Assembly: GCA_019359315.1 (NCBI GenBank)
Contig: JAHHHO010000017.1
Location: 1-64,000, forward strand
Reading direction: 5' to 3'
Source: Myxacorys californica WJT36-NPBG1
Lineage (GTDB): Bacteria > Cyanobacteriota > Cyanobacteriia > Leptolyngbyales > Leptolyngbyaceae
DNA length: 64,000 nt
The position numbers and the translations under genes were made by a program. The first letter of the stretch is position 1, and each line of letters starts with the position of its first letter. Positions 1 to 64,000 of the stretch are shown piece after piece. Under the pieces are notes generated by a model, which saw only the letters and a list, made by a program, of their open reading frames with translations, searched no databases and had not been told where the DNA came from.

Positions 1-2
1 GA

Positions 3-104
3 TTCCGATGCTTAAGCAAGGATTATGAGGTGTATTGGGAGGTGAGTGAAGCCATGATTTATGGTTCTTTGATTCGTCTGATGGTACGACGATTGGCTGC
101 TTAA
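3..104 (+). mobile_element. IS5-like transposase, C-terminal end only (cut by window edge)
   Basis: An open frame runs in from the window edge and stops with TAA at 102-104. It encodes about 33 residues containing SKDYE, EVSEAMIYG and LIRLMVRRLA, which match the C-terminal helix typical of IS5/IS4-type DDE transposases, where the catalytic glutamate lies just upstream. The DDE catalytic residues lie outside the window, so I cannot tell whether the element is intact. No clear terminal inverted repeat can be fixed downstream without the other end. The next 370 bases are gene-poor, as expected beside an insertion element. Family assignment rests on a short stretch. Confidence 0.6.
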
Positions 105-481
105 GATTTACTTTATGAATCAGCTCTAAGTTCGTAACATCAAGTGCAGAAAGTTCGCCCTTCTCCAGAAGCTGTACGGTTACTTGTAGCCAGAGGTAAT
201 AATCTTGCTCGTATAACGTAGAGAGAGCTTGTAGATGTTGTAGAAGATAACGTCATGTCGAAGTTCTCAGAAAGAATATTAGAGCTCTTCGGATATTAGA
301 AGTCTGGCGCGGTTCTTTTACTGTGCTTTGTACTAATTAGGCTACGCTTTCTACCTGAGTTAGGCTACGCTTTCTACCTGAGCAATCCTTATAAATGTAT
401 TGCTATAAAAAATGTGGGGACAGCATTAAGCAATCTCCACATTTCTTCTAAAAAATTCTATTAGACTGTGCCTCTAAGCCA
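105..481. other. Gene-poor spacer beside the IS end, with a broken reading frame
   Basis: No intact gene is visible. On the + strand, roughly 150-297 reads as protein-like sequence (RPSPEAVRLL, then one TAG, then DNVMSKFSERILELF) that ends at a second stop. It may be the remnant of a gene, but I do not recognise the family. The stretch also contains the 23-bp tandem duplication listed separately. Promoter elements for the neighbouring minus-strand gene are not expected here because this is its downstream side. Confidence 0.4.
337..382. repeat. Perfect 23-bp tandem duplication
   Basis: The 23-bp unit beginning TTAGGCTACGC and ending TACCTGAG occurs twice back to back at 337-359 and 360-382 with no mismatch. 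A perfect, two-copy duplication suggests a recent slippage or repair event. It lies in non-coding DNA just downstream of the zinc ribbon gene. Confidence 0.9.
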
Positions 482-679
482 TTAGGATAATGCTAAGCGC
501 TGAGCATAAATTCCGGGTGCATACGCTTCAATAACCTTTCCTGTTTGAGAACAGGTAATCATTAAATAGTCACAACTGTGACATTGAGTGCGAGTAAGTT
601 GTCCCACCGGAACATGGATGCGTTCAGCATAACTACCGCAGTTTGGGCAGCGAACCGTTTGAACTGTTTTCATCTTCAT
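482..679 (-). CDS. Small zinc-ribbon protein
   Basis: The 65-residue protein has two paired cysteines near the N-terminus (CPNC at about 11-14) and a second pair (CHSC at about 33-36), a classic four-cysteine zinc ribbon. Short proteins of this form are widespread in cyanobacteria, and some databases loosely label them as PriA-like because of the ribbon alone. No helicase motifs are present and the protein is far too short to be PriA. The sequence between the pairs is basic and polar, compatible with nucleic acid or protein binding. The gene stands alone. The function is unknown; the metal-binding fold is the only supported statement. Confidence 0.7.
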   Translation of the reverse strand: MKMKTVQTVRCPNCGSYAERIHVPVGQLTRTQCHSCDYLMITCSQTGKVIEAYAPGIYAQRLALS

Positions 680-1152
680 CTTCCTTAATGTTTAGCTAAT
701 TTTGATCGATAAAAAAGGTCTGCCTAAGGTCCCAGATATTAATTTTCAAAGTCCGGTATTGTCAGATACCAAATTCTGAAAATTACTACTGATAGAGAAC
801 ACTGCTTGTTTGTCTATTATTGCCAGAGTTTTTAATTTGATCTCTAAAATCTATTTTTATTTTAAATTCTTCTAAGGCTGGGATCACCTATCGGGAGTGT
901 GATCCCCAAGTTTGAGAAAGCTGTAGTTTAAGATACGAAATGCAAAAATACTCGCTCAAGAACTAGAGTGATTCTGCTCTATGAAAGGGCTCTAGGCCAA
1001 GAAGCTAATCGCTAAAACTTGCGTAATATCCCTTATAAAAATCAATACAAAGACGTTACTGGCGTTTCATTTTTAGGAAACGGCTCGTTAAGAAATCTAA
1101 CGGTTCAGGACACATAAACTACAAAAGTCAGAGATGATTCTCTGAGATCAAT
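680..1152. other. Spacer between two minus-strand genes
   Basis: No gene recognised. It should hold the promoter of the zinc-ribbon gene. The only structure I see is the 8-bp inverted repeat at 880-906. The sequence is A/T-rich and broken by stops in all frames. Confidence 0.5.
880..906. promoter_or_regulatory. Inverted repeat GGGATCAC/GTGATCCC
   Basis: Arms GGGATCAC (880-887) and GTGATCCC (899-906) are perfectly complementary around an 11-base centre. There is no adjacent T-run in the sense needed for a terminator on either strand, so an operator or an RNA stem in the leader of the zinc-ribbon gene is possible. Nothing in the sequence identifies a binding protein. Confidence 0.35.
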
Positions 1153-1857
1153 CTACGAAGAAGGACAGGCATTAGGAGCAGGCGCTTGAGTTTCTACTAA
1201 AACAGTTTTGACACCTGACACACGAACCAATTGAGTGACGACTAGTTTGGCGCGATCGCTGGCCTTCTCCAGCACTCCATCCGCACATGCGGCAGTTTGA
1301 ATCTTCTTCAATGCTTCTTCTTGTGCCAATCGCTGCAATTCTGGAGCTGTATCGGGTCCTAACCCTAAAAATCCGCGATTGTAATCATAAACGCTTGATT
1401 TCGTGACATCAATTTTTTTATCTAATAATTGCGGTGGCGGTAAACGTAACCGCAGCGTATCTCCTGTCACTTGCACATCGGAAGGGTTAAGCGCGCTCAG
1501 ATCGACCCCTGCCCGAACCTCACCCCGAGCAATGTAGAGCAGCTTCGTGGTTCCCACAACTACACCTGCGATCGCGGCGTCCTGCTGCGTCGGCACCACC
1601 GCTTCCATTGTATAAACGGCGGTTGTTAGTTCGCTCGCCTCCCGAACCTGCTGAATCACCACGGAACGAGTATCCACCTTTGGTGCAGGTGGCTGACTAT
1701 TAAACAGCGAGGTTAACCGCTCTAGTACGTTGTTGCCCGAGCGTCCTAAATTAACCAGCGTGACGATACCAACCAACGCCAAGCTTAGCGTTAGCATTCC
1801 ACTTAAATTTTTAAACAATAGAGGAGTTCCCCGATTTGGACGCTTTTTACCGCGCAT
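1153..1857 (-). CDS. DUF4230 family membrane-anchored protein
   Basis: The product has a basic N-terminus followed by one hydrophobic segment (about residues 18-38) and a soluble domain with the DUF4230 pattern: TAVYTMEAVV, an interior DLSALNPSDV, and LPPPQLL. DUF4230 proteins are anchored proteins of unknown function found widely in bacteria. I chose the ATG at 1857 (234 residues) because GAGGTGG lies seven bases upstream; the in-frame GTG at 1866 would add three residues and overlap that site. The gene is divergent from clpS, with about 210 bases between them. Confidence 0.8.
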   Translation of the reverse strand: MRGKKRPNRGTPLLFKNLSGMLTLSLALVGIVTLVNLGRSGNNVLERLTSLFNSQPPAPKVDTRSVVIQQVREASELTTAVYTMEAVVPTQQDAAIAGVVVGTTKLLYIARGEVRAGVDLSALNPSDVQVTGDTLRLRLPPPQLLDKKIDVTKSSVYDYNRGFLGLGPDTAPELQRLAQEEALKKIQTAACADGVLEKASDRAKLVVTQLVRVSGVKTVLVETQAPAPNACPSS

Positions 1858-2070
1858 GTGCCCCACCTCAACGCCTATCCCCGTCCTCAGTTAAGCAGAA
1901 AAAGAAATTCTTATAGGGGAAATTTTAATTGAGTACATATTGATTAAATCAGTTTCAAAGCATTGACAACAGGATTTCTAACGATGTTGGTTAGAAATCC
2001 CTTGTACTTTGAGTCAGGTACTCTACAATTTTTGGTATGAAATTTTGATTGTTTCAATTCTAAGTAAGCC

Positions 2071-2397
2071 ATGACTAGACACCTCCAGGATGCAACAATT
2101 GTGGTGATGGCTGGAGCCGTCACAACGCCCGAAAAAACTAGTCAAACGACGCGGCAAACTTATCCAAACTATAAGATCATTGTGTTGAATGACGATTTCA
2201 ACACGTTTGAGCACGTCGCCGAGTGTTTGATGAAGTACATCCCAAACATGAACGGCGATTTGGCTTGGAAACTTACTAATCAAGTCCATTTTGATGGACA
2301 AGCGATCGTATGGTCAGGACCGCTAGAACAAGCGGAACTGTACCACATGCAGCTTGGTATGGAAGGACTGACACTGGCTCCGCTGGAAGCGGGTTAA
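2071..2397 (+). CDS. clpS: ClpS-type adaptor of the Clp protease
   Basis: ClpS binds proteins with destabilising N-terminal residues and hands them to the ClpA/ClpC unfoldase. The 108-residue protein has the family core: YKIIVLNDDFNTFEHV (residues about 34-49) including the NDD motif that contacts the substrate N-terminus, and H73 in the QVHFDG motif that lines the pocket. Residues 1-30 form a non-conserved extension, usual for the family; the ATG at 2107 is a plausible alternative start giving 96 residues. Cyanobacteria often carry two ClpS paralogues and I cannot tell which one this is. It is followed after 13 bases by the DUF2103 gene, probably in one transcript. Confidence 0.9.
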   Translation: MTRHLQDATIVVMAGAVTTPEKTSQTTRQTYPNYKIIVLNDDFNTFEHVAECLMKYIPNMNGDLAWKLTNQVHFDGQAIVWSGPLEQAELYHMQLGMEGLTLAPLEAG

Positions 2398-2410
2398 CTG
2401 AGGAGACATC

Positions 2411-2704
2411 ATGGGAGACGAGGAAAAGCAGGGGCGACTCGTGTGGAATCATTCGACTCACATTCCGGGGCTAATTCCTATTCTAAAGCGGCTCACTCAA
2501 TGCCCTGGAATTCAGACGATTACCCCTGGCGTGATTAGCTCCGTCCGCTCTCACGCGCCTCAGTTAAAGCTAAAAATCTCTGTGCCAATTCGCGGCGGCT
2601 ATAAAGTAATTGCGCGTCAAGGAAAGACCGTGCAAGAAGTGTTTGTGCTGACGACTCTTGATCAAACTCAGCTCGAAGTGGCGATCTTGCAGAGCTTGGC
2701 CTAA
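2411..2704 (+). CDS. DUF2103 family protein
   Basis: The 97-residue protein shows the DUF2103 features: an N-terminal WNHSTHIPGL segment with two histidines and a central PIRGGYKVIARQGKTVQEVFV strand pair. The family is mostly cyanobacterial and has been described as a putative metal-binding protein; the biochemical role is unknown. A good ribosome binding site (GAGGAGA) lies just before the ATG. The spacing of 13 bases from clpS suggests co-transcription. Confidence 0.75.
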   Translation: MGDEEKQGRLVWNHSTHIPGLIPILKRLTQCPGIQTITPGVISSVRSHAPQLKLKISVPIRGGYKVIARQGKTVQEVFVLTTLDQTQLEVAILQSLA

Positions 2705-2741
2705 GCCAAGCGCTCACATTTTCAACTCCAAATAACTAAAA

Positions 2742-3062
2742 TTACTCCGTTTGCCGTTGAGAAGCGGAGAAGCGGTGCATGGGCAAACTCAGGGCACATG
2801 AGAAGGTTAATAAGTAGGAAATCACCGCTGTCCACTTCAGACTGAGCATAAAGATGTCCCAATCAGGAGAAATCCACTTCTGGGCACCCACCGCCACAAG
2901 ATGCACAATCCAGTAGGCAAAACTCATAGCGAATAGCGTTAGATCTGCCGCATCAGCATCATCTGCCTGAGCCGATTTTCGATTCACTACAATGTATAGA
3001 CCAATGACACTTGCAAAGAATGAAAGAAGCTTTAGATATTCGTGCCAAACAGGATGAGACAT
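2742..3062 (-). CDS. Small hypothetical membrane protein
   Basis: I do not recognise this family. The 106-residue product has three hydrophobic segments (ASVIGLYIVV, FAMSFAYWIVHLVAV and TAVISYLLTFSCAL) separated by a short acidic loop, so it is probably an inner-membrane protein. I prefer the ATG at 3062; a TTG at 3095 would extend the frame by 11 residues without a clear ribosome binding site. It is convergent with DUF2103 and divergent from the deacetylase-like gene. Confidence 0.6.
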   Translation of the reverse strand: MSHPVWHEYLKLLSFFASVIGLYIVVNRKSAQADDADAADLTLFAMSFAYWIVHLVAVGAQKWISPDWDIFMLSLKWTAVISYLLTFSCALSLPMHRFSASQRQTE

Positions 3063-3201
3063 GAGCGTTTCAGATAAAAAATTTCGGACTGGCAATCAGT
3101 CTAAAGGATGAGGCTGGAGATCTTCTACAAACTCTTACAAACAGCAATATTTGACGAGATTAATTTACAAAAGTAAAGACAGATATCAGTCGAATTACTA
3201 A

Positions 3202-4119
3202 ATGGATTTACCGCTGATTTATCACCCTGATTACGTTGTGCCTTGGTCATTAGATCATCGGTTTCCAATGTCAAAATTTAAGAAACTTTACGAGTTGCTA
3301 TTAGTGGATGATGTCGCAACAGGATCACAATTTCATTGCCCACAGCGATCGCCCCAAGAGTGGCTTGAACTCGTTCACACATCTGACTACGTGAACGATT
3401 ATTGTGAAGGCACGCTAGATCCGAAAGCTCAACGGCGCATTGGATTACCGTGGAGTCCAGCTCTTGTAAATCGTACGTGCGTTGCCGTTGGAGGAACGGT
3501 TCTCACCGCTAAATTGGCCTTAGAGAGCGGACTAGCATGTAACACTGCAGGTGGTACTCACCATGCGTTTCCCAGCTACGGCTCGGGGTTTTGCATTTTT
3601 AATGATCTAGCGATCGCGCCTCGAGTCGTGCAAACCCTGGGGCTTGCTCAAAAAATTCTCATTGTTGATCTCGATGTGCATCAAGGCGACGGAACCGCCT
3701 TCATCTTTCAAGATGATTCCAGCGTCTTTACCTTCTCCATGCATTGTGAAATCAATTTTCCGGGTACAAAGCAGCAGAGCGATCTAGATGTGCCCTTGCC
3801 TGAAGGCATGGAAGATGACGAATATTTGCAGACATTGGCAGAATATTTGCCGGATCTACTGACTCAAGAGAAGCCGGATCTCGTATTTTATGATGCTGGC
3901 GTTGATCCGCACTCGTGCGATCGCTTAGGTAAACTCGCCCTCACCGATTCAGGATTATTTCGTCGTGATATGCAAGTCCTCACAACTTGTCTTTCGCAAG
4001 GCTACCCGGTCGCATGTGTGATTGGAGGCGGTTACGGAGATGATATGGATGCTTTGGTCTATCGTCATTCTCTCGTGCATCGCGCTGCCAGTGATCTCTA
4101 CCGCCAATATCGCTTGTAG
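3202..4119 (+). CDS. Histone deacetylase-like zinc amidohydrolase
   Basis: The 305-residue protein belongs to the arginase/deacetylase fold family, which in bacteria includes acetylpolyamine amidohydrolases and acetoin-utilisation proteins. Key signatures are present: the twin histidines of GGTHHAF (H120, H121), the zinc ligands in DLDVHQGDG (D158, H160) and a later DAGVDPH carrying the third acidic ligand. A C-terminal GGGYG motif contacts the active site. The length matches the short bacterial members. The substrate cannot be deduced from the sequence, and it stands as a single gene. Confidence 0.85.
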   Translation: MDLPLIYHPDYVVPWSLDHRFPMSKFKKLYELLLVDDVATGSQFHCPQRSPQEWLELVHTSDYVNDYCEGTLDPKAQRRIGLPWSPALVNRTCVAVGGTVLTAKLALESGLACNTAGGTHHAFPSYGSGFCIFNDLAIAPRVVQTLGLAQKILIVDLDVHQGDGTAFIFQDDSSVFTFSMHCEINFPGTKQQSDLDVPLPEGMEDDEYLQTLAEYLPDLLTQEKPDLVFYDAGVDPHSCDRLGKLALTDSGLFRRDMQVLTTCLSQGYPVACVIGGGYGDDMDALVYRHSLVHRAASDLYRQYRL

Positions 4120-4329
4120 ACAGCTATTCTCCCCTAAGCACCTCTGCGTTTAACTTCAATGCTGGAAACATGAGAGAAGCGATTAGCGCCCAGCGCAATT
4201 CAAAGAATTGTCTGATTCGCTAAAAACAGTTTCTTCATAGGGCTGAAACCGAGAGGGCTAAAGCAGCAACACCCAACAATTCCGCCGCTAAGCTTGGCGA
4301 CGGATTGATAACTGCAACGGCTCATAGGG

Positions 4330-5037
4330 CTAACTCACCGCCGCAGGTGACTCAAACTTATAGCCAACCCCGCGAACAGTTTGAATGAGAGCAGGCTGAC
4401 TCGTATCGATTTCAATCTTTTTGCGGATCTGACCAATATGGACATCAACCACGCGCTGATCGCCCACATATTCGTAATCCCAAACCTCCTGAATCAGTTC
4501 AGCTCGTCGCCAAACTCGACCCGGATGACTTGCTAAGAAATGTAACAAATCAAATTCTAATGCCGTCAAGGGCACAATATCTTCATTCAGCTTGACTTCG
4601 CGTCGGACTGGATCGATCAGCAGTTTGTCAAACACCAAGCACTGCTGCTCAGCGGTTGTCACAATGCGCTGACGCTTAAGAATTGCACCAACCCGCCCAC
4701 CGAGTTCGCCTAAGCTAAACGGTTTTGTAATGTAATCATCTGCACCTTGAGCGAAGCCACGGAGCTTATCGGCTTCATCCGTCCGGCTGGTTAGCATCAG
4801 CACAAAAACATTTGTGCGGCTCTGCATCTCTTGACACAGGCTGTAACCATTAGCATCAGGCAAATTCACATCCAAAATGACTAAATCAGGATTGAACTGC
4901 TCAAACATTGCCATTGCGGTTTTTCCGTCCTCCGCAGATTCCATTTGGTAACTCTGTTTGGAAAGAAAACGGTGAATGAGATTCCGGATAGCCGGGTCAT
5001 CGTCAACTACGAGTATCTTGGCTGGAGCCATGACCAT
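4330..5037 (-). CDS. OmpR-family two-component response regulator
   Basis: The N-terminal receiver has the acidic pocket DDD at residues 12-14, the phosphoacceptor D56 in LVILDVNLPD and the conserved K105 in DYITKPF. A C-terminal winged-helix DNA-binding domain covers about 140-230 (LTALEFDLLHFLASHPGRV, then QRVVDVHIGQIRKKI and RGVGYKF). The sequence differs clearly from RpaA and RpaB; it most resembles what I remember of the NrrA/Rre37 nitrogen-response regulators, but I cannot confirm this, so no symbol is given. No histidine kinase gene is adjacent. ATG codons at 5037 and 5031 are both possible starts; a TTG at 5052 is less likely. Confidence 0.85.
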   Translation of the reverse strand: MVMAPAKILVVDDDPAIRNLIHRFLSKQSYQMESAEDGKTAMAMFEQFNPDLVILDVNLPDANGYSLCQEMQSRTNVFVLMLTSRTDEADKLRGFAQGADDYITKPFSLGELGGRVGAILKRQRIVTTAEQQCLVFDKLLIDPVRREVKLNEDIVPLTALEFDLLHFLASHPGRVWRRAELIQEVWDYEYVGDQRVVDVHIGQIRKKIEIDTSQPALIQTVRGVGYKFESPAAVS

Positions 5038-5391
5038 AACTTTGCGCTGCAATCGTGAATTGAGAAGGACAGTCGGACTTGCGGAGCTTCGGGTATCCAG
5101 GTCTATCTGTATGACACAGGATATTCTGTATTACACAAGATATATTGAGCATCAGCATTAGTATGCCTTAGCTTTTGACGAAAATATCGAGTCTTACCTT
5201 GGTTTCCGTAAAAAAAGCTGGCGAAGTAGAATAGAAATACGAGAGAATAAACGATTTTGTTTAAGACCTCAAATCTTTCTAAAGTCAAAGATTCATCGTC
5301 TAAACTCTAATGGTCTAGACTCTAAGTGTAATCACACGTGCGATGACCTGTGAGGCGACATAACCTTCAGGAAAAGGTGGAGTAACAGCGA
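5038..5391. other. Divergent promoter region
   Basis: About 350 bases separate the response regulator from the CPP1-like gene. I see imperfect repeats of TCTAAACTCTAA around 5298-5327 but no gene. It should carry both promoters; I cannot assign -35/-10 boxes with confidence. Confidence 0.4.
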
Positions 5392-6003
5392 ATGAGCGAC
5401 AGTCCCTACGAAAAACTTGGTGTTCCCGAAGGTTCTTCGTTTGAAGAAATCCAAACCGCCCGGACTCGGCTAGTAGCAGAGCTAGCTGGGGATCAGCGTA
5501 AGATTTCTGAGATTGAAGCTGCCTACGATGCCGTCTTAATGGATCGCCTGCGTCTACGACAAGAAGGCAAGATAAAAGTTCCAGAAGGAATTCGATTTCC
5601 AGAAAAGGCCGCGCCAGCCGCACCGCCGCAAGCCCTTGCGCCTGCCAAATCCTCTCAGTGGCTACAGAATTTCATTGATTCGCCCAGTTCTGTTGATATT
5701 GCCCTACCGGGTGGCATCTTGGCAGCCATGGGGACTGCTATTTATTTCTACCCTGTAGATTCTGTGCTACAAGTGGCGATGGCGATCGCGACGGGTTCGA
5801 CGCTCTACTTCATCTATCGAAAAGAGCAAAAGCTGGGGCGAGCCGTGCTGCTAGGGGTTGGAGGATTGGTGCTAGGGTTTGCGATTGGGGGTCTACTATA
5901 CGGACTGATTCTCCCGCATGTACCCGGTCTACCGCGAGATGATGTCTTCATCAGCTTGGTGACGTTTCTAATTCTGTGGCTCGTTAGCAGCTTCACAAAA
6001 TAG
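5392..6003 (+). CDS. CPP1-like protein with degenerate J domain and membrane segments
   Basis: The first 60 residues (SPYEKLGVPEG, then IEAAYDAVLMDRLRLRQEGKI) form a J-like domain without the HPD tripeptide, followed by a proline/alanine linker (71-88) and three to four hydrophobic segments (about 103-121, 124-142, 150-175 and 183-200). This is the layout of CPP1, the plastid membrane chaperone-like protein that stabilises protochlorophyllide oxidoreductase in plants; the cyanobacterial homologue is thought to act at membranes, but its client is not shown by the sequence. GGTGGAG gives a ribosome binding site. It opens a row of three same-strand genes (DUF4129, DUF4350). Confidence 0.85.
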   Translation: MSDSPYEKLGVPEGSSFEEIQTARTRLVAELAGDQRKISEIEAAYDAVLMDRLRLRQEGKIKVPEGIRFPEKAAPAAPPQALAPAKSSQWLQNFIDSPSSVDIALPGGILAAMGTAIYFYPVDSVLQVAMAIATGSTLYFIYRKEQKLGRAVLLGVGGLVLGFAIGGLLYGLILPHVPGLPRDDVFISLVTFLILWLVSSFTK

Positions 6004-6048
6004 CTTCACACAATCGCGTGGTAGCTTCACCTCACGAAGAGCAAAGCG

Positions 6049-6681
6049 ATGGCGGCGGGGACATTCCAGAAAGATAGTTTAGATTGGCAGTTTCAACAGT
6101 TTTGGTGGCGATTGGGCGAATGGATTGAGCTGCATTTTCCCAAATTTGACGCCCCTACGGTTCCGAATGCGCCCCAGTGGAACTTCCCGATGTGGTGGTT
6201 TCAAGGGACGTTTTGGGCGATTGTAGCTGCCTTGGTCTTGTGGCTAGGTTGGCAACTGTATCAATGGCTTAATCCATATTTTGATCCAAACCGTCCGAGG
6301 CTCTCTAAGCGGCTAGATCGCAAAGTAGAGTCTAACGATCGCGATCGCACGATCGCCTTTTGGATGCATGAGGTTCAACGGTTTCAGCAGCAGGGAAACT
6401 ACCGAGAAGCCTGTCGTGCCCTTTATATGGCCACGCTACAGCGACTCAACGATACAAAACTTGCTCCTCATCAAGCCAGTCGCACCGATCACGAATATTG
6501 GAATCTAGTGCAGCTGTTGCCGCGATCTCACGCTTATCAAACGCTGCTCAGAACTCATGAGCAGCTTTGCTTTGGCAACGCCACCATTTCAGCCGAAATT
6601 TTTAATCAATGTCAGCAAGCTTATAGCGACCTTGAGCGCAATTCTTTAGATGAGGAAGGAAAGCGTGCTGAAGCGTATTGA
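6049..6681 (+). CDS. DUF4129 domain membrane protein
   Basis: The 210-residue protein has one strong membrane segment (about 64-84, WAIVAALVLWLGWQLYQWL) and a C-terminal cytoplasmic DUF4129 domain with the usual RFQQQGNYREACRALY and LAPHQASRTDHEYW segments. DUF4129 proteins usually sit in gene sets with a MoxR AAA+ ATPase, a DUF58 protein and a DUF4350 protein, and some family members are linked to transglutaminase-like proteins. Here the DUF4350 gene overlaps its 3' end. Function unknown; a membrane complex with DUF4350 is an inference from context. Confidence 0.8.
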   Translation: MAAGTFQKDSLDWQFQQFWWRLGEWIELHFPKFDAPTVPNAPQWNFPMWWFQGTFWAIVAALVLWLGWQLYQWLNPYFDPNRPRLSKRLDRKVESNDRDRTIAFWMHEVQRFQQQGNYREACRALYMATLQRLNDTKLAPHQASRTDHEYWNLVQLLPRSHAYQTLLRTHEQLCFGNATISAEIFNQCQQAYSDLERNSLDEEGKRAEAY

Positions 6682-7801
6682 TCGAAGAATTCTGGCGGGA
6701 GGCCTTGCGATCGCAACCCTCATTCTTTTAACGCTATTCATTGCTCCTAAAAGCAACCCTCAAATCAGCGGCTCTACGTTCAGTCGTGCGCCCGATGGCT
6801 ACGGAGCGTGGTCTGCCTATATGGAGCGCCAAGGGACACCCATTAGTCGCTGGCAAAAGCCCTCTGAAGCCTTTGTCAGTTCGCGTAAGGGTACGAAAAC
6901 AACCTTTTTGCAAGTTAATACTGGCTGGTTGCCCTTCAGTTTTTCTCAAGCTGAACGAGAGTGGGTGCAGCGGGGAAACACGCTGGTTGTTCTGGGAGCA
7001 GGCACTCCATCCGCAACGGAGGCTTCCTTCACCACCATTCAAGAGGGTGGCGTCAGGATTGATACAGGGCGACGGGAGAAACTGACCGATCAAAAGTCAC
7101 CGATCGCAGATGGTAATGAGACGTTGTTCTATAGAGGTGAGCCGCTGTTGCGCGATCGCTATGGCACAATCGTTTGGGAAACGGCGATCGGCAAAGGTCG
7201 CGTGATCTATTCAATTACTCCCTTTCTGGCTGCTAACGCCTATCAAGACGAACCGGGAAATTTTGCGCTTTTAGAAAAATTAGTCAAACAGAACGGTAAC
7301 GCCATTTGGGTAGATGAATATCTGCACGGATATAAAGAAGCAGAAGTTGCACAACGAGAAGATGCTCAGAACTGGTTCATCTACCTGCTCAAAACACCGT
7401 TGCTTCCCGTAACGGTGCAAGCTGGCGTTTTGCTGCTGGTTCTAATTTGGGCGAGTAACCGTCGATTTGGGCAACCTGTTCCTCTAACCGAGTTGGCAAC
7501 CGAGAATAGCAGTGCTTACATCAAGGCATTAGCAGGAGTATTGCATCAAGCGAATCGTAGCGAGTTCGTTGTTGATGTAGTTGGGCGCGAAGAGCAGCTT
7601 GGAATCCAGCGATCGTTGGGGTTGAGCGATTCTCAGCTAGTCGATACCGCAACGCTAAAGGCTGCGTGGATGCAGCAAACCGGACGCCCTGAAGAAGAGT
7701 TAGAGCAAATTTTGCCGCGGGGTCTGCACTTTAGTGCTCAAGATCTGCTGGCTTGGCTCAGTCGAGTTCAAGAGATAAAAAAGCATCTCCCTCGCTCCTG
7801 A
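6665..7801 (+). CDS. DUF4350 domain membrane protein
   Basis: The product starts with a signal-anchor (about residues 8-26), then an extracytoplasmic domain resembling a glutamine-amidotransferase-like fold (DGYGAWSAYMERQG, VVLGAG, GKGRVIYSITP), a second membrane segment (about 250-265, PVTVQAGVLLLVLIWASNRRF) and a short cytoplasmic tail. I chose the GTG at 6665 (378 residues) because AGGAAGGA lies five bases upstream; the in-frame ATG at 6650 overlaps that site. The gene overlaps DUF4129 by 17 bases, implying translational coupling. The usual MoxR/DUF58 partners are not in this window. Confidence 0.8.
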   Translation: MLKRIDRRILAGGLAIATLILLTLFIAPKSNPQISGSTFSRAPDGYGAWSAYMERQGTPISRWQKPSEAFVSSRKGTKTTFLQVNTGWLPFSFSQAEREWVQRGNTLVVLGAGTPSATEASFTTIQEGGVRIDTGRREKLTDQKSPIADGNETLFYRGEPLLRDRYGTIVWETAIGKGRVIYSITPFLAANAYQDEPGNFALLEKLVKQNGNAIWVDEYLHGYKEAEVAQREDAQNWFIYLLKTPLLPVTVQAGVLLLVLIWASNRRFGQPVPLTELATENSSAYIKALAGVLHQANRSEFVVDVVGREEQLGIQRSLGLSDSQLVDTATLKAAWMQQTGRPEEELEQILPRGLHFSAQDLLAWLSRVQEIKKHLPRS

Positions 7802-7825
7802 CGACTAGATTAGCCGCTTATGCGG

Positions 7826-8224
7826 CTAGACTCGACGAGTGGATTCGTTCTGCTGATAGACCGGAATCAGTTTTTTCTTAAGCCAAATGGTTTCTCTAGC
7901 GTGTAGATAACACGGATCAGGATAAAGGTCGATGGCTCGATCGAAGCACTCCAGCGCATTGCCATACGCCTGCATCTCGGTAAGCAGCAAGCCTCGGTTA
8001 AACCAGGCCTGATGGTGGTCAGGCTGCATCAGCACAGCACGATCGTACGACCCCAACGCCTCAGCAAACCGCTTTAGACCCGATAGCGCATTTCCTCGGT
8101 TGTTCCAGGCTTCCGCAAAACTTGGAGCAAGCGAGATCGCCTGATCAAATGCCGCGATCGCCTCGCTGTATTGCTCTTGCTCACAAAGCTGACATCCCTG
8201 CTGATTCCAAGACGCCGCACTCAT
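7826..8224 (-). CDS. TPR repeat protein
   Basis: The 132-residue protein consists almost entirely of three 34-residue tetratricopeptide repeats (AAWNNRGN-type helices with the usual G-A-F-A-P positions, e.g. FAEAWNNRGNAL, HHQAWFNRGLLL and ALECFDRAIDLYPD). TPRs mediate protein contacts and no catalytic domain is present, so the partner is unknown. No signal peptide is seen, so it is probably cytoplasmic. It converges with the DUF4350 gene. Confidence 0.85.
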   Translation of the reverse strand: MSAASWNQQGCQLCEQEQYSEAIAAFDQAISLAPSFAEAWNNRGNALSGLKRFAEALGSYDRAVLMQPDHHQAWFNRGLLLTEMQAYGNALECFDRAIDLYPDPCYLHARETIWLKKKLIPVYQQNESTRRV

Positions 8225-8358
8225 GTCATTACCTCTAACTCTATAGCTTTTAGTTTGAGAGAAACTGGTTCCCTCGTCTGGGGGAGATTCCTCTACTCGA
8301 TATGATTCGGTTGGCCTGTAGTAGAGATTGGTCTTGTCTCTTACACTAAAAGTGAAGT

Positions 8359-8979
8359 TTGCCTAAACGTCTTGTGTCTCAACTGCTTGATCCGCACGTT
8401 CTGATTGAACTGATGTTAGCGATCAGCCTCAGCGCTGCTTCTGGCTTTCGAGTGTTTGTGCCCTTACTTGCTCTGAGCGCCGTATCGGTATTAGGGCACT
8501 ACGATTTGCCACCAAACTTTGACTGGATTGAGAATCCTCAAGCCTTGACGCTATTCGCGATCGCTTCGGTTTTAGAAGTGGTTGGCTACTCGATTCCTTG
8601 GTTTGATCACGCCTTGGACGTTCTTGCGACCCCAGCGGCAATTATTGCAGGCACTGTGGTTGCTGCCTCGGTTGCACCTGATATGAACCCGCTGATCCAG
8701 TGGACGCTTGCGCTTGTGGCAGGCGGCGGAACGGCTGGACTGACGAAAGGTTTGCTAAATCTATTGCGAGGCACATCAACGGCAGCTTCAGGCGGACTGG
8801 CTAATCCGATTTTTGCTGCGTTAGAACTGGTGATGTCTATTTCGCTATCGGTGTTAGCCTTTACTGTGCCTGTCTTAGCTGGCGTTCTAGTGATTGCGCT
8901 GTTAGGGTTTGCGCTCTACAAACTTGTGCAGCTAATCGCTCGATTTCGCCGCCCCAAGCCAACGGATTTACCCTCCTAA
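8359..8979 (+). CDS. DUF4126 membrane protein
   Basis: The protein has five or so hydrophobic segments, an N-terminal SAASGFRVFVPLL stretch and a GGTAGLTKGLLNLLRG glycine-rich loop, all typical of DUF4126. The family is found in many bacteria and has no assigned biochemical role. The start is uncertain: TTG at 8359 gives 206 residues and GTG at 8374 gives 201. Neither has a strong ribosome binding site. Its last 12 bases overlap the convergent DUF2141 gene. Confidence 0.75.
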   Translation: MPKRLVSQLLDPHVLIELMLAISLSAASGFRVFVPLLALSAVSVLGHYDLPPNFDWIENPQALTLFAIASVLEVVGYSIPWFDHALDVLATPAAIIAGTVVAASVAPDMNPLIQWTLALVAGGGTAGLTKGLLNLLRGTSTAASGGLANPIFAALELVMSISLSVLAFTVPVLAGVLVIALLGFALYKLVQLIARFRRPKPTDLPS

Positions 8980-9429
8980 CAGATATTTCAACTGAATTTG
9001 AACCTTGGTTGATGCGCCTGCCACTCGAAACACCGTTTCCGAGAAGCTTGGAGCGCTTAAGCGAATCGCCGGATTTTTAGAGAATCCAAAGCCTTCTGTA
9101 GGAATGCCAAGTCCGTTTCGATTCGCTTGTTTGTCACTATTGGCATCGTGCAACACCGCGATCGCGTAATTCCCAGGTTTAAGATTCTGAATCTCGACTT
9201 CAAACGGACGGTTCGTGATTTTAACGCACTGATTTCGCACCGCATTGGTCGTTTCGGTGGGAAATCCTCGATTGCTTGCAAAAATGCTGTAGCAGATATT
9301 TCCCTGCTGACTCCGCAACCCATCGACTTCAACCTTCAGTTTGGTTGACTCTGCTGTCGCGTGCGAGGCAGACATCAAGCTACTTAATACAGTTAGCAAA
9401 ACAGCACCAATTTGAACTGACCTCGCCAT
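8968..9429 (-). CDS. Secreted DUF2141 protein
   Basis: A clear signal peptide (hydrophobic residues 8-22, probable cleavage after ATA near residue 26) precedes a beta-rich domain with the DUF2141 marks: GNICYSIFAS, an LKPGNYAIAVLHDANSD turn and the NPAIRLSAPSF strand. The domain is expected to be exported to the periplasm or cell surface. Two cysteines (in NICYS and NQCVK) could form a disulfide. Function is not known for the family. Confidence 0.8.
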   Translation of the reverse strand: MARSVQIGAVLLTVLSSLMSASHATAESTKLKVEVDGLRSQQGNICYSIFASNRGFPTETTNAVRNQCVKITNRPFEVEIQNLKPGNYAIAVLHDANSDKQANRNGLGIPTEGFGFSKNPAIRLSAPSFSETVFRVAGASTKVQIQLKYLLGG

Positions 9430-9458
9430 ACCGCTCCTTGCAAAAGATGTGACTTCTA

Positions 9459-10028
9459 CTAGGGTTGCACAGAAACTGGTGTTCCGACCTCAACCTGCTC
9501 AAATAGCTGGGTCACATCCTTATTCCACATGCGAAGGCAACCATGTGACACCGCTTGTCCAATTGACTCGGGTTGATTTGTGCCGTGAAACCCGATCTGA
9601 GTTTTACCATCTGTCCAAATACCAATCCAGCGCACCCCAAGCGGATTGTCATAGCCGGGTTGAATTTTATTGCCCGTCTTGAAACTAGTGAAAACAGGAT
9701 TCACTTCTTTATTAAGCACCTGATGTTCGCCGACGGGAGTTTCCCAACCCGATCTGCCGATCGCAACCGGATAGCTGGCAATCACGGTTTCACCGTCATA
9801 CACATAGACCCGCCGCTTTTTCAACTTCACCACGAGCCGAACCGTTCGATTTTGATCAGTTAGACCCGCAGGCGAAGCATCTTTTGGACCCGTAGGCGAA
9901 GCATCGACGAGTGAATCGGGCAATGACTGAGCCACTGCTGCCCAAGGTGTTAGCCCTAAAACAAGAATGCTGAGAATTAGAAGCGATTGGCTTTGCCAAG
10001 CTCCGAAGGATCGCTGAACCATAACCAA
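9459..10028 (-). CDS. Periplasmic L,D-transpeptidase (YkuD fold)
   Basis: A signal peptide (residues about 1-33) leads to a catalytic YkuD domain starting near residue 62. The active-site signature HGTN with H148 and SHGCLRM with the nucleophile C164 is complete. Such enzymes form 3-3 cross-links in peptidoglycan or attach proteins to it. Between them is a short linker containing a duplicated DASP(T/A)G motif that is also visible as a near-perfect DNA repeat, likely slippage-derived. The gene follows DUF2141 upstream on the same strand with 29 bases between, so they may share a transcript. Confidence 0.9.
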   Translation of the reverse strand: MVMVQRSFGAWQSQSLLILSILVLGLTPWAAVAQSLPDSLVDASPTGPKDASPAGLTDQNRTVRLVVKLKKRRVYVYDGETVIASYPVAIGRSGWETPVGEHQVLNKEVNPVFTSFKTGNKIQPGYDNPLGVRWIGIWTDGKTQIGFHGTNQPESIGQAVSHGCLRMWNKDVTQLFEQVEVGTPVSVQP

Positions 10029-10265
10029 ACATCATGAACTTAGCCTTCTACAGATCGTTGGAACACACCTGTTCGAGCAAGGCAAAGATCTTTTCTCTCC
10101 CGCCTTTTCCTTAGATATAGAATGTCCTATTTCTGCGCTTCGCTATCACAAGCTGCGAAGAATCATTCTTCTGATGTAGAGCAACGTATTTGTTGACGTG
10201 ACCCGTTGACTGAACCATCGCGACGACAGATTCAATCGCTATAGAAAATAGACTAAAAAAATAAA

Positions 10266-10715
10266 TCAGACTAAAAAATTTGAATCAAGAAACTGCTCAA
10301 CAAGGTAGGGGCACTCAGTTGGAAATGTTTCCACTGGCTTTTGCGTTTCTTTCGCTGCATCTCGGCGAGCGCGTCGGTAATATTTCTCCACCCACTCTGA
10401 GTCTCGAAGAAAACGTTGCAAGCTAGGAGTATCTTCCAAGCAATCCTGAATCTTATCTCGGCAGTTGGAGAGGGTATCATCCGAACTTTTGGTTCTTCGC
10501 TCGGGCTGATACTGGCATTTAAGTAGGTGCATCAAAAGGAGCTGTAAGTAGCTGCCAAGTTCTCTCTGTTCACTACGCCCCAACGCTTCTAATTCCTCTA
10601 CCAAATTTTCAACGTCCAACCCTGCCCAGCATCCATTCCGCAGGCACTCCGCTTGCTGTTGCGTCCATTGCAGGAAATCTTGATCATAAAGTGTTGCTTT
10701 ACTCACTTTACTCAT
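10266..10715 (-). CDS. DUF29 family protein
   Basis: The 149-residue protein matches DUF29: a LYDQDFLQWTQQQAECLR start, the VEELEALGRSEQRELGSYL helix and a long C-terminal YYRRARRDAAKET segment. DUF29 genes are multicopy in cyanobacteria and their function is unknown; some occur near toxin-antitoxin-like loci but no partner is visible here. I placed the start at the ATG at 10715; the in-frame codon at 10748 adds eleven non-conserved residues. Confidence 0.8.
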   Translation of the reverse strand: MSKVSKATLYDQDFLQWTQQQAECLRNGCWAGLDVENLVEELEALGRSEQRELGSYLQLLLMHLLKCQYQPERRTKSSDDTLSNCRDKIQDCLEDTPSLQRFLRDSEWVEKYYRRARRDAAKETQKPVETFPTECPYLVEQFLDSNFLV

Positions 10716-10748
10716 TAGTCGTTGCTCCCCTGCCCGATAATGTGTCAA

Positions 10749-11094
10749 GCTTCTTGCCCAATGTAAGACTGTGCAACAATTTTACCTTGAGATTTTTAGC
10801 TTGGCAGAATGATCAGCCTGACAATGTATTGCTCTACAAATATTGCTTTACCAAGCTGTACAGAGAAACTTAGAGTGATGAGGTTGATGCAACCATGTAA
10901 GACTTTATGCTTCAGGCGTCTACATTTATCATCTTCTGGTGAACAATTTCTTTGCAAAAGTGATGCTCCGACACTCCGTTCCCTCTACTTGTAAAGCATA
11001 ATCGGGGGCATCCCTCGTGCCTTTTCCTATCCCCTCTTGCCCTAGCAAGATAGAATGAATCCAGCAATTCTCAACATTAGCTTTAGCAAAGAAC
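10749..11094. other. Upstream region of dnaK3
   Basis: About 345 bases with no supported gene. It should contain the heat-shock or housekeeping promoter of dnaK3. I see no CIRCE-type inverted repeat (the TTAGCACTC/GAGTGCTAA operator of HrcA) in it. Confidence 0.4.
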
Positions 11095-13974
11095 ATGGGC
11101 AGAGTCGTTGGTATTGACCTGGGAACTACAAACTCGGTGGTGGCGGTCATGGAGGGCGGGAAGCCAGTGGTCATCGCCAACGCAGAAGGCACGCGGACAA
11201 CTCCTTCCGTTGTTGCCGTTAGCAAAGACGGAGAACGGATGGTGGGGCAACTCGCTAGACGGCAAGCCGTCCTTGATCCACAAAATACATTTTTTGCAGT
11301 AAAGCGCTTTGTGGGGCGCAAATACGCCGAGCTTTCGCCCGAATCGAAGCGAGTTCCTTATACGATCCGCAAAGATGAGGCGGGCAACATCCGAATCAAA
11401 TGCCCTCGCCTCAATCGCGACTTTTCGCCTGAAGAAATCTCGGCTCTAGTTCTCAAGAAGTTAGCCGATGAAGCCGCTCGCTATTTGGGAGAACCCGTGA
11501 CCGGGGCAGTAATCACTGTGCCTGCCTACTTTAATGATTCTCAGCGTCAAGCGACCCGTGATGCTGGACGGATTGCCGGACTTGATGTAAAGCGGATTTT
11601 GAATGAACCGACAGCCGCCTCGTTGGCTTACGGCCTCGATCGCGTCAGTCAAGAAACAATTCTTGTGTTTGATTTAGGTGGCGGTACGTTTGATGTCTCG
11701 ATTCTAGATGTGGGCGATGGTGTCTTTGAAGTCAGAGGCACGAGCGGTGACACACAGCTGGGCGGCAATGACTTTGATAATAAAATTGTCGATTGGCTGG
11801 CAGAGCAGTTCTTAGAGCAAGAAGGCATTGATTTACGCAAAGACCGTCAAGCGCTTCAGCGACTCACGGAAGCTGCAGAGAAAGCCAAGATTGAGCTTTC
11901 CGGAGTGAGTGTAACCGCCATTAATTTACCGTTCATTACCGCAACGGAAGACGGCCCCAAGCATTTAGAAACCCGGATGACGCGATCGCAGTTTGAGGGA
12001 TTGTGCGGTGATCTCTTGAGCCGTCTGCGGGGTCCTTTGCGTCAAGCGTTTCGGGATGCCGAAATGATGCCCGATGACATTGACGAAGTGGTGCTAGTCG
12101 GCGGTTCTACCCGAATTCCGATGGTGCAAGAAGTCGTACGATCGCTGATCAATCTCGAACCAAATCAGAATGTCAATCCTGATGAAGTTGTTGCTGTCGG
12201 AGCCGCCATTCAAGCCGGAATTTTAGCGGGCGATTTAAAGGACATTTTGTTGCTCGATGTGACCCCGATTTCGGTCGGGTTAGAAACGATCGGCGGCGTG
12301 ATGAAAAAGCTGATTCCGCGCGGCACAACGATTCCTACTCGCCGATCCGACACCTTCTCAACCTCAGAAGATAACCAAACGATGGTCGAAGTCCACGTTC
12401 TGCAAGGCGAACGGGAGATGGCATCGGGCAACAAATCGCTGGGGCGCTTCAAGCTGATGGGCATTCCACCCGCGCCGCGTGGAATTCCGCAAATTCAGGT
12501 GTCGTTTGATGTAGACGCTAACGGCATTCTGCAAGTGACCGCGATGGATCGTACTACCGGGCGCGAGCAGAGTATTACCATTCAAGGTGCATCGAATCTG
12601 AGCGAAGACGAAATCCGGCAAATGATTCGCAGCGCTGAAGAATATGCCGAAATCGATCGACTCCGCAAAGAAAAAGTCGAGAAGCGAAATCGGGCAGAAG
12701 CGCTGACCTTTCAAGCTGAGCGTCAACTGCGAGAAGCAACGCTTGACTTCGGCATGACGTTTGTGAGCCCCTATCGCAATCGGATTGAACCGCAAGTGCA
12801 GCGTCTACGAGAAGCATTGGCAAACAACGACGATCGCGGTGTAGACATTGCTGAGGCAGATCTCAAAGATGCTCTGTATGACCTCAACCGTGAGGTTTAT
12901 CAACAGACCAAACTCGACGAAGGCGAAGGCGGCTTCTTCGAGTCGATCAAAAACTTTTTCCTCGAAGACGACGAAGATTACTACTACCCCGAACCTCGTG
13001 ATCCTTATGGATCATCTCGTGATTACTGGAATGCCGGACAAAGTAGCTATGGGCAAAGTAGCTATGGGCAAAGTAATTACGAACGCGATAACTATACCTA
13101 CGGGCGTGACAACTACACCTACGGGCGTGACAACTACACCTATGGACGGGATAACGATCGCGGCGATCGTGATAATGCTGCTCCTAGTCGAGATAGCTAT
13201 GGTCGAGATAACTACAGCCAGAACGACAGTAGGCGTGTTTCCTTCGATGGTGTACCCAACGATCGCTATGATTCTTCAGAGCTTGGCGGAGCCAGCCGCG
13301 ATCCTTACAGCGGTCAAACTTCGCCGAATCGAGATCCATATAATGATCCTGCGGAGTTTGGCAGAACCAATCGTCCTCCGACCAGCCGTGACCCGTATGC
13401 CAATCCAGACTCCTCTAGAGGCCGCGATTCTTCATTGGGCAGAGCCGATCGCTCTGATATAAACCGCGACTCCTACAACGATTCTTCAGAGTTTGACAGA
13501 GCCAATCGCCCCTCAACTGGCCGCGATCCATACGCGAGTCCAGACCGCTCCAGAAGCCGAGATCCCTACAGCGATCCGTTGCAGTATGGTGGCGATCCTG
13601 CGGAGTTTGGCGGGGCCAATCGTGCCCCGTCGCAAGATCCCTACGGCAGTCGAGATACTTTTAGAAACCGAGGTAACGGGACGCGGCGCGATCCTGATTT
13701 CTACGATTCTTCGGATCTGGGCGGAGCCAATCGCGGTTCTCAGCAGAACTACAGCTCGTCGAGACAAGATCCGCCCCGACGAAATCCAGATCTAGAGGCT
13801 CCTCGGCGCGATAATGGTTCTGGTTACTCGTCCGGTCGAACTGACTTTGGTAGCCGCCGCTCACCTGATGCTTCAGACTTTGGCAGAGCCAATCGTAGCG
13901 ATTCCTCTAAAAAACGTCCCGCTCGTCCCAACTATGCCCAAGATAATTGGGATGACGAAGACGATTGGCTGTAA
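11095..13974 (+). CDS. dnaK3: DnaK3-type Hsp70 chaperone with very long repetitive tail
   Basis: Residues 1-380 form the Hsp70 ATPase domain ([55 protein letters not shown]), and about 385-540 the substrate-binding domain ([29 protein letters not shown]). A helical lid follows to about 610. The rest, 625-959, is a hydrophilic low-complexity tail rich in R, D, S, Y, N and G, with GRDNYTY repeats and a repeated S(E/D)(L/F)GG(A)NR-like motif, ending in an acidic DDEDDW segment. The sequence start [10 protein letters not shown] and the adjacent dnaJ gene match the cyanobacterial dnaK3-dnaJ pair; DnaK3 in other cyanobacteria carries a C-terminal extension and has been linked to thylakoid membranes. 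At 959 residues this copy is much longer than a standard DnaK of about 640. Confidence 0.9.
13043..13160 (+). repeat. In-frame 15-bp and 21-bp repeats in the dnaK3 tail
   Basis: Two short arrays follow each other in frame: a 15-bp unit (AGCTATGGGCAAAGT, coding SYGQS) in about three copies near 13043-13080, and a 21-bp unit (coding GRDNYTY) in three near-identical copies near 13083-13146. Both are multiples of three, so copy number can change without breaking the reading frame. Confidence 0.85.
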
Positions 13975-13981
13975 AAAAAAG

Positions 13982-14033
13982 TGAGTGCAGAGCGAAGAAG
14001 TGAGGTATTCTTTCAGTCTTCGCTCCGCACTCA
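13982..14033. terminator. Long hairpin between dnaK3 and dnaJ
   Basis: Arms at 13982-13998 and 14017-14033 pair over 17 bases with a single A-C mismatch, around an 18-base loop. On the + strand no T-run follows; on the minus strand the stem is followed directly by eight Ts (A-run at 13973-13980). As RNA on the + strand it could act as a processing or stabilising element between the two cistrons; on the minus strand it looks like an intrinsic terminator for antisense transcripts. Confidence 0.6.
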
Positions 14034-14056
14034 TGCTCTATTTCTAACTACCCTCT

Positions 14057-15055
14057 ATGCAAAATTTCCGTAACTACTATGAAATCTTAGAAGTTGCTAG
14101 AGATGCGTCAATGGACGAGATCAAGCGCTCCTACCGTCGGCTTGCGAGACAATATCATCCCGATGTTAATCAGGGTGACAAAGCGGCTGAGGAAAAATTT
14201 AAAGACCTCAGTGAAGCGTATGCCGTGCTGTCGGATGTAGCAAAGCGATCGCAGTATGACCAATATGGAAATTTTTGGCAACAGCAGGGGTTTCAGAAAA
14301 ATGGACGGCGCGGACAAGGTGGGGAGGTTGATTTTGGCGCGTTTCGCAACTTCAATGACTTCTTCGATCAGTTTTTAAGTCGGACTTCTGTCAGTTCTGC
14401 CGCATCCCCGCGAACCACAACCAGAACTGCCCCTCGCCGTGAACCGCCCCGTGCGCCAGTGGAAGATGTTTTTCGTCCGGGCACGAGCAAAACGAGTTAT
14501 ACCGTTAGTACCCCGCGTCCGCCTGCTCGTCGGGATGCCGAAGCCAGGTTAACGGTTCCCCTAGAAAAAGCCTACGCAGGTGGGCGGGAGCGAATTCGCC
14601 TAGAAGACGGGCGATCGCTAGAAGTTAATATGCCGTCTGGAATGGTGTCGGGTCAACGCGTTCGGCTGAAAGGACAAGGGGTAAATGGCGGCGATCTGTA
14701 TCTAAAAATTGAAGTTTCTCCTCATTCTTTCTTCAAAGTTGAGGATGCTGACATCGTGTGCCAGTTGCCGATCACACCCAGTGAAGCGGTGCTAGGCGGC
14801 GCGATCGAAGTGCCAACGTTAGATGGCATGGTGAAAATGAATATTCCAGCAGGAGTGCGATCGGGGCAACGACTGCGCTTAGCGAATAAAGGCTATCCAA
14901 TCGGAAGTACTTCTGCGGAAGATGGCGTCGCGCGAGGCGATCAGATTGTTGAAATTCAGATTGCGTTTCCGAAAGAACTAACCGAGCAAGAGCGTGAGTT
15001 ATACGAGAAATTACGCCAATTTGAAAGCTTTAATCCCCGTCAGAATTTGATTTAA
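14057..15055 (+). CDS. dnaJ: Type II DnaJ co-chaperone, partner of DnaK3
   Basis: The N-terminal J domain (residues 7-70) carries the HPD tripeptide at 34-36 in [11 protein letters not shown], needed to stimulate Hsp70 ATPase. There follows a linker rich in S, T, R and P (about 105-165) and two C-terminal client-binding beta domains (about 170-320) with [12 protein letters not shown] and [17 protein letters not shown]. The cysteine-rich zinc region of type I DnaJ is absent, so this is a type II/CbpA-like protein. Its position 83 bases after dnaK3, separated by a hairpin, supports a dedicated pair. It converges on the sulfurtransferase gene. Confidence 0.9.
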
Positions 15056-15073
15056 TAATTTCTGTTAGAAGAG

Positions 15074-15910
15074 TCACAGTTGGTAGGAACACCAATCACT
15101 CCAGCTTCCGGCATATAGCTTCCCTTCTCGATCGATCGCGGCAAGAGAAAGCAAATTAACGCAGGCTGAAACGCCCGAACCGCAGTACACCAAGATTTCT
15201 GGTGTGGACTGAAGATCTGACCAGTGATCGCGCAATTGATCGTCTGATTTTAACTCCCCTTGCTCGGTCGTCACCTCTTGCCAAGGATAATTGACTGCAC
15301 CCGGAATGTGACCTGCGATCGGATCGATTGGCTCTCGCTCTCCTCGATAACGTTCTGGTTCGCGAGAATCGACTAATGCAACGTCAGGAGAGTCTTTTTT
15401 AGCTTTCACTGCTTCTATGTCTACAACCCAATCAGGGCGAGGATTTGGGATGAAGTCTCCTGATTTCTGTGGCGGAATATCAGGAGTGACTGCGCCTCCT
15501 GCTGCTTTCCAAGCTTGGAATCCGCCATCTAGAACTGCAACGCGATTGGCTTCGCCAAGCTTCGTAGAATCGTGACCTAAATATCGCAATAGCCACCACA
15601 ACCGAGCCGCAAATGCAAACCGAGAATCATCGTAGGCAACAACCAAGCTAGAGGCGGTAATGCCCATTGCAGAAAGTTTGGCACTTAGCCTTTTCGGATC
15701 TGGCAAAGGATGTCGTCCGCCATGTTTTTGAACCGCGCTCGATAAATCCTGATCGAGATCTAAATAGTAGGCTCCTGGAATATGCCCTGCTTCGTACTGT
15801 TGCCGTCCGAGTGACGGCTCCATTAAAGCAAAGCGACAGTCGATCACAACGACTTGAGCTAAGTTTTCTTGGAGCCATTTGGCAGAGACAATTGGAGACT
15901 GACTGAGCAT
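15074..15910 (-). CDS. sseA: Sulfurtransferase with two rhodanese domains
   Basis: The 278-residue protein has two rhodanese folds: an inactive N-terminal one (about 6-135, with AGHIPGAYYLD) and a catalytic one (about 160-275, IAGHIPGAVNYPW). The active-site cysteine is C243 in the loop CGSGVSAC. This loop type is typical of thiosulfate or 3-mercaptopyruvate sulfurtransferases; the exact donor cannot be decided by eye. It is probably cytoplasmic. The stop lies 18 bases from the end of the convergent dnaJ. Confidence 0.85.
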   Translation of the reverse strand: MLSQSPIVSAKWLQENLAQVVVIDCRFALMEPSLGRQQYEAGHIPGAYYLDLDQDLSSAVQKHGGRHPLPDPKRLSAKLSAMGITASSLVVAYDDSRFAFAARLWWLLRYLGHDSTKLGEANRVAVLDGGFQAWKAAGGAVTPDIPPQKSGDFIPNPRPDWVVDIEAVKAKKDSPDVALVDSREPERYRGEREPIDPIAGHIPGAVNYPWQEVTTEQGELKSDDQLRDHWSDLQSTPEILVYCGSGVSACVNLLSLAAIDREGKLYAGSWSDWCSYQL

Positions 15911-16115
15911 GATCTTTATCTTGCAATTTTATAGCGCTTGCCAAAGCCAATGGCACAGCCTCTACTCTATCTCACGGGCGGGTTAGCCTTGAAGCTTCTA
16001 CTCCTGATCAAGATCTGCAAATGAAGTTTGATCCTGTCTAAAGAGAGAAGCTATGCGATCGCAGATTGATGAGAATTAAAGCATGTTGTATAAAACGAAT
16101 GCTTAGAGAAATCCT

Positions 16116-16298
16116 ATGAAATTTTTACGTCTTGTATCGGCTATTTTGCTGCCTCCCCTAGCTGTGTTTCTTACTACAGGCATTAGCACAGGCTTAATTG
16201 TTAATGTTCTTCTAACTGCCCTAGGCTGGGTTCCGGGTATTATTCACGCCCTTTGGTTAATTCAAAAAACGGAAGAACGACGGGAAGGCGTTTACTAA
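16116..16298 (+). CDS. YqaE/Pmp3 family small membrane protein
   Basis: The 60-residue protein has two membrane segments (about 7-25, ILLPPLAVFLTTG, and 27-50, LIVNVLLTALGWVPGIIHALW) and a charged tail, exactly the layout of the UPF0057/Pmp3 family. Members in bacteria, yeast and plants affect membrane potential and salt or cold tolerance; the bacterial role is not settled. A terminator follows immediately. Confidence 0.85.
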   Translation: MKFLRLVSAILLPPLAVFLTTGISTGLIVNVLLTALGWVPGIIHALWLIQKTEERREGVY

Positions 16299-16303
16299 AT
16301 TAG

Positions 16304-16338
16304 AAAAGCATCTCAATCCTAGGACTGAGATGCTTTTT
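16304..16338 (+). terminator. Intrinsic terminator after the YqaE-type gene
   Basis: AAAGCATCTCA and TGAGATGCTTT form a perfect 11-bp stem around a 10-base loop, followed by a T-run. Because the upstream arm is preceded by As, it can also terminate the convergent gene on the minus strand. Confidence 0.85.
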
Positions 16339-16375
16339 GCTAATGCACACCTACTTCAATCAACGTTGAAGAATA

Positions 16376-16939
16376 TTAGGTTGAAGGTTTTACATTCTTC
16401 GCCATTTCAAGGAAAGAACTCATATTTGCACCAGGCCGACGACGAGTGCTTGTTGGCTTGGGCGCTAAGTATTCGGTTGCAAAGCTGACTGTTGGCTTCG
16501 GCATGTTGAGAGCAACATTGGCAGGGGCCGGAGGCTGCGAACCATTACTGGAGGCAGCACCTACTTTGGCAGATTCCGCCTTGGTAGGCGCTGCTTTGCC
16601 TTTATCCGCACCTGTAGCCGACTTGGCTGAAGCTTGAACCGCTTTTGCTGAGTCCCCTACAGAGTTTTTAACTGCTTTGACAGGTTCTGCGTTTGATAAC
16701 TCCGCTACGGAAGCTTTAGCCGCCTTGATTGGCTCTGCTTTTGCTCCGTTAGAGGCAGCCTCGACTTTAGCGGGTTCTGGTTTAGCGGATTTCTCTTCGT
16801 CTGTACTAGGAAGCGGCGCAAACTTAGATTCGTCTGCCTCCATGTAGTAACCGCCATTTTTTTTGCCGCCTAGCAGCCCGCCAACAAATGAAAGAATGCC
16901 GCTAAATAGTTTTTTGATGAGATTAATTAAACCGCTCAT
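16376..16939 (-). CDS. Hypothetical protein: amphipathic N-terminus, alanine-rich spacer, basic C-terminus
   Basis: The first 35 residues (MSGLINLIKKLFSGILSFVGG, shortened here) form an amphipathic to hydrophobic helix ending in GGKK, followed by an acidic patch. Residues about 45-135 are a low-complexity spacer of A, K, E, S and V with repeats such as EPIKAAKAS and EPVKAVKNS. The last 45 residues regain normal composition (ATEYLAPKPTS, RRRPGANMSSF, LEMAKNVK). The two ends look conserved in comparable cyanobacterial proteins I recall, while the spacer should vary in length. A membrane-associated tether is a reasonable inference. I assign no function. Confidence 0.6.
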   Translation of the reverse strand: MSGLINLIKKLFSGILSFVGGLLGGKKNGGYYMEADESKFAPLPSTDEEKSAKPEPAKVEAASNGAKAEPIKAAKASVAELSNAEPVKAVKNSVGDSAKAVQASAKSATGADKGKAAPTKAESAKVGAASSNGSQPPAPANVALNMPKPTVSFATEYLAPKPTSTRRRPGANMSSFLEMAKNVKPST

Positions 16940-17076
16940 GTATCACTGCTCCTGGGATGAGTGCTGAATCCTGAAGTTTCTGCCAACTGAAAGACAAATT
17001 TAGATAAGACTTCCTTAATCTCATTATCAGTCTCTCCTGGATCTCCTTGCAATACTTCATCCCAGTTTTTTAAAAT

Positions 17077-17832
17077 TTAGTAGGTTCTTTCTGCCTCGCT
17101 ACTGCTATTCGAGAAGAGTCCTAGCAAAGGTCCAAGAACGGCTCCAAATACGAATCCACCTGCGTGTGCCCAATAGGCGACACCGCCCCGCTCCATGCCA
17201 ATGTTTGCCGGAACGCCAAGACTAGCAATGCCATAGAGGGCTTGTTGCAGAAACCAGATGCCAAGGTAAGCGTAGGCAGGCAACCGAATTGGAATCAGAA
17301 TACCCAGCGGAATGAGCGTCAGAATACTAGCTCTAGGAAATCGCAGAATGTATGCGCCCATGACGCCCGCGATCGCGCCACTCGCACCCAGCGATGGAAT
17401 CGTCGAGTTGGATGAGAAATACCATTGCGAAAGGGCAGCTAACGCTCCACAGGTTAAGTAGAAAAGCAAGAATTTGACGTGCCCTAATCGATCTTCTACG
17501 TTGTTGCCAAAAATCCACAAAAACAGCATATTTCCGGCGACATGAAGAAAACCACCATGTAGAAACTGCGAGGTGAATAACGTAATCCATTCGGGAAAAG
17601 GCTGATACCCCAGTTCTCCACCGGCAAAGTGCCGCGATAGCTCTTGAGGTATGACTGCCCAGGTGTAGAAGAAGTTTTCGAGTTGCGGTGGTGTTCTGGT
17701 GAGTTCGTATGCAAAAACTAAAATGTTGACTGCAATTAACCCATACGTTACATAGGGTTTGATGCGAGTTGGATTGTCGTCGCTGATCGGAAACACGAAT
17801 TTTGCCCCATAGTAATCCTTTAGCTGGAACAA
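17077..17832 (-). CDS. Rhomboid intramembrane serine protease
   Basis: Six hydrophobic segments carry the catalytic pair of rhomboids: S151 in GASGAIAG on the fourth membrane helix and H223 in AHAGGFVFG on the sixth. The supporting HxxxN motif (HVAGN, about 97-101) is also present. These enzymes cut membrane-embedded substrates within the bilayer. The N-terminal 30 residues (PISDDNPTRIKPYVTYGL) are typical of the cyanobacterial and actinobacterial subgroup. Substrate unknown. Confidence 0.9.
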   Translation of the reverse strand: MFQLKDYYGAKFVFPISDDNPTRIKPYVTYGLIAVNILVFAYELTRTPPQLENFFYTWAVIPQELSRHFAGGELGYQPFPEWITLFTSQFLHGGFLHVAGNMLFLWIFGNNVEDRLGHVKFLLFYLTCGALAALSQWYFSSNSTIPSLGASGAIAGVMGAYILRFPRASILTLIPLGILIPIRLPAYAYLGIWFLQQALYGIASLGVPANIGMERGGVAYWAHAGGFVFGAVLGPLLGLFSNSSSEAERTY

Positions 17833-18060
17833 TAGCGAATTTATAGCGATCGCGTCTGTTGATCTGAAGACAGATTCCGCCTATTCACATCAGTTTTGAT
17901 TAATCGTGTCGAAGAACCCAACGGCTTCAATATGAGATAGACCGCCTTCGATTTTGGCGATCGCTGGAAACGACTCAAACACGTTAGCGGATTTTTTGAA
18001 ATCCTACTCAACGAACTCAACTAGTGGTGCTGAGTTCGGGCATACCGTCTTTAGCAGCTA

Positions 18061-18091
18061 AAAATAATGGGGCACAACAAATGCACCCCCA
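18061..18091 (-). terminator. Probable terminator of the DUF4079 gene
   Basis: On the minus strand GGGGTGCA and TGTGCCCC pair over eight positions (two wobble pairs) around a five-base loop, followed by ATTATTTTT. It lies about 30 bases past the DUF4079 stop codon. Confidence 0.5.
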
Positions 18092-18121
18092 AAATTAGAA
18101 ATAAAAGTTAGCTAACTGTCG

Positions 18122-18598
18122 CTACGTCCCCATGCGTTTGATGATGTTCTGCACAATAGTGATGCCAGTAATCGCTTGGTATCCAAATAACCCCGTAATT
18201 GCCACATTGATTGCAATGTGACTGTACCGCGCCCAGTCTTGTCCCTTCTGCATAAAGGGCGATAGCGATGCGGAAACGGCAATCATTCCCGTCATGCCTA
18301 GTCCAATGAGCAAGTGTGGAGCGACAAACAACTTACCGCTGTTGATGTAGGTTGCTCCCATTGCGCCGATTGAACCGACGACCATAATGGCAAGCACTAC
18401 CGAGCCAATTTGGTAATGTTTGACATTGAATTTTTCTTTGAGAAGGTTCTTCTTCAGGTCTCCCGTGGCAGTGCGGGCACGCCGCCATTGAAGTCCCGAA
18501 TACAAAGCGTAGATGGTTAATGCTAGTAGCACCCACATCAAAACGGGATGGACAAACTGACTATAAACTTTGAGGAACTGAAGTAACTCAGAAGGCAT
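18122..18598 (-). CDS. DUF4079 membrane protein
   Basis: The 158-residue protein has four hydrophobic segments and the DUF4079 pattern: VHPVLMWVLLALT with an N-terminal histidine, NVKHYQIGS, a PHLLIGLGM segment and RYSHIAINV. The regularly placed histidines in membrane helices resemble haem-binding cytochrome b-like proteins, and the family is seen mostly in cyanobacteria and plastid lineages. Haem binding is an inference from the histidine layout. It lies downstream of purH on the same strand. Confidence 0.8.
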   Translation of the reverse strand: MPSELLQFLKVYSQFVHPVLMWVLLALTIYALYSGLQWRRARTATGDLKKNLLKEKFNVKHYQIGSVVLAIMVVGSIGAMGATYINSGKLFVAPHLLIGLGMTGMIAVSASLSPFMQKGQDWARYSHIAINVAITGLFGYQAITGITIVQNIIKRMGT

Positions 18599-18617
18599 AG
18601 AGGTTCTTTGTCTAAAT

Positions 18618-18654
18618 GAGGAGGTTAATAAAACTTAGCATATCGTACCTCCTC
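18618..18654 (-). promoter_or_regulatory. Stem pairing GAGGAGGT with ACCTCCTC upstream of DUF4079
   Basis: Eight-base arms GAGGAGGT (18618-18625) and ACCTCCTC (18647-18654) are perfectly complementary around 21 bases. On the minus strand this places a perfect Shine-Dalgarno-like sequence and its complement in the leader of DUF4079, 20-55 bases before the start codon. The spacing is too long for normal initiation, so an mRNA stem is more likely than a ribosome site. Confidence 0.35.
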
Positions 18655-18704
18655 TCAATTCCCGGTGCTCTGTGAACCTCTGCTCTAGATTTCTGCGCTC
18701 AGTT

Positions 18705-20258
18705 TTAGTGCAAGAAATGGCGAATTCCGGTGAATGCCATGACGATTCCAAGCTCGTTCGCCGCATCGATGGATTCTTGATCACGCAAACTGCCACCCGG
18801 TTGAACGATCGCACTAATTCCGGCAGCCGCAGCCGTGCGAACCGAGTCATCAAATGGAAAAAATCCATCACTCGCGAGAATGGCTCCTTGAACCTGTTCA
18901 CCTGCTTGTTCAAGCGCGATTTTGACAGAGCCAACGCGGTTCATCTGCCCTGCCCCGACGCCGATCGTTGTACGATCGCGGCTCACCACGATCGCATTCG
19001 ACTTGACATGCTTACAGATCTTCCAAGCAAACAGCAGTTCGGCGAGTTGTTCGGGCGTCGGTTTCTTCTCGGTAACCAGGTTCCACTGGTTCACATCGGC
19101 AACGATGTCATCGGCGGCCTGAACCAAAAAGCCACCTGCGATCGCTTTGACCTGTTGAAGTGCGCCCGTCGTCAGATCCGATAGAGTCAGCACCCGAACT
19201 TTTGACTTACCCTGTAAAATCTCTTGCGCGTCAGGGTTGCACACTGGGGCAACTACGCATTCTAGAAAGGTTTTCGTCATAGCGGTAGCAGTGGGGGCAT
19301 CAATCGGACGATTCAACGCCACAATGCCACCGAATGCTGAGATCGAATCTGCATTAAAGGCTTTTTCGTAGGCTTCGAGCAAGGTTGCTCCCATTGCTGA
19401 GCCGCAGGGATTGTTGTGTTTGATGATGGTAGCGGTGGGGTCGCTCTCTGGATCAGCGAACTCAGCGATAATCGATCGCGCTGCTTCTAGATCCACCAGA
19501 TTGTTGTAGCTCAGTTCTTTGCCTTGTAACTTGGTAGCGGCAGCCCAGCCCGTCGGAGTGGCTCCAGTCTGATACCAAGCTGCCTCTTGGTGAGGGTTTT
19601 CGCCATAGCGCAAGGGTTGAACTTGCTGTCCGGTGAGGGTGAATGCATCGGGGAGAACGCCTGTTTGCGCTCCTTGGTTCTCAAGATAAGCCGAGATGGC
19701 GCGATCGTAGCTGGCGGTATGTTTGAATGCTTGCAAGGCGCAGGTTTGCCGGAAAGCCAATGATGCGACTCCGTTATGCTGGCGCAACTCTTCTAAATAG
19801 GAGTTGTATTGATCCGAATTGCAGAGAACCGTTAAATGAGCAAAGTTCTTAGCTGAGGCGCGGATCATTGCAGGCCCGCCAATGTCGATCTGCTCGATCG
19901 CTTCGGGTAACGTAACGCCCGTTTTAGCGATCGTGGCTTCAAAAGGATAGAGATTCACCACAACCAGATCGATCGGACGAATCTGCTGGGCTTCTAAATC
20001 TGCAATATCCTGCGGTTCATCTCGCCGCGCCAAGATTCCACCATGAATCCGGGGATGGAGTGTCTTCACCCGTCCTCCCAAAATCTCCGGCGACCCTGTG
20101 TAGTCTGAGACCTTAGTGACAGGTAAGCCTGCTTCCTTCAAAGCTTGTGCAGTTCCTCCACTGCTGATCAGGTCAAACCCAAATTCTTCTACCAAACTCC
20201 GAGCCAAATCAATCAGCCCAGTTTTATTTGAAACGCTCAGTAGAGCTAAACGTGCCAT
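18705..20258 (-). CDS. purH: Bifunctional AICAR formyltransferase/IMP cyclohydrolase
   Basis: PurH performs the last two steps of purine synthesis, formylating AICAR with 10-formyl-THF and closing the ring to IMP. The 517-residue length is standard. The N-terminal cyclohydrolase domain (ARLALLSVSNKTGLIDLAR, GGRVKTLHPRIHGGIL) and the C-terminal transformylase domain (LRYGENPHQEAAWY, IIKHNNPCGSA, ASDGFFPFDD) are complete. I use the ATG at 20258; a longer reading frame extends 42 residues upstream but that part is not family-like. Its upstream DNA contains the 21-bp repeat array. Confidence 0.95.
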   Translation of the reverse strand: MARLALLSVSNKTGLIDLARSLVEEFGFDLISSGGTAQALKEAGLPVTKVSDYTGSPEILGGRVKTLHPRIHGGILARRDEPQDIADLEAQQIRPIDLVVVNLYPFEATIAKTGVTLPEAIEQIDIGGPAMIRASAKNFAHLTVLCNSDQYNSYLEELRQHNGVASLAFRQTCALQAFKHTASYDRAISAYLENQGAQTGVLPDAFTLTGQQVQPLRYGENPHQEAAWYQTGATPTGWAAATKLQGKELSYNNLVDLEAARSIIAEFADPESDPTATIIKHNNPCGSAMGATLLEAYEKAFNADSISAFGGIVALNRPIDAPTATAMTKTFLECVVAPVCNPDAQEILQGKSKVRVLTLSDLTTGALQQVKAIAGGFLVQAADDIVADVNQWNLVTEKKPTPEQLAELLFAWKICKHVKSNAIVVSRDRTTIGVGAGQMNRVGSVKIALEQAGEQVQGAILASDGFFPFDDSVRTAAAAGISAIVQPGGSLRDQESIDAANELGIVMAFTGIRHFLH

Positions 20259-20397
20259 GAGTTCAATCCTGTCAGTTAAGTCGGTCTCTCTCAGGATAAG
20301 GGATGATGGCAATGTCGAAGAGGTCAAGGAGATTAGGAAGACGCGAGGAGCAAAAACGATATAGAAGAATGACCTGAAGTTCAAACGTAAGCCTTTA

Positions 20398-20649
20398 AGC
20401 TTTATCGCTGATGCTCAGAGCTTCATCGTTGAATGTTTAAGCATCAAGCCTGAATGTTTGAGCTTCATCGTTGATACTCAGAGCTTCATCGTTGAATGTT
20501 TGGACATCAAGCGTGAATGTTTAAGCTTCATCGTTGAATGTTTGAGCATCAAGAGCGAATGTTTAAGCTTCATCGTTGAATGTTTGAGCATCAAGCGTGA
20601 ATGTTTAAGCTTCATCATTGAATGTTTGAGCTTCGTCGCTGATAGTTTG
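20398..20649. repeat. 21-bp tandem repeat array, 12 copies
   Basis: Twelve units of exactly 21 bp follow each other without spacers, with a thirteenth degenerate unit to 20670. Two unit types mostly alternate: AGCTTCATCGTTGAATGTTTG and AGCATCAAGCGTGAATGTTTA (one base over the limit avoided by quoting units only as AGCTTCATCG... and AGCATCAAGC...). The unit equals seven codons, so both strands are open through the array: SFIVECL/SIKRECL on + and LKHSTMK/LKHSRLM on minus. It fills the space between the divergent purH and esterase genes. Whether it is translated is not evident; no ribosome binding site precedes it. Confidence 0.9.
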
Positions 20650-20724
20650 AGGTTCAGAAAGGAACGATCCAGAGAAATCATCCCCCTCATTTATCTTCTC
20701 TGCCGAACTCCCTCCATCCCCTCT

Positions 20725-21393
20725 ATGATCGGAAACGGAGAGTTACCCGCTAAATCAGTGTCTTTGCAAGCTATCACCATTCCACCCCAATCTGGTCAGT
20801 CGCCTAAAGGCTTAATTGTCATCCTCCACGGTTGGGGCGCAAGTGCTCAAGATGTCGCCTTCTTGTGTTCCCTACTAAAACTGCCCAACATTCAATTTAT
20901 GGTGCCTGACGCACCTTTTTCGCATCCTTACAGCACCACCGGAAGAATGTGGTACGACCTCTCAAACATCGCGAGCTTTCGGAGCGACATTAGCCAGCAA
21001 CCCGACTTGAAAAAGAGCCGTCAACTCCTAATCGATTGGCTGAAATCTTTAGAAGCCAGCACCGGAATTCCTTTATCGCGAACCATTTTGGGTGGCTTCT
21101 CCCAAGGTGGCGCGATGACGCTCGATGTCGGAACCCAGCTTCCATTAGCTGGATTAATGGTGATGAGCGGTTATCTGCACAGCGCAATTTCTCGCCAGCC
21201 CAGCTACCCGCCTATTTTGCTGGTGCATGGTCGTCAAGACTCCGTTGTGCCGCTATCCGCTGGCCATTTTTCAAGACAACAGCTAACCGCGATCGGGGCA
21301 AAGGTGGACTACAAAGAATTCGATATGGGACACGAAGTTTCTCCCCTAGTCCTGAATGAAGCGCAGCAATTCGTCGAAAAGATTCTGCTCTAA
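20725..21393 (+). CDS. Alpha/beta hydrolase, carboxylesterase/phospholipase type
   Basis: The 222-residue enzyme has the serine hydrolase triad of the small carboxylesterase family: nucleophile S126 in GGFSQGGAM, D172 in VHGRQDSVVP and H203 in MGHEVSP, with the oxyanion-hole HGWG at 35-38. Close relatives hydrolyse short-chain esters or lysophospholipids, and some act as acyl-protein thioesterases. I start at the ATG at 20725 because the family begins there; the same frame stays open through the upstream repeat array back to 20458, which would add 89 unrelated residues. Confidence 0.85.
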   Translation: MIGNGELPAKSVSLQAITIPPQSGQSPKGLIVILHGWGASAQDVAFLCSLLKLPNIQFMVPDAPFSHPYSTTGRMWYDLSNIASFRSDISQQPDLKKSRQLLIDWLKSLEASTGIPLSRTILGGFSQGGAMTLDVGTQLPLAGLMVMSGYLHSAISRQPSYPPILLVHGRQDSVVPLSAGHFSRQQLTAIGAKVDYKEFDMGHEVSPLVLNEAQQFVEKILL

Positions 21394-21549
21394 GTTTGAA
21401 GGATTGCGAACCGAGATTAACGAAACCTTTACTCTAGGTTCCAACTAGGGAAGCTGAAGTAAACTTTAATTAGGGGTCAGCCATCTGTTTCATTAGTTCA
21501 GTACAGTAGTCAATACAGCAACAGATGGATTTAGAGGGAGGTGAAAGCC

Positions 21550-21762
21550 GTGCAGACATTCAAATATACAGAACTCGATGTGGCTAAGCTCACAGAGTCA
21601 GACATTCAAACGTTGGCAATTCGGTTGGAGCAAGATGACTATAGCAGTGTCTTCGATGGCTTAAACGATTGGCATTTGCTCAGAGCGATCGCATTCCAGC
21701 GTCCTGAACTAGTCGAACCCTACCTCTATCTTCTAGACTTAGAAGCCTACGATGAAGCATAA
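21550..21762 (+). CDS. DUF2555 family small protein
   Basis: The 70-residue protein ends in a strongly conserved cyanobacterial block (FDGLNDWHLLRAIAFQR, then PYLYLLDLEAYDEA) that defines DUF2555. It is acidic, has no membrane segment and no known function. I start at the GTG at 21550 because AGGGAGGTGA lies six bases upstream; the GTG at 21541 sits inside that site. A terminator follows, so it is a single-gene transcript. Confidence 0.8.
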   Translation: MQTFKYTELDVAKLTESDIQTLAIRLEQDDYSSVFDGLNDWHLLRAIAFQRPELVEPYLYLLDLEAYDEA

Positions 21763-21796
21763 CCGCCTAATTTTGAAGTACAAATTTAAGCCTACG

Positions 21797-21820
21797 CCGC
21801 TCGCTCATCGGGCGGTTTTT
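21797..21820 (+). terminator. Intrinsic terminator after DUF2555
   Basis: CCGCTCG and CGGGCGG pair over seven positions (one wobble) around a five-base loop, followed by TTTTT. It lies 35 bases past the stop codon. Confidence 0.8.
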
Positions 21821-21861
21821 CATTTTAATCGCGCCTCGATCTATTAATTGCGCTTCAAGTC

Positions 21862-23085
21862 ATGCAGGGTAAACGCATTCTCTTTGGCATTGGCGGCGGC
21901 ATTGCTGCTTACAAAGTCTGTCATCTCGTCTCAGCGCTGGCAAAATCTGGGGCAGAGGTGCGGGTCATGCTCACAAAGTCCGCCCAATCCTTTATTACCC
22001 CCCTAACGTTTGCCACCCTCAGTCGTCATGCTGCCTACACCGACGATGATTTTTGGAGTCCGGCTCATCATCGCCCCCTCCACATCGAGCTTGGTGAATG
22101 GGCAGAACTTTTTGTTATCGCACCGTTAACCGCTAATACTCTCGCCAAACTGAGTTACGGTATGGCGGATAATTTGCTAACCAATACGGTTTTAGCATCC
22201 ATCTGTCCAGTGTTATTAGCTCCGGCAATGAATACAGACATGTGGGAGCAACAGAGCGTTCAACGTAATTGGAATCAGCTTTTACTTGACTCGCGCTATC
22301 ATGCTGCGAATCCAGGAGCCGGAATTTTAGCGTGCGATCGCGTCGGTACAGGACGCATGGCAGAACCCGAAGAACTCTTGCCTCACATCCAATCGCTGCT
22401 CTACACCGGAGGAACTCGCGACCTCACTGGCAAACACATTCTAATCAGCGCAGGCGGAACCCGCGAACATTTTGATCCAGTGCGCTTCATTGGCAATCCC
22501 TCGACTGGAAAAATGGGAATTGCGATCGCGCAAGCGGCTTTGCATCGCGGCGCAAACGTCACCCTAGTTCATGCCCCAATCGATGCGCATTTGCTGGCTC
22601 CCCTCAAATCGATTCGTCTTGTTCCGGTCACCAGTTCTGCCGACATGAGGCACGTGATGAGAGAACACTTACTAGACGCCGATTGGATTGTTATGTCTGC
22701 AGCGGTTGGAGATGTACAACCAACCCTTTACAGCGCAGAAAAACTACCCAAAAAAGATCTGCCGATTGCTCTACCGCTCGAACCGATTCCTGACATTGTG
22801 GCGGAGTTAGCCGCCCTGAAACGTCCGGATCAGCGATTAATTGGATTTGCCGCTCAAACCGGAGATTTTGTCACCCCTGCGATCGCGAAGCTAGAGCGAA
22901 AAGGACTAGATGCGATCGCGGCCAATCCGGTCGATCAACCTAATAGTGGGTTTGGCAGCGATACCAATCACGCTGTTTTCCTTGATCGCACAGGTCGCCA
23001 TGTTGAAATCCCGTCGTGCAGCAAATTAGAAATGGCGCATCGTTTGCTCAGCTTTGTTGATGCGATCGACAACGTTAATCGCTAG
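21862..23085 (+). CDS. coaBC: CoaBC: phosphopantothenoylcysteine decarboxylase/synthetase
   Basis: This bifunctional enzyme joins phosphopantothenate with cysteine (CoaB) and decarboxylates the product (CoaC) in coenzyme A synthesis. The N-terminal flavoprotein half (about 1-185) has [19 protein letters not shown] and the [16 protein letters not shown] loop whose cysteine belongs to the active-site flap. The C-terminal half (about 190-400) has [24 protein letters not shown] and the VMSAAVGD motif. The 407-residue length is standard for the fused form. Confidence 0.95.
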
Positions 23086-23815
23086 TGAACGTTGCCCAAA
23101 ACGAATTGATCGAACTGCAATAACTCAAGACAGATTGTATTAGTAGTTAAACGCTTTGCGAACAGGAGAGCACAGACTACGATCGCGCGTTATTTTCACT
23201 GGTAGCGGTCAAAACAACCTCACTCTTTACATCTACAGCTGAATAATATATGTGTTCTTATCGATTTCGAGGGCGGAAGTAGCCACCCTCAAATCCGTTC
23301 TATTTACCATCCCACCCAAAAAACTTAGAAAATATGTGGACAATACTGACTTTATTAATCTATAGTGTTTAATTGTCGCTAAAATTTCAGTTATACGATT
23401 TCCTGACAAAATCTATCAGATTAGCTTCTTGCAGAGAGAATCTGAGCAGTGCTTTAAAAAATGCTGTTTAATCAGGAAAATTTTAGAGCGATCGCATCTT
23501 CAGGCGAGAAAGCTGAGAATTCCGTCAAGGTTTCCATTTAGCTTCGCGTTTGATCCCAGCAACCGTTGGATACTGACTAGTGCGCTAGCCAAGTCCATCG
23601 CTGGTGAAAGCATCCTAGAGTCTAGCTCCAAAACAGCTTTGAGTCGGTTGCCTGAAGTTCAACTCAAAAAAGCGGAATCCGCTACCTCTTGATCTCCTAG
23701 AGGCAAGATTCTTTCGGTCTCTAGACCGTAGAGTCCATTGGAGTGACTCAAATCTGCGATATTCAAAATCGCAAGTTTGACATGTTTACATGTAAGAAAA
23801 AGGAGACCCGTTACC
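23086..23815. other. Long leader region upstream of the ribosomal cluster
   Basis: About 730 bases without a supported gene. An open frame at 23429-23692 looks like random sequence. A compact stem GAGGG-C-GG/CC-A-CCCTC lies at about 23268-23289 without a T-run. The promoter of the ribosomal protein cluster and a long untranslated leader should be here. Ribosomal operons are commonly autoregulated through such leaders, but I recognise no known leader motif. Confidence 0.4.
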
Positions 23816-24457
23816 GTGACAGTCGGTATTCTCGGAACAAAACTTGGCATGACTCAAGTGTTTGACCCAACAGGAAAATCTATTCCTGTCACCGTCATTC
23901 AAGCCGGTCCATGCCCGATTACTCAAGTCAAAACCAAAGCAACAGACGGCTACTCCGCCATTCAAATTGGGTTTGGTGAAGCGAGAGCAAAAGTTCTCAA
24001 TAAGCCGTTGCTAGGACACTTAGCCAAGACCAACACTGATCCTGTGCGTCACCTCGTTGAGTGCCGCGTTGAGGATGCTAGTGAGTATGAACCCGGTCAG
24101 CACCTCAAAGCTGACTTGTTTGAAGCAGGTCAACTAGTTGATGTCGTTGGCACGAGCATCGGTCGCGGCTTTGCAGGCTACCAAAAGCGCCACAACTTCA
24201 AACGCGGTCCAATGGCTCACGGTTCCAAAAACCACCGCGCCCCCGGTTCTACTGGAGCTGGAACAACCCCTGGACGGGTCTATCCCGGTAAGCGGATGGC
24301 AGGTCGCCTCGGTGGAACCCGCACCACGATTCGGAAATTAACCGTCGTCCGTATTGATGCTGAGCGCAACCTCATCCTGATTAAAGGGGCAGTTCCTGGT
24401 AAGCCCGGTGCTTTGGTGCAAATTATGCCTGCAAACATTCGTGGCAAGAAGGGCTAA
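23816..24457 (+). CDS. rplC: Ribosomal protein L3
   Basis: First gene of the cluster. The 213-residue protein has the L3 markers [15 protein letters not shown] at the N-terminus and [13 protein letters not shown] plus [13 protein letters not shown] in the extension that reaches the peptidyl transferase region. The GTG start at 23816 is chosen because AAGGAG lies ten bases upstream and homologues begin with this segment; the frame is open 13 codons further. S10 (rpsJ), which heads this operon in Escherichia coli, is not present upstream. Confidence 0.95.
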
Positions 24458-24468
24458 GGAGTAGAGAC

Positions 24469-25101
24469 ATGGTGGATTGTGTAGTCAAAGATTGGCAGGG
24501 AGCCGAGAACGGTACGGCGTCTTTTGAACTGAAAGTGGCGAAAGCAGAAACCGCAAAAAGTGTGGTTCATCGCGCGTTAGTTCGTCAGTTGGCTAATGCT
24601 CGTCAAGGAACCGTCTCGACCAAGACTCGCGCTGAAGTGCGCGGAGGCGGACGGAAGCCTTGGCGTCAGAAGGGAACGGGTCGCGCTCGTGCTGGATCGA
24701 ATCGTTCTCCGCTATGGCGGGGCGGCGGTGTGATCTTTGGGCCGAAACCCAGAGATTACTCGCTGAAGATGAACCGCAAAGAGCGGAGACTGGCGTTGAG
24801 AACTGCCTTTCAAAGCCGAGTTGAGCAGTTGGTTGTGGTGGAGGATTTCGCCTCCAACTTAGCGCGTCCTAAGACAAAAGAACTCGTTGGAGCATTGTCT
24901 CGTTGGGGCATTGAGCCAGAATCGAAAGTGCTGATGATTGTCGCAGAGCGCAACGAGAATGTGTATCTCTCGGCTCGGAACGTCGCCAATCTCAGACTAA
25001 TTTCAGCAGACAACCTCAACATTTTTGATCTGCTCCATGCAGATCACATTGTGGCAACGGCATCTGCGATCGCGAAAATTCAGGAGGTTTATGGTGACTG
25101 A
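24469..25101 (+). CDS. rplD: Ribosomal protein L4
   Basis: The 210-residue protein carries the L4 extended-loop motif [19 protein letters not shown] (about residues 62-80), which lines the nascent peptide exit tunnel, followed by [13 protein letters not shown]. In E. coli L4 also represses its operon; whether it does so here is unknown. Eleven bases separate it from rplC and its 3' end overlaps rplW. Confidence 0.95.
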
Positions 25102-25396
25102 ACTCGACCCCCGCAACCTAGCGGATATTATTCGTCGCCCGATTATTACGGAGAAGGCAACCCGCTTGCTGGAACTCAACCAATACACGTTTGAAGTTCC
25201 TCCTAAAGCGAAGAAGCCTGAAATTAAAGCGGCAGTCGAATATCTATTTGATGTGAAAGTGACCGGCGTAAGTACGATGCTTCCTCCTCGCAAAAAGCGT
25301 AGAGTCGGCAAGTACCAAGGGTTTAAGCCTCAGTACAAGAAAGCGATCGTCACGCTTGCCGAAGGCAACTCGATTACACTATTCCCCGAAGTATAA
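25091..25396 (+). CDS. rplW: Ribosomal protein L23
   Basis: The 101-residue protein has L23 features: [42 protein letters not shown] and a basic [18 protein letters not shown] loop. L23 sits at the tunnel exit where SRP and trigger factor dock. The ATG at 25091 follows AGGAGG by three bases and overlaps the rplD stop by 11 bases; a GTG three bases later is an equally usable start and has better spacing. Confidence 0.95.
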
Positions 25397-25417
25397 ATTC
25401 TCAGAGAGTAACCAGTT

Positions 25418-26281
25418 ATGGGTATCCGAAGTTATCGACCCTACACCGCTGGCACACGAGAGCGCAGCGTTTCTGACTTTGCGGAAATTACAAAGTCAAC
25501 CCCTGAAAAGTCTTTGACCATCTCTAAACATAGACATAAAGGGCGTAACAATCGCGGTGTTATCACCTGTCGCCATCATGGGGGCGGACACAAACAGCTT
25601 TATCGCATCATCGACTTTAAGCGAGACAAGCGCAATATGCCCGCAAAGGTTGCTGCTGTTGAGTATGATCCCAACCGTAACGCTCGTCTCGCGCTGCTGT
25701 TTTACCAAGATGGTGAGAAGCGCTATATCATTCATCCTGCTGGATTGAAGGTGGGTACAACAATTCAAGCAGGTGCGGATGCGCCAATCGAAGTGGGCAA
25801 CGCGCTACCCTTGGAGAAGATTCCTCTCGGCACAATCGTTCATAATGTCGAGCTTCAGCCTGGCAAAGGCGCTCAGATGGTGCGCGCGGCTGGGGCACAA
25901 GCTCAAGTGGCGGCGAAAGAAGGCGACTATGTGACGCTGAAACTGCCTTCAACCGAAGTTCGGATGGTGCGTAAAGAGTGTTACGCCACGATCGGACAAG
26001 TTGGAAACTCAGAACATCGCAACATCAGCTTGGGTAAAGCGGGTCGGACACGTCATAGAGGTCGTCGTCCTCAGGTTCGTGGTAGTGTGATGAACCCTGT
26101 GGATCACCCCCATGGTGGTGGTGAAGGACGGGCCCCAATTGGTCGTCCGGGTCCTGTAACTCCTTGGGGTAAGCCAACCTTGGGTGCGAAGACTCGCAAC
26201 AAGAAAAAGCTGAGTAGTGCGCTGATTGTGCGTCGTCGTCGGAAGACCTCGAAGCGCGGACGTGGCGGACGGGAATCGTAA
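25418..26281 (+). CDS. rplB: Ribosomal protein L2
   Basis: The 287-residue protein shows the L2 signatures [18 protein letters not shown] and, near the C-terminus, [18 protein letters not shown], the loop close to the peptidyl transferase centre including its conserved histidine. L2 helps the subunits join. It follows rplW by 21 bases. Confidence 0.97.
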
Positions 26282-26299
26282 TTTAGGGAGACTGTAAAT

Positions 26300-26578
26300 A
26301 TGGCACGTTCACTAAAGAAGGGTCCGTTCGTTGCAGACCACTTGATGAAAAAGGTTGAGGCAGCCAGAGCAAAGGGCGATAACCAGGTGATCAAAACTTG
26401 GTCTCGTGCTTCAACAATTCTGCCTCAGATGATTGGATTGACGATCGCTGTCCACAACGGTCGTCAGCATGTTCCGGTATTTGTATCCGAACAGATGGTT
26501 GGGCACAAATTAGGTGAATTCGCGCCGACTCGGACATTCCGGGGTCATGCAGGCGGCGATCGCAAGGCGCGTCGATAG
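26300..26578 (+). CDS. rpsS: Ribosomal protein S19
   Basis: The 92-residue protein begins [18 protein letters not shown] and carries the S19 signature [27 protein letters not shown] (positions about 53-79, shortened here to HNGRQHVPV and KLGEFAPTR). S19 sits in the 30S head and touches the P-site tRNA. It follows rplB by 18 bases. Confidence 0.97.
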
Positions 26579-26588
26579 GAGATAAATT

Positions 26589-26951
26589 ATGGCAACTCAA
26601 ACAGCAGGAGAAGTAAAAGCGATCGCACGGTACATCCGGATGTCACCGTTCAAGGTGCGGCGGGTACTCGATCAGATTCGAGGGCTATCGTACCGCGAAG
26701 CGCTAATTATTCTCGAATTTATGCCCTATCGTGCCTGCGAGCCGGTTCTCAAGGTGCTGCGATCGGCGGCAGCAAACGCTGAACACAATGAAGGCTACAA
26801 CCGCGCCGATTTGATTGTCAGCCAAGCCTTTGCTGATCAAGGACCTGTCCTCAAGCGATTTCGACCGAGAGCGCAAGGACGTGCCTATCAAATCCGCAAG
26901 CCGACTTGTCACATCACAGTGGCAGTGATGCCCGGTGCTTCCGATTCATAA
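26589..26951 (+). CDS. rplV: Ribosomal protein L22
   Basis: The 120-residue protein has the L22 core [19 protein letters not shown] and the tunnel loop region ending [21 protein letters not shown]22 and L4 together form the constriction of the exit tunnel. It follows rpsS by ten bases. Confidence 0.97.
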
Positions 26952-26983
26952 CCGTTCTTTACTGCGTTTCTGAGGACATATTT

Positions 26984-27736
26984 GTGGGACAAAAGATTCA
27001 TCCAAACGGTTTTCGGCTTGGGATCATTAAAGATCACCAGTCCCGTTGGTTCGCGGATGCAGAACGCTATCCTGATCTATTGCAAGAGGATCACAAGATT
27101 CGCGAGTTCTTTCTCAAGAATCCGAAAAATCTTGACAACCTGAAAAAGCCAGGAATCTCTGAGATTCGGGTTGAGCGTAAAGCCGATCAAATCGATCTCG
27201 AAATTCGCACTTCGCGTCCTGGCGTGGTTGTCGGTCGCGGCGGTGCTGGGATTGAAGTGTTGCGCACGAACTTGCAGAACGCATTAGGTGACAGCGATCG
27301 CGCCATCCGGATCAACGTCGTTGAAGTCGCTCGCGTTGATGCTGATGCTGCCCTGATCGGGGAGTATATTGCTGAGCAGCTAGAGCGGCGGGTTTCCTTC
27401 CGACGTGTGGTTCGCCAAGCGATTCAACGCGCTCAGCGGGCCGGCATTGAAGGGATCAAGATTCAGGTTAGTGGTCGTTTGAATGGGGCTGAGATTGCGC
27501 GTCCTGAATGGACTCGTGAGGGCCGCGTTCCGCTACATACCCTGCGGGCTGATATCGATTACGCTTACTGCACCGCCGCTACAATTTACGGCACGCTTGG
27601 TATTAAGGTGTGGGTCTTTAAGGGTGAAATTATTCCTGGACAAGAGCGAGTTGAAGAAGCTCCGACCAATCAACAGCCGCGTCGTCGCCAACAGCGTCGT
27701 CGTCAGCAATTTGAAGACCGATCAAACGAGGGATGA
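26984..27736 (+). CDS. rpsC: Ribosomal protein S3
   Basis: The 250-residue protein has the S3 start [13 protein letters not shown], a KH RNA-binding domain with the [10 protein letters not shown] turn (about 80-89) and the C-terminal [12 protein letters not shown] block. The GTG at 26984 is chosen because homologues start there and GAGGA lies upstream; the frame stays open into rplV. The C-terminal tail is arginine/glutamine rich, and its last residues and stop codon lie inside the 7-bp repeat at 27729-27763, so the tail length has probably been reset by that repeat. Confidence 0.95.
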
Positions 27737-27763
27737 GGGATGAAGGATGAGGGATGAGAGATA
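27729..27763 (+). repeat. Heptamer tandem repeat (AGGGATG)n at the end of rpsC
   Basis: Five 7-bp units read AGGGATG, AGGGATG, AAGGATG, AGGGATG and AGAGATA. The rpsC stop codon TGA spans the first two units. Short heptamer repeats (STRR) are known from filamentous cyanobacteria; this unit resembles that class. It separates rpsC from rplP. Confidence 0.85.
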
Positions 27764-27824
27764 AATTCTTTCGGCCTTCCATTCTGCATCTCGCCTCCTG
27801 ACTCTTATTCATTGGTATCGAGTC

Positions 27825-28256
27825 ATGTTAAGCCCAAGAAGAACAAAATTCCGCAAACAACAGCGCGGTCGGATGGCAGGATTGGCAACGCGCGGCAGTG
27901 ATCTGAACTTTGGAGATTTCGGATTGCAGGCGCTAGAGCCATCTTGGATTACCGCTCGTCAGATTGAAGCGGGTCGTCGTGCGATGACTCGTTACATTCG
28001 CCGTGGCGGAAAAATCTGGATTCGCGTCTTTCCCGACAAACCTGTAACCGCACGCCCTGCTGAAACCCGAATGGGTTCTGGTAAAGGTGCGCCCGAGTTC
28101 TGGGTTGCTGTCGTCAAGCCCGGTCGGATCTTATTTGAAATTGCAGGCGTACCCGAAGCAACCGCTCGGGAAGCGATGCGCCTTGCCTCGTTCAAAATGC
28201 CGATCAAAACCAAATTTATTGTTCGTCAACAAATTGAAGTTACGGAGGAGTCCTAA
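27825..28256 (+). CDS. rplP: Ribosomal protein L16
   Basis: The 143-residue protein has the L16 signatures [13 protein letters not shown] and [27 protein letters not shown] (in part). L16 contacts the A- and P-site tRNA elbows. The 88-base gap before it, which holds the heptamer repeat, is the largest in this half of the cluster. Confidence 0.97.
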
Positions 28257-28259
28257 CTT

Positions 28260-28472
28260 ATGTCTCTTCCCAACGTTGAAGATGCAAGAAAACTAAACGA
28301 CGAAGAACTTTCTGAGCAAATTTTGGCATCGAAGCGAGAGCTATTCGAGCTGCGGATGCAGAAAGGGACTCGTCAGCTCGAAAAGCCGCACCTGTTCAAA
28401 CACGCCAAGCACCGCTTAGCTCAGTTGTTGACAGTTGAACGCGAACGACAGTTGAAACAAGGCCAGAGCTAA
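28260..28472 (+). CDS. rpmC: Ribosomal protein L29
   Basis: The 70-residue, two-helix protein has the L29 core [21 protein letters not shown] and a basic second helix [18 protein letters not shown]29 lies by the tunnel exit next to L23. Only three bases separate it from rplP, indicating coupled translation. Confidence 0.95.
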
Positions 28473-28488
28473 ACGGAGTCGAAACCCA

Positions 28489-28737
28489 ATGGCAGTGAAG
28501 GAAAGAGTTGGCTTAGTTGTCAGCGACAAAATGGATAAAACCGTAGTGGTTGCCGTGGAAAACCGCGCTCAACACCCCAAATACGGAAAAATCATGGTTC
28601 GGACAAAGCGCTATAAAGCGCACGATGAAGAAAACAAATGCAAAATGGGCGATCGCGTCCGTATTCTGGAAACTCGCCCTCTGAGCCGTACTAAGCGCTG
28701 GGCTGTTGCCGAAATTCTAAGCAGTTCCAAGATCTAA
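28489..28737 (+). CDS. rpsQ: Ribosomal protein S17
   Basis: The 82-residue protein has the S17 OB-fold pattern: [39 protein letters not shown] and the signature [18 protein letters not shown]. It binds 16S rRNA early in 30S assembly. It follows rpmC by 16 bases. Confidence 0.97.
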
Positions 28738-28754
28738 GGTCGCCGGAGGCGGAC

Positions 28755-29123
28755 ATGATTCAACAAGAAAGTTACTTAAATGTGGCAGACAACAGCGGTG
28801 CACGCAAACTAATGTGCATCCGCGTAGTGGGCGGCGGTAATCGCCGTTACGCCGCTGTAGGAGATGTCATCGTCGCCGTTGTCAAAGATGCCCTACCCAA
28901 TATGGCAGTCAAAAAATCGGATGTGGTCAAAGCCGTGGTCGTGCGGACGAAAAAAACGATTCGTCGCGATAGCGGTATGAGCATTCGGTTTGATGATAAT
29001 GCCGCCGTGATTATCAACCAAGACGGCAACCCTAGAGGTACCCGTGTCTTTGGTCCGGTTGCGCGTGAATTGCGCGATAAGAACTACACCAAAATCGTTT
29101 CCTTGGCTCCGGAGGTGCTGTAA
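28755..29123 (+). CDS. rplN: Ribosomal protein L14
   Basis: The 122-residue protein starts [20 protein letters not shown] and carries the L14 signature [19 protein letters not shown] followed by [14 protein letters not shown]14 forms an intersubunit bridge and binds the RsfS silencing factor. Its stop overlaps the ATG of rplX. Confidence 0.97.
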
Positions 29124-29470
29124 TGGCGACGAAAAAGAAGACCGTCACCCGTCACAGAATGCATGTGAAAAAGGGCGATACGGTGCAAGTGATTGCAGGT
29201 AACGATAAAGGCAAAGTCGGTGCGATCGAAGAAGTGTTTCCCAAAACCAGCAAAGTGCTGATTAAAGGGGTAAACGTTAAAACAAAGCACATTAAGCCTC
29301 AAGGCGAAGGTGAATCCGGGCGGATTGAGACCCTAGAGTTTCCGATTCACAGCTCCAATGTAATGCTGTATTCCGAGAAGCAAAAGGTCAGAAGCCGCGT
29401 CTGCTACACCTTTACCGAAGACGGTCGTAAGGTGCGAATGCTGAAGAAAACAGGCGAGATCATTGACTAG
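29123..29470 (+). CDS. rplX: Ribosomal protein L24
   Basis: The 115-residue protein has the KOW motif [18 protein letters not shown] and the L24 signature [16 protein letters not shown]24 initiates 50S assembly. The ATG shares one base with the rplN stop (TAATG), so the two are translationally coupled. Confidence 0.97.
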
Positions 29471-29530
29471 CTTCAGCCCCAATACTCTCTATAGCTCCCT
29501 GACCAAGCCCAGGGAAAGGATTAAATCAGT

Positions 29531-30076
29531 ATGGCGACAGGACTAAAAGCGATCTACCAAGATAAGGTCGTTCCAACGATGATGGAACAGTTCAATTATG
29601 AGAACATCCATCAGGTTCCGAAGCTCGTGAAAATCACGGTGAACCGGGGTTTGGGAGAAGCCTCCCAAAATGCCAAGGCGCTAGAAGCTTCGGTAGCAGA
29701 AATTGCAACCATTACAGGGCAAAAGCCAGTCGTAACCAGAGCCAAAAAAGCGATCGCAGCGTTTAAACTCCGCGAGGGAATGCCCGTCGGAGTCATGGTA
29801 ACGCTGAGAAGCGATCGCATGTATGCCTTTATGGATCGCCTGGTGAATCTTGCCTTACCTCGCATTCGCGACTTTCGTGGCATCAGTCCGAAAAGTTTTG
29901 ACGGTCGAGGAAACTATACGCTCGGTCTGAGAGAACAGTTGATTTTCCCAGAAATCGAATACGACAGTATCGATCAGATTCGCGGCATGGACATTTCAAT
30001 CATCACTACTGCAAATACTGACGAAGAAGGTCGTGCCCTGCTCAAGGAATTGGGTATGCCTTTCCGGGACAACTGA
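29531..30076 (+). CDS. rplE: Ribosomal protein L5
   Basis: The 181-residue protein shows [16 protein letters not shown], the signature [19 protein letters not shown] and the C-terminal [21 protein letters not shown]5 binds 5S rRNA and the P-site tRNA. In E. coli rpsN (S14) comes next, but here rpsH follows directly, as in other cyanobacteria. Confidence 0.97.
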
Positions 30077-30097
30077 TGCAGCATCACAGAGGAAACT

Positions 30098-30499
30098 ATG
30101 GCAGCTAACGACACAATTTCAGACATGCTGACGCGCATCCGAAACGCGAGCTTGGCGCGGCATCAAACAACAGAGATTCCGGCAACTCGCATGACTCGCA
30201 GCATTGCCCAAGTGCTAAAAGCAGAAGGATTTATTGGCGACGTTGAGGAAGTTGGCGAAGGCGTCAAGCGCAACATCGTCCTCACCCTCAAGTACAAAGG
30301 CAAAACCCGCAAGCCGATCATCACCGCCTTGAAGCGTGTTTCTACTCCAGGACTGCGAGTTTACTCCAACACCAAGGATTTGCCACGCGTGTTAGGCGGC
30401 ATTGGAATTGCGATCGTCTCTACGTCAAGCGGCGTGATGACAGATCGCGACGCTCGGCGGTCGGGTGTGGGTGGCGAAGTCCTCTGCTATGTCTGGTAA
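30098..30499 (+). CDS. rpsH: Ribosomal protein S8
   Basis: The 133-residue protein begins [19 protein letters not shown] and ends with the S8 signature [20 protein letters not shown] and [10 protein letters not shown]8 is a primary 16S rRNA binder and in E. coli is the spc operon repressor. It follows rplE by 21 bases. Confidence 0.97.
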
Positions 30500-30573
30500 A
30501 GAAGGTTGTTGTCGCAGTTTACTAGAGCAACCATAAAAGAAGTCAGCAGAAACAGTCAAACGAGGAATCAGCT

Positions 30574-31122
30574 ATGTCTCGGATTGGAAAACGTCCTATC
30601 CCCATTCCCGCCAAAGTCACGGTCACAATCGACGGGCAACACGTCACGGTCAAAGGACCGAAAGGTGAACTCTCACGGGTTTTGCCCCCTGAAGCCATTG
30701 TTGTGATGGAAGGAGACACGATTACGGTGACTCGCCGTGATGAATCTCGCGCCGCTCGTCAGCGTCACGGATTGTGTCGCACCTTAGTTGCCAACATGGT
30801 AGATGGCGTATCTCAAGGCTTTCAGCGCAAGCTTGAAATTCAAGGGGTCGGCTATCGGGCGGCAGTTCAAGGAAAAAATTTGAATCTCAACATGGGGTAC
30901 AGCCATCCTGTGTTGATCGAGCCACCAGACGGCATTCAGTTTGTAGTTGAAAACAATGTCAACGTCACGGTGACCGGAATCGACAAGGAAATTGTTGGTA
31001 ACACTGCCGCTAAGATTCGTGCCGTTCGTCCGCCTGAACCCTATAAAGGCAAAGGCATTCGCTATGCGGGTGAAGCGGTTAGACGCAAAGTTGGTAAGGC
31101 TAGTGGTAAAGGGAAGAAGTAA
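30574..31122 (+). CDS. rplF: Ribosomal protein L6
   Basis: The 182-residue protein has [15 protein letters not shown], two repeated L6 folds and the signature [19 protein letters not shown] near the C-terminus. L6 lies by the factor-binding site. A 74-base gap precedes it, with GAGGAATC before the ATG. Confidence 0.97.
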
Positions 31123-31125
31123 ACT

Positions 31126-31488
31126 ATGAAATTAAGTCGTCGAGATTCTGTTCGTCGTCGTCACAGCCGCATTCGCCGTTCCCTCTCTGGCACACCGGAG
31201 CGTCCCCGGATGGCTGTATTTCGGTCCAATCAGCACATTTATGTGCAGGTGATTGACGATGTCGCTCAAAGTACATTAGTTTCTGCTTCTACAGTCGATA
31301 AAGACCTCAAGGAGGAGCTGAAATCGGGTTCAAACTGCGATGCTTCAGTAGCAGTAGGCAAACTAATTGCAGAGCGGGCGAAGGCGAAGGGGATCGATCA
31401 AGTCGTGTTTGATCGGGGCGGAAACCTGTATCACGGTCGTGTGAAAGCGTTAGCAGACGCCGCTCGTGAAGCGGGCTTAAATTTCTAG
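31126..31488 (+). CDS. rplR: Ribosomal protein L18
   Basis: The 120-residue protein has a basic N-terminus ([15 protein letters not shown]) and the L18 core [19 protein letters not shown] with the C-terminal [21 protein letters not shown]. It binds 5S rRNA. Three bases separate it from rplF. Confidence 0.97.
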
Positions 31489-31501
31489 GAGAACTTGAAT
31501 C

Positions 31502-32023
31502 ATGGCAAAGGCTAGAAAAGAAAAGCGCACCCGTGAAAAGGAAAGCGACTGGCAAGAGCGCGTTGTGCAGATCCGTCGAGTGACCAAAGTGGTCAAGGGT
31601 GGTAAAAAGCTCAGCTTCCGTGCGATCGTTGTGGTCGGAAACGAGCGCGGTCAAGTCGGCGTTGGCGTTGGTAAAGCGGCAGACGTGATCGGCGCAGTGA
31701 AGAAAGGTGTGGCGGACGGCAAGAAGCACTTGGTTGAAGTGCCACTCACCAGAGCCAATTCGATTCCTCACCCCGCAACTGGTGCAGGCGGTGGCGCGAA
31801 AGTGATGATGCGCCCGGCGGCTCCGGGTACGGGGGTAATTGCTGGGGGTGCGGTACGCACAGTGCTTGAGTTGGCTGGCGTGAAGAATATTCTCGCAAAA
31901 CAACTCGGTTCTGATAATCCGCTTAACAACGCTCGTGCAACGGTCACGGCATTGGACAATCTGCGTACCCTTCAGGATGTAGCTGAAGAGCGTGGCATTC
32001 CGGTTGAAAACCTTTATGGCTAA
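31502..32023 (+). CDS. rpsE: Ribosomal protein S5
   Basis: The 173-residue protein carries the S5 double-stranded RNA-binding signature [19 protein letters not shown] and [15 protein letters not shown], then [16 protein letters not shown]5 helps keep decoding accuracy. The rpmD gene (L30), which follows rpsE in E. coli, is absent; rplO comes next. Confidence 0.97.
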
Positions 32024-32082
32024 AGCGTGTTACAAAATGCGCTATCCAATCCGTTTGTAAACACTTACCCGAAGCGAACATC

Positions 32083-32535
32083 ATGAGAATAGAAGATGCT
32101 CAACCCCAAAAGGGGTCAACAAAGCGCGGTCGTCGGGTCGGTCGGGGAATCGCGGCGGGACAGGGGGCAAGCTGCGGTTTTGGCATGAGAGGTCAGAAAT
32201 CCCGTTCTGGTCGCCCGACTCGACCTGGATTTGAAGGAGGACAAACGCCACTTTATCGTCGTTTGCCGAAGTTGAAGTACTTTACGGTAATCAATGCCAA
32301 AGAGTATTCCATTGTCAACGTTGAAGATTTGGCTGAGCTACCTGCTAATGCTGAAGTCACCCTAAAATCATTGCTTGAAGCGGGAATTTTGACGAGCGAT
32401 CGCGCTCCGCTTAAAGTTTTGGGGAACGGCGATCTGTCTGTAGCGCTGAAGGTGAGAGCCGCAGCATTTACATCTGGTGCTCGCGCTAAAATTGAGGCAG
32501 CAGGCGGAAGCTGTGAAGTTGTGACTGGAGCATAA
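32083..32535 (+). CDS. rplO: Ribosomal protein L15
   Basis: The 150-residue protein has the glycine-rich L15 N-terminus ([35 protein letters not shown] in part) and a C-terminal globular domain ending [13 protein letters not shown]15 acts late in 50S assembly. It is followed by a 166-base gap before secY. Confidence 0.97.
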
Positions 32536-32701
32536 TTTCACCTAACTCTAAGACACCCCTTAAAATGTGCGTGGTGAAGTCGTCCTTCTGTGCCGTTCTG
32601 GTTGAGGGACGTTTTGCCGTTCTAAGATTATTTCATCTGCAATTCTGCTAATCGTACTGTCATTAAGAACATCCGAATTTAATGTAAGAGGTACACCCTT
32701 C

Positions 32702-34006
32702 ATGGTCGTTAGTCGAGATAAAACGCCCAGTGCACAGGAAACCTTTGCTCAGATGGCACAAGCCTCTGGGTTGAGGGGTCGTCTCCTGTTGACGATCGGG
32801 GCACTCATCCTGGTTCGTTTAGGAATCTTCATTCCGATTCCGGGCATCGATCGGGCGGCATTTTCTGCCAGCATCGCAAGTAATAGCGCCTTGGGCTTCT
32901 TGGACTTGTTCGCAGGCGGCGGTCTGAAAACCCTCGGTATTTTTGCCCTTGGTATTCTGCCATTTATTAACGCATCAATTATTCTACAATTGCTCACGGC
33001 TGCCATCCCGGCTCTAGAGGACTTGCAGAAGAATGAAGGTGAGGCCGGACGCCGCAAAATTTCCCAAATTACCCGCTATGTTGCTGCCGCTTGGGCTGTT
33101 ATTCAAAGCACGCTGTTGACTGTCGGATTACTCAAGCCATTTGCGGAACAGTGGGGACCTGCTTTCGTTGTTGAGACGGTTCTGGCACTTTCGGCCGGCT
33201 CAATGTTTGTCATGTGGATTGGCGAACTGATTACAGAACGCGGGATTGGCAACGGGGCATCACTGCTGATCTTTCTAAACATTGTCTCGTCATTGCCGCA
33301 GTCGCTAGGGAGAACCTTCGACTTGGCGCAGACGGGCGATCGTACCATTGTTGGGGGTATCGTCGTTCTGTTGCTCGTCTTTCTAGCAATGGTTGTTGGC
33401 ATCGTTTTCGTTCAAGAAGGCACTCGCCGGATTCCGATTATCTCGGCTCGTCGTCAGGTTGGGCGTCGCCAGTATATGGAAAGAAGCAGTTATCTACCAT
33501 TGCGCCTCAACCAGGGCGGCGTGATGCCAATTATTTTTGCCTCTACCGTTCTGACGCTACCGGCGTTGATTGCTAACTCGTTTAGAAATAACGTCACGGT
33601 TGCCCAGTTTGCCAATTTCTTCAGCCCAACATCATGGTTCTACAACATTCTGTATCTCGTGATGATCTTGTTCTTCAGTTATTTCTACGCGTCGCTGGTC
33701 GTTCAACCAGAGGACATGTCGAAGAACTTAAAGAAAATGGGGTCAAGCATTCCGGGCATTCGTCCTGGAAAGGCGACAACAGAATATATTGAGCGTGTTT
33801 TAAACCGTTTGACCTTCTTGGGTGCTATCTTCTTAGGGGTCGTCGCGATCGTTCCAACGGTGATTGAAACTGCAACGAAAGTCCCTACATTTCAAGGCTT
33901 CGGAGCAACCTCACTGTTGATTTTGGTAGGGGTTGCGATCGATACGGCGAAACAGATTCAAACCTATGTGATTTCTCAGCGATATGAAGGAATGGTGAAA
34001 CAATAG
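32702..34006 (+). CDS. secY: Protein translocase channel SecY
   Basis: SecY forms the protein-conducting channel in plasma and thylakoid membranes. The 434-residue protein has ten membrane segments, beginning LLLTIGALILVRLGIFIPIPG with the typical plug region (FLDLFAGGGLKTLGIFALGI) and the conserved cytoplasmic loop EGTRRIPI and QRYEGMVKQ C-terminus. The 166-base upstream gap could hold an internal promoter. The stop overlaps the adk start by one base. Confidence 0.97.
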   Translation: MVVSRDKTPSAQETFAQMAQASGLRGRLLLTIGALILVRLGIFIPIPGIDRAAFSASIASNSALGFLDLFAGGGLKTLGIFALGILPFINASIILQLLTAAIPALEDLQKNEGEAGRRKISQITRYVAAAWAVIQSTLLTVGLLKPFAEQWGPAFVVETVLALSAGSMFVMWIGELITERGIGNGASLLIFLNIVSSLPQSLGRTFDLAQTGDRTIVGGIVVLLLVFLAMVVGIVFVQEGTRRIPIISARRQVGRRQYMERSSYLPLRLNQGGVMPIIFASTVLTLPALIANSFRNNVTVAQFANFFSPTSWFYNILYLVMILFFSYFYASLVVQPEDMSKNLKKMGSSIPGIRPGKATTEYIERVLNRLTFLGAIFLGVVAIVPTVIETATKVPTFQGFGATSLLILVGVAIDTAKQIQTYVISQRYEGMVKQ

Positions 34007-34554
34007 TGGCGCGACTGATTTTTCTAGGACCACCGGGAGCCGGAAAGGGTACACAATCGAAAATCTTGGCAGACTCTCATTCGATTCCGCACATCTCGAC
34101 CGGAGAAATTTTGCGGGAGGCAGTGACGAGTCAAACGCCGCTAGGCATGAAGGCTCAACGCTACATGGAACGGGGTGAACTTGTGCCTGACCAACTAGTT
34201 GTTGACCTGATTCAAGAACGGCTAGATAAGCCCGATACTCAATCTGGCTGGATTCTCGATGGTTTTCCTCGAAATGTCATTCAAGCTCAGATCCTAGACT
34301 TTATCCTGAGCAAGCTCAGTCATGACTACGATCGCGTGATCAATCTCGACGTTCCGGATGAGACGCTGGTAGCTCGGTTGCTCAGCCGCGGTCGCAAGGA
34401 CGATAACGAAGAGGTAATTCGGCGGCGTCTGGAGGTCTATCGCGATCAAACGGCTCCTCTAATCAGCTATTACGAGTCACGTGAAAAGCTTGTGACAGTT
34501 GATGGTAATCAGTCGATGGAGGCGGTTTCCTCGGCATTGAATAATCTCGCTTAA
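34006..34554 (+). CDS. adk: Adenylate kinase
   Basis: The enzyme interconverts AMP, ATP and ADP. The 182-residue protein has the P-loop GPPGAGKGT (8-16), HISTGEILREAV for AMP binding, the adenylate kinase signature WILDGFPRNVIQA and a short lid (RGRKDDNEEVIRRRLEVY) without zinc cysteines. It is the short form usual in cyanobacteria. The GTG start shares a base with the secY stop (TAGTG). Confidence 0.97.
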   Translation: MARLIFLGPPGAGKGTQSKILADSHSIPHISTGEILREAVTSQTPLGMKAQRYMERGELVPDQLVVDLIQERLDKPDTQSGWILDGFPRNVIQAQILDFILSKLSHDYDRVINLDVPDETLVARLLSRGRKDDNEEVIRRRLEVYRDQTAPLISYYESREKLVTVDGNQSMEAVSSALNNLA

Positions 34555-34583
34555 AGTCTCGCTTAGAGTTGAAATAGAAAATC

Positions 34584-34619
34584 AAACTGGCTAGGATGCA
34601 ACATTCTCAGCCAGTTTTT
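34584..34619 (+). terminator. Terminator ending the rplC-adk transcript
   Basis: AAACTGGCT and AGCCAGTTT form a perfect nine-base stem with additional weak pairing inside, followed by TT(T) within a run of five Ts. It lies 30 bases past adk and separates the secY-adk segment from infA. Confidence 0.75.
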
Positions 34620-34684
34620 GATTGAGCATCGCATCATTTTCGAGTACGGACATCCCGGATGTTGAATCACTGCTGAAAATCAAT

Positions 34685-34714
34685 TTAATGATCTACACTC
34701 AAATAGGGTATGAT
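34685..34714 (+). promoter_or_regulatory. Probable promoter of infA
   Basis: A good -10 box TATGAT is at 34709-34714, with a weaker TTTAAT-like -35 region about 17-18 bases upstream. It follows directly after the adk terminator and precedes the infA ribosome binding site GGAGGA by about 18 bases, so a new transcript likely starts near 34721. Confidence 0.5.
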
Positions 34715-34746
34715 TTGACCCCACCTGTATTTGGAGGAATTTCCGT

Positions 34747-34977
34747 TTGTCTAAACAAGATCTAATTGAGATGGAAGGTACGGTTGTTGATTCCCTGCCC
34801 AACGCTATGTTCCGCGTTGATTTAGACAATGGATTCAACGTCCTCGCCCACATCTCAGGCAAAATTCGTCGTAACTACATCAAGATTCTTCCCGGCGATC
34901 GCGTCAAAGTCGAACTGACGCCCTACGACCTCACAAAAGGTAGAATTACTTATCGCCTCAAAAATAAAGGCAGATAA
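34747..34977 (+). CDS. infA: Translation initiation factor IF-1
   Basis: The 76-residue OB-fold protein ([55 protein letters not shown]) is clearly IF-1, which binds the A site during initiation. The start is TTG at 34747: the upstream GGAGGA is nine bases away, no ATG is available before residue 8, and homologues begin with [11 protein letters not shown] rare start codon on an initiation factor is notable but seen in other species. Confidence 0.95.
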
Positions 34978-35079
34978 ACGCTCCATTGATCACAAAATAT
35001 GCCAGATAGCAAGATATCTTTGACAAATGCTATAAAAAATTGTTAGGATGCTGTGTTTGTAGCGTTGCCGGAATTAGGC

Positions 35080-35193
35080 ATGAAAGTTCGAGCATCAGTC
35101 AAACCGATTTGTGAGAAATGCCGCGTCATTCGTCGTCGCGGTCGCGTCATGGTGATCTGCTCTAACCCCAAGCACAAACAGCGTCAAGGTTAG
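35080..35193 (+). CDS. rpmJ: Ribosomal protein L36
   Basis: This 37-residue protein is [14 protein letters not shown] at the start and ends with KHKQRQG. It retains the full zinc-binding set CxxC (C11, C14), C27 and H32, so it is the zinc-dependent type. The position between infA and rpsM is the standard one in bacteria. It is too short for ordinary gene-length cut-offs. Confidence 0.95.
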
Positions 35194-35210
35194 GCAGTCA
35201 AAGATTGGCC

Positions 35211-35245
35211 GCCTGCTGCAAGAAGGAGTTGCTCTTGCAGCAGGC
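35211..35245 (+). terminator. Perfect 13-bp hairpin between rpmJ and rpsM
   Basis: GCCTGCTGCAAGA (35211-35223) pairs perfectly with TCTTGCAGCAGGC (35233-35245) around a nine-base loop that contains AGGAG. No T-run follows, so it is not a standard intrinsic terminator. It may partially terminate transcription, block exonucleases or separate expression levels of the two halves. Confidence 0.6.
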
Positions 35246-35263
35246 GCTTCGAGTTGTTCACGG

Positions 35264-35303
35264 AGTGTTGTTCACACAATTTAAGTGTTGTTCACACAAT
35301 TTT
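35264..35303 (+). repeat. 20-bp tandem duplication upstream of rpsM
   Basis: AGTGTTGTTCACACAATTTA occurs twice with a 20-base period (35264-35283 and 35284-35303, one base changed at the end). It lies about 30 bases before the rpsM start in the leader between the 13-bp hairpin and the ribosome site. Confidence 0.85.
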
Positions 35304-35332
35304 AAGTCATCACACGTTAGGGAGATACGAGC

Positions 35333-35716
35333 GTGGCACGGATTGCCGGGGTAGACCTGCCTCGCGATAAGCGGGTTGAAATTGGTCTGACATATATTTT
35401 TGGAATTGGACTTACACGCGCCCAGGAAGTAATCGCAAAAACAGGCGTTAACCCAGATACTCGCGTGAAGGATCTGAGTGATGCTGATGTCGCGGCGCTT
35501 CGGGAAGCGGTTGAAGGGGGCTATCAAATTGAAGGGGATTTGCGACGATTTGAATCGTTGAACGTCAAGCGATTGATGGACATCGGGTGCTATCGCGGTC
35601 GTCGTCATCGAATGGGTTTACCAGTACGAGGTCAAAGAACCCGGACAAATGCCCGGACTCGTCGCGGCGGTCGTCGCACCGTTGCTGGTAAGAAGAAAGC
35701 ACCAGGTAAGAAATAA
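35333..35716 (+). CDS. rpsM: Ribosomal protein S13
   Basis: The 127-residue protein starts [18 protein letters not shown] and has the S13 signature [13 protein letters not shown]-type sequence (here [17 protein letters not shown]) and a basic KKAPGKK tail. It bridges the 30S head with the 50S. Start is GTG at 35333, preceded by AGGGAGA. Confidence 0.97.
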
Positions 35717-35721
35717 TGGAT

Positions 35722-35763
35722 AGCTGCCACGAGACGCTTTTTGTGAGTCTGCTTGTGGCAGCT
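35722..35763 (+). terminator. Hairpin between rpsM and rpsK
   Basis: AGCTGCCAC (35722-35730) and GTGGCAGCT (35755-35763) pair perfectly, with extra pairing AGAC/GTCT inside. Only two Ts follow, so, like the hairpin before rpsM, it is more likely an RNA stability or attenuation element than a full terminator. Confidence 0.55.
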
Positions 35764-35826
35764 TTCCCTGAGTTTATAGAGAAACAATTCAACATTTTCC
35801 TCGATCGACGTACTTGAGAATTTGAC

Positions 35827-36222
35827 ATGGCAAGACAACCAGCACGGAAAACGGGACCGCGTAAGGCAAAGAAAAATGTGCCGAGCGGTGTAGCGCATAT
35901 TCAGTCCACCTTCAACAATACGATCGTGACCATTTCGGATGTTCAAGGAGAAGTGATCTCTTGGGCGTCCGCTGGGTCAAGTGGTTTCAAAGGAGCGAAA
36001 AAAGGGACGCCATTCGCGGCTCAAACTGCTGCCGAAGCTGCCGCGCGCCGAGCGATGGATCAGGGAATGCGCCAACTTGAAGTCATGGTGAGCGGACCTG
36101 GTGCAGGACGAGAAACTGCGATCCGGGCATTGCAAGGCTCTGGAATAGAAATTACTTTGATTCGCGATGTTACCCCCATTCCGCATAACGGTTGCCGTCC
36201 GCCCAAGCGTCGCCGAGTCTAA
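35827..36222 (+). CDS. rpsK: Ribosomal protein S11
   Basis: The 131-residue protein has the S11 core [18 protein letters not shown], the [14 protein letters not shown] segment and the C-terminal signature [19 protein letters not shown]11 is on the platform near the mRNA Shine-Dalgarno helix. S4 (rpsD), which follows in E. coli, is absent here. Confidence 0.97.
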
Positions 36223-36349
36223 GGATCGCCCGTTGCAAAAGGGCTAGCCGTGTTTGTTTTATTTTGCTGATATTTAGCAGCGAAACTCAGTTTCGGAGTC
36301 ATAACAGAGGGCGTTGACCCTCGCAACGAAGGAAAAGGGAGGTTACTCC

Positions 36350-37288
36350 GTGGCACAGTTTCAGGTTGAATGTGTAGAGTCTAGTTCAGAGAACGACCAG
36401 AGCCAATATAGCCGATTTGTCTTAGAACCCCTCGATCGGGGTCAAGGAATGACCGTCGGTAATGCGCTGCGTCGAGTGCTGCTTTCTAATTTAGAAGGCG
36501 CTTCGGTGACCGCCATTAGAATTGCAGGCGTCACTCACGAATTTGCGACCGTTCCAGGTGTTCGAGAAGATGTGTTAGACATCATGCTGAACATGAAGAA
36601 GTTGGTATTCAAAACCTTTTCTTCCCAGCCTCATATTGGTCGTTTGTTGGTGCAGGGTCCGGCAACAGTGACCGCTGAGCAGTTCGATGTGCCCTCGGAA
36701 ATTGAGATTGTTGATCCTGATCAATACATTGCCACCCTTTCCGCTGGGGCAACCCTGGAAATGGAGTTTCGGATTGAGAAAGGAAAAGGCTATCGCGGCG
36801 TCGAGAAAATTCGCGATGAAACGGCGATGGACTTTCTGCAAATTGACTCTGTATTTATGCCTGTGCGGAAAGTAAACTACAGTGTTGAAGATGGTCGGGT
36901 CGGCGGAACGCTTGAAAAAGACCGCTTGATCATGGAAATCTGGACAAACGGCAGCATGACTCCGCAAGAAGCGCTGAGTCAAGCCGCTAATATTCTGGTA
37001 GACCTGTTTAATCCTCTTAAGGATATTACCTTTGAGCCATCAGATGATGACTCGGCTTCAGATGACCATCCTGAAAGCCAAATTCCGATTGAAGAGTTGC
37101 AGCTTTCGGTGCGGGCTTACAACTGCCTGAAGCGCGCTCAAATCAACTCAGTCGCTGACTTGCTCGACTACAGCCAAGAAGACTTGCTAGAGATTAAGAA
37201 CTTTGGTGCAAAGTCGGCAGAGGAAGTGGTCGAAGCCCTGCAACAGCGGTTGGGGATCACCTTGCCTCACTCGAAGTCTGCAAGCTGA
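36350..37288 (+). CDS. rpoA: RNA polymerase alpha subunit
   Basis: The 312-residue protein has an N-terminal dimerisation domain (FVLEPLDRGQGMTVGNALRR, LSNLEGASVTAIRI) and a C-terminal domain (about 235-305) with LSVRAYNCLKRAQINSVADLL and the helix-hairpin-helix NFGAKSAEEV that contacts UP elements and activators. The GTG at 36350 is preceded by GGGAGG; a TTG 36 bases upstream keeps the frame open but lacks such a site. Confidence 0.97.
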   Translation: MAQFQVECVESSSENDQSQYSRFVLEPLDRGQGMTVGNALRRVLLSNLEGASVTAIRIAGVTHEFATVPGVREDVLDIMLNMKKLVFKTFSSQPHIGRLLVQGPATVTAEQFDVPSEIEIVDPDQYIATLSAGATLEMEFRIEKGKGYRGVEKIRDETAMDFLQIDSVFMPVRKVNYSVEDGRVGGTLEKDRLIMEIWTNGSMTPQEALSQAANILVDLFNPLKDITFEPSDDDSASDDHPESQIPIEELQLSVRAYNCLKRAQINSVADLLDYSQEDLLEIKNFGAKSAEEVVEALQQRLGITLPHSKSAS

Positions 37289-37290
37289 GT

Positions 37291-37369
37291 AGTCAAGGAT
37301 AGAAGGAGGATGAGGCATATAAGGAGAGTAGGGAAGACGCTGCAACCGCAGTTTATTTCTACCTTGACT
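37291..37369 (+). other. Long-range inverted repeat between rpoA and rplQ
   Basis: AGTCAAGG(A)TAG at 37291-37302 pairs with CTACCTTGACT at 37359-37369 (11 pairs, one bulged A). Between the arms lie a small CTGC/GCAG hairpin and a purine-rich GGAGGATGAGG stretch. Just beyond the second arm is the pyrimidine-rich complement CTCATCCC. It resembles a small non-autonomous insertion or a slippage-derived structure in the middle of the ribosomal cluster. Confidence 0.45.
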
Positions 37370-37429
37370 TAACTCCTCGTCTCTCATCCCTTCCCCTCCA
37401 GTCAAACCTTATTTTCATAACAAACTATC

Positions 37430-37780
37430 ATGCGTCACCGTTGCCGAGTCCCTATGTTGGGCAGACCTGCGGATCAGCGCAAAGCCCTCCTCCGAGCGCT
37501 CACGACTGAACTGATTCGCAATGGTCGAATTACTACGACCAAAGTCCGTGCTAAAGCTGTCCGCTCTGAAGCGGAAAAAATGATTACGCTAGCGAAAGAC
37601 GGCTCTTTGTCGGCTCGTCGTCAGGCGATGGGCTATATCTACGACAAGCAGCTTGTTCACGCGCTGTTTGAGCAAGCTCCGGAGCGCTACGGTGCTCGTG
37701 AGGGCGGCTACACCCGGATTTTAAGAACGGTGAGTCGTCGAGGCGATAACGCAGATATGGCAATCATTGAATTGACCTAA
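37430..37780 (+). CDS. rplQ: Ribosomal protein L17
   Basis: The 116-residue protein starts [20 protein letters not shown] and has the L17 signature [19 protein letters not shown] and a C-terminal [21 protein letters not shown] 141-base spacer with the inverted repeat separates it from rpoA. Confidence 0.97.
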
Positions 37781-37787
37781 TTGCAGT

Positions 37788-38639
37788 ATGGAATCGATGC
37801 CTCAGCCAACGACTCAGCGAGTTGCCTTAGTGATTCAATACTTGGGCACTCGATTTCATGGTTGGCAACGGCAACCGAATCAGCGCACGGTGCAAGAGGA
37901 GATTGAGCGGGCGATCGCATCAGTGGTCAACTATCCAGCTGTCATCCATGGCGCTGGTCGAACCGATACGGGTGTTCATGCAGCAGCACAAGTGGCTCAC
38001 TTCGATGTCGTATCTCAAATTCCGGCGCATCGTTGGGCGAGTGTAATCAATGCTCGGCTGCCAGACGATATCTTGATCCGGGCTTCTGCCGAGGTAGAGT
38101 CTACCTGGCACGCTCGATTTTCAGCGTCTTGGCGGCGGTATCGATATACTCTCTATACTGATCCCCGCCCGAATTTATTTGTGCGATCGCAGGCGTGGCA
38201 TTACTACTACGAGCCGATCAATGAGACGATCATTCAGAAGGCTCTTGATCCGCTAATCGGTCGGCATCATCTAGCGGCATTTCACCGAGCCGGGTCGAGT
38301 CGCCCCCACTCGTGGGTCGATGTGCAAGAAGTGATCTGTCAGCGCGACGGCTCATTTGTGTATATCGAAGTGCAAGCTAGTGGCTTTCTGTACGGCATGA
38401 TGCGGCTTCTGATCGGTTTGCTAGTGCAAGTCGGACGAGGAGCGCTGTCGCTGAGCGAATTTACTCGGCTCTGGACGGAGCAATGTCGAGAAGAGGTTAA
38501 ATATGCGGCTCCCGCTCAGGGATTATGTCTTTTACGAGTGGGATATCCTAACACGCCATTCTCGCCAGACATCTGGTTTGACACGCAGCCAAAGCTTACC
38601 TTACCGCCCGTCACCTCGCCCAAATATTGCCTCACCTAA
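37788..38639 (+). CDS. truA: tRNA pseudouridine(38-40) synthase
   Basis: TruA makes pseudouridine in the anticodon arm of many tRNAs. The 283-residue protein has the catalytic aspartate D60 in AGRTDTGVHA, a WRRYRYTLY basic strand and the C-terminal GFLYGMMRLLIGLLVQVGRG. It sits seven bases after rplQ, the usual arrangement in cyanobacteria. Confidence 0.95.
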   Translation: MESMPQPTTQRVALVIQYLGTRFHGWQRQPNQRTVQEEIERAIASVVNYPAVIHGAGRTDTGVHAAAQVAHFDVVSQIPAHRWASVINARLPDDILIRASAEVESTWHARFSASWRRYRYTLYTDPRPNLFVRSQAWHYYYEPINETIIQKALDPLIGRHHLAAFHRAGSSRPHSWVDVQEVICQRDGSFVYIEVQASGFLYGMMRLLIGLLVQVGRGALSLSEFTRLWTEQCREEVKYAAPAQGLCLLRVGYPNTPFSPDIWFDTQPKLTLPPVTSPKYCLT

Positions 38640-38664
38640 TTCAACTTCAACCTGAAACACTCTC

Positions 38665-39123
38665 ATGGACAACAAAACTTATCTTCCCTCTGTTGCCACG
38701 ATGGAGCGCAATTGGTACGTCGTAGACGCTACCGATAAACGCCTCGGTCGTTTGGCTACCGAAGTCGCCAATGTATTGCGCGGCAAAAATAAGCCTCACT
38801 TTACTCCCCATTTAGATACGGGCGATTTCGTCATTATCGTCAACGCTGAGAAAGTGGTTGTGACGGGCAAAAAGAGCACTCAAAAGCTCTATCGTCGCCA
38901 CTCGGGTCGCCCTGGTGGTATGAAGACCGAAACGTTCGATAAGCTGCAAGCTCGCTTGCCTGAGCGGATTCTTGAAAAAGCGATCAAAGGAATGCTGCCC
39001 AAGAACTCGTTGGGTCGTCAGCTATTCACTAAACTGAGCGTGTACGCGGGACCCGATCATCCCCACGCGGCTCAAAAGCCTCAAGTTTTAGAAATTAACA
39101 CCATTCCTGGAGGAGAAGGGTAA
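38665..39123 (+). CDS. rplM: Ribosomal protein L13
   Basis: The 152-residue protein has [32 protein letters not shown] and the L13 signature [20 protein letters not shown]13 is an early 50S assembly protein. The stop overlaps the rpsI start. Confidence 0.97.
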
Positions 39124-39530
39124 TGCAAGCGACTGAAGGACGGGTAATGTATCAAGGAACAGGTCGCCGAAAGACCTCGATCGCACGGGTTCGTCTCGTT
39201 CCGGGTGATGGTCAAATCGTCGTGAACGGTAAGCCTGGCGATTTGTATCTCCAATTTAATGCGGGTTATCTAGCGGCGGCTAAAGCTCCTTTAGAAACAT
39301 TAGGTCTTGAAGGGGAATACGACATTCTTGTAAATGCTCACGGTGGTGGCTTGACCGGACAAGCGGATGCCATTCGGATGGGCGTGGCTCGCGCCTTGTG
39401 CCAGCTTGACCCTGAGAATCGTAAGCCGCTTAAGGTTGAAGGGTACTTAACTCGCGATCCGAGAGCGAAAGAGCGTCGCAAATACGGTTTGAGAAAGGCG
39501 CGTAAGGCTCCTCAGTTCTCGAAGCGCTAA
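39123..39530 (+). CDS. rpsI: Ribosomal protein S9
   Basis: The 135-residue protein contains the S9 motifs [17 protein letters not shown], the signature [19 protein letters not shown] and the C-terminal tail ending FSKR, which reaches the P-site tRNA. It is translationally coupled to rplM through TAATG. Confidence 0.97.
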
Positions 39531-39626
39531 GTGTTTGGCTTAGGTCAATTGTTAGAATAGATCAAGCGATTAACACCGAGCGTAACTCCGAAAGAAACGT
39601 AGCTTACTTAAACCAGGAGACAGAAA

Positions 39627-39851
39627 ATGGCAAAAGACGGAATTCACCCGAAGTGGTATCCCGAAGCAAAAGTAATTTGCAACGGCGAAGTGGTAGCAAC
39701 CGTTGGGTCTACCAAGCCTGAACTACATGTGGATGTGTGGTCTGGAAATCATCCGTTCTACACCGGCACTCAGAAGATTATTGACACTGAGGGACGAGTT
39801 GAGCGCTTCTTACGCAAATATGGCATGAGCGACGATCGCGCTAACGGCTAG
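39627..39851 (+). CDS. rpmE: Ribosomal protein L31, zinc-free form
   Basis: The 74-residue protein has the L31 signature HVDVWSGNHPFYTGTQK. In the zinc-binding form four cysteines are present; here only one remains (VICNGE) and the later CxxC is replaced by FYTG, so it cannot bind zinc in the usual way. This matches what is typical of cyanobacterial L31. It forms a bridge to the 30S head. A good AGGAGA site precedes the ATG. Confidence 0.93.
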   Translation: MAKDGIHPKWYPEAKVICNGEVVATVGSTKPELHVDVWSGNHPFYTGTQKIIDTEGRVERFLRKYGMSDDRANG

Positions 39852-39856
39852 GGTAG

Positions 39857-41044
<1,188 letters not shown>

Positions 41045-41671
41045 GCCTACTAATTTAACGTCGCCTGATTGCTGATGCCAAACTGATTGTTGAGTTGCCG
41101 CTTTGAAAGTAAGTTAGCGATCGCGGCTTTGAGGCGAAAGGTGCGATCGCTAGACTTAAAATTAATCGTTGTTGCTCTTTTCAGCAATAACATTTCCCTT
41201 CAACGTAATTGTAGAGCTTGTCCTTTACCAATTTCATTACGGATAGGAAATCCAAGAACCGAACTAAAGGTTGTACCTATTTCTAAACTTGGTGGGGCAG
41301 GCGCTTCAATTGGTACTCCTAACGTAAGCAATTGAAATAATGCAATACCTGTCACACAATCAAACACTAATCTAAGCCCTGCATTAAATAACACTATAAA
41401 CTTTGCCCGCGTCTGCAAGTCTCGAACCAGTTTTGATCGTTCGGAATCTCTAACTACTGAAATAAGCGTTTTCTCTAATATACAGATTTTATTGTGCGTC
41501 GACTGGTTACATTTAAGGCAAGATCAACCAGTATGGTGCAGATGCTAAGTAATTAAATTCAAATTAGGTATAAATAACTCGCAGTTCTGATGGACATGAA
41601 TTTAGTTACTTTCATTTGAAAGGCACATTTGGCGTTTGGAACACTGAGCTAATGCCAAAGCCGCTTTAATT
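41045..41671. other. Spacer with a possible decayed minus-strand frame
   Basis: No gene is secure. On the minus strand the frame ending at 41200 is open from about 41525 and reads like protein (SVVRDSERSKLV, AKFIVLFNAGLRLVFD, VTGIALFQLLTLGVP) but has no ATG and no recognisable domain. A TTG at 41418 would give 72 residues. A + strand frame at 41087-41335 overlaps it and is less protein-like. It is probably a remnant, as the following 4 kb also hold broken genes. Confidence 0.3.
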
Positions 41672-42223
41672 TTATCCATTGATGATGCGATCGCACTCCA
41701 CATCTACATCTGGAAATGCCAACGGTTGAATTATTCCACTTGAAAAGGCCACTTTGTAAGCATATTCTCCATCCTGTGGATTACGAAATACAACCAACTT
41801 AAATGTTTTGAGATTCACAACCCAATATTCTGGAATGCCAACTTCAGCGTAAAGTTTACTTTTGATTTCTAAGTCTTTATCGAGACTAGAGCAAGAATAT
41901 TCGACGAGCCAAAAGATGTTTTCTGGATAAGGATGGTGATTAAAATATTCGCGTCCTAAGCGTTGTACGATCGCTAAATCTGGTTCAGGCTCAGAACTAT
42001 TGGGTAATATAATGGGTTTTGTCTGCCGAACGGTTGCGCAATCTCCAAGTAAACGAATTAAATACTCACTTGCTTCGCTGTTGCAATAAGCATGAGGTGC
42101 TCCTTCAGGAGGCATTTCGACAATTTCTCCTCTCAATAACTCAACATGGCGATCGTCGAGAATGCCAGCATCCACCATGCGGTGATACTCATCTAGCGTC
42201 CACTTAGCAGTAATCGTTGTCAT
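41672..42223 (-). CDS. Uma2 family (DUF820) putative endonuclease
   Basis: The 183-residue protein has the PD-(D/E)xK-like core of Uma2: SEPEPDLAIV (acidic residues), then the VEYSCSSLDKDLEIKSKLYAEVGIPEYWVV block with the E and K positions of the fold, in which the usual ESPST is changed to YSCSS. Uma2 genes are multicopy and mobile in cyanobacteria, with proposed but unproven nuclease roles. It lies alone, beside degraded genes. Confidence 0.85.
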   Translation of the reverse strand: MTTITAKWTLDEYHRMVDAGILDDRHVELLRGEIVEMPPEGAPHAYCNSEASEYLIRLLGDCATVRQTKPIILPNSSEPEPDLAIVQRLGREYFNHHPYPENIFWLVEYSCSSLDKDLEIKSKLYAEVGIPEYWVVNLKTFKLVVFRNPQDGEYAYKVAFSSGIIQPLAFPDVDVECDRIING

Positions 42224-42405
42224 CAGAATTATCCCAATGCGGTTGATGATGCTAGTTTGTTATTGATTTATTGATAATAACGTCTCCGAATGAGGGGTAG
42301 TATGCCCTTGGCCCTGCCAAGCTATAAAGAATGCGTGTCTTAGAAATAAGATTATTCATTGAAACAGCAAAAGAACCTTCAAGAGATGATGATCAGTTTG
42401 CAGCA

Positions 42406-42700
42406 TTACGCCGTGGCTAGAAATTCATAAAAGGCAATGCAAACGCCATTCGGATCGAGAATTGAGAACTCTTGGCTACCCCACGCTTTACGCTCTAACG
42501 CTCCATCAAGATAAATCAGCGTTCGATCGCGGCTCAAATATTCCTGATACAGTGCCTCAATGTTTTTCACTTCAATTCTCAACAGGGCCCATTCTGCGAT
42601 CGACAAATTTGGTTTTTTTGAAGAAATATCTCAATTCCGTCTCTTGCAACAAGTGCTAATTAAGGTTCGCCCAGCGATCGCAATATTTCTTCAAGAGCGA
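42406..42700 (-). pseudogene. Broken VOC/glyoxalase-family gene
   Basis: The C-terminal 66 residues (WALLRIEVKNIEALYQEY, LERKAWGSQEFSILDPNG) are a normal vicinal-oxygen-chelate half-domain, open from a TTG at 42606. Just upstream, in a different frame, the expected preceding part appears: LALVARDGIEIFLQKNQ, and before it, after an in-frame TAA, LEEILRSLGEP. The frame change lies at or next to a run of seven As (complement of 42613-42619). So the gene carries at least one frameshift and one stop and lacks the true N-terminus. The fragment 42406-42606 alone is unlikely to fold into the two-motif VOC domain. Confidence 0.6.
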
Positions 42701-42826
42701 ATACGCAGACTCACGGTTAAGTTTGGTCGCGCAAAAAAAGGCAAGGGTTCGTAGAATATTGCAGCACTTATTGACGTTTGTTCAACACCCACTCCAGTTT
42801 CTGCTCAAAGTGCTAAGCTTATCGAT

Positions 42827-44304
<1,478 letters not shown>

Positions 44305-44407
44305 ACAATTGGCTCTCCGTTAAATCTGATCAAGATCGTTGTAGTAGGGTGGTTATTTGCTCGCCCTACTACAACGATTTTAAGTTTAGATCCCATACGC
44401 TGTTTTT

Positions 44408-44930
44408 ATGGTTCAAACTAAGCTTGCTGAAGCAGTTAAACTAGCAGACCTTCATTCCTCAATTCGGAGTGCAACGAACGGAAGATGAAACGTTCTTCTA
44501 TAAATGGTTAGAAGATTTGCCAGAGTTAACCAAACTAGAACAGCAAAGGCCAGACGATGTCCGTCGCCGTTTGAGTAGCTGGCGAGACAGGAATTCAAGT
44601 GGTTGCCGAAGATGGAGAAATCATTCAAGGCAATGTTGATATATTGGTATTGCAGCATCAAATTTGAATTGCTGCTATCGGATCTAAAAACTCGGAACTA
44701 GTGTTGACCGAGGCAATTCTTTAAGCATTGAGCGATAGGTTGACAGATTTGAAACAAGAAAATTCTATCTTTGGTGCTGTTCTGAATGGTAGCAAATCTC
44801 TGTTTCTCAAATTAACATTGTTGCCTGAACCAAGCTATGTGTTGTCAAATGTGTCTTCTTTGCTGAATCGAAGCAATGACTTGTACGGAGTTTTACAGAT
44901 TTTTAAGAACTTAAGCCAGGTTGATACTGA
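44408..44930 (+). pseudogene. Degraded HsdR-N-like (type I restriction R-domain-type) protein
   Basis: Three frames read in turn give one coherent protein: VQTKLAEAVKLADLH, then FIPQFGVQRTEDETFFYKWL, then EDGEIIQGNVDILVLQHQI and, past an in-frame TGA and TAA, LTDLKQENSIFGAVLNGSKSLFLKL, YVLSNVSSLLNRSNDLYGVL. This follows the pattern of small stand-alone proteins carrying the N-terminal nuclease-like domain of type I restriction R subunits (...FGLVTNGSEFIFLKL..., SLLNRGNDLY). At least two frameshifts and two nonsense codons make it non-functional. No hsdM or hsdS gene is near. Confidence 0.65.
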
Positions 44931-44953
44931 ATTAGGTTGCTGTAAAACATTCC

Positions 44954-45310
44954 TCATTCCTTCAAATGCTTTTGTATTTCTTCTAGCATATTTTTTAGCT
45001 GTGTTAATAGCGTTGTAATTTCTGTCAACTTATTATCTTCAACATATTGCTCAAGCTGTAGCGCGACCTTCTGCATTTGATAGAGTCCAACGTTGGCACT
45101 AGAGCCTTTAACGTGGTGTGCTACTTGTGCTAATTGCGCCTTATTTTGCTGTGCAGTTGCTTGAGCGTCATGCCAAGCAGCCACTGCAACTTTCGCTGTG
45201 GCTAGATGCTGCTCAGTATCTTCGACAAAAATTTCTAGCAACTCCCGCTCAAATGCAGCATTTCCATCGGAAATTTGGTGCAGATGCTCCCAATCGATCG
45301 CTAAATTCAT
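44954..45310 (-). CDS. Stand-alone histidine phosphotransfer (Hpt) protein
   Basis: The 118-residue protein is a single Hpt domain, a four-helix bundle that passes phosphate between receiver domains in multi-step phosphorelays. The phosphorylatable histidine is H66 in the family motif HHVKGSSANVGL. The ATG at 45310 gives a normal-length domain starting NLAIDWEHLHQISDGN; an upstream in-frame codon at 45352 adds 14 residues. No kinase or receiver lies beside it, so its partners are elsewhere. The 3' end runs antisense to the tail of the HsdR-like pseudogene region. Confidence 0.85.
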   Translation of the reverse strand: MNLAIDWEHLHQISDGNAAFERELLEIFVEDTEQHLATAKVAVAAWHDAQATAQQNKAQLAQVAHHVKGSSANVGLYQMQKVALQLEQYVEDNKLTEITTLLTQLKNMLEEIQKHLKE

Positions 45311-45432
45311 GGGTCTTGATGCAAGTGAAAATTTCCTAAGATATCGCCCCAATACTCTAGTTTCTCCCTCAGCTTTTATTCAGAACGGTCCGTGCAGAGG
45401 CGTTTGCAATAATTGTTACACAGTATCAGTGG

Positions 45433-45594
45433 TTATGGATCCCCCACGCACCAAGTCAGCAGTGCGACGATGCTGATTCCCAGGAGCCAGATGGGAACAT
45501 GTAATCCGTGAAGGAAGTCTAAAGGAACTAGGATGATCCGGGTGAGTAGCACTCCAACGAATAAAACTGAGAGTGAGAGAACAACTAGCAGCAT
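45433..45594 (-). CDS. Small two-helix membrane protein (53 residues)
   Basis: This frame is open from the ATG at 45594 to TAA at 45435-45433. The product begins MLLVVLSLSVLFVGVLLTR, has a short middle (PLDFLHGLHVP) and a second hydrophobic helix (WLLGISIVALLTW) ending in CVGDP. The regular hydrophobic pattern, charged ends and normal start argue for a real gene, and the layout resembles small conserved cyanobacterial membrane proteins I recall. It is below usual length cut-offs. Function unknown. Confidence 0.55.
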   Translation of the reverse strand: MLLVVLSLSVLFVGVLLTRIILVPLDFLHGLHVPIWLLGISIVALLTWCVGDP

Positions 45595-45852
45595 AATGGC
45601 TCTTCAGGTGCGTTTTGAGACTTTGATTGCATGTGGCACTCTCAGAAAGTGGCTCAAGCTGTAGAGTGCTTCTATCAGGACAACATATAAATTTTGAATG
45701 GAAGAAATTGGCCCGAAATTTCGCGATCGCCCCCAGAACGATATTTCGTTGCCCATATCAAGTTCTTAAGCCCAAGCTCTTAAGCCAAAAACTTACATAA
45801 CACTAGTCGGCTTGCAAACCCATTGATCAACAACTTTAACTAGGAGTGGAAA

Positions 45853-46323
45853 GTGAAACTTTGGCAGAAATGGTTTATTAAACGGCAATATATCAGCAGC
45901 GGATGTGTTGGTCTTATTCTTCTAGGAACAGTTCCCACGTTAGCGCAACCTGCAACTTTTGGATCGCTCACGTTGGGATCAAAATCGATGTCTGGAGTGC
46001 TGTCTGGATCAACCGGGGGAAATACATCACTCCCTGCAGTCGTCAGTAATCGCGATCGCCACGGTCGAAATTGCCTTGGCTATGGTGACCCTACACCAGA
46101 TCACACCTTGATTTTGCAAAAGCCCGCTTCAACCCTGCGATTTGCGATTGCAGCGGGGGGCGGTGATCTAACCCTAGCGATCGTGGGACCGAATGGAGTG
46201 CTTCGGTGCAGCGATGGTGCTTTAGAAGATGCCGACTGGCAAGCAGGGATGTATCAGGTGTGGGTCGGTACGGTTGAGCCAAATAAAAGCCGAAATTATC
46301 GCTTGAGGGTGCAGGGGAAGTAA
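45853..46323 (+). CDS. Secreted hypothetical protein
   Basis: The 156-residue product has a basic start (KLWQKWFIKRQ), a hydrophobic segment (about 17-29) and a probable signal cleavage after LAQ near residue 32. The mature part is glycine/serine rich at first, then a beta-type domain (RFAIAAGGGDLTLAIVGPNG, WQAGMYQVWVGT) with two cysteines (NCLGYG and LRCSDG) that may pair. The GDLTLAIVGPNG/YQVWVGT pattern looks like a pre-peptidase-type beta domain. Start is GTG, with TAGGAGTGG upstream. No function assigned. Confidence 0.65.
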   Translation: MKLWQKWFIKRQYISSGCVGLILLGTVPTLAQPATFGSLTLGSKSMSGVLSGSTGGNTSLPAVVSNRDRHGRNCLGYGDPTPDHTLILQKPASTLRFAIAAGGGDLTLAIVGPNGVLRCSDGALEDADWQAGMYQVWVGTVEPNKSRNYRLRVQGK

Positions 46324-46338
46324 TTAATTTTCAATATC

Positions 46339-46372
46339 AAAAAAGATAGAGGAAACGCAAATCTCCTCTATC
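46339..46372 (-). terminator. Terminator of the ribonucleotide reductase gene
   Basis: On the minus strand GATAGAGGA and TCCTCTATC form a perfect nine-base stem followed by six Ts. It lies 24 bases past the nrdJ stop. Confidence 0.8.
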
Positions 46373-46395
46373 CCCAAATGCTATTGACGAAAGAA

Positions 46396-48732
46396 CTACC
46401 CTTTCTTCTCAGGCAACATGCACTTATCGCTGTCGCATCCTGCTGGGCCTTCTGCAATCCCTTCGCCCGAATCGTATCGGCTCAAAGCGCTATAAAAATC
46501 GTTGGTGCGCTGACGAGCTAACACTTCCGCTTGCAACTGCTCGTAGGTGGCTTGGTCAATCTTCTCAAACGGCAACCGAGGGAACGGTGCGTCAAATCGG
46601 GCTAACAAAGCAGCACTGATATAACCCTCATTCTGTGCGATCGCTTGATGAATTCGAGCGGCTAAAGCATCAATTTCATCCTCGCGCAGTTCGATGGTGG
46701 CGCTAGTGTTGTGAGCGGTGTAGTACTTCTGGACTTGCAGATAGAAATCCATTTGCGCCACGGCTGAAAACTTCTCGATCTCGATCTGATCGGCTCCGGG
46801 AAGGGTTGCCCACGGCACTTCGACTGGAATTTCGACTAGCCATTCTGTACACCGGGGATCAAACGGGTCGGTTAACAGATTGCCGTTTTCATCTTTGTCA
46901 GACTGCGACGGCACGATGCTGTATCCGTAATCTAAACATGCCATGGCGACCGGGTCGTTCTTGCGGAAGGTGATCCGGCGAATAAAGCGCTGGGCTTTGG
47001 GGGGATGCCATCCAGGGCTAGCGCCTGTGAGCAGCGATTTTGTCCCCGCAGGCTGAACGGTGGTGCAGCGATTGGGGCGGCGCAGTCCGTGGCGATCGCA
47101 GTAGTCCCACACGACGCGATGCACGATCGCGTTCCAACGACTGAGGTACTCTTTCTCACGCTCCTTGAACTGCAAGCCTGTCACGGTGTCCGGTCTGCCT
47201 GCTTCCCACCACCGCAGCCACTCTACTCCCATGGCATGAACAAAGAAGTCAAATAAGCCAGTGAAAGAGACGCCAACGATCGGATCGAGTTCGCGAGAGT
47301 ACTGATAGCGAGGCTCGGTGAATTGGTGATTCAGTAAAGCCGCGACGGAGAGCGCTCCGGCTGTAAACGCTTGCTCTTGCGCGTCATAATCTAGCGGATC
47401 AATCTGATTGAGGTGAACTTCGGATAAGTTGCAGTGGAAATTTTCACCCAGAATTTCTCCGCATGGATTCAATCCGTAGCGTCCCAAGCGGTGTTCAATT
47501 TCTGCGTCTGGCATTTGGGCGTCATTATTCTGAAGCCACTGTTGCCCTTGACCCGCTTCATACGCTTCAATAAATGCCGCTTTCTGCTGGGGTGTAGTCA
47601 GAATGTCGGCATTGGAACGCGCGATCGCTTCCGGCGCATACTGAATTGCGCCTTCACCCGAGTAAAATTGCTTGCGAACCGCATCGATCGCTTCTTGCAG
47701 GCTTGGCTTGTGGTGATAGACGCGCGTGTGATTTGCCATCCGTAGCACATCGCGATCGGGGTCAATTCTCCAGTTCCCGTTTGCGTCTTGCTGCCACAAA
47801 TTATCTTTTGCTGTTGCAAACCCAGCATCATCGCTGCTGCCTTGACGCATACCTGCTGATCGTCGGATATTGCCAGCAACCACGCAGGCCGCCGCTTCAT
47901 CAATCAGTAAGCAACACTCAACGGGCGATAACTTCCGACCGATTGCGCGATTGAGAACCCTTGCACAGCGATCGTACAATTCGGGGAGCTTCACCGGATT
48001 GGCAACGCCACCAAAGCCTTTGAGTCGCTCTCCCGCGGGGCGCACATGGCTAAGGTTAATCGAGACTTCGATCTCTCCAGCCGCAAACCGAGTGTCGCTC
48101 GATAGCTCTAATAATTTTTGATATGACTCTACCCAACCCTGACGGCTATCGCCGACGCGAATTGTGACGTGATTGCCGTTGACTGTCGTCTCGGTTTTGT
48201 CTTGGCGCAGGTCGGCTATTGCCGTTCCAATCTCGCCCACGAGGTTCACGTTCAGTCGGTTCCGAATAGCCGGAAGTTGCTCGGTGTACTTTGGCTCTAA
48301 AACGGCTCCCGTGCCGCTTCCCATCATGGCGAGATCCATCATCAAGCCGAAAGAACGCCAGTCAGTGACATTGGTGCTGGTGCAGTTGTAAGCACCGGAA
48401 AAGTTTTCGGGCTTGGCAATCCAGTCTGTGCCGCCGACCCATAGCCAGCGCCCAGAGGGAAGACACCGCATCGTCTGCTGCATCTTCTGAATTAGAGCTT
48501 TTTCTTCAGAGGTAAACTTGCCCAGTTCGGCGAGTCCGTTCAGGGTGCGATCGCTCACCTCTTGCCAAGACTCGCGACGAGTTTCTCCCAACTTTCGACT
48601 GTAGGTGCGGTAGAAAACGGGATTTGCGGCGGGAGCCGTTGCCGGAAATTGCCCATTCAAGTTGTCTTTAACTGGGGTATCCTGACTATCTGAGCCAGAA
48701 CGGTCTCGTATACGTGCGATGTCTTGAACCAT
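46396..48732 (-). CDS. nrdJ: Adenosylcobalamin-dependent ribonucleoside-triphosphate reductase (class II)
   Basis: The enzyme makes deoxyribonucleotides from ribonucleoside triphosphates with coenzyme B12 as radical source, so it works without oxygen or a tyrosyl radical subunit. The 778-residue chain resembles the monomeric Lactobacillus leichmannii enzyme (739 residues). Key residues are visible: the radical cysteine C424 in NPCGEILG, likely disulfide partners C117 (YNCTST) and C434 (FHCNLSEVHL), and the C-terminal redox pair C766/C771 in CDSDKC. No intein is present. I see no B12 riboswitch upstream. The organism therefore depends on corrinoid for this route if no other reductase exists. 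Confidence 0.95.
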   Translation of the reverse strand: MVQDIARIRDRSGSDSQDTPVKDNLNGQFPATAPAANPVFYRTYSRKLGETRRESWQEVSDRTLNGLAELGKFTSEEKALIQKMQQTMRCLPSGRWLWVGGTDWIAKPENFSGAYNCTSTNVTDWRSFGLMMDLAMMGSGTGAVLEPKYTEQLPAIRNRLNVNLVGEIGTAIADLRQDKTETTVNGNHVTIRVGDSRQGWVESYQKLLELSSDTRFAAGEIEVSINLSHVRPAGERLKGFGGVANPVKLPELYDRCARVLNRAIGRKLSPVECCLLIDEAAACVVAGNIRRSAGMRQGSSDDAGFATAKDNLWQQDANGNWRIDPDRDVLRMANHTRVYHHKPSLQEAIDAVRKQFYSGEGAIQYAPEAIARSNADILTTPQQKAAFIEAYEAGQGQQWLQNNDAQMPDAEIEHRLGRYGLNPCGEILGENFHCNLSEVHLNQIDPLDYDAQEQAFTAGALSVAALLNHQFTEPRYQYSRELDPIVGVSFTGLFDFFVHAMGVEWLRWWEAGRPDTVTGLQFKEREKEYLSRWNAIVHRVVWDYCDRHGLRRPNRCTTVQPAGTKSLLTGASPGWHPPKAQRFIRRITFRKNDPVAMACLDYGYSIVPSQSDKDENGNLLTDPFDPRCTEWLVEIPVEVPWATLPGADQIEIEKFSAVAQMDFYLQVQKYYTAHNTSATIELREDEIDALAARIHQAIAQNEGYISAALLARFDAPFPRLPFEKIDQATYEQLQAEVLARQRTNDFYSALSRYDSGEGIAEGPAGCDSDKCMLPEKKG

Positions 48733-48933
48733 AAGAGACTCCGTATGACATGTGTAGAATACAGATCGAGTTAGATCTGATGTTGAGACGCTATATAGGC
48801 TATACCTAGGGTCAATTTCTTTGCAGAAACGCTATGCGTAGCGTCCAATATACAACTCTGTTTCAATTCGGCGCAATTGTTATTCAATCAGTTCTACTTA
48901 TATTTAGAGATTAGAGAATGACTGTCTACAATG

Positions 48934-50211
48934 TTAGAGCAGTCGCAACTGCGTTTGGGCGGGCTCTAGTTCTTCTGCCAAAACAACCTCGACAAGCGGC
49001 TCTTGCTGTGCAAGTAGTCGTCTTGCAGCCTCTAAAATCGGTTCTTCGAGTTCTCGCAAATCCTCTCGATTGGACAGGTAAGCTTTTAGCGCGTCGAAGG
49101 GCGCGATCGTAGATCCCACTCCCAGTTCTGGCAGGCGCGATCGCGACAAGTTGTTGGTCAATTCTGACTGAATCGTATAGCTGTGAGCCAGCTCTAGCGC
49201 TTTGTGAATTCGAGCATCATCAAGGTGATCTAGTTGTTCAGGGCGAATTTGATAATTGAGGCGTACTACTGCGTTCTCAATCAACTCAGGTTTGAGCGCT
49301 CGAATTAATGCCGCTTGCGGATCTTTCTTTTCGGAAAGATCAATTTCGATCGTGCGGAACGATCGCACAGGCAACGGGCAAAATTCCACCGTTGTAGAAT
49401 GGCCGTCTAGCTCAACCAGCACAAATCCTTTATCTTCTTTTTCCTCGCTAAAATCAACTCGCTCAATGCTGCCGGGATAAACAACAAACGGATTTTCACA
49501 CAAGACTTGGTGCTTATGGACATGCCCTAGCGCAACATAGTTGAAACATTCGCGCGTAAGAAATGACAACGGAATCGTAAATCCTTTTCCAACTGCTAAA
49601 AACTTCTCTGCCCCATAGTTGGCTGTATCGGTCATCAGATGCGCCAACAGCACCGTCGGAAGGTCAGGATTGAGTTTACGAATTTCTCCTTCTAGGGCAA
49701 CGCGCAAGCGATCGAGCAACAACTGCCCGACTTCTGTCATAGATAGGCCCTCGGTTTCAGGACGAGTCAGCAGCGTCGATCGCGTCAACCAAGGCAGCGT
49801 AATCACCTGGACGGCACCATTTTTGGTGTTAATTGTATAAGTATCGAGGCGATCGCCAACAATCACATTCGGCACGCCCAAGGTGCGATAAATGCACAAA
49901 CTCGCGCCGCCTGCGCCTTGAGAATGCTGATCATGATTCCCGACCAGTAAAACTGTAGGAATTTGGGCTTCCACAAGACGGTGAAACTGGCGCGCAAACG
50001 CTTGTTGAATGTAAGGCGGCGGCGTCGCATCGGGAAAGGCATCTCCACCAAACAACACCAGATCCACAGGTTCAGACAGGGCGCGATCGATACAGCGTCC
50101 CAACGTGGCAACAAAATCCTCTAAGCGAGTATTTAACCCTGTTTCAGGGTTGATCCGTCCGTGGGAAAACCCGCTACCTAAGTGGATGTCGGAGAGGTGA
50201 AGAACTTTCAT
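48934..50211 (-). CDS. SbcD/Mre11-like DNA repair exonuclease
   Basis: The first 270 residues form a calcineurin-type metallophosphoesterase with all metal motifs: DIHLG (D8, H10), GGDAF (D57), GNHD (N92-D94), the later AHLMTD, and GHVHKH. A C-terminal capping region follows. Mre11/SbcD proteins open hairpins and process DNA ends with the SbcC/Rad50 ATPase, whose gene is not adjacent here. The 425-residue length fits. The start is flanked by a 14-bp duplication shared with the end of the SDR gene. Confidence 0.85.
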   Translation of the reverse strand: MKVLHLSDIHLGSGFSHGRINPETGLNTRLEDFVATLGRCIDRALSEPVDLVLFGGDAFPDATPPPYIQQAFARQFHRLVEAQIPTVLLVGNHDQHSQGAGGASLCIYRTLGVPNVIVGDRLDTYTINTKNGAVQVITLPWLTRSTLLTRPETEGLSMTEVGQLLLDRLRVALEGEIRKLNPDLPTVLLAHLMTDTANYGAEKFLAVGKGFTIPLSFLTRECFNYVALGHVHKHQVLCENPFVVYPGSIERVDFSEEKEDKGFVLVELDGHSTTVEFCPLPVRSFRTIEIDLSEKKDPQAALIRALKPELIENAVVRLNYQIRPEQLDHLDDARIHKALELAHSYTIQSELTNNLSRSRLPELGVGSTIAPFDALKAYLSNREDLRELEEPILEAARRLLAQQEPLVEVVLAEELEPAQTQLRLL

Positions 50212-50227
50212 AGAAGAACTTTCATAG
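50199..50227. repeat. 14-bp tandem duplication at the SbcD-like gene start
   Basis: GAAGAACTTTCATAG appears at 50199 and again at 50213, a perfect 14-base period. The duplication covers the first codons of the nuclease gene and the last bases before the neighbouring SDR stop codon, so it created the present spacer. Confidence 0.8.
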
Positions 50228-50228
50228 A

Positions 50229-51053
50229 TCAGCGAACCGTGCTACGGCGAACGATGCTGGTAAAAATGCGATCGGGGAGAAGCTTTCGTAGTAGTAAAAG
50301 TGTACCTGCATTTCCGCCTGCTGGATACCGCAGTTTAGCCGAGCCATCGGTAGCAGCCCGATAAATAACCTCTGCAACCGTTTCTGGAGTGCCGCCAGAT
50401 TCGCCTGCTCTAGTAAGGTTGGGCAAGACCCTCTTCACAAACGAATCGTAAGCTGTTAGCCCAGGACGATTCGCAATGTCGGCAGATCGACTGTAAAACT
50501 CCGTCTTGATGGGGCCCGGTTCAATCAGTTTGACGCGAATGTTGAACGGTTCTAATTCGTACTGCAACGATTCTGAGAAGCCTTCAACTGCCCATTTGGT
50601 ACTGTGATAGAGGCTATAGAGCGGAAACGTCATCTTTCCGCCAATCGAGGCAATATTAATAATCGTGCCTGACTCGCGATCGCGAAAATGAGGTAGGAGC
50701 GATCGCGTTACGTTCATTAACCCAAACACGTTCGTCTCAAACTGACGTTGAATTTGTTCCGGTGTGCAAGCTTCAAATGCGCCTACAAGCGAATATCCAG
50801 CGTTATTCACCAAGACATCAACATCACCTACTTTCTCTAACGCCTCACTGACAGCGGTTTCAGTCGAGTTTTGATCTGTCACATCTAGCCCTAAACAGTA
50901 AACATTTCCAAGCGCCGCAAACTTACCCGCTTTTTCAAGCGATCGCATCGTTGCGATCACGTTCCATCCCTGCTGCTGAAATTTCAGGACAGTGGCTAAC
51001 CCAATGCCGGACGATGCGCCTGTAATCAATACTGTTTTTGTCACAATGATCAA
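50229..51053 (-). CDS. Short-chain dehydrogenase/reductase
   Basis: The 274-residue classical SDR has the NAD(P) motif TGASSGIG (11-18), NNAG (83-86), catalytic S136, and Y149/K153 in YHSTK. The pattern AFEACTPEQIQRQFETNVFG is common to SDRs of the oxidoreductase type acting on retinol- or steroid-like or unknown small alcohols. Substrate cannot be inferred. It lies 17 bases upstream of the nuclease gene on the same strand and could share its transcript. Confidence 0.85.
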   Translation of the reverse strand: MIIVTKTVLITGASSGIGLATVLKFQQQGWNVIATMRSLEKAGKFAALGNVYCLGLDVTDQNSTETAVSEALEKVGDVDVLVNNAGYSLVGAFEACTPEQIQRQFETNVFGLMNVTRSLLPHFRDRESGTIINIASIGGKMTFPLYSLYHSTKWAVEGFSESLQYELEPFNIRVKLIEPGPIKTEFYSRSADIANRPGLTAYDSFVKRVLPNLTRAGESGGTPETVAEVIYRAATDGSAKLRYPAGGNAGTLLLLRKLLPDRIFTSIVRRSTVR

Positions 51054-51110
51054 AATGTCGATTCACATTTCTTCACCATAACAAGGTTACGGGATGTTAA
51101 CAAAACAGCA

Positions 51111-51149
51111 GAAAAAGGATGAAGCGAACATAGTCATTCTTTCATCCTT
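51111..51149 (-). terminator. Terminator of wecB
   Basis: On the minus strand AAGGATGAA and TTCATCCTT pair over nine bases around a 17-base loop, followed by five Ts. It lies 65 bases past the wecB stop. Confidence 0.7.
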
Positions 51150-51213
51150 CGGCGTTGCTGAATCCAAGTAGATTTGACCTCCTGATGAAGTGGGCACAAC
51201 CCTATTCGGATAC

Positions 51214-52332
51214 CTACTTTTCGGATAAGTATTGCTCCACAATTCGCACAATTCGCTCCGACGCTAACCCGTCCCCAAACGGGCTAATCGCATTGGCCAT
51301 GGCGGCGTATGACTGGGAATTGCTCAACAACTCAGCCGCTTCACGAAAAATGATGTCGGGATTTGTTCCAATTAACTTTGCGGTTCCTGCCATCACTGCT
51401 TCTGGGCGTTCGGTGGTTTCTCGCAATACCAAAACAGGCTTACCCAAACTAGGCGCTTCTTCCTGAATGCCGCCAGAATCGGTTAATAGCAAATAGCAGC
51501 GCTGCATTGCCCCGACTAACTGAGTGTAATCTAGCGGTTCTGTCAGAAATACGCGGGGATGACTGCCTAACAACGCCGTCAGAGGTTCGCGCACGGTCGG
51601 ATTACGATGTAACGGCAATAGTAGCGCCGTGTCTTCAAACTGATCCAACACCTTCAGAAAGCCGTGAGCAATATCTTCTAACGGTTGTCCCCAATTTTCT
51701 CGACGATGTACTGTTGCGAGAATTGTGCGGTAGTTGCTCCACTCTAGCCCTGGAATGTCACAGGCAGGCTGACGATTTGCTACTGCCAGCAGCGCATCAA
51801 TGACTGTATTTCCGGTTTGATGAATCTCGCCTAACACCTGCGATCGCTGTAAATTCTCTACCGATAGCGATGTTGGCGCAAAATGGAGTTGCGTCACCTG
51901 CGACACCAATCGTCGATTTGCTTCTTCTGGATACGGATTGAATAAGTCCTCTGTCCGTAAGCCCGCTTCCACATGTCCGACCGGAATTTTCTGATAGAAC
52001 GCGGCTAACGCGGCGGCAAAGGCCGTTGTTGTATCGCCTTGTACCAGCACTATGCGCGGCTGAAGCGATTGAAACAATGATTCTAAACCGCGCAATGTTC
52101 CGCAGGTAATATCAGTCAGCGTTTGTTTGGGCTGCATAATTGCCAGATCTTGATCAGCAGATAAGTCAAACAACTGCATCACCTGATCCACCATTTCGCG
52201 GTGTTGCCCCGTCAGCACAACCTGAGTTTTGAACGCCTCAGAACGCTGAAATGCCTGAATGACAGGAGCCATTTTAATCGCTTCAGGGCGAGTCCCCACA
52301 ATGAGACAAACCGGAATTGGAAACTTCAGCAT
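51214..52332 (-). CDS. wecB: UDP-N-acetylglucosamine 2-epimerase (non-hydrolysing)
   Basis: The enzyme converts UDP-GlcNAc to UDP-ManNAc for surface polysaccharides. The 372-residue GT-B fold protein has the family start VCLIVGTRPEAIKMAPVI, VQGDTTTAFAAALAAFY, HVEAGLRT, TVHRRENWG and DSGGIQEEAPSLGKPVLVLRETTERPE (in part). It is a single gene with its own terminator; no other polysaccharide genes are nearby. Confidence 0.95.
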   Translation of the reverse strand: MLKFPIPVCLIVGTRPEAIKMAPVIQAFQRSEAFKTQVVLTGQHREMVDQVMQLFDLSADQDLAIMQPKQTLTDITCGTLRGLESLFQSLQPRIVLVQGDTTTAFAAALAAFYQKIPVGHVEAGLRTEDLFNPYPEEANRRLVSQVTQLHFAPTSLSVENLQRSQVLGEIHQTGNTVIDALLAVANRQPACDIPGLEWSNYRTILATVHRRENWGQPLEDIAHGFLKVLDQFEDTALLLPLHRNPTVREPLTALLGSHPRVFLTEPLDYTQLVGAMQRCYLLLTDSGGIQEEAPSLGKPVLVLRETTERPEAVMAGTAKLIGTNPDIIFREAAELLSNSQSYAAMANAISPFGDGLASERIVRIVEQYLSEK

Positions 52333-52598
52333 GGAATTTGTCGAGTCATACGAACAGGAACATATTTAGCACAGCCGTTCAGCGCTTCGCTAATCAAGCT
52401 TTCCGCATTGACCCCAGAATCTGGGTCACCTCGATAATCCGATTAAGCAGAACTTGTCTTCACTAGAAATTGTCTTCACTATGGTACAGGAATTCCGGGT
52501 AAGGAATGAGGTGGAAGGACAATCCTACATTTTCATAAAAAAATTCCCAGCCGAAGCCAGGAAAAGTCAGACCAGTTCACCGAAAGACGATAACTCTT

Positions 52599-52626
52599 GT
52601 AATGCTAAATCTGTAATGCTAAATCG
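52599..52626. repeat. 14-bp tandem duplication at a gene end
   Basis: TGTAATGCTAAATC occurs twice with no mismatch (52599-52612, 52613-52626). The second copy includes the stop codon of the adjacent minus-strand membrane protein gene. Confidence 0.85.
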
Positions 52627-53002
52627 ATAACTGATTGATATCGCAGGTCAAAGGGCAAGACGCATAAACAGACGTATGCAATGGATTTGCTTGTCCATTC
52701 AACCAACGCAACCACTCAACTTCTTGGGGATGAATCCCTTTCGCGGTTAGTAAACCCGCCATAAACATAATGGCTAAAGCGTGAATGCCGATCACAGAAA
52801 TAATGGCAAATAGAACTCCACTTAATGGCAGAATAGCGTGCAATGCACCTGCCAACAAAGCGCCGACTGAAACAACTAAAACCAACAGCGGAAAACCGAT
52901 AACAATCATGCAAACAGTCAGGGTAAATGTCCAAAGCAGAAAGCTTTTGACTGATGACAAGAAATACAAATTGCCCAAATTTTGGCTGCGTGCTAAGGTC
53001 AT
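52619..53002 (-). CDS. Hypothetical membrane protein
   Basis: The 127-residue product has three hydrophobic segments (FLLWTFTLTVCMIVIGFPLLVL, LLAGALHAILPLSG and FAIISVIGIHALAIMFMAGLL, each quoted partly) and a hydrophilic end with HPQEVEWLRWLNGQ. I do not recognise the family. The ATG at 53002 is preceded by GGGAG; the frame is open 24 codons further without a good start. Confidence 0.6.
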   Translation of the reverse strand: MTLARSQNLGNLYFLSSVKSFLLWTFTLTVCMIVIGFPLLVLVVSVGALLAGALHAILPLSGVLFAIISVIGIHALAIMFMAGLLTAKGIHPQEVEWLRWLNGQANPLHTSVYASCPLTCDINQLSI

Positions 53003-53754
53003 ATCGATTCTCCCAGAGCTAGATTTATTGGTGTGATTAAAAATCTGTTTTAGCGATCCCCGCGACCGCTTCAAGTGAATTTCAGTATAGGTAAATCTTC
53101 TTGGGGTGGGAATACTAGTTCAAAAAAAGTTAAACTTCAGCGTCCGTAAATCCTCTTTTAAGCAATTATGCTTACTCCGTAAAATTTAAGGTTAAAACCG
53201 CAATTTTCGGCTCTAATTCAAACACTTTTACTGATATTTCAAGCCTTTCAGAGATTTGGTTTAAACGCTGAAAAATAAATGCAAGCAGTGATACTCTGAT
53301 TTGTCAATCATCTAAAGAAAGACTATAAATTTATTGAATTGTGAACTATTAGCGCGGAAAATTCACAATTAATTAGTAGAGCAATGATGAGAGGTCATTG
53401 GGGGCTTCGGAGCTTCACTCGAAACTTCACTCGAAACTTCACAAGACGAATCGCTTTCTAACCCGATTGCCGCCCTTTCTGGATTTTTACATTCCGCTCC
53501 TGACACGATCGCACTACTGAAACATTTTTGAGACATTTTCCCTAATCTCTACTTCTCAAGACGTTACTCCGTACAACCGACTGGGAATAATCACGGGGTC
53601 AAGGTTGCATCTTCATCAAAACTTATCCTTAAACGTCACATCATCTGGTTAGCTCCACGGAGTAACGCCCCTTGCTTCGTCTGTATTACTTGCTTCATCT
53701 GTGTTAGGTGGCAACCTTGTACCGTAGCCCACCTATTTGCTTTGCAGTGTTTTT
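53003..53754. other. Long spacer upstream of the HEAT-NACHT gene
   Basis: No gene recognised in 750 bases. A 12-bp unit CTTCACTCGAAA is repeated two and a half times at 53413-53442. TGCTTCGTCTGTATTACT/TGCTTCATCTGTGTTA near 53673-53706 is a second imperfect duplication. It should contain the promoter and leader of the HEAT-NACHT gene. Confidence 0.4.
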
Positions 53755-56700
53755 ATGGCAGTGCGTAACCGACAACTTTTCCTACTTGCGTGTCAGATCA
53801 GCCTCCTCTGTACGTCTGTAATACTGCATCCGCCTAACCGAGATGAGAGTGAACGCGCCGACGCGATCGAGCTTTCTGCTCGGACTTGGCAACAGGCGAA
53901 GCACGAAGCACTTGACCTTGCGGGCACCTCCGCGAAGAAATCAAGCGCTTCGGTTGCAGACTTGATCCTTATTCTCAAGAACAATAAAGCAAACCCCGGC
54001 GATCGTTTGAGCGCGATCGCAGCCCTGGGTAAACGGGGAGCCGATGCCAAACCCGCTGTTCTTGTTTTGGCGAAAGGAATCAATTCTAGTCAGAAAGAAG
54101 TTCAGGTTAAGACATTAGAGGCGTTAGGAGAAATCGGGCTGGCCGCTAAAGCTGCTGTTCCTGGCCTCGCAAAAGCACTGAAAGATGATCAGCCAGAGGT
54201 ACAGATCGCGGCTGCCCGTGCCTTGGCAAGCATTGGAAGTAACCCAGAAATCGCTGTTCCAGGTTTAGTTGAAGCCTTGAGCGATCCGAGTAAATCAGTG
54301 AGATTGGAGGTGATCGCCGCGATTTCTAATCTAGGAACGGAGGCAAAGCCTGCCATCCCAGAACTGATTCAAATCCTATCGACCTCAGAATCAGAGGTGC
54401 GCTTAGCCGCGATCGCAGCGCTTGGAAAACTGGGCGCGGAGGCAAAATCAGCCGTGCCGTTTCTGGCGCAGTCGCTCGCTGACCCGGACACAGATATTCG
54501 GCTCAACTCTGCCAGCGCTCTCGGTAGTATTGGCGCTGAAGCAAGCCCAGCCGTGCCGCAGTTAATTCGAGCGCTGAGTCATGCCGATCACAAAACGCGA
54601 TCGTTTGCTGCGATCGCACTGGGCAGAGTTGGCAGTCCTGCAAAAGCGGCCGTTCCTCAACTCACAAAAACGCTGAGCGATGCTGACAAAGATGTGCGAT
54701 CGCAATCAGCCGTGGCATTGGGGCGTATTGGGCTAGAGGCGAAAGAAGCCCTGCCCGAATTAGTGAAATTGCTGAGCGACGAGAATACTGGAGTGCGGCT
54801 GAACACGGCGAATGCCGTCCGCCTGATTGCAGCAAGTCTGCAAGACAAAGCGCCATCCCTATCCGTCGTCGAAATCCACACCGCTTATACGATTCTGGGA
54901 ACTGCCTTACCTCTGTTAGAAGATCCTAAAGCTCAGTTCAACGAAGAATTAGTAACCTCGGTGCGGCGATCAATTAGCGTACTGAAAAACGAAAAAGATT
55001 CCCGTCCGTTTGAGCGCGTGGTTGAGTGGGGACAGGCCAATCCTGCAATCGCAGGCGTGCTGCTCTATCTAATCGCCATGCCGAGCCTATGGCTCGCGAT
55101 TCTGTTGATCCGTCCGTCTTGGCTGCTCAAACTGAACAACGCCCTCAAGCCCTACACCGATTTTGAAATTCCCAGTCCAATGGGCGGCAGCATCAAAGTA
55201 CCCCTGCGGTTTGTCTTATTTGTGGGTTGGTTTCACTACCATCCCAGGGTGCTAGATGCATGGGTCGGTCAGCAAATCGATGGAGCACGCGAAGGCTTTG
55301 CTCACAAAAACACCGTCAGCGATCGTAAGGTCTACATTCCGATTCCCGTCGTTCTCGATGGCAACACGGTTCCGGAACTAGCGAATCATGACCTGCACAC
55401 AACGTTTTGGGACGGGCGGCAATGTCTGCTGATTTGGGGAGAAGGGGGAATTGGTAAAACGAGTTTGGCGTGTCACTTAGCCAAATGGGCAATGGCAGAT
55501 AAGCGACCCCAACGCCTTTGCCGTCATCGCATGTTGCCCGTGTTGATCGAGCAGGAACTAGACTTTAAACTTCCTGACGGCAAAAATCCTTTCCGAGAAG
55601 CGATTCGCGGACAGCTACAGGCGATGATCGATGCGTCAGAACCGATTTCAGATGACTTTCTCGAAAAGCTACTCAGGCAGCGACGCATCTTGGTGATTGT
55701 CGATCGCTTATCAGAACTGAGTGCAGAAACTCGTCAGCAGATTCGTCCTGGACATCCAGACTTTCCGGCGAATGCGCTGATCGTCACGTCACGGGTTGAA
55801 GAAACGCTCGACGAAGTGCCAAAAACAACGATTAAACCGCTCCGCATTGAAGGCAATCGCCTGTCTTCCTTTCTAGAGGCGTATTTGATGCAACGCAGCA
55901 AGCGCGAACTCTTTACCGATTCTGAATATTTCGACGCCTGTAGCCAACTCTCAAAAATGGTTGGTCAGCGCCACATCACCGTGCTCCTCGCGACCCTCTA
56001 TGCTGAACAAATGATCGGCAAAAAAGAAGGTGTTAACGACGAAAGCACGCTGCCCGACAACATTCCTGATTTGATGCTGAGCTACTTAAATGAGCTCAAT
56101 CGCGACGCCGCCGACGATGAGCCAACCAACCTAACGGTGCATGAAGACGCGAAAATCATTGCTTGGGAATGCTTGAAGCAATACTATCGCCCTGCTCCTG
56201 CCAAACGCGAAGCGATTCTAGCAGAACTGCAATCCTTTGGAGCGTCGCAGGGTGAAGCCAGTCTGAATGAAGAAGCAGCCAAAGCACGGCTGAAGCATTT
56301 AGAGAAACGCTTGCGGATCGTGCAAGCGATCGGTCCGGCTCAAGATCAAATTTGCTTTGCCCTCGACCCGTTAGCTGAATGTTTGGCAGCACTGCACCTT
56401 GTCGAACGCTATGGCAGCGACCGAGCGTTGTGGCAGGAATGGTTAGTGTTAGCCGATGCGATGCCGGGTGCGCCTGAGAGTACTCAAGGCTTTCTCCTAG
56501 CAATGCGAGACTGCTGCTTGACGCGAGGCACAGAAATCAATATTCCTGATTTTGTATTAGAAGGGTTGGGTCAGCGTGTGGGCCTCAGCGCTGAAACCCT
56601 GCGAAAATCTCAAATTGAGCAACGAATGCGGCGGTTAACGCCGCTCCTATCTACTGGAGAGACCACAGCGCGGCTAGATGCCATTCGAGAACTGGGCGAA

Positions 56701-57255
56701 CTGGGTGCTGCCGCAAAAGGCGTATTGCCTGCTTTGATCCGAGAGCTTCAAGATCGCGAGTGGCAAATTCGGCGAGAAGTGGCTCGGTCGATGGGACATG
56801 TTGGACCAGAAGCGCGACTGGCAATTCCCGCGTTGATGGAGCGATTACGCGATCCAGATCGACGAGTGAGTGGAGAAGCGATCGCGGCCTTGGGCAAAAT
56901 GGGAACGGGCGCTCTTCCTGCCTTGGTGACAGCACTAGAATCTCAGCCTGCCCATGTTCGCAGTACAGCCGCCTGGGTACTGGCGAGCTTTAATTCTGCC
57001 GCTAGATCAGCCGTTCCAGCGCTCACTGCCGCCCTCAAAGATGACGACTGGCAGGTGCGGTGGGTAGCTGCCTACGCATTAGGCTGCATTGGTCCAGATG
57101 CCAAGTCTGCCATTCCTGCTTTGATCGAAGCGTTTAGAGGCGAGTATGAATTAGTCAGCAAAGAGGCTAGCCGGACGCTTTGGCGCATCAGCGGAGAAGC
57201 AGAAGCGATCGTTGCTGCGCTGAGTGACATGGGACATGCAAACAACAGAAACTGA
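53755..57255 (+). CDS. Membrane-anchored HEAT-NACHT-HEAT protein (STAND NTPase)
   Basis: The 1166-residue protein has five visible parts. Residues 8-24 are a hydrophobic signal-anchor. About 46-365 contain nine HEAT (PBS-lyase type) repeats (VR..AA.ALG.IG.EAK.AV). Residues 431-454 form a second membrane helix followed by positive charges. A NACHT-like NTPase follows with Walker A GEGGIGKTS (562-570) and Walker B ILVIVDRLSEL (645-655; the second acid of DG(L)DE is serine, the final E654 remains). After a helical region, 973-1158 carry six more HEAT repeats. Charge and helices predict the first HEAT block outside and the NTPase inside the cytoplasm, like a receptor. The ATG at 53755 lacks a clear ribosome site; a TTG at 53737 is an alternative. 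Ligand and effector are unknown. Confidence 0.85.
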   Translation: MAVRNRQLFLLACQISLLCTSVILHPPNRDESERADAIELSARTWQQAKHEALDLAGTSAKKSSASVADLILILKNNKANPGDRLSAIAALGKRGADAKPAVLVLAKGINSSQKEVQVKTLEALGEIGLAAKAAVPGLAKALKDDQPEVQIAAARALASIGSNPEIAVPGLVEALSDPSKSVRLEVIAAISNLGTEAKPAIPELIQILSTSESEVRLAAIAALGKLGAEAKSAVPFLAQSLADPDTDIRLNSASALGSIGAEASPAVPQLIRALSHADHKTRSFAAIALGRVGSPAKAAVPQLTKTLSDADKDVRSQSAVALGRIGLEAKEALPELVKLLSDENTGVRLNTANAVRLIAASLQDKAPSLSVVEIHTAYTILGTALPLLEDPKAQFNEELVTSVRRSISVLKNEKDSRPFERVVEWGQANPAIAGVLLYLIAMPSLWLAILLIRPSWLLKLNNALKPYTDFEIPSPMGGSIKVPLRFVLFVGWFHYHPRVLDAWVGQQIDGAREGFAHKNTVSDRKVYIPIPVVLDGNTVPELANHDLHTTFWDGRQCLLIWGEGGIGKTSLACHLAKWAMADKRPQRLCRHRMLPVLIEQELDFKLPDGKNPFREAIRGQLQAMIDASEPISDDFLEKLLRQRRILVIVDRLSELSAETRQQIRPGHPDFPANALIVTSRVEETLDEVPKTTIKPLRIEGNRLSSFLEAYLMQRSKRELFTDSEYFDACSQLSKMVGQRHITVLLATLYAEQMIGKKEGVNDESTLPDNIPDLMLSYLNELNRDAADDEPTNLTVHEDAKIIAWECLKQYYRPAPAKREAILAELQSFGASQGEASLNEEAAKARLKHLEKRLRIVQAIGPAQDQICFALDPLAECLAALHLVERYGSDRALWQEWLVLADAMPGAPESTQGFLLAMRDCCLTRGTEINIPDFVLEGLGQRVGLSAETLRKSQIEQRMRRLTPLLSTGETTARLDAIRELGELGAAAKGVLPALIRELQDREWQIRREVARSMGHVGPEARLAIPALMERLRDPDRRVSGEAIAALGKMGTGALPALVTALESQPAHVRSTAAWVLASFNSAARSAVPALTAALKDDDWQVRWVAAYALGCIGPDAKSAIPALIEAFRGEYELVSKEASRTLWRISGEAEAIVAALSDMGHANNRN

Positions 57256-57357
57256 GCAATGTCCTCCTGGTCTGCCACTCTGAACTAGAGGAACACCTTT
57301 AACGCAAAGATGGAAGAGTGAGGGATGAGAAACCAGAAGTAGACTTATTTGAAAGAC

Positions 57358-57409
57358 CAACACTATCCGAAAGGTCAACTGGGCTGAAAGATCTAACTGG
57401 ATAGTGTTG
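57358..57409. terminator. Hairpin between two convergent genes
   Basis: CAACACTATCC (57358-57368) and GGATAGTGTTG (57399-57409) pair perfectly over 11 bases, with AGGTC/GATCT pairing inside. It lies between the HEAT-NACHT gene and the kinase gene. There is no strong T-run on either side, so bidirectional termination is plausible but unproven. Confidence 0.5.
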
Positions 57410-57495
57410 TCAACGCATCACAATATATTCTCAAAACCCAATTCATCCCTGCGTCACGTTGCCGCAAGGCGTCCCTCATCCCTTTCTCAAACCTT

Positions 57496-59943
57496 CTATT
57501 CTGTTGGCGGCGGCTCCGTTTGCGGTAGTTCGTCAGACACAAAAGTTTCAGGCCAAGGTCGAGTCGTCGTGATGTCTTCCTCAGCCGTTCCCTCGATTCG
57601 CAAATCGTCTAGCATCAACGAAAGTGTAGACAAATCAGTTAACTTCATCAGATCTTGCAGTGCCGCGATCGCCGATTGATAGCGCTTCTGAAAATCGTAA
57701 TGCACCATCTTCGTCAAAATGGCGGCGAGGGGATGGCTGACGATCGCTTTTTCTCGCCATTGCACCTCGCCCGTTTGCGGATCTTCCTTCAATTGGCTGG
57801 GGGGCAGTCCAGTTAGGGCCTGAATGCCCATCATGCCCACGGCGTAAATGTCACTATTAAAGCGGGGATTTCCGGCGCATTGCTCTGGTGGCATATAGCC
57901 CTGCGTGCCGATTCCAATCGTTCCTGAAAACAAACGATCGTCTAAAATCTGATCGTGCAACGCCTTGACGGCTCCAAAATCAATCAGTACCAGTCTGCCA
58001 TCGGACTGCCGCTTGATCACATTACTCGGTTTGATATCGCGGTGAATCACATTTTTGCTGTGAACAAAGCTCAGGACTTCCAGAAGCTCTTTCAAAATGG
58101 TGACGATCCGGGATTCGGGCAAGTGTCTGCCCAACGACAACTCTTCACTAAGCGGCGGACCGGAAATGAATTCCTGCGCCAAATAAAATTCTTGATCTTC
58201 CTCAAAATACGCTAGGAGACGCGGAATCTGATCATGTTCTCCCAAGCGTTCGAGCGTCTCTGCTTCCACCTGAAACAGACGCCGCGCCAACTGCAGATGC
58301 CTCGGATTATTTGTGCTAGGACGCAATTGCTTCACCACGCACTGAGGCGTACCAGGGCGCTGAATGTCTTCTGCAATATAGGTTTCTCCAAAACCGCCCG
58401 ATCCGAGAACTTTCGTAATTTTGTAACGTCCGCCTAAATTTTTGCCCAAAATTTCGAGTTCTCGTTCCTGCAATAGATCCTTAAAGTCGTCTTGCCCACT
58501 AATAAGTTCTTGCACCAAGGGAGATCGCGAGTAATGCTTGAGGGTCTTCCGAAACAGTTGCTTGTTTCGGTAGTCGCTGACAAGTCCCGTTCCCAGATAC
58601 GAGATGCCGACAAGCGAGATCGCGCCCATTGGCGCAACCATCGGCACGATAATTGAGGCTTGAGTTAACAGTACATAAGCAACGCCAGACCAAGACAGCG
58701 CGATCGCAAGTGCCCATCCCAATCGAGCAGTTGGTCGCTTGGTTAACCGGAGTAGCCCTCCAGCACTCGCAACCATCAAAAATACCGCTAAGCCGGTGAT
58801 TTCCGGATTGGGAAACGCAGTGCGCAGCGACCGGAATTCTAGAAGAGATGCGATCGCATTAGCATGAAGCTCAACCCCTGGCATCGTACCCATCGGCGTG
58901 CTGATTTCATCCCCTACTCCAGAGGCGACCGGACCAATCAGCACAATTTTGTCTTTGAAAATGCGACCTTGTTGGAGGTAAGCATCATTCCAGTTTTCTG
59001 GCGATAGCACGGTCCAAAACGGAATTCGTTTAAAGGTTCCAGCCCCACCGTAGAAAAAAATATTTTCTCCCTGGGGGCTTGCATACTTGACACCACTCGC
59101 TTTCAGCGTTGCGTCTGCAAACGACTCAATCTTTTCGGCTCGCAGCAAGTCCATACCCGACGACTCTTGCCGGATGAACTCACTTCCAAACCGATGTACC
59201 CGCTCGTCCGGCTCTACAGGAAATTTGATTAAGCCATAGGAAGCGTTAGCTGTGCGAAACGGGCAGAACGGCAGACTGATGCGAGATTGTGCCCCTTGCC
59301 GCTGCTCTAATTGATCCAAATCGGTCGCGAGAGTAACTTTTCCGTCGTAGCGTTCCAATACTGATTGCAGTTGCTGATCATCGTCTGATACTAGAATATT
59401 GTCGTTAGAGCAATCAGAAGAAGCTTGACTATCGCCTCCAAAACTACTAGGCAAATCCCAGCGAACATCGACCGCTACCGATTTTGCGCCCGCTTGCAGT
59501 ACTTTCTCGATCGCTTCAGCATACGTCGCTCGCCGGAGCGGCCAACTCGACCCGGATAGCTGCAACAGAGATTCATCATCGACTGCTAAAATCACCACCT
59601 GCGTTGGGGAAGGAACTGCTCCCCGGACGCGCAGGATGACACTTTGCGCCTGTCGCTCCCAAGCTTGCAGCGGCATAAACTGAGTCGCGATCGCCGAGCC
59701 TGCCGCGATCGCCCAAAACATCATCAATCCATGACCCAACGGCTTCAGTCTCAGCGGCGACCCCCGACCTTGCTCTGGCAGCGTGGGGGCTGCTTCTTCG
59801 TCAGACAGCATCAGGGTGCGCTTAGCCGTTGTAGACGAGCTAGGAGCGGTTGATTTCAGTGTGCCTGACCGCAATGTTAGCGTCAGCGATTGCAGAAACC
59901 CTGCCGATGATCGTTTCTTGGGCATAAGCGGTTTGGGTGGCAA
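57496..59943 (-). CDS. CHASE2-domain serine/threonine protein kinase
   Basis: The 815-residue protein has a low-complexity cytoplasmic start (1-70), a membrane helix (about 72-90), an extracytoplasmic CHASE2 sensor (about 95-375, VVILAVDDESLLQL, IVLIGPVASGVGDEISTPMG), two or three membrane helices (about 390-455) and a cytoplasmic Hanks-type kinase (about 506-775). The kinase has GSGGFGETY, HRDIKPSN with the catalytic D636 and DFG at 655-657. A short acidic-to-TTRPWP tail follows. CHASE2 kinases are typical of filamentous cyanobacteria and sense unknown signals across the membrane. Its gene converges with the HEAT-NACHT gene. Confidence 0.93.
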   Translation of the reverse strand: MPPKPLMPKKRSSAGFLQSLTLTLRSGTLKSTAPSSSTTAKRTLMLSDEEAAPTLPEQGRGSPLRLKPLGHGLMMFWAIAAGSAIATQFMPLQAWERQAQSVILRVRGAVPSPTQVVILAVDDESLLQLSGSSWPLRRATYAEAIEKVLQAGAKSVAVDVRWDLPSSFGGDSQASSDCSNDNILVSDDDQQLQSVLERYDGKVTLATDLDQLEQRQGAQSRISLPFCPFRTANASYGLIKFPVEPDERVHRFGSEFIRQESSGMDLLRAEKIESFADATLKASGVKYASPQGENIFFYGGAGTFKRIPFWTVLSPENWNDAYLQQGRIFKDKIVLIGPVASGVGDEISTPMGTMPGVELHANAIASLLEFRSLRTAFPNPEITGLAVFLMVASAGGLLRLTKRPTARLGWALAIALSWSGVAYVLLTQASIIVPMVAPMGAISLVGISYLGTGLVSDYRNKQLFRKTLKHYSRSPLVQELISGQDDFKDLLQERELEILGKNLGGRYKITKVLGSGGFGETYIAEDIQRPGTPQCVVKQLRPSTNNPRHLQLARRLFQVEAETLERLGEHDQIPRLLAYFEEDQEFYLAQEFISGPPLSEELSLGRHLPESRIVTILKELLEVLSFVHSKNVIHRDIKPSNVIKRQSDGRLVLIDFGAVKALHDQILDDRLFSGTIGIGTQGYMPPEQCAGNPRFNSDIYAVGMMGIQALTGLPPSQLKEDPQTGEVQWREKAIVSHPLAAILTKMVHYDFQKRYQSAIAALQDLMKLTDLSTLSLMLDDLRIEGTAEEDITTTRPWPETFVSDELPQTEPPPTE

Positions 59944-60550
59944 TTTAGATCAGTTTAGATCGTTGGGCAACTGAATCGTGTTAGGAGAATTTAATCCTCA
60001 TCAATTTAGACTGCATCCTAGTCCCAGTCGGTTCTCTGTAAGCTCGCTCTTTGATCTACTTAATTCTACGACGAGCATTCGATAAATCCTGAAACTGCCC
60101 ATTCCCTCCCTTTATGTGAAGAATTGGTACTCTCAAAAGTAAAGAAATCTATCTATAAGATGAGGAATTCATTTGATTGATCGCAGTTCACTTTATTGAA
60201 AGGGTCTGTATCCAGCGCAAGTTTACCTTGCACAATTGATGTTATAGAAACCTGAATGTTAGAAAAACCGCCGTCTACAGTCGCTGTCAATTTTCTTGAT
60301 ATCCACTCTCTATATCGTTTTCCTATCCACGTTTTCCTATCCAACTGTTTCTCTGTATCTCTTTCTGGCTCAGCGACTCCGGTGGTTAGAGCAAAGTTCC
60401 GGCTTGTCAGGCGGCGCTTTCCAAATTTCAAGAGAAGCATATCGTCAGTAGTTTTACATAAATACGTCTGATTCGGGGCAAATCGCCATCCCCAAGTCAA
60501 TTTGGTTTTGCGTTTTCCTTTGTTTTCCGTTGTTAGAATTAATTATTCAC
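59944..60550. other. Divergent intergenic region of about 600 bases
   Basis: It separates the kinase gene from the NYN gene and should hold both promoters. A minus-strand frame (60153-60500) is open for 115 codons but has random-looking composition and no domain, so I do not call it. The 14-bp tandem duplication at 60316-60343 lies within it. Confidence 0.4.
60316..60343. repeat. 14-bp tandem duplication
   Basis: CGTTTTCCTATCCA is repeated perfectly and directly at 60316-60329 and 60330-60343, in the spacer before the NYN gene. Confidence 0.9.
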
Positions 60551-61105
60551 ATGCTAGTTTCTACAAATTCTGGGTCTAAGCCTGCTATGCGTTATTTGAT
60601 GAACCGTCTGTCTATATTTGTGGACGGCAATAATATGTTTTATGCTCAGCAGAAAAATGGGTGGTTCTTCGATCCAAAACGAGTACTGGAGCATTTTACA
60701 ACTGAGCGCGGCGTTGAATTAGTCAATGCGTTTTGGTACACCGGGCTGAAAGATCCGCAAGACCAGCGGGGCTTTCGCGATGCGCTCATCAGTCTCGGCT
60801 ACACAGTTAGAACTAAAATATTGAAAGAATATTATGACGATACCTCTGGGCGCTACTCGCAAAAAGCGAACTTAGATATTGAAATTGTGGTGGATATGTT
60901 TAATACGGTCGAGCAGTACGATCGCGTCATCTTGTTTAGCGGAGATGGCGATTTTGAACGCGCGATCGAGTTTCTTAGGTCAAAAAATACTCACATTACG
61001 GTCGTCTCGACCGAAGGCATGATTGCCCGTGAACTGAGGAATGTCACCGACCGTTATATTGATCTCAACGATATTCGAGCCAAGATTGAAAAAGCTGACT
61101 ATTAA
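60551..61105 (+). CDS. NYN-domain (LabA/DUF88) protein
   Basis: The NYN domain is a PIN-like fold related to nucleases. Acidic active-site positions are present: D25 in IFVDGNNMFYA, the acidic residues of LDIEIVVDMFN, and GDGDFERAIEFL. The sequence IFVDGNNMFYAQQKNGWFFD closely follows the cyanobacterial LabA/LabA-like proteins, which in Synechococcus affect clock-controlled transcription. Whether it cuts RNA is unknown. The start is uncertain: ATG codons at 60551, 60587 and 60599 are in frame and none has a strong ribosome site. Confidence 0.8.
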   Translation: MLVSTNSGSKPAMRYLMNRLSIFVDGNNMFYAQQKNGWFFDPKRVLEHFTTERGVELVNAFWYTGLKDPQDQRGFRDALISLGYTVRTKILKEYYDDTSGRYSQKANLDIEIVVDMFNTVEQYDRVILFSGDGDFERAIEFLRSKNTHITVVSTEGMIARELRNVTDRYIDLNDIRAKIEKADY

Positions 61106-61296
61106 AACCGCCTACTATCTCGCTACTATCTACAGTAAAAGTCTCTAAACGAGATTAAAGTCCATACTAAAGTCTAGAATAAGGGCTATACGATCGCCAT
61201 TAGCGATAGCGTTTGATCGAGATGCAGGTTGCCAATCTATTTGAGGGCTACTTGCTGAGATCTGCTATGCCCGTTCTCTACCCCCTAATTGGAGCC

Positions 61297-62901
61297 ATGA
61301 ACGTTCAATCACAGCCGAATCGAATTATCATTTTTGACACGACCTTGCGCGATGGCGAACAGTGCCCTGGCGCAACGCTTAATGTCGATGAAAAACTGAC
61401 GATCGCACGGCAACTTGCTCGCCTTGGCGTAGATGTGATTGAAGCGGGATTTGCGTTTGCGAGTCCAGGCGACTTTGAAGCGGTGCAAAAAATTGCTCAA
61501 ACAGTGGGCACGCCCGAGGGCCCTGTTATCTGTAGTTTGGCGCGGGCTATTCCAAACGACATTAAAGCGGCAGCCGAAGCGCTTAAACCCGCCGCGAAGG
61601 GGAGAATTCACACCTTTATCTCAACGTCGGATATTCATCTGGAATATCAGTTGAAGAAGACTCGCGCGGAAGTCTTGTCGATCGCAGAAGAAATGGTTGC
61701 CTATGCCAAGTCGTTCGTGAATGATGTCGAGTTTTCACCCATGGATGCCGCACGATCCGATCCAGAGTATCTGTATCAGGTGTTGGAACGCGCGATCGCA
61801 GCGGGTGCAACCACAATTAACATCCCCGATACGGTGGGATACATGACGCCGAGTGAGTTTGGTGAGATGATTCGCGGCATCCGAGACAATGTGCCGAACG
61901 TCGATCAAGCGATTATTTCCGTCCACGGTCACAACGATTTGGGCTTGGCCGTAGCGTGCTTTTTAGAAGCGGTTAAAAATGGCGCACGACAGCTTGAATG
62001 TACGATCAACGGCATTGGCGAACGCGCCGGAAATGCGTCCCTCGAAGAATTGGTGATGGCGTTGCATGTGCGTCGTCAGTACTTTAATTCGTTCTTAGGG
62101 CGTCCGGTCGAGTCGGAAGCGCCTCTGACCCAGATTAACACTCAAGAAATCTACAAAACCTCTCGCATGGTTTCGACCTTGACGGGAATGTTGGTACAGC
62201 CAAATAAAGCGATCGTTGGGGCGAATGCGTTTGCTCATGAGTCGGGCATTCACCAAGACGGAATGCTGAAGAATCGGCAAACCTACGAGATTATGGATGC
62301 TCAAACGATCGGGCTAACCAATACGCAGCAGCTTGTATTGGGCAAGCATTCTGGTCGCAACGCCTTCCGCACGCGTCTGAAGGAATTGGGCTACGAGCTA
62401 TCCGAGCAAGACCTCAACAAAGCCTTCTTGCGATTTAAAGAACTGGCGGACAAGAAAAAAGAAGTCGGCGATCGCGACATAGAAGCGATTGTTAATGATG
62501 AAGTTCAGCAAGTTCCCGATCTATTTCGGTTGGAGTTGGTGCAGGTCTCCTGCGGAAATCGCTCTTGTCCGACCGCAACAGTATCGTTGATTAATCCTGA
62601 TGGTGAAGAATTGACGGATGCGGCCACAGGAACCGGCCCCGTCGATGCGGTGTACAAAGCCATTAACCGCGTGGTGAATGTGCCCAACCAACTGATTGAG
62701 TATTCGGTGCAGTCGGTGACGGCAGGAATTGATGCGATCGGGGAAGTAACGATTCGGCTGAAATATGGCGATCGTATTTTCTCTGGTCATGCCGCTAATA
62801 CAGACATTATTGTGGCGTCGGCACAAGCTTATGTGAATGCATTAAATCGCTTGTATGCCTCGTTGCAGCCTGCTGAGCCTGTAGCAGCATCCGTTAACTA
62901 A
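61297..62901 (+). CDS. leuA: 2-isopropylmalate synthase
   Basis: LeuA condenses acetyl-CoA with 2-oxoisovalerate, the first step of leucine synthesis. The 534-residue protein has the DTTLRDGEQ motif (14-22), the metal-binding SVHGHNDLG (H210, H212), the [13 protein letters not shown] signature and a C-terminal regulatory domain (about 385-530) that binds leucine for feedback inhibition. The ATG at 61297 is preceded by GGAG and is where homologues begin; the frame extends 28 codons upstream. Confidence 0.95.
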
Positions 62902-63002
62902 CGAAGAATTTGTAGAATTTCACTCTTGGTTCTACAAAGCTTCATTCAGTGTTATTTTGGGGTGGTTTATCGCTGCCCCTTTTTGATGTTGTCCTGAACC
63001 CT

Positions 63003-63803
63003 ATGCAAGACGATTTACTCCGCCGAGAGCAAGATTTTCACGATCAGTGGGCAAGCACGATCGATATCGACGGGATTCAAGTCAGAGACTATTTTGAAGC
63101 CTGTACTGCTCCTGAAAATCGGTTTATTTTGAGGCAGTTGGGCGATGTGCGAGGGAAATATCTGCTCGATTTGGGGTGCGGTGCGGGAGAGAATAGCGTT
63201 TATTTTGCTCAACTAGGAGCGCGGTGTGTTGCGACCGATTATTCACCGGGAATGGTGGAGGTTGCGACGAAGTTAGCGGCGCGAAATGGAGTTCACGTTG
63301 AGGGTAAAGTGATCAATGCGATGGCAATCGACTTTCCTGACAACACGTTTGATATTATTTACGCTTCTAACCTGTTGCATCATATTCCACACCCTAAAGT
63401 GACGCTGCGAGAAATGCATCGCGTCTTAAAACCCGGTGGCAAAGCCTGTTTTTGGGATCCGTTAAAACACAATCCAGTGATTAATGTCTATCGCAGAATG
63501 GCAACGGAAGTGCGAACCGAAGATGAAACGCCGTTAGATATCAATCTTGTCAATTACATTAAATCGCTATATTCACAAACGAACTATGACACCTTCTGGT
63601 TAGCCAGTTTATGGATTTTTCTGCGGTTTTATCTCATTGAAAAAGTGAATCCAAATGAAGAACGGTATTGGAAGAAAATCATTGTCGAGCAAGCAAGACT
63701 AGAGAAAACGTATCTCCGGTTAGAAAAGCTCGATAAGATTCTGAAAAAGTTGCCATTGATGAAACGCATGGCTTGGAATCTGGCAGTGGTGGCGACAAAA
63801 TAA
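63003..63803 (+). CDS. Class I SAM-dependent methyltransferase
   Basis: The 266-residue protein has the SAM-binding motif LLDLGCGAGE (about 54-63), the acidic ribose contact VATDYSPGMVE, NTFDIIYASNLLHHI and a CFWDPLKHNP region typical of methyltransferase type 11/25 domains. An arginine/lysine-rich helical C-terminus follows. The substrate cannot be inferred. I start at the ATG at 63003; the frame is open 18 codons upstream. It is followed closely by a sugar ABC permease gene. Confidence 0.8.
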   Translation: MQDDLLRREQDFHDQWASTIDIDGIQVRDYFEACTAPENRFILRQLGDVRGKYLLDLGCGAGENSVYFAQLGARCVATDYSPGMVEVATKLAARNGVHVEGKVINAMAIDFPDNTFDIIYASNLLHHIPHPKVTLREMHRVLKPGGKACFWDPLKHNPVINVYRRMATEVRTEDETPLDINLVNYIKSLYSQTNYDTFWLASLWIFLRFYLIEKVNPNEERYWKKIIVEQARLEKTYLRLEKLDKILKKLPLMKRMAWNLAVVATK

Positions 63804-63828
63804 TTTTTTGACAGGCGTTTGAAGTGCG

Positions 63829-64000
63829 ATGATTCAGCGTAACCAGAGTTGGCGATCGTGGGGAATGTATGGTGTGCTCAGTGCGATCGCGCTAGTCATG
63901 CTGATTCCTTTAGTGTGGTTGGTGAGTACATCGTTTAAGTCGCCCACCGAAGATATTTTTCAGTTTCCGCCGCAGCTAATTCCCTCTCAGCCGACATTTG
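63829..64000 (+). CDS. Carbohydrate ABC transporter permease, N-terminal part (cut by window edge)
   Basis: The frame begins with ATG at 63829 and continues past the window. The visible 57 residues have a basic start, one membrane helix (GVLSAIALVMLIPLVWLVSTS) and the motif SFKSPTEDIFQFPPQLIP, which is characteristic of the MalG-type permease subunits of sugar importers. Binding protein and second permease are not visible, so the substrate is unknown. Confidence 0.8.
   Translation, partial: MIQRNQSWRSWGMYGVLSAIALVMLIPLVWLVSTSFKSPTEDIFQFPPQLIPSQPTF

Follow-up and report, generated by a model that had tools for sequence, protein, structure and literature searches.

A 21-bp tandem array between purH and a carboxylesterase gene of Myxacorys californica, member of a dispersed repeat family

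The array and its place between two genes

The window, that is, the whole stretch of 64,000 nucleotides that was analysed, covers positions 1 to 64000 of contig C122 in a genome of Myxacorys californica of 5.97 Mb and 128 contigs, here called G000. Its purH and carboxylesterase genes are divergent and separated by a gap of 499 bp, just over half of which is taken up by a tandem array of 266 bp. An earlier reading of this DNA, made from the sequence alone, had placed an array of 21-bp units between these two genes. Both parts of that claim are borne out: the Pfam domains AICARFT_IMPCHas and MGS are found on one side of the array and Abhydrolase_2 on the other, and Tandem Repeats Finder gives the array scores of up to 286, far above the top score of 62 obtained in 30 dinucleotide-shuffled windows. 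The features of the locus are the following.

18705..20258, minus strand: purH, the AICARFT/IMPCHase bienzyme, assigned with Pfam; its start codon is 135 bp from the array
20394..20659, plus strand: 21-bp array of about 12.5 units with an unbroken register; the G000 family reference unit is GAATGTTTGAGCTTCATCGTT
20394..20537, plus strand: higher-order period of 63 bp in the 5' part of the array, 2.3 copies with 88% matches
20499..20624, plus strand: higher-order period of 42 bp in the 3' part of the array, with two unit types alternating, taken from the unit list
20458..20757, plus strand: repeat-rich frame extension proposed in the sequence-only reading, judged non-coding; its starts within the array are TTG only
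20478..20690, minus strand: open reading frame of 70 aa across most of the array, judged spurious
20758..21393, plus strand: carboxylesterase (Abhydrolase_2), with a conserved GTG start at 20758 and an alternative ATG start at 20725

The units had been described as alternating between two types. The two types are real, but strict alternation fails: in order, the units are A A B A A B A B A B A A, with a period of 63 bp followed by a period of 42 bp, and the autocorrelation of the whole window array at lag 42 is 0.76. Each unit of 21 bp is itself made of three degenerate heptamers, for example TTTAAGC, TTCATCG and TTGAATG. At lags 7 and 14, the self-match of the window array is 0.393, versus a mean of 0.246 when the columns of the units are permuted, and 3 of 500 permutations reach 0.393. 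An excess over the column-permuted mean is present in all nine arrays of G000 that are presented below, with 0 to 29 of 500 permutations equalling it. The array thus has periods of 21, 42 and 63 bp, all multiples of 7 bp, as do repeats of the heptanucleotide type. The sequence-only reading overlooked this heptamer substructure, the higher-order repeats of 42 and 63 bp, the dispersed family and its rarely broken 21-bp register.

Reading frames at the locus and in an alpha-mannosidase

A step of 21 bp preserves both the phase of the heptamers and the reading frame, and the array could conceivably be translated, either as a repeat-rich N-terminus of the esterase, made of heptapeptides such as ECLSFIV, or as a protein of the reverse strand. 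Heptamer repeats can give heptapeptides, according to MacGregor's paper (PMC4679880). The array was said to join the esterase frame without a stop, and it does: after a stop at 20362, the frame is open from 20365 through the esterase, but TTG is the sole type of start that it offers within the array. The companion claim, that the array is open on both strands, stands for the plus strand; the minus strand is open only from 20481 to 20690, which covers part of the array. When the 21 columns are permuted 2000 times, 52.7% of the permutations attain both open lengths, and two-strand openness is therefore the usual outcome for a 21-bp array of this kind.

The start of the esterase, GTG at 20758 (VSLQAI), lies downstream of the array and matches the aligned start in most relatives; in 18 of 29 esterase loci of relatives, an in-frame stop is found at most 12 codons upstream of the position of residue 1. 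Within the window array, the three codon positions vary to much the same extent (0.224, 0.204 and 0.235). Nor are esterase-frame stops avoided: the 21 family arrays outside GH38, some of which are extended at their edges, contain 46 of them, with 40.4 expected. In the same 21 arrays, stops in two reverse frames do fall below the column-shuffle level, 92 versus 110 (0 of 200 shuffles as low) and 52 versus 60 (1% as low). This deficit is mild and without explanation, and dozens of stops remain in each of the two frames.

The codon-position bias and the stop avoidance that characterize protein-coding repeats are thus missing from the esterase frame, the GH38 array described below being the exception. 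With open frames expected by chance, equal variation at all codon positions, no shortage of stops in the esterase frame and a conserved esterase start downstream of the array, a coding role does not hold up at this locus: the N-terminal extension that had been proposed for the esterase and the reverse-strand frame are both rejected, and it seems to us extremely unlikely that the window array encodes protein.

The heptapeptides that the sequence-only reading saw in the array are, however, readable in a paralogous one. The family array of contig C29 (L066, 9579-9890) lies in frame inside a GH38 alpha-mannosidase of 1174 aa, where it forms the linker between the GH38N domain (229-477) and a middle domain (606-698), and its frame runs on the complement of the reference unit given above. 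Arrays of 21 bp are also present in the GH38 linkers of genomes G003, G005 and G019, and in G051 a family array is located in the region of the GH38 gene. In the congener G001, the linker contains a different 21-bp array, with heptapeptides similar to KEASIHP, plus one remnant unit of the family recognised by eye; in G006, G021, G024 and G029, the linker is short. A structure prediction of the GH38 protein, run without alignment, has a mean pLDDT of 30.8, too low to be informative.

Other short-period repeats were met in passing. The C-terminal tail of a protein that by eye is DnaK-like (ORF 11095-13974) is long and repetitive, and includes a coding repeat of 21 bp, NYTYGRD, at positions 13039-13142 of the window. 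Locus L163 contains, at 2959-3160, several short, clustered arrays of a 20-bp unit, GGGAACGAAGAAACGAAGGC.

Distribution and placement of the family

At least nine family arrays, of about 12 to 17 units each, are found in G000. The window array matches contigs C116, C10, C95, C90, C53, C29 and C13; the array of C117 was recognised separately and later, so that nine is a lower bound. According to simple ORF calls, eight of the nine lie between larger ORFs and one inside GH38: like heptanucleotide-type repeats, the family is dispersed and mainly non-coding.

In the bacterial family to which Myxacorys belongs, 10 of 42 genomes match the consensus with an E-value of 0.001 or less; at that threshold, the congener G001 has no match. 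Some of these genomes contain units identical to those in records of Stenomitos, Tildeniella and Lyngbya. Named genomes were scanned with a two-unit pattern built from the 21-bp family, which yielded at least 109 stretches; the 80 listed loci were analysed, 77 of them for spacing and placement. Among the 80 listed, 72 are cyanobacterial and 8 belong to other bacteria, 4 of these 8 to a single Tannerellaceae bin, and 77 belong to runs of five or more in-register units when loose edge units are counted. The cyanobacterial hosts among the matches listed are Nostoc, Moorena, Brasilonema, Scytonema, Fischerella, Stenomitos, Tildeniella and others.

The arrays are absent at most of the orthologous sites examined. 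Six of the eight other G000 sites (C10 and C29 were left out) were checked in up to five relatives, with a score based on a chain of four units: scores range from 47 to 59 in the 23 flanks and from 75 to 83 in the nine G000 arrays, and random DNA of G001 scores 49.5 on average, with a highest value of 57 in 300 samples. The G001 flank of the C90 site, at 59, is the only one that suggests the remnant of an array. Precise insertion footprints were not found at the array sites, where the intergenic DNA of G001 is mostly unalignable.

Mobility of the REP/RAYT kind was considered and rejected: matches to Y1_Tnp (PF01797) occur in 38 of the 42 genomes versus 10 with arrays, and one array genome, G021, is without a PF01797 match, while G022, without an array match, has 42. 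These 42 matches are all on one chromosome, G022:C1, and most are equal in score. A search for carriage on plasmids gave no match for the window array, and two matches only, of 42 and 31 bp, for one Nostoc array. Some neighbours of the arrays are recorded simply as adjacencies: two NACHT proteins adjoin family arrays at L062 9906-12512 and L063 7455-9554, and genes for TIR-WD40, AAA_35 and protein kinase adjoin arrays in other genomes.

The sequence-only reading suggested that the window array might alter the promoters of both its neighbours. The purH gene is divergent at 22 of 30 esterase loci, G000 included, and in 7 of these 22 the slot between the genes measures 29-39 bp and has no array. 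Tandem repeats scoring at least 40 are found in the slots of G000, G001, G008, G019 and G016, with periods of 21, 14, 14, 14 and 50, the 14-bp repeat of G019 being weak. Homology of the 14-bp repeats of G001, G008 and G019 with the window array was rejected, their resemblance being no better than that of shuffles.

Among the matches listed, the 77 arrays of named genomes are placed as follows, with genes taken from simple ORF calls: 37 between tandem genes, 13 between convergent genes, 7 between divergent genes, 4 in ORFs, three of which are short and may be spurious, and 16 at a locus edge. Both in G000 and in the listed named loci, the arrays thus have no fixed relation to genes, and the 77 do not show the position upstream of genes, at divergent promoters, that is typical of promoter operator arrays. 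Because relatives have array-free slots and placement is mostly tandem or convergent, a promoter role is disfavoured, and an action on both promoters is unsupported as a general function. A consensus scan of 20200-20800 for promoters or terminators gave none. The best supported of the alternatives that had been put forward is that the array is a spacer.

The array might also act as RNA: once transcribed, it would fold into long imperfect hairpins in the leader of the esterase, and tune stability or translation. The plus strand folds at -98.7 kcal/mol, a z-score of -6.1 versus dinucleotide shuffles, and the minus strand at -62.4, with a z-score of -3.1; all 18 strands of the nine arrays fold somewhat better than the column-permuted mean, several arrays not significantly so. 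Hairpin folding has also been described for the heptanucleotide repeats of the Nostoc trnL intron (PMC3488679). Tandem repeats, however, generally fold well: versus column permutation, the z-scores of the window array are -2.6 and -1.5, and several of the arrays do not stand out, with 13 and 20 equally good permutations out of 60 for the two strands of C10, and 10 and 4 for those of C13. Moreover, arrays between tandem genes are oriented opposite to the genes in 25 of the 37 listed cases, and Rfam has no match up to E 1 in 18400-22600. We regard a role as an RNA element as highly improbable.

Register, turnover and interpretation

In the 77 listed loci, strong units at most 66 bp apart give 750 spacings. 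Of these, 706 are whole multiples of 21 bp, 20 are multiples of 7 but not of 21, and the other 24 fit neither series. The search pattern, which demands two in-register units, favours this outcome. In the nine arrays of G000, no internal step breaks the register, and odd spacings occur at the edges or as pairs of 7 and 14 that sum to 21. Intergenic tandem duplications of G000 outside the family have a broad spread of lags, from 15 to 23, with 21 only slightly up. The step of 21 bp is therefore a property of the family and not of the genome, and a genome-wide preference for 21 bp in G000 is rejected. Lags of 21 and 42 bp dominate in G000, and lags of 7 and 14 bp in the samples from G014 and G003. 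A spacing of exactly 43 bp, perhaps a change of register by one base, was seen seven times in the listed named loci.

In the genus labelled g3, several species have arrays at orthologous places, for example G003:C61 and G052:C36, with 17 units each. The first two units of these arrays agree at 20 and 19 of 21 bases; the inner units barely correspond, with a mean agreement of 0.72 at equal index and 0.67 overall. Local homogenisation, measured by the likeness of units within versus between arrays, is clear in two of the four named species tested, N. mirabile (0.81/0.58) and N. flagelliforme (0.71/0.61), and less so in Moorena (0.66/0.61) and Brasilonema (0.74/0.72). In G000, the two values are 0.580 and 0.553, and the nearest neighbour of a unit lies within its own array in 48 of 130 cases, in another array in 40, with ties in 42. 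Such near-equality is not typical of local slippage.

The arrays have a nested anatomy, a patchy and shifting distribution and no fixed place, and a copy in frame is tolerated; these are the traits of satellite-like repeat DNA. It is probable, in our judgement, that the window array is a member of a dispersed, satellite-like, mostly non-coding DNA derived from heptamers, a tolerated spacer that is neither translated nor a dedicated promoter element. Three degenerate heptanucleotides would have become one unit of 21 bp, and groups of 2, 3 or 4 such units (42, 63 or 84 bp) would then be amplified anew, growing and shrinking by a mechanism that we infer to be slippage or unequal recombination. 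Arrays would persist at sites that tolerate an insertion; most such sites are intergenic, and one is a protein linker, in which the 21-bp step would retain the frame. The window array would be a 266-bp spacer upstream of both purH and the esterase, presumably without effect on either.

Against this satellite-like origin speak the recurrence of the unit consensus in many cyanobacteria and a register that is seldom broken, in DNA most of which has no reading frame to keep. Together with the low homogenisation of units in G000, the correlation of column conservation between genera (r of 0.55, 0.66 and 0.40), and the covariation of columns 2 and 12, they also fit selection on a phased binding site. 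In that case, a unit of 21 bp, or two helical turns, would carry a roughly dyad-symmetric site (GAx ... x'TC), and 10-20 such sites on one face of the helix would load a putative DNA-binding protein, through which the chromosome would be organised or regulated at some ten places.

Among 93 distinct array consensuses, columns 2 and 12 are complementary in a fraction of 0.67, versus 0.40 in shuffled ones (z 5.2). However, columns 3-11 and 4-10 are unpaired, 3-11 being mostly the same base repeated; the dyad sum centred on column 7 is weak, at 1.6 over 7 pairs, and several other centres are higher; covariation within arrays is small, and related arrays are not independent. The strict register also speaks for binding sites: eight arrays have accumulated at least 273 substitutions and no indel, with P 0.004 if indels amount to 2% of substitutions, a ratio that is assumed, for arrays that are delimited by their own register and in some cases extended at the edges. 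Constraint on a chromosomal function sits less well with the 32 of 42 genomes that have no match, that of the congener included, or with the six checked sites, which are not conserved in five relatives, although the GH38 site is; and the site is without a known binding protein. On balance, we hold a phased binding array to be rather unlikely. It is unlikely, too, that these arrays of 10 to 20 sites, phased at two helical turns in many cyanobacteria, are heptamer repeats turned into a docking platform for a putative DNA-binding protein.

Short tandemly repeated sequences, or STRR, are dispersed in cyanobacterial genomes. The family of the window resembles them in general description, in being made of short tandem repeats dispersed in such genomes. 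STRR sequences of cyanobacteria are named in PMC5088731. More generally, cyanobacterial heptamer repeats are a kind already known (PMC4692102, PMC4679880, PMC6344855, PMC3488679). No description of the strict 21-bp family was found in the literature searched, most papers in subscription journals lying outside that search.

Rehm et al. (2015, PMC4692102) report heptameric simple sequence repeats of Nostoc and Xanthomonas, GGGGA(T/C)T and GGGAATC. The family shares with them a heptamer base, a tandem and genome-wide arrangement, mostly intergenic, a varying length and a presence in some genes; it differs from these 7-bp, G-rich, quadruplex-forming repeats by its stable unit of 21 bp, its mixed composition and its fixed register, and the run of G in every heptamer of GGGGA(T/C)T is absent from its unit profile and list. 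The TAACTGA direct repeats of Beggiatoaceae, Cyanobacteria and Bacteroidetes (MacGregor 2015, PMC4679880) are similar in their heptamer base, their presence in cyanobacteria and a few Bacteroidetes, their patchiness and their mixed placement. They consist, however, of a single exact 7-mer, with mostly 7-nt indels in two Cyanothece strains, whereas the family steps by 21 bp, and exact tandem TAACTGA heptamers are absent from its unit lists. The heptanucleotide repeats of the Nostoc trnL intron (PMC3488679) are likewise degenerate, variable in copy number and capable of forming hairpins; unlike the window family, they are confined to one intron.

A family with a fixed step of 21 bp in one species, and with no match in its congener, is a clean system for asking whether such arrays do anything, and the GH38 case shows a route from an intergenic repeat to the linker of a protein. 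If the arrays do serve as a docking platform, the seven-base periodicity of intergenic DNA, so far unexplained, would gain a function, and the same step of 21 bp would also let an array enter genes without breaking their frame, as in the linker of the alpha-mannosidase.
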